In this document: one piece after another, positions 1 to 38,366 of the stretch
Layout of the letters: every line of letters begins with the position of its first letter
Numbering within the stretch: the stretch's first letter is position 1
Virus record (IMG/VR): IMGVR_UViG_3300044641_004545
Span: 1 to 38,366 of that record
Length of the DNA: 38,366 bases
Reading direction: 5' to 3' (one strand)
Source: a virus
Made by a program: the position numbers and the translations under genes
Notes under the pieces: generated by a model
Told to the model about the DNA's origin: nothing
Seen by the model: the letters and a program-made list of their open reading frames with translations, nothing else
Database searches by the model: none

Positions 1-208
1 CAGCGGCACGAAAGAAATCGGCTGGCAAGGTGACAGGGTCGTAGCGGTGATTTCATTCAACACTCCTTACGCCGCATATCAGCATGAGGGCATCGGGTTC
101 CGCCACCCCCGGGGCGGGAAGGCAAAGTATCTGGAAGACCCGCTCAAGGCAGCTGCGCCTACTATGCGGCAGCGGCTGAACGACGCTTACCGAAAGGCGC
201 TGGGCTAG
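1..208 (+). CDS. Head-tail connector / tail completion protein (HK97 gp10-like), 3' part
   Basis: This is the C-terminal part of the gene that starts at 38109. The frame is continuous across the 127-base end overlap: base 2 begins a codon and TAG at 206-208 ends the gene. It encodes the TPYAAYQHEG and GGKAKYLEDPL segments followed by a short basic helical tail. The stop overlaps the GTG start of the next gene by one base (TAGTG), a coupling used many times in this genome. It is likely a joint protein between the capsid connector and the tail terminator. Confidence 0.7.
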   Translation, partial: SGTKEIGWQGDRVVAVISFNTPYAAYQHEGIGFRHPRGGKAKYLEDPLKAAAPTMRQRLNDAYRKALG

Positions 209-651
209 TGCCCACCCTGCTGATAGACGCGGTGCGTGACTACCTGATTGCGCAGGGCGTGGTCCGGGATCCCCGGGTGGCCGGAAACCTGGCTCCGTGC
301 TGGCGCAGCCCACGGCACGGAGTGCCTGCCCCGGGTGAGGGCGAGGGGACAGAGGTGGGCGCTAACGCAGTGGTGGGCCTGTTCCCCACCACTGGAATAG
401 CCCGGGACCCTTACGATGCCAGCGTGCTGCGCACGGATGGGCTGGACGTTCGGATACGCAGCAGGACCGCCCCAGCTGCCATCGAGCTCGATGATGCCAT
501 TAGGGCCAAGCTGGTGGACAAGCGTGCCCTCACACTGGTGGCAGGGTTTCAGGTGGTCGAGATTCGTCTTGAGCGCCCCCTGGGCCTAATCGTTGCGGAC
601 GATCAGGGGTTCGACTTCGTTGCTGGCTACCTCATCGAACGCACCGCCTAG
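208..651 (+). CDS. Putative tail terminator / minor tail completion protein
   Basis: A 147-residue protein starting at GTG 208, coupled to the upstream gene through TAGTG. Size, a long N-terminal helix (LLIDAVRDYL), the central LRTDGLDVRIRSR strand and the position between an HK97 gp10-like gene and the major tail protein all match tail terminator proteins of siphophages. These form the ring that stops tail-tube growth and binds the head. No catalytic motif is expected or seen. Sequence similarity alone is weak, so the call rests mainly on gene order. Confidence 0.55.
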   Translation: MPTLLIDAVRDYLIAQGVVRDPRVAGNLAPCWRSPRHGVPAPGEGEGTEVGANAVVGLFPTTGIARDPYDASVLRTDGLDVRIRSRTAPAAIELDDAIRAKLVDKRALTLVAGFQVVEIRLERPLGLIVADDQGFDFVAGYLIERTA

Positions 652-715
652 TCCCCTGCTATCTTGACTCCGTCGCCACGGGGCGGCCTACTGAAATCAA
701 TCCCACGGGGGAACG

Positions 716-946
716 ATGCCTGAAACGAAAGTGACCTACCAGCTGGCCAGCGAGTTTGACGCCAAGACCTTCGGCGGCTCCTTCGCCCTGCGCGATGGCA
801 GCACCTACGACGTAGCTAAGGCGCTCAAGGATGGCGGCGGCAAGATCGTCACCGACGATGAGCATCTGATCACGGCGCTCGACATCTACCACGGAGTCCA
901 GCGTGCCGGTTCCTCCCCCGCCCCGAAGAAAGATGAGGATGCCTGA
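716..946 (+). CDS. Hypothetical small protein before the major tail protein
   Basis: A 76-residue protein with no family I can name. It has one predicted helix (residues 30-45), a middle rich in Gly and charged residues, and a Pro/Lys/Asp-rich C-terminus. ATG 716 follows a G-rich ribosome site (CGGGGGAAC). Its TGA overlaps the ATG of the major tail protein (TGATG), so the two are probably translated together. Small proteins in this slot are common in actinophages and may be tail-tube accessory proteins. That role is inferred from position only. Confidence 0.6.
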   Translation: MPETKVTYQLASEFDAKTFGGSFALRDGSTYDVAKALKDGGGKIVTDDEHLITALDIYHGVQRAGSSPAPKKDEDA

Positions 947-1986
947 TGGCTGTCGTTGAATCGAACATCTACGCGCTCTGGGTCGCCAAGCAGAGCGCCA
1001 AAGGCACCGCCGCCACCACTGCCACGAAGCGGCTCCAGCAGGTCAGCGGTGACATCAACACTGCCCGGGAAGACGGCTCCGAGAACTTCTCAGACCTTGA
1101 TCGCTTCGGGGATGCCGTGGACTTCATCAACACGATTCAGGGCACCGGCTCCCCGGTGATCCACGCCCAGCCAAATGCCACGGCTTACCTCTGTTGGCTC
1201 TTTTTCGGCGGCGAGACCTTCACGGCAGCTGGTGGCAGCACGGCACCAAAGTTCGTGTTCACGCCGCAGGCGAACACCGGGTTCTGGACTACCTGGTGGA
1301 AGCGTGTTGGCCTCAACGAGATCGTGCGCCAGAAGTTCAACGACGCCAAGATCAGCAGCCTGCGCATCGAAGGAAGCACCGCGAACAAGGTTGTCAAAGT
1401 TACCCCGTCGGTTGTCTCGCTCGATCCGGGCGAGAAGTTCAACTCTGACCCGGCGGTATCGCTGGAAGCTGCCAAGCCCTTCCTCTACACCGACGCGGTG
1501 GGCACCTTCACGATTGACGGCACCGTATTCGAAGCTCAGACCCAGTTCTCCGTGACCTGTGAGGCAGGGCTGGCACCGTTCCAAGGTGACAGCGTGAAGT
1601 ATCAGGACATGGTGGCTGGCAACGCCCAGATCACGATGGAAGGGCCGACCATCCTCCTCGACACCGAGGGGCTGGCCCAATACAACTCAATCATTTACGG
1701 CACCAGCAGCCCGAGCAACGGAGCGAAGCCCCGCACGGACCGCCCAGTGGTCGGCTCCTTCTCGGCCGAGTTCAGCAGGGGTAGCGGCGCAAGCCGTGAA
1801 AGCCTCAAGGTCGAGCTGCCCGGCGTGAAGTGGAGTCCGGACCTGGCTGTGGAGCCGAACCCGGACGGTGGCGCGATCGAGCTGGCCCTGAATGGTGAAA
1901 TGCGGAAGGTCAGCGGTAGCCCGGCAATCCGGGTGACGGTCGAGACCGGCGGCACTGGTGGAGACACCGCTGCTCACACCGCCTAA
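946..1986 (+). CDS. Major tail (tube) protein
   Basis: A 346-residue protein, mostly beta-strand and rich in Thr, Ser and Gly, consistent with a siphophage tail-tube subunit. The N-terminal segment (VAKQSAKGTAA, then TTATKRLQQVSGD) and a C-terminal Ig-like stretch ending in Gly/Thr-rich sequence are typical of actinophage major tail proteins. It lies directly upstream of the frameshifted tail chaperone and tape measure, the standard order. It is longer than a minimal tube protein (about 200 residues), so an added C-terminal surface domain is likely. Start ATG 946 overlaps the upstream stop. Confidence 0.75.
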   Translation: MAVVESNIYALWVAKQSAKGTAATTATKRLQQVSGDINTAREDGSENFSDLDRFGDAVDFINTIQGTGSPVIHAQPNATAYLCWLFFGGETFTAAGGSTAPKFVFTPQANTGFWTTWWKRVGLNEIVRQKFNDAKISSLRIEGSTANKVVKVTPSVVSLDPGEKFNSDPAVSLEAAKPFLYTDAVGTFTIDGTVFEAQTQFSVTCEAGLAPFQGDSVKYQDMVAGNAQITMEGPTILLDTEGLAQYNSIIYGTSSPSNGAKPRTDRPVVGSFSAEFSRGSGASRESLKVELPGVKWSPDLAVEPNPDGGAIELALNGEMRKVSGSPAIRVTVETGGTGGDTAAHTA

Positions 1987-2000
1987 CGAAGGAGGGACCT

Positions 2001-2735
2001 ATGACAGAGCTGCGGGTGGGCGACCGAACGGTAGCCCTTCCTGAACTCAACGGCTTCAAGGCAGTGCGTGCCGCACGCCTCGTCGCTGAGGTAATGACCT
2101 GCGCCCCGCAGGTGAACGACAAGCTGCGCGAGCTGCGGCAGGACTACGGGGACGCTAACGCCCTCGTCGTTACCCCTGCCCTGGCGAAGCTGCCGCGGTT
2201 CCAGCGGACCATCGTGGATGAGGATGGCAACGAGCGTGAGGTGCCCATCTTCACGCCGGCCGACTTTGAGGCAGCTGGGGGCGAGATACGTATTCCGCAG
2301 GACCCGCCGATGGCAGAGCAGATCGTGGCCATTTTCCCGGTGGTATGGACGGCAGCCGAGCAGCAGGTAATCGAGCTGCTGGCCCTGCTCATTAGCCCGA
2401 ACTCAGAGTTGGCCGACGCGGACGAGGATGGCAGCGTGGATGACTACCTCACGAAGTCCGCACGCCGCCTGCTTCACGCCGCAACACTGGACCAGCTGGT
2501 AGAGCTGGCGGTGGCCAGCATCGAGCAGGTAGTGAACGCTCTCACGAAGGACGGGGGCAACGCCTTGGAACGAGCGATGGGGGCGATGACCGGGAGCGCC
2601 CCCAAGAGCGCGAACCGGACGGAGCCGTCTACGCAGGAATCATCGACCGACTCAGCCGAGCCTACGGATGGAGCAGACGAGACTGCCTCCACCGAACGCC
2701 TTGGACAGAAGTCAGAGAACTCGTTGAGCGGATAG
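2001..2735 (+). CDS. Tail assembly chaperone (G-type, unshifted product)
   Basis: A 244-residue, largely helical protein behind a very strong ribosome site (AAGGAGGG, 1989-1996). It lies between the major tail protein and the tape measure, where siphophages encode the two tail assembly chaperones. These bind the tape measure during tube assembly and are not in the virion. The last 60 residues are low-complexity (Ser, Thr, Glu). That is because the real extended product leaves this frame upstream: the -1 frame carries well-formed protein where this frame becomes disordered. The zero-frame stop is TAG at 2733-2735. Confidence 0.8.
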   Translation: MTELRVGDRTVALPELNGFKAVRAARLVAEVMTCAPQVNDKLRELRQDYGDANALVVTPALAKLPRFQRTIVDEDGNEREVPIFTPADFEAAGGEIRIPQDPPMAEQIVAIFPVVWTAAEQQVIELLALLISPNSELADADEDGSVDDYLTKSARRLLHAATLDQLVELAVASIEQVVNALTKDGGNALERAMGAMTGSAPKSANRTEPSTQESSTDSAEPTDGADETASTERLGQKSENSLSG

Positions 2736-2908
2736 GGGACTGGGATGAGGCCGAAGCCAGCTACCGTCGAGCGGTGCTTCGGGGACTCGGTTACGAGGTG
2801 CCGGAACCGGGGGAGGCGGCGCAGCAGACTGATGGCCCGGGGAACTCAGCCTGGCAGCGTGCGCAGGAGCTGGCTATGCGGCGAGACGCAGAGCGTCGAA
2901 GGAACTAG
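2552..2908 (+). CDS. Tail assembly chaperone extension made by -1 frameshift (GT-type product)
   Basis: The -1 frame relative to the chaperone gene is open from well upstream to TAG 2906-2908. It reads as a typical T-type extension, with the phrases IIDRLSRAYGWSRRDCL, TEVRELVERIGDWDEAEA and AWQRAQELAMRRDAE. There is no usable start of its own, so a programmed -1 slip is expected, giving a product of about 302 residues. The best slip site is C-GGG-GGC at 2552-2558 (zero-frame codons GGG GGC). A CCCCC run at 2599-2603 is a second candidate. The coordinates run from the first candidate slip site to the shifted stop. The tape measure GTG follows three bases later. Confidence 0.7.
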   Translation, partial: RGQRLGTSDGGDDRERPQEREPDGAVYAGIIDRLSRAYGWSRRDCLHRTPWTEVRELVERIGDWDEAEASYRRAVLRGLGYEVPEPGEAAQQTDGPGNSAWQRAQELAMRRDAERRRN

Positions 2909-2911
2909 CTA

Positions 2912-5860
2912 GTGGACGTCGGGCGCATAGAAGCAACCCTCAGCGCGAGGTTCGACAGCGATCCCTTTGAGCGGTATGACCGGGCGCTGCGAGATGCGCA
3001 TCAGGAGTCCACTCGCCCAGTAGAGGCAACCCTGCGGGGTGACTACGACGCGGGTGGATTCTCAAAGTTCGACCGGGAGTTGAATCAGGCCCAGTCAGCA
3101 GCACGCCGGGGCGCTACCGCGAAGCTGGATGCCCGGGCCAACACGACGCAGATGGACCGCTACAAGAGGTCGCTGTCTGACGTGGACGGCACCACCCGGC
3201 GCACCAGCACCAGCACGGCGGGGCTAAAGAGCAGCTTCACCGGGCTGGCAGCTAATGCCCGGATGCTCGCCGGTGGCGCAGCCATCGCAGGCGTAGCCCT
3301 GTCGGCCCGGCAGATGTATCTAGAAATGAGTGAGGCCGAGGCGGTAGGGGCGCAGCTGGACGCAGTGCTGCGCAGCACCGGGGGCGCAGCTGGGGTCACA
3401 GCTAGGCAGGTCGAGGCGTTGTCACTGGCGGTCGGCAATAAGGCGGCGCTGGATGACGAGGCGGTAATGAGCGGCGCGAACCTGCTGCTGACCTTCACAA
3501 AGATCCGCAACGAAGCGGGCAAGGGGAACGCGATCTTTGACAAGGCGGTCAAGATCACTGCGGACGTGAGCAGGAGCTTCGGCAAGGACCTGAACTCGAG
3601 CGCAATCATGGTCGGTAAGGCACTGAATGACCCCATCGCAGGCATGACCGCCCTTAGCCGAGTGGGAGTCCAGTTCACGGACCAGCAAAAGGATCAGATT
3701 ACGGCGCTCATGGAATCCGGTGACCAGCTGGGGGCGCAGAAGGTGATCCTCAAGGAGCTGGAAACGCAGGTCGGCGGCAGCGCCGAAGCCTATGGAAAGA
3801 CCCTGCCTGGTGCCGTGGACCGGGCACGTAACGCCTTCAACAATCTGATGGAGAACCTGGGCGGCAAGCTGTCCCCAGCTGTGAACGCCGTGGCGAACGT
3901 CCTAACGGACGTATTCTCTGGCAAGGCATTTCAGGGGGGCGGCACCCTTGACCGGATCTACTCACCGCTAATCGACGGGGCGAAGCAACTCTGGACAGCC
4001 ATCGAGCCCGTATTCGGCCAGCTAAAAGATGCGTTCAATGACGTGTTCGGCGGCAAGGGTGGGAGACAATACGTTCAAGACCTGCGTGGCATTACGAAGG
4101 CAATCAGTGCCGTCATGGGCGTGATGGCCAGCGTGGTCCGCCGGGCGGTGCCCGGCATCGTTCAAGCGTTCCGGGGCATCCTGCTGGTGGTGCGAGGCGT
4201 TGTCCGAATCGTAGGAGGCATCCTGCGGGGAGACTGGGGTCGTGCGTGGGACGGAGCGAAAGATGTCGTCAGCGGCGCTCTCCTCGCCATCTGGGGGGCA
4301 GTCCGTGCCGCTACTGCCCCGCTAAGGGAGGGGCTGGCACGCCTGTTCCGCCCGATAGCGGCACTGTTCCGCAGTGCGTGGAATACCGCTAAGGCGGCAG
4401 TGAGCAGCGGCGTGCGCAGCGTAATCAGCGTGATCCGTGGTGCCGTTAGCGGTGCCAAGAGTGCGGCTACTGCCGTGGGCCGAGGCGTGGTCACAGCCTT
4501 CCGGGTTGTCCGTGACGTGCCGAAGCTGGTGCGGGACGCAGTGGGGGACGCGATTTCCGCCGTGCGTGGGCTGGTGGGCGCAGCTGCCTCCGCGGGTGCC
4601 AGCGTCGGTCGAGCCGTAATCTCAGGGATCGGGAGCGGCCTGTCCGCAGCTGGAAGCTTTATCGCCAACATCGGCAGCCAGATTGCCAGCTGGATCAACG
4701 CATCTACGCCCTTCGGTGACACCATCAAGATTGGCCCGGTGAGCGTGGCCCTGCCTGCCCTGGCGAAGGGCGGCAAGGTCGGGCCGAGTATGCGTGGCGC
4801 ACAGATGTTCATAGCTGGAGAGGGTGGAAAAGATGAGTGGGTGATTAGCCAAGAGGGCGACCGTGGCAAGAACATCGGCTGGGCGGTCGAGGCACTGCGC
4901 ACCCTTACCGGGCGCGACGTGGCTTTCTTCAAGGGCGGCGGCAAGCCCGGCGGTGACAAGTCAGTAAGGCGTTCCGTGGGCAAGCTTCAGAGGGTGGCCG
5001 GCAAGAGCTGGGGCACCTACGTCCAGCGGTCACTCACGAACATCCAGCGGCTCGACCGAGGTTATGGCCAGCTGGACCGGCAGCTCAACTTTACGGAGGA
5101 GGAGTTCCTGATTACCGGGGACGATGGCAGCGTGACCATAGATCAGGCAGCGGTGAACCGCAGGCTGGAGGAGCTGGGCAAGCTGCGGAGCGCACGGCAG
5201 CGAATATTCAACGCAGTGCTAGACCTCATCAGGTGGATTCGGCGCACGCAGCTGCCGCTTCGCAAGGCAATCGCGGCGCTGGACAGGGCAGGTCGTGGCA
5301 AGGGTAAGCGGGGGGCCAAGCGCCGTCAGAAGTATCGTGAGCAGGCCCGCAGCTACCGGCAGGGCTTCTATGACATGGCCGACGCACTGCCGGACCTAAT
5401 GCTGGACCTAGAGGACAACCGGCTGGACCTTGAGGAGCTGGATAACGAGCGCTCCGCACTTGACCCGACAGTGCTGGCTGGCCAGACCCGCCCGGGTGAC
5501 GGCACCGGGTCGAGCCCCGAGGGCGTGGCCGAGCTGGCTGCGCAGCAGGTAGCCGAGCTGCTGGGCAACCGGAGTGACCTGTTCAGCGGCTTCGGCAGCA
5601 ACTTCCTGAGCCGGGGCACGGCACGCACCGGCCTTACGGATATGGCCGGGCTGCGTTACTTCGGCGGTGGGCAGGTAAGCGGTGGCGGCGTGCTGGCAGG
5701 CGCAGGCGGCGGCAGCTACGGCGGCACGGTGCCCCTCGATACACCGGGAGCCACCACCGCCGGGGGCGTTACGATCACGAACAACTATGCCGCCCCGCCC
5801 GAAGACCCTCATACCTGGTCCCAGTCACTCGCCTGGGAGCTGCGGACGGCAGTGAGCTAG
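2912..5860 (+). CDS. Tape measure protein
   Basis: The longest gene in the window (982 residues), starting at GTG 2912 just after the frameshifted chaperone. It sets tail length and is ejected with DNA. The N-terminal half is helical and rich in Ala, Arg and Asp. Residues of roughly 390-590 hold several hydrophobic, Ala/Gly/Val-rich segments that could insert in a membrane (for example MGVMASVVRRAVPG and ILLVVRGVVRIVGG). The C-terminus is Gly-rich. By the usual 0.15 nm per residue, the tail would be about 145 nm long (inference). No muralytic domain was seen. Confidence 0.9.
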   Translation: MDVGRIEATLSARFDSDPFERYDRALRDAHQESTRPVEATLRGDYDAGGFSKFDRELNQAQSAARRGATAKLDARANTTQMDRYKRSLSDVDGTTRRTSTSTAGLKSSFTGLAANARMLAGGAAIAGVALSARQMYLEMSEAEAVGAQLDAVLRSTGGAAGVTARQVEALSLAVGNKAALDDEAVMSGANLLLTFTKIRNEAGKGNAIFDKAVKITADVSRSFGKDLNSSAIMVGKALNDPIAGMTALSRVGVQFTDQQKDQITALMESGDQLGAQKVILKELETQVGGSAEAYGKTLPGAVDRARNAFNNLMENLGGKLSPAVNAVANVLTDVFSGKAFQGGGTLDRIYSPLIDGAKQLWTAIEPVFGQLKDAFNDVFGGKGGRQYVQDLRGITKAISAVMGVMASVVRRAVPGIVQAFRGILLVVRGVVRIVGGILRGDWGRAWDGAKDVVSGALLAIWGAVRAATAPLREGLARLFRPIAALFRSAWNTAKAAVSSGVRSVISVIRGAVSGAKSAATAVGRGVVTAFRVVRDVPKLVRDAVGDAISAVRGLVGAAASAGASVGRAVISGIGSGLSAAGSFIANIGSQIASWINASTPFGDTIKIGPVSVALPALAKGGKVGPSMRGAQMFIAGEGGKDEWVISQEGDRGKNIGWAVEALRTLTGRDVAFFKGGGKPGGDKSVRRSVGKLQRVAGKSWGTYVQRSLTNIQRLDRGYGQLDRQLNFTEEEFLITGDDGSVTIDQAAVNRRLEELGKLRSARQRIFNAVLDLIRWIRRTQLPLRKAIAALDRAGRGKGKRGAKRRQKYREQARSYRQGFYDMADALPDLMLDLEDNRLDLEELDNERSALDPTVLAGQTRPGDGTGSSPEGVAELAAQQVAELLGNRSDLFSGFGSNFLSRGTARTGLTDMAGLRYFGGGQVSGGGVLAGAGGGSYGGTVPLDTPGATTAGGVTITNNYAAPPEDPHTWSQSLAWELRTAVS

Positions 5861-7009
5861 ATGGCACGCATCGAGATACCGACAGTCGTTCTGGACCCTG
5901 CCACTGGGCAGGCGGTGGCTGGTGCCAGCGTGGAGGTTCGGGACCGGAATACCGGCACCCTGGCGAGCGTCTACATCGCAGAAACCGGCAGCACGACCGT
6001 GACGAACCCCCGGACCACGGACAGCTACGGACGGGTGAACGGCTGGCTGGACCGTGGCAGCTACCAGCTGGAAATCAGTGGCACCGGGCTGGTGGCTTAC
6101 ACCGAGTATCTGGACGCTGCCCCCAGTAGCGCCGGAAGCGTGGACACTAGCTGGCTGGCCGATGGTGCTGTAACCGAAGCCAAGATTGACAGCGGGCTGG
6201 TGGGCGTGCGCCTGCTGGACGAGCAGACCTTCAACACCAGCACGACCTACACTCCGCCCACTGGGGCGAAGTTCTACGTGGTCGAGGCGCAGGCTGCCGG
6301 TGGTGGCGGTGGCGCAGGGCGGCGCAACGCTTCTGCCGGAAATGGCTACGGCGGGGGCGGCGGGGCAGGTGGCGCTCTCAGCCGCCACGTAATCACCGTC
6401 GCGGAAGCCCCTGGCGCACTAACTGTGACCGTGGGCGCTGGTGGCACCGGGGCTACGGGGCGCAGCACGACCGGGGACGGGTCGAACGCATCAAACGGCG
6501 GGACCAGTAGGTTCGGGCCGCTGTATTTCATCGGTGGGCGTGGTGGCGCTGGTGGCACGGTTTCCGCTGGCGCTGGTGGCCCTGCTACTGGCTGGCACCA
6601 GTTCCAGCCAGCCACCGGCACGGGCGGAGCTAGTGACCTCGGCAACGCCCCAGCTGGCACCCGGGGAATAGGAGCAGCTGGCGGGGGAGGCGGTGGGGGT
6701 GGCACCACCAGCAGCGTGACCGGACTGGGCGGCAACGGCGGCAGTCGGGTGGACTCAGACATCATGGTGTATTCATGGACTGCGGAACTGGCCACCGGGG
6801 GCGGCACGCTGGCTGGAAACTCGGCTACGTCAGCCGGGGCTGGCGGCAGTGGCGGCAGTGCCAGCGGCAACGCCTTCGCTCTAAGCGTGAACGGCGGCAA
6901 CGGCTTGACCGGTGGCGGCGGTGGAGGCGGCGGCGTGGGCACGGGAGCCACCAGCGGCAACGGTGGAAACGGCGGGAACGCGCAGATTAGGCTCTGGGTC
7001 TATGGCTGA
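5861..7009 (+). CDS. Gly-rich tail tip protein, copy 1 (possible receptor-binding protein)
   Basis: A 382-residue protein. Residues 1-95 form a beta-rich domain (TVVLDPATGQAVAGASVEVRD) like the Ig/carboxypeptidase-regulatory modules that anchor phage fibres. Residues from about 120 to the end are extremely Gly-rich, with repeated GGGGGAGG blocks, NGGTSRFGPLYFIGG and a terminal RLWVYG. The Gly-rich part is clearly related to the protein at 35123-36034. Gly-rich adhesins of this kind (T-even gp38 is an analogy, not a shown homologue) use stacked poly-Gly strands to carry exposed host-binding loops. Its end overlaps the next small gene by 8 bases. Confidence 0.65.
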   Translation: MARIEIPTVVLDPATGQAVAGASVEVRDRNTGTLASVYIAETGSTTVTNPRTTDSYGRVNGWLDRGSYQLEISGTGLVAYTEYLDAAPSSAGSVDTSWLADGAVTEAKIDSGLVGVRLLDEQTFNTSTTYTPPTGAKFYVVEAQAAGGGGGAGRRNASAGNGYGGGGGAGGALSRHVITVAEAPGALTVTVGAGGTGATGRSTTGDGSNASNGGTSRFGPLYFIGGRGGAGGTVSAGAGGPATGWHQFQPATGTGGASDLGNAPAGTRGIGAAGGGGGGGGTTSSVTGLGGNGGSRVDSDIMVYSWTAELATGGGTLAGNSATSAGAGGSGGSASGNAFALSVNGGNGLTGGGGGGGGVGTGATSGNGGNGGNAQIRLWVYG

Positions 7010-7226
7010 ACTATGGCTCGAATGTGACCCGCAGCGGCAGCTGGTCGTGAACGCGATTGTCTATTCACCTGGCGACGGATACCTGCCGCCGGACGGACTG
7101 GTGATTGTGCCCCGTGGGGACAGTGAAGCGTGGATCGGCTGGGGCTACGTGGACGGTGAGCTAGTGCCGCCCGATCAGGAGGGGCTGCTGGCACCACCGG
7201 ACGAGGAAACGCCGGAGGCCAGCTAG
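7002..7226 (+). CDS. Small partner of the Gly-rich tip protein, copy 1
   Basis: A 74-residue protein starting at ATG 7002 inside the end of the Gly-rich gene; the start was chosen because the second copy at 36027 has the same overlap. Conserved features shared with that copy are WLE, LVVNAIV, PRGDS-AW-GW and a final G-Y/F-x-PP. A small gene always following a tip gene suggests a dedicated assembly chaperone or cap, as Tfa-type proteins do for other fibres. That role is inference; I do not recognise the family. It is coupled to the next gene by TAGTG. Confidence 0.65.
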   Translation: MAELWLECDPQRQLVVNAIVYSPGDGYLPPDGLVIVPRGDSEAWIGWGYVDGELVPPDQEGLLAPPDEETPEAS

Positions 7227-8152
7227 TGCCATCTCAGATCACCACCGTGGCAGCTGGGGGCACCACCACCAGCCTGCCGATTGGCATGGAGGTGGGCATC
7301 CGTTACTCGCTCATCGGGCCGGACGGCACCCGTGCCAGCTTCAACGACACGAGTGATCGTGACTTCGTTGGCTACCTAGAGGAAGTGACAGGGCTCGACG
7401 GAGCGGAGGTCCGAGAGTCCAGTGAGAACATCGTTGAGGGGGACGGTGCCATCCATAGTGATTTCTTCTACGGGCGCAGGCCGGTCACTTTGTCTGGGCT
7501 GGTGGACCCATCAGTATTTGACAGCACCCGCAATGAAAAGGTGACTCGCCTGCTGCGTGCGTGTGATGCTATGCGAGCTGACGCGACCCTTAGCTGGCAG
7601 GCTACGGGCGGCGTGCCGGTCTACCTCAACGTGCGCAGGCAGAACCCGCCCCGCGTTACGGGTGGCCGGGTCAAGAACTTTCAGATTAGCCTGGTGGCGG
7701 CGGACCCCCGAATCTACTCAGAGCAGGTGTATTCAGCGACCGTGAACGCTGGCACCTATACCGGGGGCACCGGTCTTACTAGCCCGCTGATTAGCCCGCT
7801 CCAGAATAGCCTCGACGCAGCTGGCAGCATCGTGGTGAACAATCAGGGCAGCACCAGCAGCCCGGGCATCCTTACCATATTCGGGCCAATCACGAACCCC
7901 CGCATTATCAACGGCAGCACCGGCGAGCAGCTGGCCCTTACCTATACGCTCGCAGAAGGCGACAGCCTTGCCGTGGACGTAGGCTCACGCACCGTGACGC
8001 TCAACGGGTCCACGAACCGCTACTCGGCTCTGGACTTCCCGAACTCAATCTGGTGGGAGCTAGTGCCCGGGCCGAATGCCGTGCGGCTGGAGGGCAGCAG
8101 CTTCACGTCTGCCGCTTCACTGAGTATCGTATGGCGGCACGCTTGGAACTGA
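7226..8152 (+). CDS. Distal tail (Dit-like) minor tail protein
   Basis: A 308-residue protein starting at GTG 7226 (TAGTG overlap). The pattern IEV-type N-terminus, SDFFYGRRPVTLSGLV, a helix (KVTRLLRACDAM) and then RRQNPPRVTGG and FQISLVAADPRIYS is characteristic of Dit-like proteins, which form the hexameric hub under the tail tube. The C-terminal half is a beta-sandwich typical of the galectin-like domain of these proteins. Gene order (tape measure, tip genes, Dit, Tal) is slightly unusual because the Gly-rich pair lies between tape measure and Dit. Confidence 0.7.
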   Translation: MPSQITTVAAGGTTTSLPIGMEVGIRYSLIGPDGTRASFNDTSDRDFVGYLEEVTGLDGAEVRESSENIVEGDGAIHSDFFYGRRPVTLSGLVDPSVFDSTRNEKVTRLLRACDAMRADATLSWQATGGVPVYLNVRRQNPPRVTGGRVKNFQISLVAADPRIYSEQVYSATVNAGTYTGGTGLTSPLISPLQNSLDAAGSIVVNNQGSTSSPGILTIFGPITNPRIINGSTGEQLALTYTLAEGDSLAVDVGSRTVTLNGSTNRYSALDFPNSIWWELVPGPNAVRLEGSSFTSAASLSIVWRHAWN

Positions 8153-8153
8153 T

Positions 8154-9167
8154 ATGGCTCTACTGACTCCCTCCATACTCGACACGAAGGCATACGATTT
8201 CAGTGCCCTTCGCTATGTCTGGGACGGCAACCTGGTCCAGAGCGGCGTGGTGGCCCGTAACGACCTGCTCGTTACCGCTAAGGGCAGCCAGCCCCCTATG
8301 GGCGTGACCGTGGCAGCTGGGGCAGCGTGGGTGAAGGCAACTACTGGCACCCGGAACGGGGCGTATCACGTTGTAAACGATGCCCCCGTGGACCTCACCC
8401 TGGCGGCAGCGAATGCCACTAACCCCCGGGTGGATCGGGTTGTCCTGACCATCAATGACAGTGCAGACCTCGCCAGCGCCACGGATACTCCTTCCCTGTC
8501 AATCGTGTCCGGCACTGCCACCGCTGGCGCGACTCTGGCTAACCTGACGGGCGCAGCTGCCCAGCCGTCGAACTCAGTGACGCTCGCCTTTGTGCTGGTG
8601 GGCGCTGGTGCCACTACGGTGACCGCCGCTAACGTGGGCAACTTTGCCGACCCTTACGGAGTGGCCCGTTCGATTGCCTCCACCACTGGTGCCGTAGCTG
8701 GTGCGCCGCCGCCCTACGCCTTCGGTCGGCCCAGCACCGTGCTGCCATCAGCCAGCGCCTACCACTCGACTACTCAGAGTCTTACCAGCGGCAGCGCCAC
8801 GGCTTTGAATATGAACTCGGAACGCTATGACACCGATGAGGGCCATAGCACGAGCACTGACACGAGCCGATATACGGTGAGCGTTCCGGGTGTCTATCAG
8901 CTGGGGGCAGCAGTCGAGTTCGCTGCGAATGCCACGGGTGACCGTAGGCTGGCCCTGCGTCTCAACGGCTCCACCATCATCGCGGAGCAGGCTACCCGGG
9001 CCACGGCATCCGGCGTGACTCGCGTAGCGGTGGCACGCACCTGGCGACTGGCTGACGGAGACTACGTGGAGGCGGTAGCAACGCAGGACAGCGGCGGCAG
9101 CCTCAACACCGGCAACGCGACCGCTGGGACTGCGCAGGAGCTGAGTGCGGTCTGGGTCGCTCCGTGA
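8154..9167 (+). CDS. Minor tail / baseplate protein with C-terminal jelly-roll
   Basis: A 337-residue, Ala/Thr-rich protein. The first 180 residues resemble upper-baseplate adaptor proteins of actinophages (SALRYVWDGNLVQSGVVA, RVDRVVLTI). The C-terminal 130 residues have the strand pattern YTVSVPGVYQLGAAVEF, RRLALRLNGS, LADGDYVEAVATQ, which looks like a C1q/TNF-type jelly-roll seen in receptor-binding phage proteins. It sits between the Dit-like and Tal-like genes and is probably part of the host-contact apparatus. The fold call is by pattern. Confidence 0.6.
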   Translation: MALLTPSILDTKAYDFSALRYVWDGNLVQSGVVARNDLLVTAKGSQPPMGVTVAAGAAWVKATTGTRNGAYHVVNDAPVDLTLAAANATNPRVDRVVLTINDSADLASATDTPSLSIVSGTATAGATLANLTGAAAQPSNSVTLAFVLVGAGATTVTAANVGNFADPYGVARSIASTTGAVAGAPPPYAFGRPSTVLPSASAYHSTTQSLTSGSATALNMNSERYDTDEGHSTSTDTSRYTVSVPGVYQLGAAVEFAANATGDRRLALRLNGSTIIAEQATRATASGVTRVAVARTWRLADGDYVEAVATQDSGGSLNTGNATAGTAQELSAVWVAP

Positions 9168-9170
9168 GCC

Positions 9171-10265
9171 GTGGCCGACTGGTCGCTGCTGCTCGCAGGT
9201 CTTGACGGCGTCACCGTAGGCGAGATTGACAACGCGAGTGACCGCCGGTTTGACTTTCCCCTAAACCGGATCGCCACTGGCCAGTTTCGCATTCGTCTGG
9301 ATCACCCGTTCTCTGCCCAGCTGCTGGAGGGTGACAGCCTAATCAAGCTCTACCAGCGGTCGAGCTCGACATCAGAGTTGCGAATGGTGGGTGAGGTTGT
9401 AAGCGTCGAGGAAGTAGCTGGTGAGAGTGATGCCGGCAGCCTCGCGGTGACCTTTGCGGAGGCCGGGTTCTTCCGCCTGAATCACCGGCTCGTGGGCAAG
9501 AGCGCCACGGGCGTGAGCTACGGGACAGCCCTTAGCCCGGTAGACCGTGGGCTAATCGCGCAGCAGGTGATCGAGGCAGTGAACACCGAGACTGATACGG
9601 GTGTGCGCATCGGCAGCATCACCGCGAGCGCGAATGGCTACGTGGGTCCGTGGTGGTATAAGCCCGTCGGTGAAGCCATCCTCGAGCTGAGCGCCACGCT
9701 CGACGGGTTTGACTTTCGGTTCAACCCGGTAGAGCCTACGCAGGACAGCGCCGGGCTGGCGGTAAGCCAGTTCACCGCCGCCGGGGCACTGGGCCAGCTG
9801 CGCCCAGATACCGTCTTCGAGTTCGGTACCGGCAAGCGGAACATGAAAAGTCTCAAGCGGCAGGTGAGCCGTGATGGGCTTATGACCCGGGGCTACCACC
9901 TCCCCCCTGGCTTTCCTGAAACGTCTGAGCCAGTAGTGAGCAGCCAGAACCTCACCGCCACTGCCGCCCGTGGACTTCACGAAGGGCTGGTGACCAGTGA
10001 CCTAAGCGTGGCTGACTTACGTGCCGCACTGGTGGCGGAACATGTCGAGGTTCGGAAGCAGGCCCGGCAGCTGATTACCTTTGAGCCGACCAGCTACGGC
10101 ACGGAGTTCAACGTGGACTACGAAGTGGGAGACGTGGTCACGGCCCGGGCAGTGGTGGACGGCTCCATCCGGTTCGATGCTTCGTTCCGCATCTACGGAG
10201 TAGAAGTGTCCGTGACAGACGAGGGGCTGGCATCATATTCTTTGACGCTGGTGACGACTGACTAA
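9171..10265 (+). CDS. Tail-associated baseplate hub protein (Gp37/Tal-like)
   Basis: A 364-residue protein starting at GTG 9171. The opening SLLLAGLDGVTVGEI, DFPLNRIATGQFRIRL and the later VNTETDTGVRIG match the family of minor tail proteins that form the hub closing the tube below Dit (gp27/Tal-like; in actinophages often called Gp37-like). Residues near the end (FRIYGVEVSVTDEGLASYSLTL) form the usual closing strands. No peptidase or lysozyme domain follows, so this hub probably lacks a wall-degrading extension. It overlaps the next gene at TAATG. Confidence 0.65.
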   Translation: MADWSLLLAGLDGVTVGEIDNASDRRFDFPLNRIATGQFRIRLDHPFSAQLLEGDSLIKLYQRSSSTSELRMVGEVVSVEEVAGESDAGSLAVTFAEAGFFRLNHRLVGKSATGVSYGTALSPVDRGLIAQQVIEAVNTETDTGVRIGSITASANGYVGPWWYKPVGEAILELSATLDGFDFRFNPVEPTQDSAGLAVSQFTAAGALGQLRPDTVFEFGTGKRNMKSLKRQVSRDGLMTRGYHLPPGFPETSEPVVSSQNLTATAARGLHEGLVTSDLSVADLRAALVAEHVEVRKQARQLITFEPTSYGTEFNVDYEVGDVVTARAVVDGSIRFDASFRIYGVEVSVTDEGLASYSLTLVTTD

Positions 10266-10549
10266 TGCCCCTAGACCCTAGAAACGTGCCCACCACTGCG
10301 CAGGCTGCCACGGCCCAGCGCATAGCCGACCTCGAGCGCCGGGTCGCAGCACTGGAACGCATGAACCGGACGGTGGTCCAGAGCGGCGCACCAGCCACGC
10401 CCAGCACTACCACCACCACCAGCGGCGGCGGCACCGTAATCACGCAGTTCAGTAGCCAGCCCAGCGGCGGCAGCACGGTGGTAGATACCACTGGGAACCG
10501 GGCCTACTTCTGGACAGGCACCGCCTGGCGAAGCGTTGCCATCACATGA
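10265..10549 (+). CDS. Small coiled-coil virion-type protein
   Basis: A 94-residue protein with an N-terminal coiled coil (residues 14-36, QRIADLERRVAALERM), a Thr/Gly linker and a C-terminal strand region ending in NRAYFWTGTAWRSV. The last part resembles the YVWDGTAW-type end found in many fibre proteins. It could be a trimeric spike or a tail-lysis linker protein. It lies between the baseplate hub and the lysis cassette and overlaps both neighbours by a few bases. No firm family. Confidence 0.5.
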   Translation: MPLDPRNVPTTAQAATAQRIADLERRVAALERMNRTVVQSGAPATPSTTTTTSGGGTVITQFSSQPSGGSTVVDTTGNRAYFWTGTAWRSVAIT

Positions 10550-10884
10550 CGCAGGGCCAGATTGACAGCATTAGCTCGCAGCTTCGTGAGATGAACCTGC
10601 TACTCAGCCAGCTTCATGCCAGCCAGAGGGCAGCTGGGCGTGAGCTGGCGGACATCAAGAACCGTGTCAAGGAAACTAACGGCAGGGTGACCGCTTTGGA
10701 GGCGCAGGAGATACGGGACCGCGCAGTAGCCGAGGAGCGTTCTCGGATGCTGGCAGAGAGCGCCGAGCAGCAGCAGACAGGGCAGGAGCATAGGTGGAGG
10801 CTCCATGACCGCCTGATAGGCGCGGGAGTGACCATCGCCTGTGTCGTTCTCGGTGCCGTGCTGGCCGACCTACGCTTCTTCTAA
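10546..10884 (+). CDS. Coiled-coil protein with one C-terminal membrane helix (XhlA-like lysis accessory)
   Basis: A 112-residue protein. Residues 1-80 are a long coiled coil with many Glu, Arg and Gln, and residues 88-108 form one hydrophobic helix (LIGAGVTIACVVLGAVLA). This architecture matches XhlA/hemolysin-type lysis accessory proteins, which anchor in the membrane and help a holin and an endolysin. It is directly upstream of an endolysin and a holin. The function is inferred from architecture and context. An alternative is a membrane-bound virion or injection factor. Confidence 0.55.
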   Translation: MTQGQIDSISSQLREMNLLLSQLHASQRAAGRELADIKNRVKETNGRVTALEAQEIRDRAVAEERSRMLAESAEQQQTGQEHRWRLHDRLIGAGVTIACVVLGAVLADLRFF

Positions 10885-10893
10885 CCTTCGGCT

Positions 10894-11553
10894 ATGTCTC
10901 AGAATGGACAGCTGCCCCGGGGCGACCTTAGCCCGGTCAGCGGTGGCCAGCTACTTCGCAAGGACGCCGCCCGGGCGTATCTGGCACTGGACCGCTACCT
11001 GCGCCACGCCGGGCGCTATGGCCTCAGCAACGCCGGGGGCGGCAGCTGCTACCGGAAGCTCGGCAGGCCGGGTGACTACCGTCGAGGCGGCGAGTTCACG
11101 CAGTGGTATGCCTGGGAGCGGTATCAGGCAGGCGGAAACCTGGCCGCACGCCCGGGCACCTCGAATCACGGATGGGGCGTGGCGGTGGACTTTGTGAACT
11201 ATGACTCCGTCGCCACCTACGGCGCAGCGTTCGGCTGGCGCAAGACGGAAGCCTTCGGGGAGCCGTGGCACTACTGCTACGTCCCGGGCCGCTACGCCGC
11301 CGTGAGGGAGTGGAGCAAGGTTAGAAAGGGTGAGGAGCTGCGCCCTGGCGACAGGGGACCGGGCATAAAGGCGGCGAAGAAGCTGCTGCGCCGTCACGGG
11401 TTCTGGAGGTTCGCGCGCAACTCCGAAGGCTACTCACGCAGGTTCGGGCGTGCTGTCCGTAGATTCCAGCGGGTGAATGGTCTAGTCTCTGACGGGATTG
11501 TTGGACCCCGAACGTGGGCAGCCCTGCGCCGCCCGGCAAGGAGAAGAACATGA
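10894..11553 (+). CDS. Endolysin: M15-type peptidase with peptidoglycan-binding domain
   Basis: A 219-residue endolysin. The N-terminal domain carries the LAS/M15 (VanY, D-Ala-D-Ala or L-Ala-D-Glu peptidase) signature: SNHGWGVAVDF gives zinc ligands His92 and Asp99, and EPWHYCY gives His126. The C-terminal 70 residues (LRPGDRGPGIKAAKKLL, AVRRFQRVNGLVSDGIVG) are a PG_binding_1 domain. It cuts peptide stems of the host wall at the end of infection. No signal peptide is seen, so it needs a holin. TGA overlaps the holin start (ATGA). Confidence 0.85.
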   Translation: MSQNGQLPRGDLSPVSGGQLLRKDAARAYLALDRYLRHAGRYGLSNAGGGSCYRKLGRPGDYRRGGEFTQWYAWERYQAGGNLAARPGTSNHGWGVAVDFVNYDSVATYGAAFGWRKTEAFGEPWHYCYVPGRYAAVREWSKVRKGEELRPGDRGPGIKAAKKLLRRHGFWRFARNSEGYSRRFGRAVRRFQRVNGLVSDGIVGPRTWAALRRPARRRT

Positions 11554-11744
11554 ATGACCTACCGATAGCCACCTACCTCATCGCCGGACTCTGCGCCATC
11601 GTCGCAGTAGTGGGCGGAGCGGTGACCATTACCAGCCCAGACTCACTGAGCTTCAACGACTACCTTGACGCAGTGGCAGCCTTCGCCATCGGTGTCGGCA
11701 TCCTCGGGGTGGGCAGGGGAATCAACGCATCACGGAAGGGCTAG
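11550..11744 (+). CDS. Holin (two membrane helices)
   Basis: A 64-residue protein. ATG 11550 was chosen over an upstream in-frame GTG because it has an AAGGAGAAG ribosome site (11538-11546) and overlaps the endolysin stop as ATGA. Hydrophobic segments at about residues 6-26 (IATYLIAGLCAIVAVVGGAV) and 38-58 (AVAAFAIGVGILGVGRGI) with a short basic tail give a two-helix holin. It would make the membrane lesions that release the two lysins coded on either side. Confidence 0.7.
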   Translation: MNDLPIATYLIAGLCAIVAVVGGAVTITSPDSLSFNDYLDAVAAFAIGVGILGVGRGINASRKG

Positions 11745-12244
11745 TGGCTCGACTCACTATCCCCCGGGCAGCATGGACCACTCGCCCTCGTGGCGGGGAC
11801 AGCCAGCACCCGATTAGCCCGATTCTGTTCGTCCACTACTCGGCCAGCCCCGGGGCAGGGCTCGACAGCTGGCAGAAGCAGGCCGCTGCCATTCGTGCCA
11901 TCCGGGACTACCACGTGGACGTGAATGGCTGGCTCGATATTGGCTACTCCTTCGTCCTGACGCAGCCAGCTGGCCGGGTGCGTGACGCACGTATCTGGCG
12001 GGGGCGTGGGCGGCACCGGGTGCCAGCCAGTCAGCAGGGCTTCAACACCGGCAACCTTTCGGTCTGCGTTATTGCGAACGACAAGGAGGAGATCCGCGAG
12101 AAGACGGTGCTGGCGATTGCCGCCCTGGCGAAGCGTCTCAACGCCCGTGACATTCAGGGCCACCGGGACGTGAACGCCACCAGCTGCCCGGGTGAGCGCC
12201 TAGCTGCGCACCTGCCCCGAATCCGAAAGCTCGCCGGACTCTAG
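11744..12244 (+). CDS. N-acetylmuramoyl-L-alanine amidase (PGRP/Amidase_2), second lysin
   Basis: A 166-residue single-domain amidase starting at GTG 11744 (TAGTG with the holin). Zinc ligands are visible: His31 in FVHYSAS, His140 in GHRDV and Cys148 in SCPG, with the substrate-pocket segment NGWLDIGYSFV between. It cleaves the bond between muramic acid and the peptide stem. There is no wall-binding domain. Together with the M15 peptidase it gives the phage two different cutting chemistries in one lysis cassette. Confidence 0.85.
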   Translation: MARLTIPRAAWTTRPRGGDSQHPISPILFVHYSASPGAGLDSWQKQAAAIRAIRDYHVDVNGWLDIGYSFVLTQPAGRVRDARIWRGRGRHRVPASQQGFNTGNLSVCVIANDKEEIREKTVLAIAALAKRLNARDIQGHRDVNATSCPGERLAAHLPRIRKLAGL

Positions 12245-12248
12245 GACT

Positions 12249-13496
12249 ATGCGGCGCTCCGCCGTTTCACAACTCACGAGGGAAGAGCTGGCCGAGCTGT
12301 ATCGGGAGCACGGTAGCTGGATCGACGCTGCCCGGGCTACTGGCTGGAACGTGACTAACATCCGCAATCACGCGAGCCGCCTGGGCGTGAAGGCTAAGGA
12401 CCTCAAGGAAGGGCCACCAGCCCCGGACCCTAACTCCACGGCGCACTACGTGACCAGTGATGACCCTGCCGAGTGGGGCGACATCAAGGCGATGCTCGCC
12501 CGGCGTGGCTTGAACGCTGACGACTGGATCGTGCTGCGGGCACGGGTGAACGAGTGGGGCGGCCCGGAGGGCCAAGACAACGCCCAGCTTCGTGTCGAGC
12601 TGGCTCCGCGAATGGGCCTGCTGCTGCCAGCCCGGTCAGACGGCTGGACACCGCCACCTCGGCCGGCAGATTCCACGCCTAAGGAGCATGAGCTGGTCGT
12701 GTTTCTCGGGGACCACCACGCCCCGCACCATGACCAGCGCCTTCACGCCGCCGTCTGCCAGTGGCTGCGTGATGTGAAGCCGGACCGGGGCATCCTGCTG
12801 GGCGACCTGCTGGACCTCGACACACTGAGCCGCCACCGCCGAACCCCGGAGTGGACGGCGGAGGTTCAGGCTACGCTTGACGCTGGCTACGGCATCATCA
12901 GAAGCTACATCGAGGCGTCACCTGGCACCCGCTGGCAGATGCTCGACGGTAATCATGAGGAGCGCCTTCGCAATAGCATCCTTGATCACATCAGCCAGAT
13001 GTTCGGTGTGAAGCGTGCCCACGGCGAAGACGATGAGGACCAGCACCCGGTCCTGTCCACGCCCTACCTGTTACGGCTGGATGAGCTGGGCGTGGAATGG
13101 CACGCAGCTGGCAGCAGCTACGAGCACGCACAGATCAACGTGACTAGCGAGCTGGCTGCCCGGCACGGCTGGATTGCCAAGAAGGGAAGTGGAGCGAGCG
13201 CCCTGGGCACGATTGACCACCTTCGCTACTCCGTGGTCATTGGGCATACTCACCGGCAAGCCATCGTCCATCACACTGCGCACTCCATCGAGGGCAAGCC
13301 AAAGACCCTGCTGGGCTGTGAGGCTGGCACGCTGGCCAACATAGAGGGGGGGCTGGGCTACGCGACTGCCCCTGACTGGCAGCAGGGTTTCGCAGTGGCT
13401 GATGTCTACAACGGCACGCCCGGCCTGTTCAAGATTGACCTTGCGACCTACGTAGATGGAACACTACTCTGGAGGGACTGGATATGCCGACCATGA
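12249..13496 (+). CDS. Calcineurin-like metallophosphoesterase with N-terminal helix-turn-helix
   Basis: A 415-residue protein. Metal-site motifs appear in order: GDHHAPHHD (Asp155, His157), GDLLDLD (Asp186), DGNHEE (Asn235, His236) and IGHTHR (His333, His335). These are the five conserved blocks of calcineurin-like phosphoesterases. Residues 8-50 look like a helix-turn-helix (LTREELAELYREHGSW, ATGWNVTNIRNHASRLG), so the enzyme may act on DNA. Substrate is unknown; phage members of this family range from nucleases to nucleotide phosphatases. It lies downstream of the lysis genes, which places it with late transcripts. Confidence 0.8.
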   Translation: MRRSAVSQLTREELAELYREHGSWIDAARATGWNVTNIRNHASRLGVKAKDLKEGPPAPDPNSTAHYVTSDDPAEWGDIKAMLARRGLNADDWIVLRARVNEWGGPEGQDNAQLRVELAPRMGLLLPARSDGWTPPPRPADSTPKEHELVVFLGDHHAPHHDQRLHAAVCQWLRDVKPDRGILLGDLLDLDTLSRHRRTPEWTAEVQATLDAGYGIIRSYIEASPGTRWQMLDGNHEERLRNSILDHISQMFGVKRAHGEDDEDQHPVLSTPYLLRLDELGVEWHAAGSSYEHAQINVTSELAARHGWIAKKGSGASALGTIDHLRYSVVIGHTHRQAIVHHTAHSIEGKPKTLLGCEAGTLANIEGGLGYATAPDWQQGFAVADVYNGTPGLFKIDLATYVDGTLLWRDWICRP

Positions 13497-13849
13497 TGAA
13501 GCGTGATCCGCAACTAGAGCGTGAGCTGGTGGCCATCGCCGCAGCCAGTGAGGGCCTGGCGAGCTGGAACGGTGGGGAGCTGCGGGTGGATCCAATCGTC
13601 GAGCGCCTGAACGCAGTAGCGGACGAGCGTGCGTGGCCCGGCGGTGTCGAGGTCGAGGCACGCCCAGTGCCACTGATTGAGGAGGCGAAGGAGGAGATCG
13701 CTGACCTGCGAAGTTACCTTGTTTGGAAGGCGCAGTCACTGCGGGAGCAGGTGGGCACCGGGGACAGCGAGGCGTGCGACGAGTATGCCCGGGTGATGCG
13801 AGCGCTGGCTGCCACGGTGGCGGCGTGGGCCGCACTGGCTGGCCACTAG
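13484..13849 (+). CDS. Hypothetical protein at the end of the late transcript
   Basis: A 121-residue, helical, Glu/Ala-rich protein of unknown function. ATG 13484 is preceded by GGAGGG (13472-13477) and overlaps the phosphoesterase gene by 13 bases; ATG 13493 is an alternative. The C-terminal third (ARVMRALAATVAAWAALAGH) is an amphipathic or weakly hydrophobic helix. A strong hairpin follows 56 bases after the stop, so it is the last gene of its transcript. Confidence 0.6.
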   Translation: MPTMMKRDPQLERELVAIAAASEGLASWNGGELRVDPIVERLNAVADERAWPGGVEVEARPVPLIEEAKEEIADLRSYLVWKAQSLREQVGTGDSEACDEYARVMRALAATVAAWAALAGH

Positions 13850-13904
13850 CGCCACGCTGGCGCACGTTTCACTCCCCGGGTGGGGCTACTACCCCCACAG
13901 ATAA

Positions 13905-13932
13905 GACCACCGCCCGGGGCTGGGCGGTGGTC
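13905..13932. terminator. Bidirectional hairpin terminator between converging genes
   Basis: An 11-bp perfect stem (GACCACCGCCC with GGGCGGTGGTC) closes a 6-base loop, GGGGCT. It lies between the stop of the rightward gene (13849) and the stop of the leftward operon (13978), the only place where genes face each other. There is no long T-run on either side, so it may act as an intrinsic hairpin without a U-tract or together with Rho. Confidence 0.7.
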
Positions 13933-13977
13933 CGTGGGCGTGGCTCGATTCACGCCCTCCCTATGTCGGCACTGGCC

Positions 13978-14178
13978 CTACCGAATAGGGAAGCCTTCAC
14001 GAACTAGGGGGCGGCACACTGGCTGCCCGGCAAGGGTATGGACCTGCGGCGTGGGCACCCGGGCCAGCGTGCCCTCCACGTCCACCACCACTGCGCCCGG
14101 TGCTACCGTCACCACCGTCCCCAGCACCCGGCCTGCGGCGCTGGGGACGGTGACGAACTGGCCCTCACGGACGCTCAC
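13978..14178 (-). CDS. Small beta-rich hypothetical protein (last gene of leftward operon)
   Basis: A 66-residue protein with alternating Val-rich strands (GQFVTVP, GRVLGTVVTVAPGAVVVDVEG, ARVPTPQVHTL) that suggest a small SH3/KOW-like barrel. Such barrels often bind nucleic acid, but no family is recognised. GTG 14178 overlaps the stop of the preceding gene (GTGA), so translation is coupled. It ends just before the converging terminator. Confidence 0.55.
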   Translation of the reverse strand: MSVREGQFVTVPSAAGRVLGTVVTVAPGAVVVDVEGTLARVPTPQVHTLAGQPVCRPLVREGFPIR

Positions 14179-14438
14179 TGGGCACCGCCGTTCTGGGGCA
14201 GCGGCAGGCCGAACAAGAAGCCCGGCCCGTTGCCTTCTTCGTCCCGGGCGACCTCGATCACCATCGTGTCGCCGTTCGCGTTCATGAACGTGAGCTGTGG
14301 CCAGTCCTCGGCCCAGTCACTGTATTCGTTGACCTCCCGCTTTATTTCGACCTTCACGCAGGTCCAGTGCTTGAGGCTGCCGTAATACTGGCGCAGCCAT
14401 TTCCGGTGCTTCTTCTCGGCTTCAGTCATGGCAGCCAT
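14175..14438 (-). CDS. Hypothetical protein of leftward operon
   Basis: An 87-residue protein of unknown function. It opens with a charged helix (TEAEKKHRKWLRQYYGSL), then a strand region (CVKVEIKREV) and ends with LFGLPLPQNGG. ATG 14438 overlaps the upstream stop by one base (TGATG); Met4 is an alternative start. Rich in Trp and Tyr for its size. The context (a tight operon of four tiny proteins read against all other genes) suggests a host-takeover or regulatory role, which is inference. Confidence 0.55.
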   Translation of the reverse strand: MAAMTEAEKKHRKWLRQYYGSLKHWTCVKVEIKREVNEYSDWAEDWPQLTFMNANGDTMVIEVARDEEGNGPGFLFGLPLPQNGGAQ

Positions 14439-14614
14439 CAGGCACCTACCTCCCGGGTCGTGTGGGCAACGGCGCGAAGCACCTCTGCGTCGGTGCGGCT
14501 GTCGGCTTCGGCACGGGCCGCTGTCTCCGCGTCATCGGCTGGTGCGCCGTCCGCCACCATGAGGCTCGCCAACTCGGCTATCAGCACTCGGCGTGCTTCC
14601 TCCGCCGCGCTCAT
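14438..14614 (-). CDS. Hypothetical 58-aa acidic helical protein of leftward operon
   Basis: ATG 14614 was chosen because it overlaps the preceding stop as ATGA; a longer reading from 14665 would overlap that gene by over 50 bases. The product is a small acidic helical protein (AAEEARRVLIAELASLM, then AETAARAEADSRTDAEVLRAVAHTTR). No family is recognised. A protein of this size and charge could be an inhibitor of a host enzyme or a DNA mimic, but nothing in the sequence proves it. Confidence 0.5.
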   Translation of the reverse strand: MSAAEEARRVLIAELASLMVADGAPADDAETAARAEADSRTDAEVLRAVAHTTREVGA

Positions 14615-14847
14615 CGGGTCTGCTCCCGGTTGAAACGGGCCACGGAGCCGGTCAGGTGGATCCATTCCACCTGCTCGGCAGCCAGTGCTATCGTCTCAGT
14701 GAACCGGCGGCAGTCCACGAGGTCCATGCGCACCTGCCCTGCGACGCGGTAGGAGGGCCAGCGGTAGCCGTGGCCACGGCTCGTCGGGTCAAAGCCGGGC
14801 GGGTAGCTTATGGCCAGCATCCCGGTGTCTGTTCGGTGGGTCTTCAT
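14611..14847 (-). CDS. First gene of the leftward operon, hypothetical
   Basis: A 78-residue protein. ATG 14847 is chosen over the upstream in-frame GTG 14889 because it has the ribosome site AAGGAGAAG a few bases before it, and because GTG 14889 would be almost on top of the predicted transcription start. Phrases include MLAISYPPGFDP, HGYRWPSYRVAGQVRMDLVD and EWIHLTGSVARF. Unknown function; a compact alpha/beta fold is likely. It is driven by the promoter at 14896-14924. Confidence 0.55.
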   Translation of the reverse strand: MKTHRTDTGMLAISYPPGFDPTSRGHGYRWPSYRVAGQVRMDLVDCRRFTETIALAAEQVEWIHLTGSVARFNREQTR

Positions 14848-14895
14848 TTGCTTCTCCTTGTCCTTTGTTTCCGGTGCCTGTATTGGCACTCTACG

Positions 14896-14924
14896 AGTAT
14901 AGCGACTGCGCAGTGCGTGCGCAA
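14896..14924 (-). promoter_or_regulatory. Strong sigma70-type promoter for the leftward operon
   Basis: Read on the minus strand: TTGCGC (14924-14919), a 17-base spacer, and TATACT (14901-14896). Spacing is ideal and the -10 box differs from consensus at one base. It would start transcription near 14889, about 40 bases before the AAGGAG-led ATG at 14847. It shares the string TTGCG-N-ACGCA with the rightward early promoter at 19565. Confidence 0.7.
14905..14914. promoter_or_regulatory. Perfect palindrome in the promoter spacer (candidate operator)
   Basis: ACTGCGCAGT is a 10-bp perfect inverted repeat placed between the -35 and -10 boxes of the leftward promoter. A dimeric regulator bound there would block RNA polymerase. 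No repressor gene is identified in the window, so the binder could be a small phage protein or a host factor. Confidence 0.4.
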
Positions 14925-14926
14925 CA

Positions 14927-14932
14927 TATATA
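14927..14932 (+). promoter_or_regulatory. Possible -10 box for the queD transcript
   Basis: TATATA lies 26 bases before the queD ATG on the plus strand. The matching -35 position (14904-14909, GACTGC) is poor, so this would be a weak or activator-dependent promoter overlapping the leftward one. If used, the leader would be about 20 bases with no clear ribosome site. Confidence 0.3.
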
Positions 14933-14957
14933 GAGGGGCGGTGCCGCCGTTGCGTCT

Positions 14958-15362
14958 ATGATTCTGGGCGTGGAGGCAACCCCCGTCTTAGAGGTCACAC
15001 GACGCATCCGGTTCGAGGCAGCTCATCACCTGCCCGGGCACCCTGGCGAGTGCGCGAGGGTTCATGGCCATAGCTGGCAGGCGTGGATCACGGTGAGGGG
15101 TCCGCAGCAGACCGAGGGCGATGACGCCGGGATGGTCATTGAGATGGGCAAGCTGGCAGACTTCTTCAAGAGTGACGTCGAACCGGGGCTCGACCACCGG
15201 GCGCTAAATGACACGCTGCCGGATGAGTTTCTACCGCCCACCACTGAAAACGTAGCCCGGTTTCTGCTGGCAGTGTTCCGGGGTGCCGGGTTCCCGGTGG
15301 TGCGGGTCACAGTGCGTGAGACTGAGAATCAGGAGGCGACGGCGTTCCATGCCGATGAGTAA
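14958..15362 (+). CDS. queD: 6-carboxy-5,6,7,8-tetrahydropterin synthase QueD
   Basis: A 134-residue protein of the QueD/6-pyruvoyltetrahydropterin synthase fold. It converts dihydroneopterin triphosphate to carboxytetrahydropterin, the second step to preQ0. Visible marks are FEAAHHL (His23/24), catalytic Cys32, VHGHS (His36, His38 as zinc ligands), DHRALND, the PTTENVA block and RETEN. ATG 14958 has no clear ribosome site; GTG 14970 in frame is an alternative. It heads the deazaguanine cassette and overlaps queE by 14 bases. Confidence 0.9.
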   Translation: MILGVEATPVLEVTRRIRFEAAHHLPGHPGECARVHGHSWQAWITVRGPQQTEGDDAGMVIEMGKLADFFKSDVEPGLDHRALNDTLPDEFLPPTTENVARFLLAVFRGAGFPVVRVTVRETENQEATAFHADE

Positions 15363-16086
15363 GGAAGCAGCCTCCGTGCGTTACCCGGTGGTCGAGGTAT
15401 TCGGGCCGACCGTTCAGGGTGAAGGACCGCACGCCGGCAGAGTCGTGAGCTTCGTGCGTTTCGGTGGCTGTGACTACCGCTGCTCGTGGTGTGACAGCCT
15501 CTACGCAGTGCTGCCGCAGGAGGTCAAGCAGAACTCGACCAAGATGACTGCCGCCGAGATAGTGTCGGCCCTGCCGCCGAAATCTGACACGGTGATCCTT
15601 AGCGGTGGCAACCCGGCACTGATCCACGGGGACCAGCTGGTGCGTGCCCTGGCAGATGCGGGCAAGGCGTTTCACGTGGAAACGCAGGGCAGCAGGTGGC
15701 GAACCTGGCTCCGTCACGCCGAGCTGCTGGTGGTAAGCCCTAAGCCCCCGAGCAGCGGGATGGCAGAGAAGGCGGAGCAGGAGGTGCCAAAGTTCATACA
15801 CCGCTGGCAGGCTGAGGGCCAGAACCCGCTGGTGTTGAAGTTCGTGGTGGCGGACCAGCAGGACCTCACGTGGGCGCTCGATGTCTATGACGCAGTGAAC
15901 CCCCGGGGGGACCTGCCGCTATACCTAAGCGCCCTCACGCCGCCGGACTGCTCACTGGAGCAGCTGGCTGCCAGCTACCGAAACCTCTGTGAGCTGGTGC
16001 TGGGCAGCCACCGGGCACGTAAGGCGGAGCCGGTGGTGCTGCCGCAGCTTCACGTCATCGCCTGGGGGCATGAGCGTGGCGTCTGA
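15349..16086 (+). CDS. queE: 7-carboxy-7-deazaguanine synthase QueE (radical SAM)
   Basis: A 245-residue radical-SAM enzyme that rearranges carboxytetrahydropterin to 7-carboxy-7-deazaguanine. It opens with [14 protein letters not shown], the QueE hallmark, and carries the iron-sulfur motif C-x3-C-x2-C at Cys41, Cys45 and Cys48. The phrase [10 protein letters not shown] corresponds to the SAM-binding GGEP-type motif with Asn in place of Glu, as QueE enzymes often show. ATG 15349 is preceded by AGGAGG (15331-15336). It overlaps queD and the folE start. Confidence 0.92.
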
Positions 16087-16627
16087 CGAGCTGGAGCAGT
16101 GCTACCGCCGCCTCATCACTGAGGCCGGGGATGACCCGCTGCGTGACGGGCTGGCGGATACCCCTGCCCGGGCGGCCCGTGCGTGGCGCGAGCTTACGGC
16201 GGGCTACACGAGCGAGCCTAAGCTGACGGTGTTTCCGGCTGACGGATTCGATGAGGTGGTGGCGCTGCGTGACATCTCGTTCTTCTCGCTCTGTGAGCAT
16301 CACCTACTTCCATTCTACGGTCATGCGCACATCGCCTACATACCCGGGGACACCATTCTGGGCCTGTCTAAGTTCGCCCGGGTCGTTGAGACCTACGCCC
16401 GGCGACTCCAGGTTCAGGAGCAGCTGACGCAGCAGGTGGCGGACAAGCTCACCCGGGTGCTGCGGCCGAAGGGGCTGCTGGTGGTCATCGAGGCGGAACA
16501 TCTCTGTATGGCTATGAGGGGGGTCCAGAAGATAGGCTCCCGGACCCGGACCAGCTTCGCAGGTGGGGCGTTCCGTGACAACGCAGAATCTCGAGCGGAG
16601 GCCATGTCCCTGCTCGACCTAACGTAA
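16070..16627 (+). CDS. folE: GTP cyclohydrolase I FolE
   Basis: A 185-residue enzyme that opens GTP to dihydroneopterin triphosphate, the entry step of the pathway. The zinc ligands are Cys75 and His78 ([12 protein letters not shown]) and Cys146 (EHLCMAMRG); also [20 protein letters not shown] and GSRTRTS, all standard for FolE. ATG 16070 lies 17 bases inside queE; GTG 16076 may be the real start because GGGGG is too close to the ATG. Carrying its own FolE lets the phage raise precursor supply above the host folate level. Confidence 0.92.
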
Positions 16628-16636
16628 GGAGTAACC

Positions 16637-17209
16637 GTGAGCAGCTGGCAGAACAGAATCGTGGGCAGTGGTGAGGAGGCACCGGACCAGCTGATGGCGA
16701 ACCCTAAGAACTGGCGCATCCATCCAATCACGCAGCAGGAGGCAGTCGGGAACGTGCTGGATGAGGTTGGCTGGGTCCAGCAGGTAATCGTGAACAAGAC
16801 AACCGGGCACCTCGTGGATGGGCACCTGCGTGTCGCCCTGGCGATTAGTCGAGAGGAGCCGTCCATACCCGTGACCTACGTGGAGCTGACCGAGCAGGAG
16901 GAGGCGCTGGTGCTGGCTACCCTTGATCCGCTCGCCGGGCTGGCTGCCACGGACGCTGACAAGCTGGCTGAACTACTGGGCGAGGCTGATACGCAGGGGC
17001 AGGCGCTCCAGAACCTGCTGGATGACCTGAGTAAGTCAAGCGCCCCGCTGGATGACCTTACGGAGCAGGGGGCTGTCGCCAATGACGAGGACTTCTGGCC
17101 CGTGATTCGGCTCCAAGTCAGTCCCGAGACATACCGGGCATGGAGTCAGGCGTGGGACCAGCTGCCCGGTGAGAATGACAATGACAAGCTGACCTCGCTG
17201 CTTCCGTGA
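16637..17209 (+). CDS. ParB/Srx-like domain protein of the deazaguanine cassette
   Basis: A 190-residue protein starting at GTG 16637 behind AAGGAGTAA. Residues 18-75 form a ParB/sulfiredoxin-like domain: NPKNWRIHPITQQEAV, GWVQQVIVNK and the key LVDGHLRVALA. The rest is acidic and helical and ends in a small strand/helix unit (WPVIRLQVSPETYRAW). The ParB fold uses CTP or ATP in other proteins and also occurs as nuclease. Here it sits between folE and the dpdA-like gene, two bases before the latter's GTG, so it probably helps DNA modification (recognition or nucleotide hydrolysis). That role is inference. Confidence 0.75.
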   Translation: MSSWQNRIVGSGEEAPDQLMANPKNWRIHPITQQEAVGNVLDEVGWVQQVIVNKTTGHLVDGHLRVALAISREEPSIPVTYVELTEQEEALVLATLDPLAGLAATDADKLAELLGEADTQGQALQNLLDDLSKSSAPLDDLTEQGAVANDEDFWPVIRLQVSPETYRAWSQAWDQLPGENDNDKLTSLLP

Positions 17210-17210
17210 C

Positions 17211-18059
17211 GTGGTCGGCTACCTGCTCAGTTTCTTCTACTTCAAGAAGGTAGCTCTAGACGAGCTGGCTGCCGCCACCGGTCGCCCTGGTATCAAGTTC
17301 TTCGCGGACTCAGGAGCCTACTCGGCTCATACCACTGGGGAGCCGGTGGTGCTGGATGATTATGCGGTCTGGGTCAAGCGGTGGGAACACCTGCTGGACC
17401 CTTACGTGAATCTCGACGTGAAGTTCAACTCAGAGGCCGGGCAGGCTAATCAGGCGCATCTGGAACGGCTGGGCCTAACGCCTGCCCCAGTGTTCCACCT
17501 CGGTGAGCCGCTGGACCTGCTGCGTGAGATGGTCGAGCGGCATGACTTCGTCGCGGTGGGCAACATCACGGGCGAGAGCCGTCGAGACCCGAAGCTTTGG
17601 GCGGCGCTCGATCAGATCCACGGCATAGCTGCCGAGGCCAACACCGGGCTTCACGGCTTCGGCGTAGGGCACTGGCCCATTATTAGGAGGTGGCCCTGGC
17701 GAAGCGTGGATAGCAGCAGTATGGGCGCGAGCTTCCGCTACGGAGTGGCCCACCTGTTCAACCCCTACGAAGATCGCTGGGTGAAGTTCCGCACCCGCGA
17801 GACTGCCACGTGGCACCGCTGGGGCTGGCTCCTGCGTGAGTATGGATTCGAACCCGGGGAGTTTGCCGGGCGCAGCCGTAAGGAGCAGCTGATACCGCTG
17901 TTTCGGCTCGCTGGTGCTACGTGGGCACGGGCGGCGCAGGCGAAACCGGAAACGGACTTCTACCTCGTGGACCTCGGCTTCCCGCAGGTCTATGAAGACC
18001 ACCCCCGAATCACCTACTACGAGCGAGGCGTTCAGATGGTGGAGGCGGTGGCTGCGTAG
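17211..18059 (+). CDS. dpdA: DpdA-like DNA-guanine transglycosylase (TGT superfamily)
   Basis: A 282-residue protein related to tRNA-guanine transglycosylases. The expected two catalytic aspartates are Asp33 in FFADSGAYS and Asp69 in VNLDVKF; PVFHLGEP, FVAVGN and the GVGHWPIIRRWPW loop follow the barrel order. It has no cysteine at all, so it lacks the zinc site of queuosine tRNA enzymes, as expected of phage DpdA proteins that act on DNA. It would swap guanine for preQ0 in phage DNA. GTG 17211 follows the ParB-like stop by one base; its own stop overlaps the next GTG. Confidence 0.8.
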   Translation: MVGYLLSFFYFKKVALDELAAATGRPGIKFFADSGAYSAHTTGEPVVLDDYAVWVKRWEHLLDPYVNLDVKFNSEAGQANQAHLERLGLTPAPVFHLGEPLDLLREMVERHDFVAVGNITGESRRDPKLWAALDQIHGIAAEANTGLHGFGVGHWPIIRRWPWRSVDSSSMGASFRYGVAHLFNPYEDRWVKFRTRETATWHRWGWLLREYGFEPGEFAGRSRKEQLIPLFRLAGATWARAAQAKPETDFYLVDLGFPQVYEDHPRITYYERGVQMVEAVAA

Positions 18060-18346
18060 TGGGTCCTCTGGCGCACGTTGCCACTGGCAAGGCTGTGAAG
18101 GCTCCCGCCTTGGCGAGCGTGTGGATGGACGCGCCGCACCTGCTCCGGGTTGTCAATCCGGAGCTGGCACCACTGGGGCAGCGGGTGGCTAACGCGACGC
18201 ACGGCTGGCCCGGGCTGCTGGCAGCTGCCGCTATATGGGGCAGCAGGGGCGTGGCTGGCTGGGCGCTTCACGTGGCGCTGGACACCATTAGCCATGATGA
18301 AGGAATGGGCAGCCACGGCAGGCTCCGCAAGGTATGGCTCCCGTGA
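18059..18346 (+). CDS. Small His/Asp-rich protein between dpdA and queC (YdjM-like remnant?)
   Basis: A 95-residue protein starting at GTG 18059 (TAGTG with dpdA) and overlapping the queC start, so it is tightly built into the cassette. It has a striking set of possible metal ligands: His6, Asp24, His27, His48, His71, Asp75, His79, Asp80. The order HVATG, MDAPHLL, THGWPGLL, HVALDTISHD resembles a shortened YdjM/DUF457 membrane-bound metal hydrolase, with weak hydrophobic helices at 51-60 and 64-75. It could be a hydrolase acting on the precursor or a membrane partner. I have no proof of function. Confidence 0.6.
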   Translation: MGPLAHVATGKAVKAPALASVWMDAPHLLRVVNPELAPLGQRVANATHGWPGLLAAAAIWGSRGVAGWALHVALDTISHDEGMGSHGRLRKVWLP

Positions 18347-19263
18347 CGCACCACGGGCTCGACCGCCTAGCTGCCAACGATGTGACGCTGGCCAGCTCGA
18401 GTGACTGGGACCGGCTGGCCGATGACGTGGTGGCCGGCAGACTGGGGACGCCCTTCGAGCAGGACACCGAAGCTCACTGGGAGGTCAGTGGGCCGCAGCC
18501 ACCGGACAAGGACTTCGGCGTGGTGCTGGCAGTAAGTGGCGGCATGGACAGCGCCTCCCTGCTCTGGCAGGCGACGGACTGCTCAGTGCCGGTGGAGCGA
18601 GTGTTCTTCAACCTGGGTCAGCCCTACGTGGCTCACGAGCTAAGGGCGCTGGATGAGCGCCGGGTGGAGTTCACTGTCCATACAGAGCGCCCCCGGTGGC
18701 GGGATCATGACGGGATACTGGTGGGCCGCAATACCTTCATCGCCCTGCGTGCGGCGCAGCTGCTCCATGAGTCAGGCCGGTGGGGCGAGGTATGGCTGGG
18801 GGCGGTAGCTGGTGAGAATGACTGGAGGGGCGGTGACAAGAGCCAGAGGTGGCTGGCAGACCTGAACGGGATGCTGGCCCGGGCCGGGGTGGACGTGCGG
18901 GTAGTCGCCCCTCTGCACTATCTTGACAAGGCAGATCAGGTCGCCCTGGCGAACGCTCAAGGATGGGCGGACCAGCTGGCGGCGACTAAGAGCTGCCACC
19001 GGGGTGATGTCTGGGCCTGCGGGGCGTGTAAGACGTGCTTCCGGAAGTGGGTCGCGTTTCATGCTCTGGGGCTCGACCGCCTGCTGCTGCCTTATCACGA
19101 TGCCCCCATTACTGCGTTCGCGCAGATTGCCGAGCAATACGAGCAGTGGATCGAGCGCCCGGGGTCTAAGTATGGACTACGCCGCAGGCAGACCACCCGG
19201 GCGGCAATAGCCAGCGTCCGGCGTGCCGCGGAAGGTGGGGGCGCGAGCATCCCCACCGGGTAA
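18334..19263 (+). CDS. queC: 7-cyano-7-deazaguanine (preQ0) synthase QueC
   Basis: A 309-residue ATP-dependent enzyme that turns 7-carboxy-7-deazaguanine into preQ0. The PP-loop is SGGMDS (68-73). The zinc site is Cys221, Cys229, Cys232 and Cys235 (CGACKTC), the QueC hallmark. About 60 extra residues precede the PP-loop and about 45 follow the usual domain, so it is longer than the common 220-230. ATG 18334 lies inside the upstream gene; GTG 18343, which overlaps its stop as GTGA, is the alternative. It closes the cassette. Confidence 0.9.
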   Translation: MAPVTHHGLDRLAANDVTLASSSDWDRLADDVVAGRLGTPFEQDTEAHWEVSGPQPPDKDFGVVLAVSGGMDSASLLWQATDCSVPVERVFFNLGQPYVAHELRALDERRVEFTVHTERPRWRDHDGILVGRNTFIALRAAQLLHESGRWGEVWLGAVAGENDWRGGDKSQRWLADLNGMLARAGVDVRVVAPLHYLDKADQVALANAQGWADQLAATKSCHRGDVWACGACKTCFRKWVAFHALGLDRLLLPYHDAPITAFAQIAEQYEQWIERPGSKYGLRRRQTTRAAIASVRRAAEGGGASIPTG

Positions 19264-19272
19264 ATAACCCGG
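19256..19272 (+). terminator. Short hairpin at the end of queC
   Basis: CCGGGT and ACCCGG form a 6-bp stem around AAATA, with the queC TAA inside. It is short and lacks a T-run, so it is at best a weak terminator or an mRNA-end stabiliser at the end of the modification operon. Confidence 0.3.
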
Positions 19273-19644
19273 GCCGGTTCACGTGCGCCCTACGCTGGCG
19301 GCAGACCTCTAAGCTCGCAAGGCAAGACCCCCCCCTTACCCCCCCCACGAAAACGGGCCAGCCGTGGGGTTCGCCTGCTCTACCTGCCGGGCTGCTGGCA
19401 CCCCTCCCCCCCGGTCGCGTCCGCCGGGCTAGTCAGGGCCGCATCCAGCGGCAGGGTTCTACCCCCGGTCTAGTCGGTCATGCTGCTGCTGTCTCCGTGG
19501 CCATACATAAGGGCGGCAACCTACCGCCCCGCCCGGCGGCAATAGCCCAGCAGCGCCCTGGTGATTGCGAACGCAGAACGGTCCTGCTATATTCGGCACC
19601 TGCCCAATACCGGGCAGCGGAAACGAGAACAAAGGAGAAGCACA
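19264..19644. other. Largest gene-free region: C-tracts, early promoter and leader
   Basis: No convincing gene is seen in these 381 bases. They hold two runs of eight C (19328-19335 and 19339-19346, separated by TTA), a third C-rich block (CCCC-T-CCCCCCC, 19401-19412), and a clear promoter near the right end. G-runs on the other strand could form a quadruplex. As the only long intergenic region, between the modification operon and the early genes, it is the best candidate for the replication origin or a control region. That is inference. Confidence 0.5.
19565..19593 (+). promoter_or_regulatory. Strong sigma70-type early promoter (rightward)
   Basis: TTGCGA (19565-19570), a 17-base spacer and TATATT (19588-19593). 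It would start near 19600 and read the Lys-rich protein gene and, with readthrough, the early region. The spacer contains GCAG-AACGGTC-CTGC, an imperfect inverted repeat, and the -35 flank (TTGCG-N-ACGCA) matches the leftward promoter. A small hairpin (CTGCCC-N6-GGGCAG) lies in the leader. Confidence 0.75.
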
Positions 19645-20184
19645 GTGAGCGCCAAGACCAAGAGCACCAAGACCAAGACCAAGACCACGAAGGCAGCAGC
19701 CAAGAAGGCAGGCACCGCCGCAGTGAAGCAGATTGCGAACGGGCCTAAGACCCCGGCTCGCAAGGAGCTGGAGCGGGTCGCCGCCGAGGTTCGCAAGAAC
19801 CCGCAGGCAGCCACCGTGGAGCAGCGGACCATCCTCGTCGAGGCTGGGCTGCTGGCTGCCGGGCTGCGTGGCAAGGCACGCACCGAGTTCATCGAGACGG
19901 GCAACTCCCCCGCCAAGACGGCGAAGGCTGCCGCCCCGGCGAAGCCCCGCAAGAGCAGCCCCCGCAACGGCAAGGTGAGCGTGAACGATGCGCTGAAGAA
20001 GGCGCTGGCGGATGGCCCGGCAACGGTGGAAGACATCGTGCCGGTGGTGACCAAGCTCCGTGGCACGCCCACCACCCGGGGCGTGGTCGTAAGCGGTCTG
20101 CGCTGGGGACTGGCGGAGGAGCGTGGCTGGTATGCGCAGGGCAAGGGCGACACGTTCCGCCTCACCGCCGCTGGCAAGAAGTAG
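19645..20184 (+). CDS. Lys/Ala-rich nucleoid-like protein with C-terminal winged helix
   Basis: A 179-residue protein starting at GTG 19645 behind AAAGGAGAAG. The first 25 residues are almost only Lys, Thr, Ala and Ser, and a second basic Ala/Lys/Pro linker lies near 85-105, like histone H1 tails. The C-terminal 70 residues (VNDALKKALADGPATVEDIV, GVVVSGLRWGLAEERGWY, DTFRLTAAGKK) look like a winged helix. It is the first gene after the early promoter and ends at a strong hairpin, so it is probably made early and alone. It may coat phage or host DNA. Family not firmly recognised. Confidence 0.6.
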   Translation: MSAKTKSTKTKTKTTKAAAKKAGTAAVKQIANGPKTPARKELERVAAEVRKNPQAATVEQRTILVEAGLLAAGLRGKARTEFIETGNSPAKTAKAAAPAKPRKSSPRNGKVSVNDALKKALADGPATVEDIVPVVTKLRGTPTTRGVVVSGLRWGLAEERGWYAQGKGDTFRLTAAGKK

Positions 20185-20206
20185 CCCCCGCCCCCAGCGG
20201 CACCAC

Positions 20207-20235
20207 GACAACCCCGGCCCAGCGCCGGGGTTGTC
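20207..20235 (+). terminator. Strong hairpin terminator after the nucleoid-like gene
   Basis: A 12-bp perfect stem (GACAACCCCGGC with GCCGGGGTTGTC) closes a 5-base loop, CCAGC, 22 bases after the stop codon. It is followed by CTATCT rather than a T-run. It separates the first early gene from the rest of the early region. Confidence 0.75.
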
Positions 20236-20528
20236 CTATCTGGGGGGGTGCTGGGCTACCCGGGCAGGGCGAAACGTGGCGCTGCGGGGCGCTGGTGGCC
20301 ACGCAGCAGCCCTGCCAGCACCTATTCTGCCGCCCCGGGGCGCTGCCCCCGGTGGCTGGCACCTATGCCGCCGCCGCAGCCGCTACGGTTGCCGCCGCAA
20401 CGTGGGGGCAGGGTGCCCCTACAACGGAAACGGGGAGCCGACCGTGGGCCGACTCCCCTAGCAGATGACCAAGGAGAAGCTCTGCTGACCCGGGAGCATA
20501 CCGGGGACGCGGACGGAAAGGAAGTGAC
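20236..20528. other. Second intergenic region, with an orphan ribosome site
   Basis: About 290 bases with no convincing gene. ACCAAGGAGAAGC at 20468-20480 is the same extended ribosome site used before early genes, but no ATG, GTG or TTG is well placed after it; the in-frame path to the next gene has no start codon. I see no clear promoter. A gene start may have been lost here, or the region may encode an RNA. Confidence 0.35.
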
Positions 20529-20714
20529 GTGGGGGAAGCAACGAAGGACGAGGAAGAAGCGGTCGCCCTGGCGACGGTCTACTTCACCGCTCCCTACTCT
20601 GGCAAGGTGCGCAGTGAGCGCACGCTGGGCACGCCGGAGCAGGTGCGTGAGCGATGGGACCGCCGCAGGGGTGAACTGCTTGAGGTGAAAGAGGGGTGGC
20701 ACGGTGCGTCCTGA
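20529..20714 (+). CDS. Hypothetical early protein, 61 aa
   Basis: A small charged protein starting at GTG 20529 after GGAAAGGAAG. An acidic N-terminus (EATKDEEEAV) is followed by a strand (ATVYFTAPYSG) and a helix (PEQVRERWDRRRGELLEVKEGW). Unknown function. It overlaps the next gene by 11 bases. Confidence 0.45.
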   Translation: MGEATKDEEEAVALATVYFTAPYSGKVRSERTLGTPEQVRERWDRRRGELLEVKEGWHGAS

Positions 20715-20952
20715 CACGCCTCGACGTAAGCAAGACGAGCGGGACATGGCCCAGTGGCCACCGCCCACGGACGAAGCGGCAGTGGACTACCTGCTGGCGC
20801 TGATGCTGGGGCAGCCCGAAGACGAGGACATTCCGGAGACGTGGGACAACCCCCCGGAGTGGCTGGACGCCATCCTGAGCGTGCTGGTAGCACGGCGCTC
20901 GCCCGGATGGTGCGGACTAGGTGAAGACAACCCGAGAGGAGCAACTAAATGA
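20704..20952 (+). CDS. Hypothetical early protein, 82 aa
   Basis: An acidic, Trp-rich protein starting at GTG 20704. Helices at AAVDYLLALMLGQ and EWLDAILSVLVARR flank an acidic loop (PEDEDIPETWDNPPEW). Unknown function. Its last bases overlap the start of the next gene at the AGAGGAGCAACTAAATG junction. Confidence 0.5.
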   Translation: MRPDTPRRKQDERDMAQWPPPTDEAAVDYLLALMLGQPEDEDIPETWDNPPEWLDAILSVLVARRSPGWCGLGEDNPRGATK

Positions 20953-21149
20953 ACAACACGACAGTCCCCATAGAGCTAACCGACCTCGCCACCCTGCTCG
21001 CCACCGCGAAGGTGGTGCGGAAGGCACTGGTGGAGAGTGGAGCAAGCCCGGACGCACTGGACCAGTGCGTGGACAACATAGCCAAGACCATCATGAACGC
21101 TGACATGGCTGCCAGTGCGGCAACCGTGACGATGTTCAGTGACAACTAG
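20949..21149 (+). CDS. Hypothetical early protein, 66 aa
   Basis: A small helical protein (LTDLATLLATAKVVRKALVE, ALDQCVDNIAKTIMNADM). ATG 20949 has GAGAGGAGC eight bases upstream. Both it and the next protein open with a TDDLLALLTGA-like phrase (here TDLATLLATAK), so they may share a small domain. Unknown function. Confidence 0.5.
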   Translation: MNNTTVPIELTDLATLLATAKVVRKALVESGASPDALDQCVDNIAKTIMNADMAASAATVTMFSDN

Positions 21150-21159
21150 AGGAGGAGCA

Positions 21160-21528
21160 ATGACCAAGACAACGGTGACAACCGATGACCTGCTGGCCCT
21201 GCTAACGGGTGCCAAGATAGGCGCTGCCACCATCGAGCTCGACGGCACGGACAGCGCCCTGCTGCGTGCCAGTATCGAGCGGGTGGAGCGGCAGCTGCTG
21301 GAGCTGGTGGATGCCGCCCTGCCCACGCCTGCGAACCCGCTGGTGGACCAGCTGGCGGCGAAGCTGCTGACTGCGTTCGATGCTGCGCCGCAGCAGACGG
21401 AGCAGGAGCTAGCCATCCACGCCGGGCTGGACCAGCACGACACGAGCATCGCCCTGGCGAGGCTGGAAGCGGACGGCAAGGTATGGCAGCTGGACGATGC
21501 CGGGACCACAATCTGGAGCCGGGCATGA
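21160..21528 (+). CDS. Early protein with C-terminal winged-helix-like domain
   Basis: A 122-residue protein. ATG 21160 is used because AGAGGAGGAGC stands just before it. The N-terminal part has TDDLLALLTGAKIGAATIEL and a helical RVERQLLELVDAAL. The C-terminal 50 residues (QQTEQELAIHAGLDQHD, IALARLEADGKVWQL) read as a winged helix, so DNA binding is likely. Could be an early regulator. The stop overlaps the next ATG (ATGA). Confidence 0.55.
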   Translation: MTKTTVTTDDLLALLTGAKIGAATIELDGTDSALLRASIERVERQLLELVDAALPTPANPLVDQLAAKLLTAFDAAPQQTEQELAIHAGLDQHDTSIALARLEADGKVWQLDDAGTTIWSRA

Positions 21529-21878
21529 GTGCCCTCGGGCGGCATACCGCCTACTCCGGGGGCAGCACAGACCAGCAGCCCATGACCTACCGGGCTAACG
21601 TCTGGGGCATCCCCACCCTGTTCGTATGGCACGGCGGGGAATACGTGGAGGTTTGCCCACTGGGCGAAGCCGTGGACGTTCTCCACGTCTGGGACCATGA
21701 CTACAACCGGGCCAGCATCCAGACCGAGATCGAGCTACGGCAGGTCTGCCGCCACTGGATACGCAGGGTGGACCAGCATGACTGGCTCGCGGGTGCGTTG
21801 CGGGGGCTGGTGGAGTGTGACTGTCGCAGGTGCCGCCGTAAGAGGCGCATGGAGTGGTGGAACCGGCGCACGCGATAA
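21525..21878 (+). CDS. Hypothetical early protein, 117 aa
   Basis: Starts at ATG 21525 in an ATGA overlap. It has a beta-rich middle (ANVWGIPTLFVWHGGEYVEV) and a basic C-terminus with a CDCRRC cysteine pair and many Arg. The last 20 residues (RRCRRKRRMEWWNRR) suggest nucleic-acid contact. Unknown family. Confidence 0.5.
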   Translation: MSALGRHTAYSGGSTDQQPMTYRANVWGIPTLFVWHGGEYVEVCPLGEAVDVLHVWDHDYNRASIQTEIELRQVCRHWIRRVDQHDWLAGALRGLVECDCRRCRRKRRMEWWNRRTR

Positions 21879-21915
21879 GATAGTGAACGCAACGACAACG
21901 ACCAAGGAGGTCACA

Positions 21916-22683
21916 GTGAACAATGAACAAGAAGCCGCCGCTGAGGTAGTGGATGCCGTAGTGGTGGAGGAAGTGCCAGAGCAGGAGGCTGGCATGGACA
22001 TGGTCCCGGCGGCGCAGGGCGGCGTAATGATGCCGTTCGATGCCGAGGAGGTCCAAGAAGCCATGACGGCATACCAGCAGACGGTGCGTGCCACGCTTAG
22101 TCCGAGTGACTGGCAGGGCAGCCCGGGAGGGCGTGGCTCCTTCGTGAAGAAGTCCGGCTGGAGGAAGATCGCTAAGGCGTTCGGCCTAAGCGTTACCCGG
22201 GTGGATGACGGGGTGGAGCGGGACGAGGACGGCAACCCGGTAAGGGCGTGGGCCGTCTACCGGGCAGCCCACCCGAACGGACAGACGCAGGACGGTGATG
22301 GCTATTGCTCCGTGGACGAAAGTAGGTTCTCGCGAAGCGGTGGCCGGCAGAAGCTCGAGAATGACCTGCGAGCCACTGCCACCACCCGGGCCAAGAACCG
22401 GGCCATCTCGGACCTCGTGGGAATGGGCGAGGTGAGCGCTGAAGAGGTTGCCGTAATGGCAGCCCCGGAGGAGCCAGCCTACGAGGGGGACCTGCGTGCC
22501 ACGTGGGAAGCGATTGAGGAGGCGGTCGGCCTGGAGACAGCCGCGAACCTCCATAAGTGGATCCTCGCCGACAATAGTGAGCGCATCCCCCGGCAGGTAG
22601 GCCGGGCGCTGGTGGCGATAGGCCGGTGCCTTACGCCTGCCGAACCTGGCCCAGCTGATGACAACGAAGAAGTCCCGTTCTAA
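21916..22683 (+). CDS. Putative ssDNA annealing/binding protein (Rad52/ERF-like) with SSB-type acidic tail
   Basis: A 255-residue protein starting at GTG 21916 after a strong AAGGAGGT. After an acidic N-terminus (residues 1-35), the core has FVKKSGWRKIAKAFGLS, a beta stretch (VRAWAVYRAAHPNG) and the helix-rich signature DLRATATTRAKNRAISDLVG followed by GEVSAEEV. I associate that pattern with Rad52/ERF-like annealing proteins of phages and archaea; this is from memory. The very end, DDNEEVPF, resembles the acidic tip by which bacterial SSB recruits repair proteins. Likely role: recombination during replication. Confidence 0.5.
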   Translation: MNNEQEAAAEVVDAVVVEEVPEQEAGMDMVPAAQGGVMMPFDAEEVQEAMTAYQQTVRATLSPSDWQGSPGGRGSFVKKSGWRKIAKAFGLSVTRVDDGVERDEDGNPVRAWAVYRAAHPNGQTQDGDGYCSVDESRFSRSGGRQKLENDLRATATTRAKNRAISDLVGMGEVSAEEVAVMAAPEEPAYEGDLRATWEAIEEAVGLETAANLHKWILADNSERIPRQVGRALVAIGRCLTPAEPGPADDNEEVPF

Positions 22684-22697
22684 GGAGGGCGGACAAC

Positions 22698-22985
22698 ATG
22701 AGCAAACGACAGCCGACTGACTACGTAGTGCTGATGGACACCGGGGACCGAGAGCGGCCTGACCTGATTCTGGAGGAGGTAGGCGAGGTGCGTGCCTACA
22801 CCCCCCAGCAGGCGAAGCGGAAGGCGGCAACGCTGCCCCGGGTGGAAAGCACGGTGACGCAGATGCGCCGTGCCGTGGTCTATACCGTGCCAGCCCGGAA
22901 CCTTAGCCCGGGACTGGTGGAGGCAGTGACCACCGCCCGGATAACCGGCGACACCGCCCGGGTAGCTGGGGGCAATGATGAGTGA
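22698..22985 (+). CDS. Hypothetical early protein, 95 aa
   Basis: ATG 22698 follows AAGGAGGG. A small basic protein with a beta start (TDYVVLMDTGD), a helix (TPQQAKRKAATL) and Ala/Thr/Val-rich C-terminus. The opening resembles small prophage modulators that follow the annealing gene, but no family is certain. Overlaps the next gene by 11 bases. Confidence 0.5.
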   Translation: MSKRQPTDYVVLMDTGDRERPDLILEEVGEVRAYTPQQAKRKAATLPRVESTVTQMRRAVVYTVPARNLSPGLVEAVTTARITGDTARVAGGNDE

Positions 22986-23385
22986 CGGCAAGCTGTTCGA
23001 CGTGGTGCCGGGCGCTCGCCCTGGGCATCTTGACGTTGAGCCGAATGAGAGCTGGGGCAAGGCGAGGGCACGTAGCAGTGACCCCGAGACTAGCCACGCC
23101 GCAGCTGCCAGCGTCCGTGACCTAACGGCGAAGCAGCAGGCGGTCCTAGACTGCCTCAGCTGCGCTGCCGCGCCGGTGACGGACCAAGAGTTGGCCCTGC
23201 TGTATGAAGCCCTACGGCATGATGAGCAGTGGCCAGAGCAGAGTCCTAGCGGACTGCGCACCCGGCGAGCCGAGCTGGTGGACCGGGGCGTGGTGGCCAG
23301 CGTGGGGCGGAAGCGCCTAGACACTGGCAGGCTGGGCCGCACGTGGGCCGCAGCAGGTGCCATCGTGCCCGGGGGGGCGGCATAG
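22975..23385 (+). CDS. Winged-helix DNA-binding early protein
   Basis: A 136-residue protein with ATG 22975 (ATGATG; either may be used). After a basic linker it has TSHAAAASVRDLTAKQQAVLDCL, TDQELALLYEAL, SGLRTRRAELVDRGVVASVG and GRLGRTWAA. This layout is common in phage proteins of the MarR-like/replication-organiser type with one winged helix. Likely a DNA-binding regulator or replication accessory. The stop overlaps the next GTG (TAGTG). Confidence 0.6.
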   Translation: MMSDGKLFDVVPGARPGHLDVEPNESWGKARARSSDPETSHAAAASVRDLTAKQQAVLDCLSCAAAPVTDQELALLYEALRHDEQWPEQSPSGLRTRRAELVDRGVVASVGRKRLDTGRLGRTWAAAGAIVPGGAA

Positions 23386-23723
23386 TGCCCGGGCGTGACA
23401 GCGTGCTGCGGGTGCTGCTGCCAGCCCTTGCCGCTGGCAAGGTAAGGCTCTGCCCCCGCTGCTGCCACGGAATGTTCGCGGCCTATGATGGCAAGCTCGA
23501 CCGAAAGCAGAGCAAGGCGAAAGCGGAGCAGTGGTGGCCGATGCCACCGGCTCTGAGCCGCACTGACAACAAGACCTACGTCTGCTCGCCCTGCGGGACC
23601 GAGGAGGCGCTGGAGGATGCCCTTAGCGGGGCAGTGATGGCCCGGGAGGACTGGGGACCACGGTTCCTGGACGACCCGGACAACGGAACAATGACCAACG
23701 AAGGAGAAGCAACGCATGAGTGA
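23385..23723 (+). CDS. Early protein with Cys pairs (small zinc ribbon)
   Basis: A 112-residue protein starting at GTG 23385 (TAGTG). CPRCC near residue 22 and CSPC near residue 67 can form one four-Cys zinc site, with a basic helix (DRKQSKAKAEQWW) between. The C-terminus is acidic. Such ribbons often mediate DNA or protein contact. Unknown exact role. Confidence 0.5.
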   Translation: MPGRDSVLRVLLPALAAGKVRLCPRCCHGMFAAYDGKLDRKQSKAKAEQWWPMPPALSRTDNKTYVCSPCGTEEALEDALSGAVMAREDWGPRFLDDPDNGTMTNEGEATHE

Positions 23724-24198
23724 AGCAACGATGACCAGCACGGAGCTGGTAATCCCGGTGACCGGCGAGCTGGTGCCGCTGGATGCCGAGAGTGACATAC
23801 TGGCTGAAGCGGCCTGGCGAATGCGGGAGCTGGAAACAGAACTCGCCCGGGTCCGGCGGCAGGTAGGTGAAGAGCTGGTGCGCAGGATGGATATGGAGAA
23901 CCTGCGCAGCGTGGAGGTGGCTGGCTACGTGATCTCAGTGGATGCCCCTGGCGGTGTCGACTGGGACGCGAAGCAGCTTGACGAGACGCTGGGCCAGCTG
24001 GTGGAAGGCGGCGTGATTACTGAGGGCGCACGGCGGCGAGTGGTGCCGCTGAAGCCGTCCGTAAGCCAGCGGGAGCTGAAGAAGCTGCTGGCCACGCTGG
24101 ACAGCCCGGACCTCGAGCTGGTGGAGGCGTGTTCCGAAGCCAGCCGCAAGACCCGCCGGGTGAAAGTGGACAACGCAGCCATGAAGGCGAGGGCATGA
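23716..24198 (+). CDS. Early protein with coiled coil, function unknown
   Basis: A 160-residue protein; ATG 23716 follows AAGGAGAAGC. A helix at about 25-55 (AAWRMRELETELARVRRQVGEEL) is followed by a beta unit (SVEVAGYVISVDAPGGVDWD) and a basic C-terminus (SRKTRRVKV). Similar proteins occur next to recombination genes in actinophages and are sometimes linked to host-nuclease inhibition or exonuclease function, which I cannot support from sequence alone. Confidence 0.5.
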   Translation: MSEATMTSTELVIPVTGELVPLDAESDILAEAAWRMRELETELARVRRQVGEELVRRMDMENLRSVEVAGYVISVDAPGGVDWDAKQLDETLGQLVEGGVITEGARRRVVPLKPSVSQRELKKLLATLDSPDLELVEACSEASRKTRRVKVDNAAMKARA

Positions 24199-24533
24199 TG
24201 CCACTGACGCTGATCTACACCGACAGTCAGGGCCGCGAGTGGCGCTATAAGAGAGGCACGAGCCGAATCCGGTGCTACCTGGGGCCGGACGGCGAGAAAG
24301 CCATAGACGAGGTGAACATCTGGGACCACGCCCGGGGGAAGCCTGACTTTGACTGCGATGAGCAGACGGGGCTACGGGACCGAGTGCTGCGGCACCTACG
24401 CGAGGCCGAGGAGGAGGCGGAGGCATCGCATGAAGCCGTCCCGCCGCCCCGGGCAGTGCGCCGGGCTGATGGGCTGGGCTGCGTGGAGCGGGTCCACCCG
24501 TCCGAACTCGCGTGGGAGGAGCGATACGGATGA
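24195..24533 (+). CDS. Hypothetical early protein, 112 aa
   Basis: ATG 24195 overlaps the preceding stop (ATGATG; ATG 24198 is also possible). The first 45 residues are beta-rich (LTLIYTDSQGREWRYKRG, RIRCYLGPDG) followed by a helix with many Glu and Arg (LRDRVLRHLREAEEEAEA). Unknown function. Coupled to the next gene by ATGA. Confidence 0.45.
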   Translation: MMPLTLIYTDSQGREWRYKRGTSRIRCYLGPDGEKAIDEVNIWDHARGKPDFDCDEQTGLRDRVLRHLREAEEEAEASHEAVPPPRAVRRADGLGCVERVHPSELAWEERYG

Positions 24534-24721
24534 AGGCTGCCCCCGCAAGATGGGCAGTGGCTAGCAGTGAGGGAGGGCGTAGGCCGAAGCTGGTCTGCGC
24601 CCCCCTTACCGCTGGTGAGGCGCAGGCGTTCATAGCTGGCTACGCTGCCCGGGGCTGGTATGTCGTGCCACTACCCCCGGGCTACCGACGCGGGGACATC
24701 ACACGAGGCTTGAGCCAGTAG
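24530..24721 (+). CDS. Hypothetical early protein, 63 aa
   Basis: Starts at ATG 24530 in an ATGA overlap after GAGGAGCG. Basic, with TAGEAQAFIAGYAARGWYVV, a helix-strand unit. A short inverted repeat (GAGCC-AGTA-GGCTC, 24714-24727) spans its stop and may end or slow the transcript. Function unknown. Confidence 0.45.
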   Translation: MKAAPARWAVASSEGGRRPKLVCAPLTAGEAQAFIAGYAARGWYVVPLPPGYRRGDITRGLSQ

Positions 24722-24787
24722 GCTCGGGACGGGGGGAGGGTCATGCCAATACCGGCACCGTTCATCAATCCGCCCCCCGTAGGGCAA

Positions 24788-24815
24788 AGCGAGCGGGGCT
24801 TCGGCTCCGCTCGCT
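24788..24815 (+). terminator. UUCG-capped hairpin before or within the rusA start
   Basis: A 12-bp stem (AGCGAGCGGGGC with GCTCCGCTCGCT, one G-T pair) capped by the very stable TTCG tetraloop. It ends 11 bases before ATG 24827. It can act as a terminator, attenuator or processing site controlling the resolvase gene. If translation starts at 24743 instead, the hairpin is inside the coding part. Confidence 0.55.
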
Positions 24816-24826
24816 ACGCTCTGACC

Positions 24827-25216
24827 ATGAGCAGCAGCCCCACCGTTATCGAGCTACCGCTTACCCCCGTGAGCTACAACGAAACGCGGTTCGCGCCGTG
24901 GTATGTGACCCGGGCCAAGAGCCAGCCGCTGCGTGACGCACTGGACCTGCTGCTACGCACCAGTGACCTGCCTAAGCGGGTGGAGCTGGTCGTGGCCAGC
25001 GCCGTGCTTACCTTCCCCACCCGGCGCAGGCGGGATGAAGGCAACTATCGGACACCACTGGAAAAGGCGCTAGGCGATGCCCTCACCCGTAACGGGTTCC
25101 TGAAGGATGACACCCCTGACCAGTTTCGCATGGAACGGGTCGTAATAAGCGATGCCCCTGGCGACCCTCTAACGGAGCTGACTCTACGCTGGGCCAGCCG
25201 CCGCGACCTCACATAG
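24827..25216 (+). CDS. rusA: RusA-type Holliday-junction resolvase
   Basis: A 129-residue protein in the RusA family, which cuts four-way DNA junctions during phage recombination. The core RRRDEGNYRTPLEKALGDAL and NGFLKDDTPDQF matches the family active site: Asp70 and Asp94/Asp95. The position equivalent to the second aspartate of the usual D-x-D-N is Gly here (DEGN). ATG 24827 gives E. coli-like length and places the first aspartate at residue 70, but it has no ribosome site. ATG 24743 has GGGGGGAGGG before it and would add 28 residues. Confidence 0.75.
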   Translation: MSSSPTVIELPLTPVSYNETRFAPWYVTRAKSQPLRDALDLLLRTSDLPKRVELVVASAVLTFPTRRRRDEGNYRTPLEKALGDALTRNGFLKDDTPDQFRMERVVISDAPGDPLTELTLRWASRRDLT

Positions 25217-25255
25217 CCTGCCGCCGCTAGACCAACAAGACAAGGGAGAAGCACT

Positions 25256-25897
25256 ATGAACTATGAAGACCGAAGGGCGCAGGAGCGCCACGAAGATAAG
25301 GAGCTAGAGAAGGCACTGGGCCAGCTGCGTGACCCTATGCCCATGACCCCGGAGTGGCAGGTGGTAATCGCCCTGCTGCGGGGTGGCTGGCCCGGCAGCC
25401 CCACGAAGGCTGACCAGCTGGCATTCCGCACCTTCCTATCTGACCTTGACCCCGGGGACGTAGCCCGGGCACTGCGTGACCTAGCCCGGGGCGGAGCTAA
25501 GTATCGCCCCACGCCCAGTGAGGTGCGCACCGCCGTGCTGGGGCTCGACGGGGACACCGCCCCCACGTTTGATGAAGCGTGGCGACTGGTGGTGGAGGCT
25601 GGCAGAGGTAACGGCTGGGATGAGGACGCCGCCCTGGCGAACCTAATGGAGGTGAGCAGGCCGGTGGGGGCGTGGGCGCAGATGCGTGGGCTGCGGCACC
25701 TTTGGCACCTGCCCACCGAGGACCCGGACAACGGCAGGTTCGTGCTGCGCGACCTTGCCAGCAGCTACGAGAGCTTCCGTGAAGCGTGGGCCGTGCCAGC
25801 CCGGCGTGAGCAGCTGGCCGCCCCCCGGGGCGAGCTGGGCCTGCGCCGCCTTACCTTTGCCAGCACCGCCCAGCTGCCCCAATCTGCGGAGGGGTAG
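25256..25897 (+). CDS. Possible replication accessory protein (helicase-loader-like)
   Basis: A 213-residue, helical, acidic/basic protein; ATG 25256 follows AAGGGAGAAGC. The middle (YRPTPSEVRTAVLGL, FDEAWRLVVEAGRGNGW) and C-terminal (DPDNGRFVLRDLASSYESFREAW) phrases recall phage replication organisers and helicase loaders, which have a similar helical core without ATPase motifs. It is last in the early region. The call is tentative; another reading is a small adaptor that recruits host DnaB. Confidence 0.4.
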   Translation: MNYEDRRAQERHEDKELEKALGQLRDPMPMTPEWQVVIALLRGGWPGSPTKADQLAFRTFLSDLDPGDVARALRDLARGGAKYRPTPSEVRTAVLGLDGDTAPTFDEAWRLVVEAGRGNGWDEDAALANLMEVSRPVGAWAQMRGLRHLWHLPTEDPDNGRFVLRDLASSYESFREAWAVPARREQLAAPRGELGLRRLTFASTAQLPQSAEG

Positions 25898-25993
25898 GCG
25901 TGCCCCCACGTTAGGGGTGAAACGCCCTTAGCGGGGCGCATATAGCCCTGAGCAGCCCCCTCAACGCCCCCCGTGGGTCTAGGATGGGCGCAT
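25898..25993. other. Junction before terminase: repeats, possible pac/cos or late promoter
   Basis: A 96-base gap with a 10-base direct repeat GGGCGCATAT at 25934-25943 and 25986-25995 (the second copy covers the terminase ATG), and the inverted repeat CGCCC-TTAGC-GGGCG. A weak promoter reading exists (TGAAAC, 17 bases, TATAGC). Terminase small subunits often bind repeats near their own gene, so this is the natural place to look for packaging signals and the late promoter. Confidence 0.35.
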
Positions 25994-26479
25994 ATGGCGA
26001 AGCGAGGGAAAGGTCGGCCACCTAAGCTGACCCAGCGAGTTACGCCCGGCAGCGATGTGACATTCGGTGACCGGATAGTTCAGGCGCTCGACGCGGGTGC
26101 CTTCTTTGATGACGCCTGCTCGTTCGCCGGGGTAAGCCGTAGCGCCGCCTATGAATGGCTTGCCCGGGGCAAGGCTGCTAGAGAGGAGCAGGATGACAAG
26201 GGGGAGGGCTATGAACTCACCGCCAACGACCGGGCATATCTGGATTTCGCGGACGCTGTAGAAAAGACCCGGGCTACCGTGGTGGTCAGGAACCTGGCCA
26301 TCATTAGAAACGCTGCGCAGGATGGCACGTGGCAGGCAGCTGCGTGGTATCTGGAGCGCACGATGCCGCAGAAGTATGGACGGCACCAGCGCCCGGATGA
26401 CACTGAGCCGGAGCTGTCCACGGATGCCGCCCGAGCGAAGCTGCTGGGGCTCGACCTCGGCCATGACGGCAACGACTAG
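25994..26479 (+). CDS. terS: Terminase small subunit
   Basis: A 161-residue protein. ATG 25994 is chosen over GTG 25973 because AGGA stands at a suitable distance and a basic KRGKGRPPKL start is typical. The helix-turn-helix DAGAFFDDACSFAGVSRSAAYEWLARG is the DNA-recognition domain; the region ATVVVRNLAIIRNAAQDG-TWQAAAWYLERT and MPQKYGRH is a hallmark of this terminase family. It recognises phage DNA and hands it to the large subunit. Overlaps the large subunit by 17 bases. Confidence 0.85.
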   Translation: MAKRGKGRPPKLTQRVTPGSDVTFGDRIVQALDAGAFFDDACSFAGVSRSAAYEWLARGKAAREEQDDKGEGYELTANDRAYLDFADAVEKTRATVVVRNLAIIRNAAQDGTWQAAAWYLERTMPQKYGRHQRPDDTEPELSTDAARAKLLGLDLGHDGND

Positions 26480-28157
26480 CACCGGCCTGACCCCGGAGCA
26501 GGTGGCCAGCCTCGACGCAGGGGATGCCGTGCTGCTGGCCCGGTGGCGGGAGCGTCACCTGGGGGGACAGGACTTTACGCCGCAGGCAGTGCGCCGGATG
26601 CCCCTAGCTACTCAGCTGGAGCTGGCCAAGAACCCGGCCTTGGATGAAGCCTGGCGACAGTATGAGCTGGCCCGGGTGGCAGCGGACCCGCTCTACTTCA
26701 TGGAAAGTTACGGCAGCGTCGAGCCACCCCGGGGCGCAGCCGTGCCGTTCGTGCCGTGGGAAAGCCAGCGGCAGGTGATGCGGCGGATCGAAGACCACGA
26801 CAAGCTCTGGGTCTTGAAGGCTCGTCGGCTGGGCCTCACGTGGCTCGTGCTTCATTACGGGTTCTGGATCGCAGCCTTCGACCCGCAGAACATGAACGCC
26901 CGGGTGCTGGTGGTCTGTAAGAACCGGGGGGACGCGGGGAAGCTGCTGGACCGGGTGAAGGCGATACATGACCGTCTGCCGGCGTGGCTTCGCCAGCCCA
27001 CGGGGCGGGACAGCGTGACGGCGCTGGAGCTGCCCGACCGTGCCGCCGAGCTGGTGGCCCTGCCAGCTACGGAGGGCGCAGCCCGGCAGGAGACTGCCAC
27101 GCTGGTCGTGCTGGACGAGTTTGCCTTCCCCAAGAACGGGGCAGCCCGGGGGATCTGGACGGCAGCCCAGCCGACTATTGAGGGCGGCGGCAAGCTGATC
27201 GGCATAAGCACCGGCAACGGGCGCACCGGTGACGGCGAGACGTTCGCGCAGGTCTGGGACGCTGCTGCCAGCGGTGAGACGGGGGTGGAGCCGGTGTTTC
27301 TGCCGTGGTCCGCCCGGCCCGACCGGACCGCCGAGTGGAGAGAGGCGCAGCGTGCCGACTACCTAAGCGAGGAGGAGTTCCTAGCCGAGTATCCCGACAC
27401 TGCCGATGACGCCCTGGCGGGGCAGACGGCCGTCCACGTCTACTCGCACGCAGGCATCGCGGCAGCCGAGCGCCACGGTGCGCAGCTGGAAGACCAGCTC
27501 GACCAGCTGGGCGCAGAGGGCTACGAGTGGGGCATTGACTGGGGCGACTTTCAGACCTTCGCCGTCTATGCCGTGCCCCTGCCCGGCGGTGGGGTCTACG
27601 TGGTGGATGAGAAGGTGCTGGCTCACGTGGAGCCGAGCCGTGCCGCAGCTGCCATCATCGGTCATGAACCGGCCGGCAGAGCAGGCGTGCGCTTCGTGAC
27701 GAGCCGTGCCGACAGTGCCCCGGCAGGCACGAACGCTACGTTCAGCAGGGTGCTGGACGAGGCCCGGGCCGAGCGCCCTGGCGAGCTGCCAGAGAGTCAC
27801 CTGCGGGTGCCCTTCTCCCGGTATAAGGAGGGCGGGGGTGAGCGTAAGGGCGTGAACACCGTCGCCTTCATACGCCGGGCGCTCGAGCGTGCTGCCGAAG
27901 TCAAGGGCTGGGACGGCGGGGAGGTCAGCCAGCTGGCAGGCACCATCGCCATTCACCCCCGGTGTGAGGTGCTACTGGCCCAGCTGCGGGCGCTGGAGCG
28001 TGACACCAGCACCGGCAAGGTGCGGAAGCCCGGCATGAACCCGAAAGACCCCACTAAGGGGGACCACGGACCGGACGCACTGGTGGCGCTACTGGCCCCC
28101 CGGGCCACGGACTGGACTAAGGGTGCGCAGGCCCGACGGGAAGCTGCCGACGACTAG
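26463..28157 (+). CDS. terL: Terminase large subunit
   Basis: A 564-residue packaging motor. ATG 26463 overlaps the small subunit stop. ATPase features: a Walker A-like KARRLGLTW (119-127; no canonical GKS/T, as in many terminases) and Walker B LVVLDEF (Asp218, catalytic Glu219). The nuclease domain starts with GIDWGDF (Asp359) and ends with the last acidic ligand near Asp538 (HGPDALVALL). It cuts concatemers and pumps DNA into the head. Confidence 0.9.
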   Translation: MTATTSTGLTPEQVASLDAGDAVLLARWRERHLGGQDFTPQAVRRMPLATQLELAKNPALDEAWRQYELARVAADPLYFMESYGSVEPPRGAAVPFVPWESQRQVMRRIEDHDKLWVLKARRLGLTWLVLHYGFWIAAFDPQNMNARVLVVCKNRGDAGKLLDRVKAIHDRLPAWLRQPTGRDSVTALELPDRAAELVALPATEGAARQETATLVVLDEFAFPKNGAARGIWTAAQPTIEGGGKLIGISTGNGRTGDGETFAQVWDAAASGETGVEPVFLPWSARPDRTAEWREAQRADYLSEEEFLAEYPDTADDALAGQTAVHVYSHAGIAAAERHGAQLEDQLDQLGAEGYEWGIDWGDFQTFAVYAVPLPGGGVYVVDEKVLAHVEPSRAAAAIIGHEPAGRAGVRFVTSRADSAPAGTNATFSRVLDEARAERPGELPESHLRVPFSRYKEGGGERKGVNTVAFIRRALERAAEVKGWDGGEVSQLAGTIAIHPRCEVLLAQLRALERDTSTGKVRKPGMNPKDPTKGDHGPDALVALLAPRATDWTKGAQARREAADD

Positions 28158-28175
28158 GCTACGATTCACCGTCAC

Positions 28176-29633
28176 GTGGGCGTGTTCACTTCCATGAACT
28201 CGATGCTCGGCCGCAATACGTGGCCTCCTGCCGCCGTGCGCAATCGCTGGGACGAGGTTGCCTTCTTCGAGGCGCTGCGTGAGTCAGACGAGACAGCCCT
28301 GCGGCAGCAGGCATCCGTCCGCTGGAACGCCCCCTACATCGTAAACCCGCTGCCCCGCCTTATCAGCAGGGCCAGCTCGAACCTTCTGTTCGGTGAGCCT
28401 GCCCAGTTCACCCCCGGGGACGAAGCAGATGCCGACGCACTGGACGCCCTGGCGAGTGCGAACGACCTAGACAGCGAGCTGGTGCGTGCCGCCATGATCT
28501 CGTCCAGCGAGGGTGAGGTCTGGGGCAGGGTGCTAGTTCAGCCCCAGCTGCTGGACTACCCGATTATCGAATGGGTCAGTGGCAGGCACGTGATCCCACA
28601 CTTCGCAGGGCGCTTCCTTACCGGGGCAACCTTTGTCAGCACGTGGCACGAGGGAGCCATCGAGACGGTGCGCCTGCTGGAAACCTACGAGGCCGGGCGC
28701 ATTACGGCGGAACTCTACCGGGGCACCCGCACCAGCATCGGGACGAAGGTGGGGCTCGACAGCTACCCCCACACTGTCGGCAGGCAGGAGGAGATTCTGA
28801 CGGGCATAGAGGCCCCCTTGGTAGCGTTCATCCCGAACTCGCTTAGTAGCGACCCCACCCGGGGCGTGAGTGACTACCGGGGGCTGGAGGAAAGGTTCCT
28901 GGCCCTAAACGAAGCCGTGACCGTGGGCCAGCAGAACCTCAAGCTGGCAGGCCGGAAGCGGGCACTAGTGGACGCGGCATACCTCGACCAGAATGGGCAG
29001 CTGCCGGACGGGGATGATGTCTACGTGCGGCAGGACACGGACAGCGTGATGGGTGACGCCGCCAAGCCAGTCCAGATGATTGACTACGCCTATGACAGCG
29101 GCCCGGTGACTGCGTGGGTCGAGCATCTCATAGACACGACGCTTACCTATGCCGGAGTCGCGCCCCAGTCCGTAGGGCGCAGCGTGGACGGCGGTGCCAC
29201 CAGCGGCACGGCGCTCAAGCTCAAGATGTCACATTCGCTTATGGAGGCAGCTGGCAAGGGCCGACACTTTGACCGGGGGCTGGCACGGCTGCTGCGGTTC
29301 GCCGCACTGCTGGACAGCCGCCCCACCACGCAGGGAGGGTTCGGCAGGCGGTGGGCTGCGCCCGACCTCGAGCCTAGCGTCGAGCGATCCGATGGGCTGC
29401 TGCGTGATGACGTAGAGGCAGCGGACACACTGACCAAGCTGGTGAACGCCGAGGTTATTAGCCTCGATGAAGCCGTTAGCTGGTGGAGGCCGGACTGGAG
29501 CAGTGCGCAGGTGGACGAGGAAGTAGCCCGCATCAGGGGCGGCAGGGGCGCAGGCGTTACGGACCCGCCCCTGGCGATTAGCACGCCTCGCCCCCCGGTA
29601 CCGCTGCCCGGGCAAGACACCCCCGCCCAGTAG
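28176..29633 (+). CDS. Portal protein
   Basis: A 485-residue protein starting at GTG 28176 and following terminase directly. Motifs typical of SPP1 gp6-like portals are present: NPLPRLISRASSNLLFGEP, a helical stem, and GTALKLKMSHSLMEAAGKG near residue 350. The Pro-rich C-terminus is likely disordered. It forms the dodecameric ring through which DNA enters and leaves. Confidence 0.85.
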   Translation: MGVFTSMNSMLGRNTWPPAAVRNRWDEVAFFEALRESDETALRQQASVRWNAPYIVNPLPRLISRASSNLLFGEPAQFTPGDEADADALDALASANDLDSELVRAAMISSSEGEVWGRVLVQPQLLDYPIIEWVSGRHVIPHFAGRFLTGATFVSTWHEGAIETVRLLETYEAGRITAELYRGTRTSIGTKVGLDSYPHTVGRQEEILTGIEAPLVAFIPNSLSSDPTRGVSDYRGLEERFLALNEAVTVGQQNLKLAGRKRALVDAAYLDQNGQLPDGDDVYVRQDTDSVMGDAAKPVQMIDYAYDSGPVTAWVEHLIDTTLTYAGVAPQSVGRSVDGGATSGTALKLKMSHSLMEAAGKGRHFDRGLARLLRFAALLDSRPTTQGGFGRRWAAPDLEPSVERSDGLLRDDVEAADTLTKLVNAEVISLDEAVSWWRPDWSSAQVDEEVARIRGGRGAGVTDPPLAISTPRPPVPLPGQDTPAQ

Positions 29634-29699
29634 TGCGCCTCTAGCATCCGGGCCGGGTCTTACGGTATCGGGCCGAACCTACACTCTTCAGGAGGGAAC

Positions 29700-30284
29700 A
29701 TGAGTAACGATGGCAGCGAGATACAGTCAATCCAGCAGTCAGTCCAGCCGGACACGGCGGACGAGCAAGGCACCCCGGGCAACGACCCGGCGGACGGTGC
29801 GACGGAGCAGCAGCGGGTCCCGCTGGACCGGTTCCGGCAAGTAACGTCCGAGAACAAAGAACTTCGCGAGCAGCTGGACCAGCTGGCCAAGTGGAAGGAG
29901 GAGCAGGAGCAGGCGCAGCTAACCGAGCTGGAGCGTGAGCGGCAGGCCCGGGAGAAGGCAGAGGCGCAGGCAGCTGAGGCAGCCGACAAGGCGCAGCAGC
30001 TGGAGCGTGGAACCTGGCTCCGTTCCGCCGCCCTCGCAGCTGGCTTCGCAGACCCTGATGATGCCGTCGCCCTGGTGGGCACCGCCGCAGTCGAGGACCC
30101 GGACACCGCCGCCGAGAAGGTGCGCGAGCTGGCCGACAAGAAGCCCCACCTACTGCGGCAGGCTGACAGTGGCCCTGCCCCCATCAGTGGGCCTATCTCA
30201 ACGGCTGCGCCCAGTGTGAACACCGATGACCCGAAGGCTGGTCTGGGGTCCGACATTCTGGGATACCTCAAGGGCGGACGCTGA
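29700..30284 (+). CDS. Capsid scaffolding protein
   Basis: A 194-residue protein with ATG 29700 behind AGGAGGG. It opens with a disordered Gln/Asp-rich part, then a long coiled coil (about 40-105, ENKELREQLDQLAKWKEEQE, ERERQAREKAEAQAAEAAD) and a short conserved C-terminal segment (DILGYLKGGR) that should bind the capsid protein. Position between portal and capsid genes supports it. The methyltransferase GTG lies 5 bases after its stop. Confidence 0.8.
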   Translation: MSNDGSEIQSIQQSVQPDTADEQGTPGNDPADGATEQQRVPLDRFRQVTSENKELREQLDQLAKWKEEQEQAQLTELERERQAREKAEAQAAEAADKAQQLERGTWLRSAALAAGFADPDDAVALVGTAAVEDPDTAAEKVRELADKKPHLLRQADSGPAPISGPISTAAPSVNTDDPKAGLGSDILGYLKGGR

Positions 30285-30288
30285 TGCC

Positions 30289-31335
30289 GTGCGGGTCCTT
30301 TCGCTGTTTGCCGGTATCGGTGGATTCGATCTAGGGCTAGAGCGTGCTGGGCATGAGGTTGTCGCGCAGGTCGAGCTCGACAAGAAGTGTCAGGCGGTGC
30401 TGGATCGGCACTGGCCCGGCGTGCCCCGGCATGATGATGTCTCCACCTACACTGACCCGCCCCGGGTGGACCTCGTGGTGGGGGGCTTCCCGTGCCAAGA
30501 CCTTTCGGTAGCTGGGCGCAGGGTAGGGCTGGCAGGTGAGCGGAGCAGCCTCTTCTTCGACGCCGCCCGGGTCGCTGACCGGGCGCTGGGCGCTGGGGGA
30601 TGGCTGCTTCTGGAGAATGTTCCCGGGCTTCTGTCCAGCCAGCACGGACGAGATTTCGGAATCATTCTCGCAACGCTGGCCGACCTCGGGTTTCACGACT
30701 GCGCCTGGCGAGTGCTGGATAGCCGATTCTTTGGAGTGGCCCAGCGGCGGAGGCGAGTCTTCATCCTTGCCAGACGTGGCACTGGCCGACGCGCCGCCGA
30801 GGTTCTTCTTGAGCCAGAAGGCAGCAGCGGGGATAATCAAGAGGGCACGCCGCCGGGGAAAGAAGCTGCCCCACCATCTAGCTCAAGCGTTGCGGGATCT
30901 CTCGGAAGTCTCACCGGGGGATTCAGGACAACCGACCTTGACGGGCAAGGAGCCTTCATCACGGACACCGTCACCTCTAAGTGGAGCAAGGGAAGCGGCG
31001 GACCCAGCGGGGACGAGTGCCAGAACCTCGTTACCAGTGGCAGTGAGCGAGAATCAGCGGGCCGAGGTTCGCGAGACCAGCTACGCCCGGCAGCTCTCAA
31101 CAAAGGGGGGCAAGCCCGGGCAGGGGCAGGCGGTCATGAGGGCCGGGCAGACCGTCCGGCGCTTGACTCCTACGGAGTGCGAGAGACTTCAAGGGTTCCC
31201 AGACGGGTGGACAATCCCGTGGGGACCTGCCCTATGGAACCGAAGCCAGATGGGGCTCGATATGCGCAGGCAGGGAACGCAGTGACCGTGAACGTGGCGG
31301 AGTGGCTGGGCCGCAGGCTGGCAGGTGCCGCATGA
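30289..31335 (+). CDS. DNA cytosine-5 methyltransferase with a frame-disturbed target domain
   Basis: A 348-residue open frame; GTG 30289 gives the normal family start VRVLSLFAGIGG. Motif I (LFAGIGGFDLG), motif IV with catalytic Cys69 (GFPCQDLS), motif VI (ENVPG, Glu109) and motif VIII (QRRRRVFIL, from Gln152) are in this frame, and so is motif X (ARYAQAGNAVTVNVAEWL). Motif IX (RRLTPTECERLQGFPDGW) is not: it lies in the next frame at about 31155-31208. One extra base near 31031 and one missing base near 31239 would explain it. The enzyme as written is probably inactive or needs recoding. Its place between scaffold and capsid genes is unusual. Confidence 0.75.
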   Translation: MRVLSLFAGIGGFDLGLERAGHEVVAQVELDKKCQAVLDRHWPGVPRHDDVSTYTDPPRVDLVVGGFPCQDLSVAGRRVGLAGERSSLFFDAARVADRALGAGGWLLLENVPGLLSSQHGRDFGIILATLADLGFHDCAWRVLDSRFFGVAQRRRRVFILARRGTGRRAAEVLLEPEGSSGDNQEGTPPGKEAAPPSSSSVAGSLGSLTGGFRTTDLDGQGAFITDTVTSKWSKGSGGPSGDECQNLVTSGSERESAGRGSRDQLRPAALNKGGQARAGAGGHEGRADRPALDSYGVRETSRVPRRVDNPVGTCPMEPKPDGARYAQAGNAVTVNVAEWLGRRLAGAA

Positions 31336-31574
31336 GTTGGCAGGACGTGGTCTTGACCGCTGGCAGCGTGCCTCTGCTGCTGGCCCTGCTGCCCACCGTC
31401 ACCGGGCCGGACAAACCCGCCGTGGTCACCGCTCTGTGTCAGGGTGCCGTGCTGCTGGTATTCGCCGCCACCTACACCACGCTCGGCCTCTACTTCACCG
31501 CCCTGGTAACGCTGCTGTCCGGCGTTCTCTGGCTCGTAATCATGGCGCAGGCGTTAGGGGCTAGGCGTGCGTGA
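31332..31574 (+). CDS. Small membrane protein
   Basis: An 80-residue protein starting at ATG 31332 (ATGA overlap with the methyltransferase stop). Three hydrophobic segments: AGSVPLLLALLPTV, AVVTALCQGAVLLVFAATYT and FTALVTLLSGVLWLVIMAQAL. Function unknown. Membrane proteins in a head module can act in superinfection exclusion, but nothing here proves it. Confidence 0.55.
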   Translation: MSWQDVVLTAGSVPLLLALLPTVTGPDKPAVVTALCQGAVLLVFAATYTTLGLYFTALVTLLSGVLWLVIMAQALGARRA

Positions 31575-31644
31575 CGTAGGACTATGGGGCTGGCTGCTGC
31601 TCATGGCCGGTATGGCTTCCGTCCTGATGTTCCCGCGCAGATGA
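31567..31644 (+). CDS. 25-residue single-helix microprotein
   Basis: GTG 31567 opens a 25-codon frame that ends at TGA 31642-31644. It overlaps the upstream gene by 8 bases and its stop overlaps the HNH start (ATGA), so it fills the gap exactly in a coupled chain. Its middle (LWGWLLLMAGMASVLMF) is one membrane helix ending in PRR. The perfect fit of both junctions is the main evidence that it is translated. Confidence 0.45.
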   Translation: MRDVGLWGWLLLMAGMASVLMFPRR

Positions 31645-31928
31645 GCCGGGACTGGACAGCGGCGCTCGACAAGAAGCGTGAGGAAGGTAAGTGCCGCACG
31701 TGCCCCAGCCGTAGCCAGCTGGAAGCGGCGCACGTAATCCCCCGCTCACTGGGCGGCGACCAGCACGCCCTGGCGACGGTCCCTCTTTGTCGCAGCTGTC
31801 ATCAGCGGTATGACGCACGGGAGCTGGACCTGCTGCCCTACCTTACGAAGGACGAGCAGGCGCACGCTGTCGGGCTGGTGGGAATGTTCACAGCGTGGCA
31901 CGTTATCACCGGACAGCGCCCCAGCTAA
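31641..31928 (+). CDS. HNH endonuclease
   Basis: A 95-residue protein; ATG 31641 is chosen because of the ATGA junction. The HNH core shows CRTC, then HVIPRSLGGDQH and CRSCHQRYD: two zinc-binding Cys pairs around the beta-beta-alpha metal site. HNH proteins beside terminase help cos cleavage; this one is 3.5 kb away, beside the capsid gene, so it may instead be a free-standing homing-type or packaging-linked nuclease. Confidence 0.7.
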   Translation: MSRDWTAALDKKREEGKCRTCPSRSQLEAAHVIPRSLGGDQHALATVPLCRSCHQRYDARELDLLPYLTKDEQAHAVGLVGMFTAWHVITGQRPS

Positions 31929-32089
31929 CGTCTGAGCGCCTGATACCCTGCTGCCAGCAGTCGCCTCCATCTCGCTGCGGAGCGTTACCACCGGGGGGCA
32001 GCTGCTCGCACGACCACCTTTCGCCGCCGGGCGTCACCACGAGGGTCCAGACACCGACAACCGATTACACGAAAGGAGCGTGACGCGAA

Positions 32090-33016
32090 ATGCCGAACGC
32101 TATCCCCCTTCTCGAAGGGACAGACGCATCGGGCGGATACCTGGTCCGTGACTCCTACGGTCAGACCCTGCTCGACACCATCAACCGAGAGAGCGCCGTC
32201 ATGTCGCTGGCTCGCGTGGACCGGGTGCCCGGCAAGAGGCAGAAGTATTCTGTCTACGCTGGCAGGCCGACCGCAGCCTTCGTCTCCGAGGGAGCCGCTA
32301 AGGGCACCACCGGGGCGGAGTTCTCCGAACTCACGGTGAACGTCAAGAAGATCGCCACGAACATCCTCTACACCGAGGAGCTGCTGGAAGACGCCGCGGA
32401 GGACCCCCGGGTTCTCATCAACGCGGACGTCGAGGCTGCGTTCGCGGACCTGATCGACGCTCACGCCATCGGCAAGGCCGCAGGCACGAACCTGACAACC
32501 TCGTTTGACAACTCGCTCCGGCAGACGACCTCCACGGTCGAGCTGGGCAGTGGTGGCGACGCGATCGCTAAGGCGATCTCGGACGCGATGAACGTGGTCG
32601 AGGGTAACGGCGGCGTCCCGTCAGGAATCATCCTGGCGACTGACGGCAAGGCCCAGCTCCGCAACGCCCGTCACTCCGGTGACAACGCTGCGATGCCGGT
32701 CTACACCGACGGGTTCAACCGTGAGCCGGACAGCCTCTACGGGCTTCCGCTCTCCTACTCGACCAACCTCAGCACCTTCGCTACGGCGGCAGGCGCGAAC
32801 AAGATCGTCGGCATCGTTGGCGACTTCTCGCACGCTGTCGGCGTCATGCGTTCGGACCTCACCGTTCGGGCCAGCGATCAGGCGACGGTTGATGTCGGTG
32901 GGACTCTGCACCACCTCTGGCAGCAGAACAAGGTCGCCCTCCAGTGGGAGATGAGGGTCGGCTTCACCATCCACGACCGCAACCGGATGTTCGTTGCGAT
33001 CGTCGACGCCTCGTAA
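32090..33016 (+). CDS. Major capsid protein (HK97 fold)
   Basis: A 308-residue protein with ATG 32090 and AAAGGAG about 12 bases upstream. The sequence follows the HK97-fold order: N-arm (GGYLVRDSYGQTLLDTI), E-loop (KRQKYSVYAGRPTAAFVSEG), P-domain spine helix (DVEAAFADLIDAHAIGKAAG), A-domain (GLPLSYSTNL), and a C-terminal strand (ALQWEMRVGFTIHD, NRMFVAIV). No protease is visible upstream. It is preceded by a 160-base untranslated stretch. Confidence 0.9.
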   Translation: MPNAIPLLEGTDASGGYLVRDSYGQTLLDTINRESAVMSLARVDRVPGKRQKYSVYAGRPTAAFVSEGAAKGTTGAEFSELTVNVKKIATNILYTEELLEDAAEDPRVLINADVEAAFADLIDAHAIGKAAGTNLTTSFDNSLRQTTSTVELGSGGDAIAKAISDAMNVVEGNGGVPSGIILATDGKAQLRNARHSGDNAAMPVYTDGFNREPDSLYGLPLSYSTNLSTFATAAGANKIVGIVGDFSHAVGVMRSDLTVRASDQATVDVGGTLHHLWQQNKVALQWEMRVGFTIHDRNRMFVAIVDAS

Positions 33017-33027
33017 GGAAGCGTCTG

Positions 33028-33159
33028 ATGGCTGCCAACAAGAAGGACAAGACCGCCGAGGCACCAGCCCCGGCTCCGGTTGAGAAGGACCCTCGGGAAT
33101 ACGCCGAGGCTACGGACAAGCCGGACGAGTCCACCATCGCGCAGGTCGAAAAGACCTGA
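33028..33159 (+). CDS. Small Pro/Ala/Lys-rich protein after the capsid gene
   Basis: A 43-residue protein with ATG 33028 after TAAGGAAGC. It is low-complexity (Lys, Ala, Pro, Glu) and has no folded core. Small charged proteins in this slot are common in actinophage head modules and may be capsid decoration or folding helpers. Function unknown. Confidence 0.5.
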   Translation: MAANKKDKTAEAPAPAPVEKDPREYAEATDKPDESTIAQVEKT

Positions 33160-33175
33160 CGCAGCAGCCCCATAC

Positions 33176-33218
33176 GCGCCGGAGTCGCCGCCTCCCCTCC
33201 TGCTCGCGGCTCCGGCGC
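33176..33218 (+). terminator. Hairpin after the capsid genes
   Basis: GCGCCGGAGTCG pairs with CGGCTCCGGCGC (12 bp, one G-T pair) across a 19-base loop. It starts 17 bases after the stop of the small gene and may reduce transcription into the fibre island, so that capsid mRNA exceeds fibre mRNA. Confidence 0.55.
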
Positions 33219-33260
33219 AGGGCTGCCTCGGGCCACCGCTGCCCGGGCTAGAATGACCCG

Positions 33261-33575
33261 ATGCCTGCCATTCGCGTCATACGCCGCCTGCTCCAGCTGG
33301 ATGATGTCGAGGGGCAGCCTCAAGCTGGCGACTCGCTGGTATGGGACGGCGACGCATTTACGCCGACCCCCTTGGCGGGTGACCAGCATTACGTCCACAC
33401 TCAAAGCACGCCCAGTGCTGTATGGACGATTGACCACGGACTGGGCAAGCACCCGTCCGTCACGATTGTGGACAGTGGCGGAACGCAGTGGCAGGCCGAA
33501 GTCCAGCACGTGAGCCAGAACCGCCTCATCGCCCGATTCTCCAATCCGTTCGGTGGAGTAGCCTACCTCAACTGA
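33261..33575 (+). CDS. Small beta-rich virion protein of the fibre island
   Basis: A 104-residue protein. Residues 25-35 contain DSLVWDGDAFTP, a phrase of phage fibres, and the C-terminal 60 residues (VWTIDHGLGKHPSVTIVD, EVQHVSQNRLIARFSNPFGG) form a small beta domain. The same pattern (H-N/G-LG, then V-x-V-x-x-S/N-G and a final F-G) ends the next gene, so they share a domain. Probably a short spike or fibre base. Confidence 0.5.
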   Translation: MPAIRVIRRLLQLDDVEGQPQAGDSLVWDGDAFTPTPLAGDQHYVHTQSTPSAVWTIDHGLGKHPSVTIVDSGGTQWQAEVQHVSQNRLIARFSNPFGGVAYLN

Positions 33576-33606
33576 CCCGGCCCTAGACGAAGGAACCCCC
33601 GCACTC

Positions 33607-35121
33607 ATGGCAATCTCATTCGGCTCCCCCATAGACCTCGGCAAGCTGGAACTCCAGAACGCCCGTATTCAGAACCTGGCGACCGCCCCCAGCAGCCCAG
33701 CCGAGGGCCAGATCTACTTCAACACGAGCGATGACAACCTCTACGTCTATGACGGGGCGAACTGGATTGACCTGACCTCGCAGGGCGTTACCTACTCAGC
33801 CGGGTCGGGTATCTCAATCGCTGGCACCACCATCAGCGCTGACACTGGCACCACGAGCGGAAAGGTGGCGGCTGGGGACGACAGCAGGTTCCCCACCAGC
33901 GACGAGAAGGCGGCACTCGCTGGCACCAGCGGCAGCCCCGGCACGAGCAACCGTTACGTCACGAACGGAGACAGCAGGCTCACGGACAGCCGTGCGCCCA
34001 GTGGTGCGGCAGGCGGAGACCTCACCGGCACCTACCCGAATCCCACCATCGGCAACGGCGCTGTCACCAGCGCCAAGATCTCTGATGGCACCATCGTGGA
34101 CGGGGACATCTCGGCATCGGCCGGCATCGCTACGTCAAAGATCAGTGGCTTCGATACGCAGGTCCAGAGCAACCGACTGGACCAGCTGGCAGCGCCCACC
34201 AGCAGCGTAAGCCTCAACTCTCAGAAGGTCACGAATCTGGCCGATGGCACCGCTGCCAATGACGCGGTGAACAAGGGCCAGCTTGACGCAGCCCAGCAGG
34301 GGCTCGACGTGAAGGCGAGCGTGCGTGCCGCCACTACTGCGGACGTCACCATAGCCACCGCCCTGAACAACGGGGACACGCTTGACGGCGTGACACTGGC
34401 CACCGGGGATCGGGTGCTGGTCAAGAATCAGTCCACTGCCAGCGAGAACGGCATCTACGTGGTGGGCAGTAGCCCTGCCCGGGCCGATGACGCGAACTCT
34501 GCCGGCGACCTCACAGGAGGTAGCTTCGTCTGGGTCGAGGAGGGCACCGCTAACGCTGACACCGCCTACGTGATTACCACGGACGGCACCATCACCATCG
34601 GCACTACCGGCATCACCTGGGCGTTGTTCGGCAGGGCCGGGGAGCTGGCAGCTGGCGACGGACTTACCAAGACCGGCGGCACCCTTGCCGTGGACAGCAG
34701 CGTAGCCCGGCTCACCGGCGCAACCTTCACCGGCAAGGTCGAGGCGGGGCACGCCTCAGACCCGGCGTTCAAGGTCAGCACCGGGCACGGCAGCGGTGCG
34801 GCGTTCGATGCCAACTCCGAAGGCAAGATCATCAATGTCGTAGATCCCACCAGTGCGCAGGACGTGGCGACGAAGGCTTACGTGGACTCGCAGACTGGCG
34901 GGGGCAGCTACACCGCAAACGTAGGTGATGGCACGAACACGAGCCTGACCGTTACGCATAACCTCGGCAGCCGTGATGTGCTGGTCGAGGTCTACCGGAA
35001 CTCGGGCAACTATGACACGGTGATCTGTGAGGTGCGCCGCACCAGCACAAACGCCGTCGCCTTGGTATTCGGCACCGCCCCCACGAGCAACGAGTATCGG
35101 GTAGTCATAAAGAAGGCGTGA
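33607..35121 (+). CDS. Fibre protein (long, trimeric-type) in the head module
   Basis: A 504-residue fibre. N-terminal part: ELQNARIQNLATAPSSPAEG-QIYFNTSDDNLYVYDGANW, a common fibre attachment unit; then repeats of TGTYPNPTIGNGAV type, a short coiled coil (NDAVNKGQLDAAQQGLD), the VKASVRAATTADVTI, GDRVLVKNQSTASENGIYVV domain and DVATKAYVDSQ. The last 70 residues are the same small beta domain as in the previous gene. It is probably a capsid or tail fibre; placement next to the capsid gene makes a head fibre possible. Confidence 0.7.
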   Translation: MAISFGSPIDLGKLELQNARIQNLATAPSSPAEGQIYFNTSDDNLYVYDGANWIDLTSQGVTYSAGSGISIAGTTISADTGTTSGKVAAGDDSRFPTSDEKAALAGTSGSPGTSNRYVTNGDSRLTDSRAPSGAAGGDLTGTYPNPTIGNGAVTSAKISDGTIVDGDISASAGIATSKISGFDTQVQSNRLDQLAAPTSSVSLNSQKVTNLADGTAANDAVNKGQLDAAQQGLDVKASVRAATTADVTIATALNNGDTLDGVTLATGDRVLVKNQSTASENGIYVVGSSPARADDANSAGDLTGGSFVWVEEGTANADTAYVITTDGTITIGTTGITWALFGRAGELAAGDGLTKTGGTLAVDSSVARLTGATFTGKVEAGHASDPAFKVSTGHGSGAAFDANSEGKIINVVDPTSAQDVATKAYVDSQTGGGSYTANVGDGTNTSLTVTHNLGSRDVLVEVYRNSGNYDTVICEVRRTSTNAVALVFGTAPTSNEYRVVIKKA

Positions 35122-35122
35122 C

Positions 35123-36034
35123 ATGGCTCGATACGTCGGGCCTAAGAGCAACGGGGATGACCTAGCCACGCAGGGGGACCTGCTGACGCTGCTGGATACG
35201 CAGGTGTTCACGAGCAGCACCACCTACTCAATCCCCAGCGGTGCCGCAGTGATTGTCGTGGAGTGTGCCGCAGCTGGTGGAAGCGGTGGCTCCGGCTCTG
35301 GCGCATCGAACTCCTACGGCGGAGGCGGTGGTGCTGGCGGTGGTATCTATCGGGATACTCTGACCGGAGACGAGATAAGCGGCAGCGTGACAGTGACTGT
35401 CGGCGCTGGCGGCGTAGGCCCGAATGGCGCGAACCCGAGCGGCACTGGATTTCAGGGAGTGAGAGGCGGCACCAGTCGGTTCGGCCCGCTCTACTACATC
35501 GGCGGAGGTGGCGGCTTCAACGGCGGAGCCTCGACCGGTTCCGCACTGGGCGGCGTGGGCATCACGCAGCAGATAAACCCGGTGACAGGAGCTGGCGGCA
35601 CCGCGAACCTGGGCGCAGCTGCCAGTCCCGGCTCAAAAGGGTATAAGGCTGCCGGTGGTGGGGGCGGAGGCGGCAGTGTTGCCGCCACCACGACCACGGC
35701 ATACAACGGCGCAGCTGGCGGCAGCTATGAGACGGACCCGACTAACGTGTTCACAAACTTTCGCACGGCTGCCGTAGCCACTGGCGGCGGCGGCAACTTA
35801 GGGACGGCCGGTTCTGCGTCGGCCGGGCAGGCGGGCACGAACGGCGCGAATCGCGCTGGCGGTGGCGGTGGCGGTGGAGGGCCGCAAAACTATTCAGCGG
35901 GGGCTGGTGGTAATGGGGGCGTGCCCGGTGGCGGTGGCGGTGGCGGTGGCTCAAGCGCCGGGTCTACCGGCACTACGGGGGGCAAGGGCGGTGACGGCGG
36001 ACGAGCCGAAATAACGGTCTGGGTCTATGGCTGA
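35123..36034 (+). CDS. Gly-rich tip protein, copy 2 (possible receptor-binding protein)
   Basis: A 303-residue protein. Its first 35 residues are unique, and the rest is a diverged copy of the Gly-rich domain of the protein at 5861-7009: STTY-x-P-x-GA, GGTSRFGPLYYIGG, long GGGGGG runs, and an ending VWVYG. It lacks the Ig-like anchor of copy 1, so it is likely fixed to the adjacent fibre instead. The last bases overlap the next gene as in copy 1 (the junction TCTGGGTCTATGGCTGA is identical). Confidence 0.65.
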   Translation: MARYVGPKSNGDDLATQGDLLTLLDTQVFTSSTTYSIPSGAAVIVVECAAAGGSGGSGSGASNSYGGGGGAGGGIYRDTLTGDEISGSVTVTVGAGGVGPNGANPSGTGFQGVRGGTSRFGPLYYIGGGGGFNGGASTGSALGGVGITQQINPVTGAGGTANLGAAASPGSKGYKAAGGGGGGGSVAATTTTAYNGAAGGSYETDPTNVFTNFRTAAVATGGGGNLGTAGSASAGQAGTNGANRAGGGGGGGGPQNYSAGAGGNGGVPGGGGGGGGSSAGSTGTTGGKGGDGGRAEITVWVYG

Positions 36035-36224
36035 TTACGGCAACATCTGGCTGGAATACCGGCTCGACACCGGGCTGGTGGTGAACGCAATCGTCTGGGA
36101 TGGCGCAGAGGACTACGAACCGCCTGAGGGGCTGGGCGTGGTGAGGCGTGGTGACAGCGGTGCGTGGGCTGGCTGGACGTATCAAGGCGGCGAGTTCACC
36201 CCTCCTGCGGAGGAGCTACCCTAG
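36027..36224 (+). CDS. Small partner of the Gly-rich tip protein, copy 2
   Basis: A 65-residue protein starting at ATG 36027. It matches the protein at 7002-7226 over most of its length: WLEY, GLVVNAIV, RRGDSGAWAGW, GGEFTPP. Same gene order and same 8-base overlap as copy 1. A tip-specific chaperone or cap is the best guess; the family is not recognised. Confidence 0.65.
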   Translation: MADYGNIWLEYRLDTGLVVNAIVWDGAEDYEPPEGLGVVRRGDSGAWAGWTYQGGEFTPPAEELP

Positions 36225-36228
36225 ACCA

Positions 36229-36996
36229 GTGATCTACGCGAACCCCAGCACCAGCACGGAAGTATCTGCCACCGGGTTCGCCACCGGCCTCGTGGGCACC
36301 ATCGGTGTCCGTGTTCTCGATGGGCAGGGCGGCGTCACCCTGGCACGCCGCACCACTGGAATCATCGAGGACCCGGCAGGCTCTGGCATCTACGTGGCTA
36401 CCTTCACCAGCCCCAGCGTGACCGGGCGCTTCACGGTTGTCTGGGACAGCGGTGGCGCATCCCCCAGCTGGGCAGCCGAGGATCTGACGGTCACTTACCA
36501 GCTGCCAGATGGCACGCCCAGCACGGCGACAGCTACTTATGCCACGCCGACGCAGCTGCGTGACTACACCGGGGATGACTTCTTGACGCTGCCGGATACT
36601 GAAGCCCTGCGCCTACTGGCTAAGGCGGAGCGCGACATAGACTCCCTCGCCCCAGTGGACCGCCCAGTATCAGAGGCCACCGGCCTCCGGTTCGACCCGA
36701 CCAGCCTTAGCGGCAGGGAGGCGCTAATCCTCCAGCGGGCTACCTGCGCTCAGGCGGAATACCGCCGTGAAATGGGCGACGAGTTCTTCATCCGTGGCCA
36801 ATACGAGGAAGTGACTGGGCCGGAGTTCAGCACGAAGGGCAAGCTGGGCCTGATTGGCCCGGCGACGTGGCGCGAGCTGCGTGGCAACGGCTTCATCCGG
36901 CTGACCACCACTACCAAGACCAGCGACTCCCTCGCCTGGCGACCGCAACCTGACTTCACGAAGCGGCGTCCGCGAGAGGAGTTCGAGCTAGGGTGA
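36229..36996 (+). CDS. Head-tail connector (adaptor) with N-terminal Ig-like domain
   Basis: A 255-residue protein starting at GTG 36229, with AGGAG about 14 bases upstream. Residues 1-90 are a beta-sandwich (VGTIGVRVLDGQGGVTL, GIYVATFTSPSVTGRF) not usual in adaptors. Residues 100-200 are the adaptor core (ATPTQLRDYTGDDFLTLP, LRLLAKAERDIDSL, LQRATCAQAEYRREMG). The following genes are the stopper and tail completion proteins, which supports the call. The start overlaps the terminal GTGA of the chain. Confidence 0.6.
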   Translation: MIYANPSTSTEVSATGFATGLVGTIGVRVLDGQGGVTLARRTTGIIEDPAGSGIYVATFTSPSVTGRFTVVWDSGGASPSWAAEDLTVTYQLPDGTPSTATATYATPTQLRDYTGDDFLTLPDTEALRLLAKAERDIDSLAPVDRPVSEATGLRFDPTSLSGREALILQRATCAQAEYRREMGDEFFIRGQYEEVTGPEFSTKGKLGLIGPATWRELRGNGFIRLTTTTKTSDSLAWRPQPDFTKRRPREEFELG

Positions 36997-37331
36997 GGCT
37001 CCCGCAGAGGAACGCACTGCTCACCAGCATAACCGGCAAGGGATTGTCCGAGGACTGGGATGACGCAGCCACTACCGGCTCAGTGAAATGGGAGGGCCGG
37101 GCTGATGCTTACGTTCAGACGGATGACCGGCAGGTGCGCGACGGCACCCGTGACAGTGAGGTAATCACCCGAACCGTTGTCCTGCCTTCTAAGCTCCCCG
37201 TCGAGGTAGGGGATACGCTGGGCCTAACCGTGGATGAAACCCCCGTGAGCTGGCCCGTGGTGGCACTTACGGAGCGCCTAGCACCCGCAGGGGTGCCGGG
37301 CACCACGCTGGTCGAGGTCACTCCGGGCTAA
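36993..37331 (+). CDS. Head-tail connector (stopper-like)
   Basis: A 112-residue beta-rich protein starting at GTG 36993 (GTGA overlap). The order WEGRADAYVQTDDRQV, ITRTVVLPSKLPVEVGDTL, VVALTERLAP is typical of the small stopper protein that closes the portal channel after packaging. Call rests on size, strand pattern and neighbours. Coupled to the next gene by TAATG. Confidence 0.55.
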   Translation: MRLPQRNALLTSITGKGLSEDWDDAATTGSVKWEGRADAYVQTDDRQVRDGTRDSEVITRTVVLPSKLPVEVGDTLGLTVDETPVSWPVVALTERLAPAGVPGTTLVEVTPG

Positions 37332-38116
37332 TGCCACGCACCCGGGCGCTTGAGCAGCGGGAGCTGGCGCTGGTCCGACTCTACGAGCAGGCGGAGGCGG
37401 AGCTGGTGGCGCAGCTGGCCCAAGACCTAGAGGCCGGACGGCTGGGAACCGCTCGATACCGGGGGCAACGCCTTGCCGCTATTCGGGAACGCCTTAGCCG
37501 ACTTCAAGACGCAGCCATACCGCTGTCCACGGAGCTAATCGGTGCCGCCTACATTCAGGGAGTCACGGCAGCTACCCGGGCAGTGCGCACCAGCCTGCCG
37601 CAGTTCGGCAGTGGCATTCACGCAGAAGCACTGGACCTGCTGGCGGACAACCTGGCGAATGGCCTCAACGGCGCAGCGGAGCAGCTGGGGCGGCGCATCG
37701 AGGACCTGTATCGCCGGGCCGGGCTGGAACTGGCCACGCAGCAGATCGCGCAGGGCCAGTCACTGCGTGAAGCTACCGAGGGGCTGGTGCGGGCACTGCG
37801 TGAAATGGGGCTCGACGCTGGCCCGGGCGGCGCTCGCACGTGGAGGCTGGGCCGGTATGCCGAAATGGTGATACGCACGAACACCACGGACGCGATAGTG
37901 CGGGGCAACGTGAACGCTGCCCTAGAGGATGGCTACGATCTGGTCGAGGTGCTAGTCGTGGATGATGAAATCCTTTGCGACATCTGCGGCCCTTACGCCG
38001 GGCAGACCTTCACGCTTACCGAGCGAGAAGGATACGAACGTCTGACCGAGCTGCCACCGTTCCATCCGAACTGTCGTTGCGACCTAAACATTCTGACAAG
38101 CGATCCCCGTGAGTAG
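37331..38116 (+). CDS. MuF-like minor head protein
   Basis: A 261-residue protein. The N-terminal two thirds is helical and Ala/Leu/Arg-rich. The C-terminal third has the MuF signature: RLGRYAEMVIRTNTTDAIVRG, DDEILCDICGPYAGQTF and ELPPFHPNCRCDL, with paired cysteines likely to bind zinc. MuF proteins are injected or located inside the head near the portal. Here the gene is 7.7 kb after portal, behind the connectors, which is an unusual order. Confidence 0.75.
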   Translation: MPRTRALEQRELALVRLYEQAEAELVAQLAQDLEAGRLGTARYRGQRLAAIRERLSRLQDAAIPLSTELIGAAYIQGVTAATRAVRTSLPQFGSGIHAEALDLLADNLANGLNGAAEQLGRRIEDLYRRAGLELATQQIAQGQSLREATEGLVRALREMGLDAGPGGARTWRLGRYAEMVIRTNTTDAIVRGNVNAALEDGYDLVEVLVVDDEILCDICGPYAGQTFTLTEREGYERLTELPPFHPNCRCDLNILTSDPRE

Positions 38117-38366
38117 CCCGCCAAGATTCGATCCAGCAGCCGTGAAGCGTGCCGTCGAGCGTGAAATGAACGCCCTGGCGACGGACGTGCTGGCCGAGGC
38201 AAAGCGGCAGGTTCCGCTCGAGAAGGGCATCCTCCGCCGCAGCGGCACGAAAGAAATCGGCTGGCAAGGTGACAGGGTCGTAGCGGTGATTTCATTCAAC
38301 ACTCCTTACGCCGCATATCAGCATGAGGGCATCGGGTTCCGCCACCCCCGGGGCGGGAAGGCAAAG
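38109..38366 (+). CDS. Head-tail connector / tail completion protein (HK97 gp10-like), 5' part
   Basis: This is the first part of a gene that runs off the window and continues at bases 1-208, because the contig ends overlap. It starts at GTG 38109, just before the stop of the MuF-like gene (38114-38116), which suggests translational coupling. The joined product is about 112 residues. It has a charged helical N-terminus, the phrase TPYAAYQHEG and then GGKAKYLEDPL. That pattern is typical of the HK97 gp10 / minor capsid family, which sits at the head-tail joint. Its place after two connector genes and before the tail terminator fits. The family call is by recognition of motifs, not by alignment. 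Confidence 0.7.
   Translation, partial: MSSPPRFDPAAVKRAVEREMNALATDVLAEAKRQVPLEKGILRRSGTKEIGWQGDRVVAVISFNTPYAAYQHEGIGFRHPRGGKAK

Follow-up and report, generated by a model that had tools for sequence, protein, structure and literature searches.

A phage DpdA operon with a QueC-like protein of a separate clade, which may make a base other than the expected one

7-Deazaguanine gene clusters in phages

Gene clusters that join ParB and DpdA to QueC, QueD, QueE, and FolE are common in phages, actinophages included. In phage CAjan, deletion of DpdA led to loss of the modified base, and dPreQ0 was measured in members of Hutinet group 2, which encode FolE, QueD, QueE, QueC, and a DpdA homologue (PMC6884629). 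Which 7-deazaguanine base a phage carries is usually predicted from its list of genes, in which the presence of QueC is read as preQ0.

Sister operons, with ParB-DpdA and QueC/D/E-FolE, are found in Rhodococcus phage Finch, Mycobacterium phage CRB2, and Arthrobacter phage Sonali, and also in IMG/VR. In these three phages and in Bipper, as in the locus described here, ParB, DpdA, QueD, QueE, and FolE are packed together. Where these actinophage clusters contain a QueC, it is of the canonical type and directly follows dpdA, whereas Bipper has none. The present locus differs in its rotated order (queD-queE-folE-parB-dpdA-x-QCL) and in the replacement of QueC by a QueC-like protein, here called QCL. 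The order queD-queE-folE-parB-dpdA recurs in an IMG/VR fragment (L022) whose DpdA, QueE, and FolE are 48%, 48%, and 62% identical to those of the present locus; this fragment begins at queD, at a contig end, and contains neither QueC nor QCL.

Several relatives of the QueC-like protein can be compared with it. Canonical QueC (PF06508 cluster 1) has the PP-loop, the RN pair, the Asp, the Lys, the Zn site, and the fold in common with QCLs, but Y35, H39, and the Tyr and Cys of the YPDC motif are replaced in QCLs, which form a separate clade. Cap9, from type IV CBASS, is 28% identical to the QCL studied here, with Q(x)5E, LVGRN, and C(x)7CxxCxxC in common; however, it keeps YxDC where this QCL reads GGDKS, and it falls outside the QCL clade. 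No CBASS partner was found among the operon proteins, and no nucleotidyltransferase family among the other ORFs scanned. The QueC-like protein of the Menderaviruses of Stenotrophomonas (Mendera, Ps15) belongs to the QCL clade and adjoins a TGT-like gene and QueE (PMC9025141), but these are 160-kb phages with HAD-like and myo-inositol-1-phosphate synthase neighbours. The closest QCLs (35–39%) are those of HAD::QCL operons from IMG/VR (L103 and L065), which also adjoin ParB-DpdA but have a HAD domain fused N-terminally and a canonical QueC in the cluster.

The genome and its operon

The window, that is, the whole stretch of DNA analysed (38,366 nucleotides), is the entire IMG/VR record IMGVR_UViG_3300044641_004545. 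An exact 127-bp direct repeat is common to both ends, and an ORF from 38109 onward continues across the end-to-start junction, which together indicate a closed circular genome of 38,239 bp with 65% G+C. The repeat rules out that the record is a fragment; in size it equals an assembler k-mer overlap. The structural genes, including one for a tape-measure protein, are those of a tailed phage. Relatives of the portal protein lie nearly all in actinobacterial phages, several of 37–41 kb. The "38-kb actinophage" of a preliminary description is thus plausible, and the smallness of the genome, which it had found notable for so full a gene set, is by itself unremarkable. Its remark that replication genes are almost lacking is borne out at the HMM level for the ORFs scanned, in which a RusA-like resolvase, an HNH protein, and a metallophosphoesterase were matched, and no polymerase, primase, or helicase family.

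All operon genes lie on a single strand, and they overlap or almost abut (Table 1). The preliminary description had reported a compact 4.3-kb operon of overlapping genes; its genes and coordinates proved right, and the FolE, QueD, and QueE residues that it listed are present at the numbers it gave.

Table 1. Genes of the operon, with positions in the window
Gene or product	Position	Strand	Evidence and features
queD, 6-carboxytetrahydropterin synthase, 134 aa	14958..15362	+	PF01242, 92 bits; C32/H36/H38
queE, 7-carboxy-7-deazaguanine synthase, radical SAM	15349..16086	+	phrog_2076, 138 bits; CxxxCxxC
folE, GTP cyclohydrolase I, 185 aa	16070..16627	+	PF01227, 223 bits; C75/H78/C146
ParB-domain protein, 190 aa, DpdB-like by position	16637..17209	+	phrog_498/phrog_620 (ParB or ParB-MTase)
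dpdA, DNA-guanine transglycosylase, 282 aa	17211..18059	+	phrog_887, 132 bits
Small orphan ORF, putative protein, 95 aa	18059..18346	+	GTG start overlaps dpdA stop
QueC-like protein, QCL clade, 309 aa	18334..19263	+	Cap9/QueC matches, tree, HMMs

The start of folE was refined to 16070, and that of queE to 15349 or 15355. Against the TIGRFAM models, FolE scores over the cut-off (TIGR00063, 207 bits), QueD under it (TIGR03367, 79 bits for a cut-off of 89), and QueE slightly under the equivalog cut-off of 206 (TIGR03365, 193 bits). FolE and QueD clearly belong to their families, and FolE, QueD, and QueE, the first part of the group 2 gene set, are all encoded. No amidotransferase, QueF, or ArcS was recognised among the main ORFs scanned.

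The DpdA homologue of the group 2 set is likewise present, as indicated by its phrog score and conserved residues. The protein has no Pfam match, is 36% identical to Bipper DpdA, and, as a single query against IMG/VR, found no usable relative. It keeps DSGA, LD, H148, and VDSSS, and DSGA, LD, the His, and DSS are invariant across seven phage DpdAs. Since it contains no cysteine at all, the Cys-based zinc site of TGT-type enzymes is absent. From its family, it would be expected to act on DNA.

Directly upstream of dpdA, and preceded by a ribosome-binding-like aaggag, lies a ParB-like gene that the preliminary description had not named. Over its N-terminal 129 residues, the product shares 56% identity with the ParB portion of genes annotated as methylases in Stenotrophomonas phages, and its full-length relatives adjoin dpdA (best 54%). 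ParB adjoins DpdA in 53 of 67 non-redundant DpdA loci from IMG/VR and lies directly upstream in 49 of the 67, which agrees with the proposal, made for the ParB-type gene of CRB2, of a DpdB-like partner of DpdA (PMC6392294). Other base-modification enzymes of phages are also accompanied by ParB domains (PMC12783734), and the ParB domain may reasonably be regarded as a shared accessory or targeting module.

The 95-aa ORF, which starts with MGP, encodes a hydrophobic stretch with His and Asp. Profile searches gave no family match, and no homologue was found in phages or IMG/VR; the sole match (L118) was judged to be due to chance.

Taken as a whole, the locus is very probably a phage-encoded 7-deazaguanine DNA-modifying operon, and its place among DpdA DNA-modification operons, of which there are many sister operons, is well supported. 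This part of the preliminary description holds, on the strength of FolE, QueD, and QueE, the DpdA residues, and the sister operons. Its step from a full preQ0 gene set to dPreQ0 is not supported in that form, as the QueC-like protein is not canonical.

A separate clade of QueC-like proteins

The QueC-like protein carries an N-terminal extension of about 60 residues. It scores 47 bits against TIGR00364, whose cut-off is 150.3, and its best PDB sequence is Cap9 (9nto, E=1.3e-6) rather than QueC (2pg3, 0.004). With canonical Finch QueC as query, tblastn retrieved 327 phage records. With the window protein as query, it retrieved nine Menderavirus records at 26% identity and nothing else, so that no canonical phage QueC was among the matches; as a single query against IMG/VR, the protein gave no usable relative. 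QCL loci were retrieved by peptide patterns, and a further scan added 80 loci. The resulting set comprises 78 non-redundant loci, 74 of which lie beside at least one other 7-deazaguanine gene.

In a FastTree phylogeny of 71 sequences, the window protein lies inside a clade of 16 (support 0.91) that excludes E. coli QueC, the canonical QueCs of phages, and Cap9. It scores 135 bits against a QCL model built without it and 67 against a canonical QueC model. In leave-one-out HMM comparisons, the QCL model gave every QCL 118–230 bits and the canonical model never more than 101, whereas the canonical proteins examined, among them the QueC of Campylobacter phage CP220, showed the reverse preference, and Cap9 sided with the canonical model. 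Searched against the complete genome, the canonical model found nothing better than the QCL protein, so that, in place of the canonical QueC of group 2, only a QCL is encoded. An AlphaFold2 model of the window protein, made with 15 QCLs, has a pLDDT of 85, and its Foldseek matches include Cap9 (9nto, TM 0.77) and B. subtilis QueC (3bl5, TM 0.72 on target).

The active sites of the 78 QCLs were tabulated against those of 54 canonical QueCs, with the six commonest residues listed for each column. Y35 is Tyr in 54/54 canonical proteins and mostly Leu, His, Thr, Met, Ile, or Val in QCLs; position 131 is aromatic in 54/54 and mostly Ser, Val, Ala, Ile, Glu, or Gly in QCLs. Within these listed residues, the 78 QCLs have no Tyr at the first position and no aromatic residue at the second. 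In addition, the Cys of YPDC (C134) is Lys or Arg in 73 of the 78, and H39 is Tyr in 61. By contrast, D133, R99, N100, K165, and the four Zn cysteines are conserved throughout, the ATP loop is retained by all, and Tyr189 is retained by most.

The window protein has L, Y, G, D, K, and H at the positions of Y35, H39, Y131, D133, C134, and Y189, respectively. Where canonical QueC has YxQxHxxE, with its essential Y35, it reads LGQPYVAHE, and where YPDC with an aromatic Y131 is expected it reads GGDKS, with the Asp kept. It thereby fits the QCL pattern of non-aromatic residues at Y35 and Y131, a retained Asp, and Lys or Arg for C134. SGGMDS and four cysteines (C221/C229/C232/C235) are both there, as the preliminary description had claimed, although the zinc cysteines are spaced C(x)7 and not C(x)8. 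In E. coli QueC, Y35A, Y131A, and Y189A each abolish preQ0 synthesis in vivo (PMC13329287); as aligned, the window protein is without equivalents of these three residues. Cap9 holds the deazaguanine by stacking of the YPDC-type Tyr and recognises its Watson–Crick edge through the Asp (PMC13279940). Given the conserved Asp and other residues together with the replaced tyrosines, QCLs are predicted to bind 7-deazaguanine and ATP, with a changed chemistry near the 7-substituent.

By sequence, then, the "QueC" of the window is not canonical and belongs to a distinct, widespread, virus-specific QCL clade. That QCLs are Cap9 proper is excluded by the tree and the leave-one-out HMMs, and that they are plain QueC with sequence noise is excluded by the recurrence of the same substitutions across 78 loci. 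These comparisons covered QueC and Cap9. QCLs may overlap a named Dpd enzyme such as DpdL, for which no paper that also treats 7-deazaguanine was found among those searched.

The base predicted for the operon

In the proposed pathway, FolE, QueD, and QueE would convert GTP to 7-carboxy-7-deazaguanine (CDG), and the QCL would activate the CDG carboxylate with ATP, as do QueC and Cap9, before joining it to an amine. Because no tailoring enzyme is recognised in the window, the simplest product would be the amide ADG, giving dADG, although an N-substituted amide is possible. DpdA, presumably assisted by its ParB-like partner, would then swap guanine in DNA for this base, and the modified guanines would be shielded from host restriction. 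That the QCL works on CDG is suggested by the fixed Asp and Lys, by the lack of another QueC in the complete genome, and by similarly arranged sister operons. QueD, QueE, and FolE occur together in 41 of the 78 QCL loci, and 35 of these 41 have no canonical QueC in the stretch covered (contexts span 6–10 kb, so that its absence is known within about 10 kb), which points to CDG as the substrate. Ten QCL loci, L103 included, also carry a canonical QueC (in one locus an ambiguous one), so that the QCL may perform a different or further step.

The base made by this operon may therefore differ from the one expected. A CDG-derived 7-carboxamide, either dADG or an N-substituted form, placed by DpdA is tentatively preferred here, at somewhat less than an even chance; its amide rather than nitrile nature, the role of ParB, and the protection from restriction likewise remain predictions. 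The base dADG has been reported in Campylobacter phage DNA (PMC8306585), and the Campylobacter phage QueC is canonical by its motifs, so that motifs and product are not simply matched. A literature search found no QCL phage with measured nucleosides.

The closest rival, plausible but somewhat less probable, is that the QCL is a fast-evolving yet working QueC whose preQ0 is inserted by DpdA to give dPreQ0, as in CAjan and Rosebush. It draws on the group 2 character of the gene set, on the retention of the PP-loop, D133, R99/N100, K165, and the Zn site, on the agreement in fold with B. subtilis QueC, and on several operons in which a QCL occupies the place of QueC. Against it, the window protein has other residues at all three positions on which preQ0 synthesis depends in vivo, the substitutions are fixed over the 78 loci instead of drifting at random, and ten QCL loci retain a canonical QueC as well. 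Accordingly, dPreQ0 is a candidate and no longer the default. Several points run counter to an amide: QCLs often sit in the canonical QueC slot, as in L027, and may make preQ0 in a remodelled pocket, where the Tyr that replaces H39 could stand in for Y35 and where Tyr189 is retained by most QCLs, although not by the window protein; and a host QueC could provide preQ0.

The carboxamide reading has a special case, unlikely in itself, and for that reason the probabilities attached to the two overlap. Here, the QCL would ligate CDG to a larger amine derived from an amino acid, a sugar, or a polyamine, yielding a hypermodified 7-carboxamide-7-deazaguanine in DNA, with genes found beside its relatives making or trimming the attached group. 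There are precedents in Cap9, which links CDG to an amine of a protein as an amide (PMC11996544), and in carboxymethylcytosine with its AMP-forming ligase, where a carboxylate serves as a handle on phage DNA (PMC12783734). In 31/78 loci, the QCL has a HAD-phosphatase-like domain fused or adjacent to it, as against 0/49 canonical-only loci, a count inflated by the seeding of the HAD model from QCL neighbours. The fusions, which are independent of the seeding, are N-terminal in L103 and C-terminal in L111, L116, and L117, with another in L198. Myo-inositol-1-phosphate synthase lies beside the QCL in L034 (PF01658, 117 bits) and in Menderavirus, a glycosyltransferase in L055, and a radical SAM protein in L032 and L084, while methyltransferase-like genes and a YhhQ-type transporter occur in single loci. 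This context is suggestive only, and neither HAD, inositol-phosphate synthase, and glycosyltransferase genes nor other helper genes of this kind were recognised in the window.

That the QCL modifies a protein in the manner of Cap9 or QatC, for instance at the N-terminal glycine of a partner, while DpdA inserts CDG or host preQ0, is very improbable. The nearest PDB sequence is indeed Cap9, the Q(x)5E, LVGRN, and C(x)7C spacing are Cap9-like, and the adjacent 95-aa ORF begins Met-Gly. However, this ORF is not conserved, neither a CD-NTase nor QatB is recognised in the genome, and tree and HMMs set QCLs apart from Cap9, which is itself nearer to canonical QueC. More improbable still is an action on tRNA or on host queuosine levels instead of DNA: a TGT-superfamily enzyme is present with precursor genes, and the pathway occurs in some phages that lack DpdA (PMC6884629), but as a main role it is rejected, because the transglycosylase falls in phage DpdA families and adjoins ParB, no QueA, QueG, or QueF is recognised, and the DpdA of phage 9g acts on DNA and cannot replace Tgt in E. 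coli (PMC6884629).

More broadly, QCLs might be unrecognised, widespread phage ligases of the QueC fold whose product from CDG is not preQ0 but another base, a generalisation that we consider unlikely. If true, many phages, the present one among them, would carry an undescribed base, an N-substituted 7-carboxamide that might bear a sugar or inositol and be completed by a HAD phosphatase, and undescribed DNA bases may hide among QCL phages. A considerable fraction of the genes called "QueC" in phages encodes an active site that is consistently altered, and has other partners, which makes predictions of preQ0 from gene lists unsafe. QCLs also lengthen the list of reuses of the QueC fold (QueC, Cap9, QatC). 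Since Menderaviruses are cultured QCL phages, the question of the base is directly testable; Bacteroides phage BS162P1 is a weaker candidate for a cultured QCL phage.

Restriction-site avoidance

Some palindromes, counted over both strands, are strongly depleted in the window genome, with three TGCA sites for about 175 expected and two GTAC sites for about 90, and AATT, TTAA, GGCGCC, and GGGCCC have no sites at all. Such avoidance of TGCA and GTAC is unexpected if every guanine is protected, so that the DNA modification is probably partial, motif-specific, or recent. In two other actinophages with DpdA, CRB2 and Sonali, 6-mers are avoided, without a comparable loss of TGCA or GTAC.

Genome completeness and restriction pressure

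The record represents a complete circle of 38239 bp, because its ends carry an exact 127-bp direct terminal repeat (positions 1-127 and 38240-38366) and an ORF starting at 38109 reads across them, resuming at 1-208. The nearest relatives found for this phage are two IMG/VR fragments, L121 and L122, whose portal proteins are 72% and 62% identical.

Several palindromes are avoided in this circle. Among 4-bp palindromes, TGCA occurs at 3 sites against about 175 expected and GTAC at 2 against about 90, while AATT and TTAA (about 20 expected each) have no site in the whole window, nor do GGCGCC and GGGCCC. Such extreme avoidance reflects strong restriction pressure, which also covers G-free sites, where a G modification can give no protection.

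Gene neighborhoods of QCL and DpdA

Genes of the divergent QueC-like clade (QCL) and of the DNA-guanine transglycosylase DpdA have several kinds of partner in the comparison loci. A HAD-phosphatase-like domain is joined to QCL, at either end, in five loci, all with DpdA adjoining. A radical SAM and methyltransferase-like pair is common to two others, one of which (L032) additionally carries a 481-aa QueC-type gene.

Features joined to or adjoining QCL (coordinates local to each locus)
Feature	Locus	Coordinates	Context
HAD/QCL fusion	L103	2470-3813	DpdA adjoining
HAD/QCL fusion	L111	6144-7082	DpdA adjoining
HAD/QCL fusion	L116	7899-8921	DpdA adjoining
HAD/QCL fusion	L117	7950-8915	DpdA adjoining
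HAD/QCL fusion	L198	6685-7665	DpdA adjoining
Myo-inositol-1-phosphate synthase gene	L034	7602-8678	Adjoins QCL; IMG/VR phage
Myo-inositol-1-phosphate synthase gene	L007	2320-3570	Adjoins QCL; Menderavirus
Radical SAM + methyltransferase-like pair	L032	7211-9365	Adjoins QCL and DpdA
Radical SAM + methyltransferase-like pair	L084	1978-4395	Adjoins QCL and DpdA

Tandem DpdA genes, two per locus, are found in L043, L048, L077, L082, L084, and L085. In the window, the ParB domain encoded at 16637-17209 shares 56% identity with the N-terminal portion of genes that are annotated as methylases in Stenotrophomonas and Xanthomonas phages; one ParB module is found with two different DNA-modifying enzymes.
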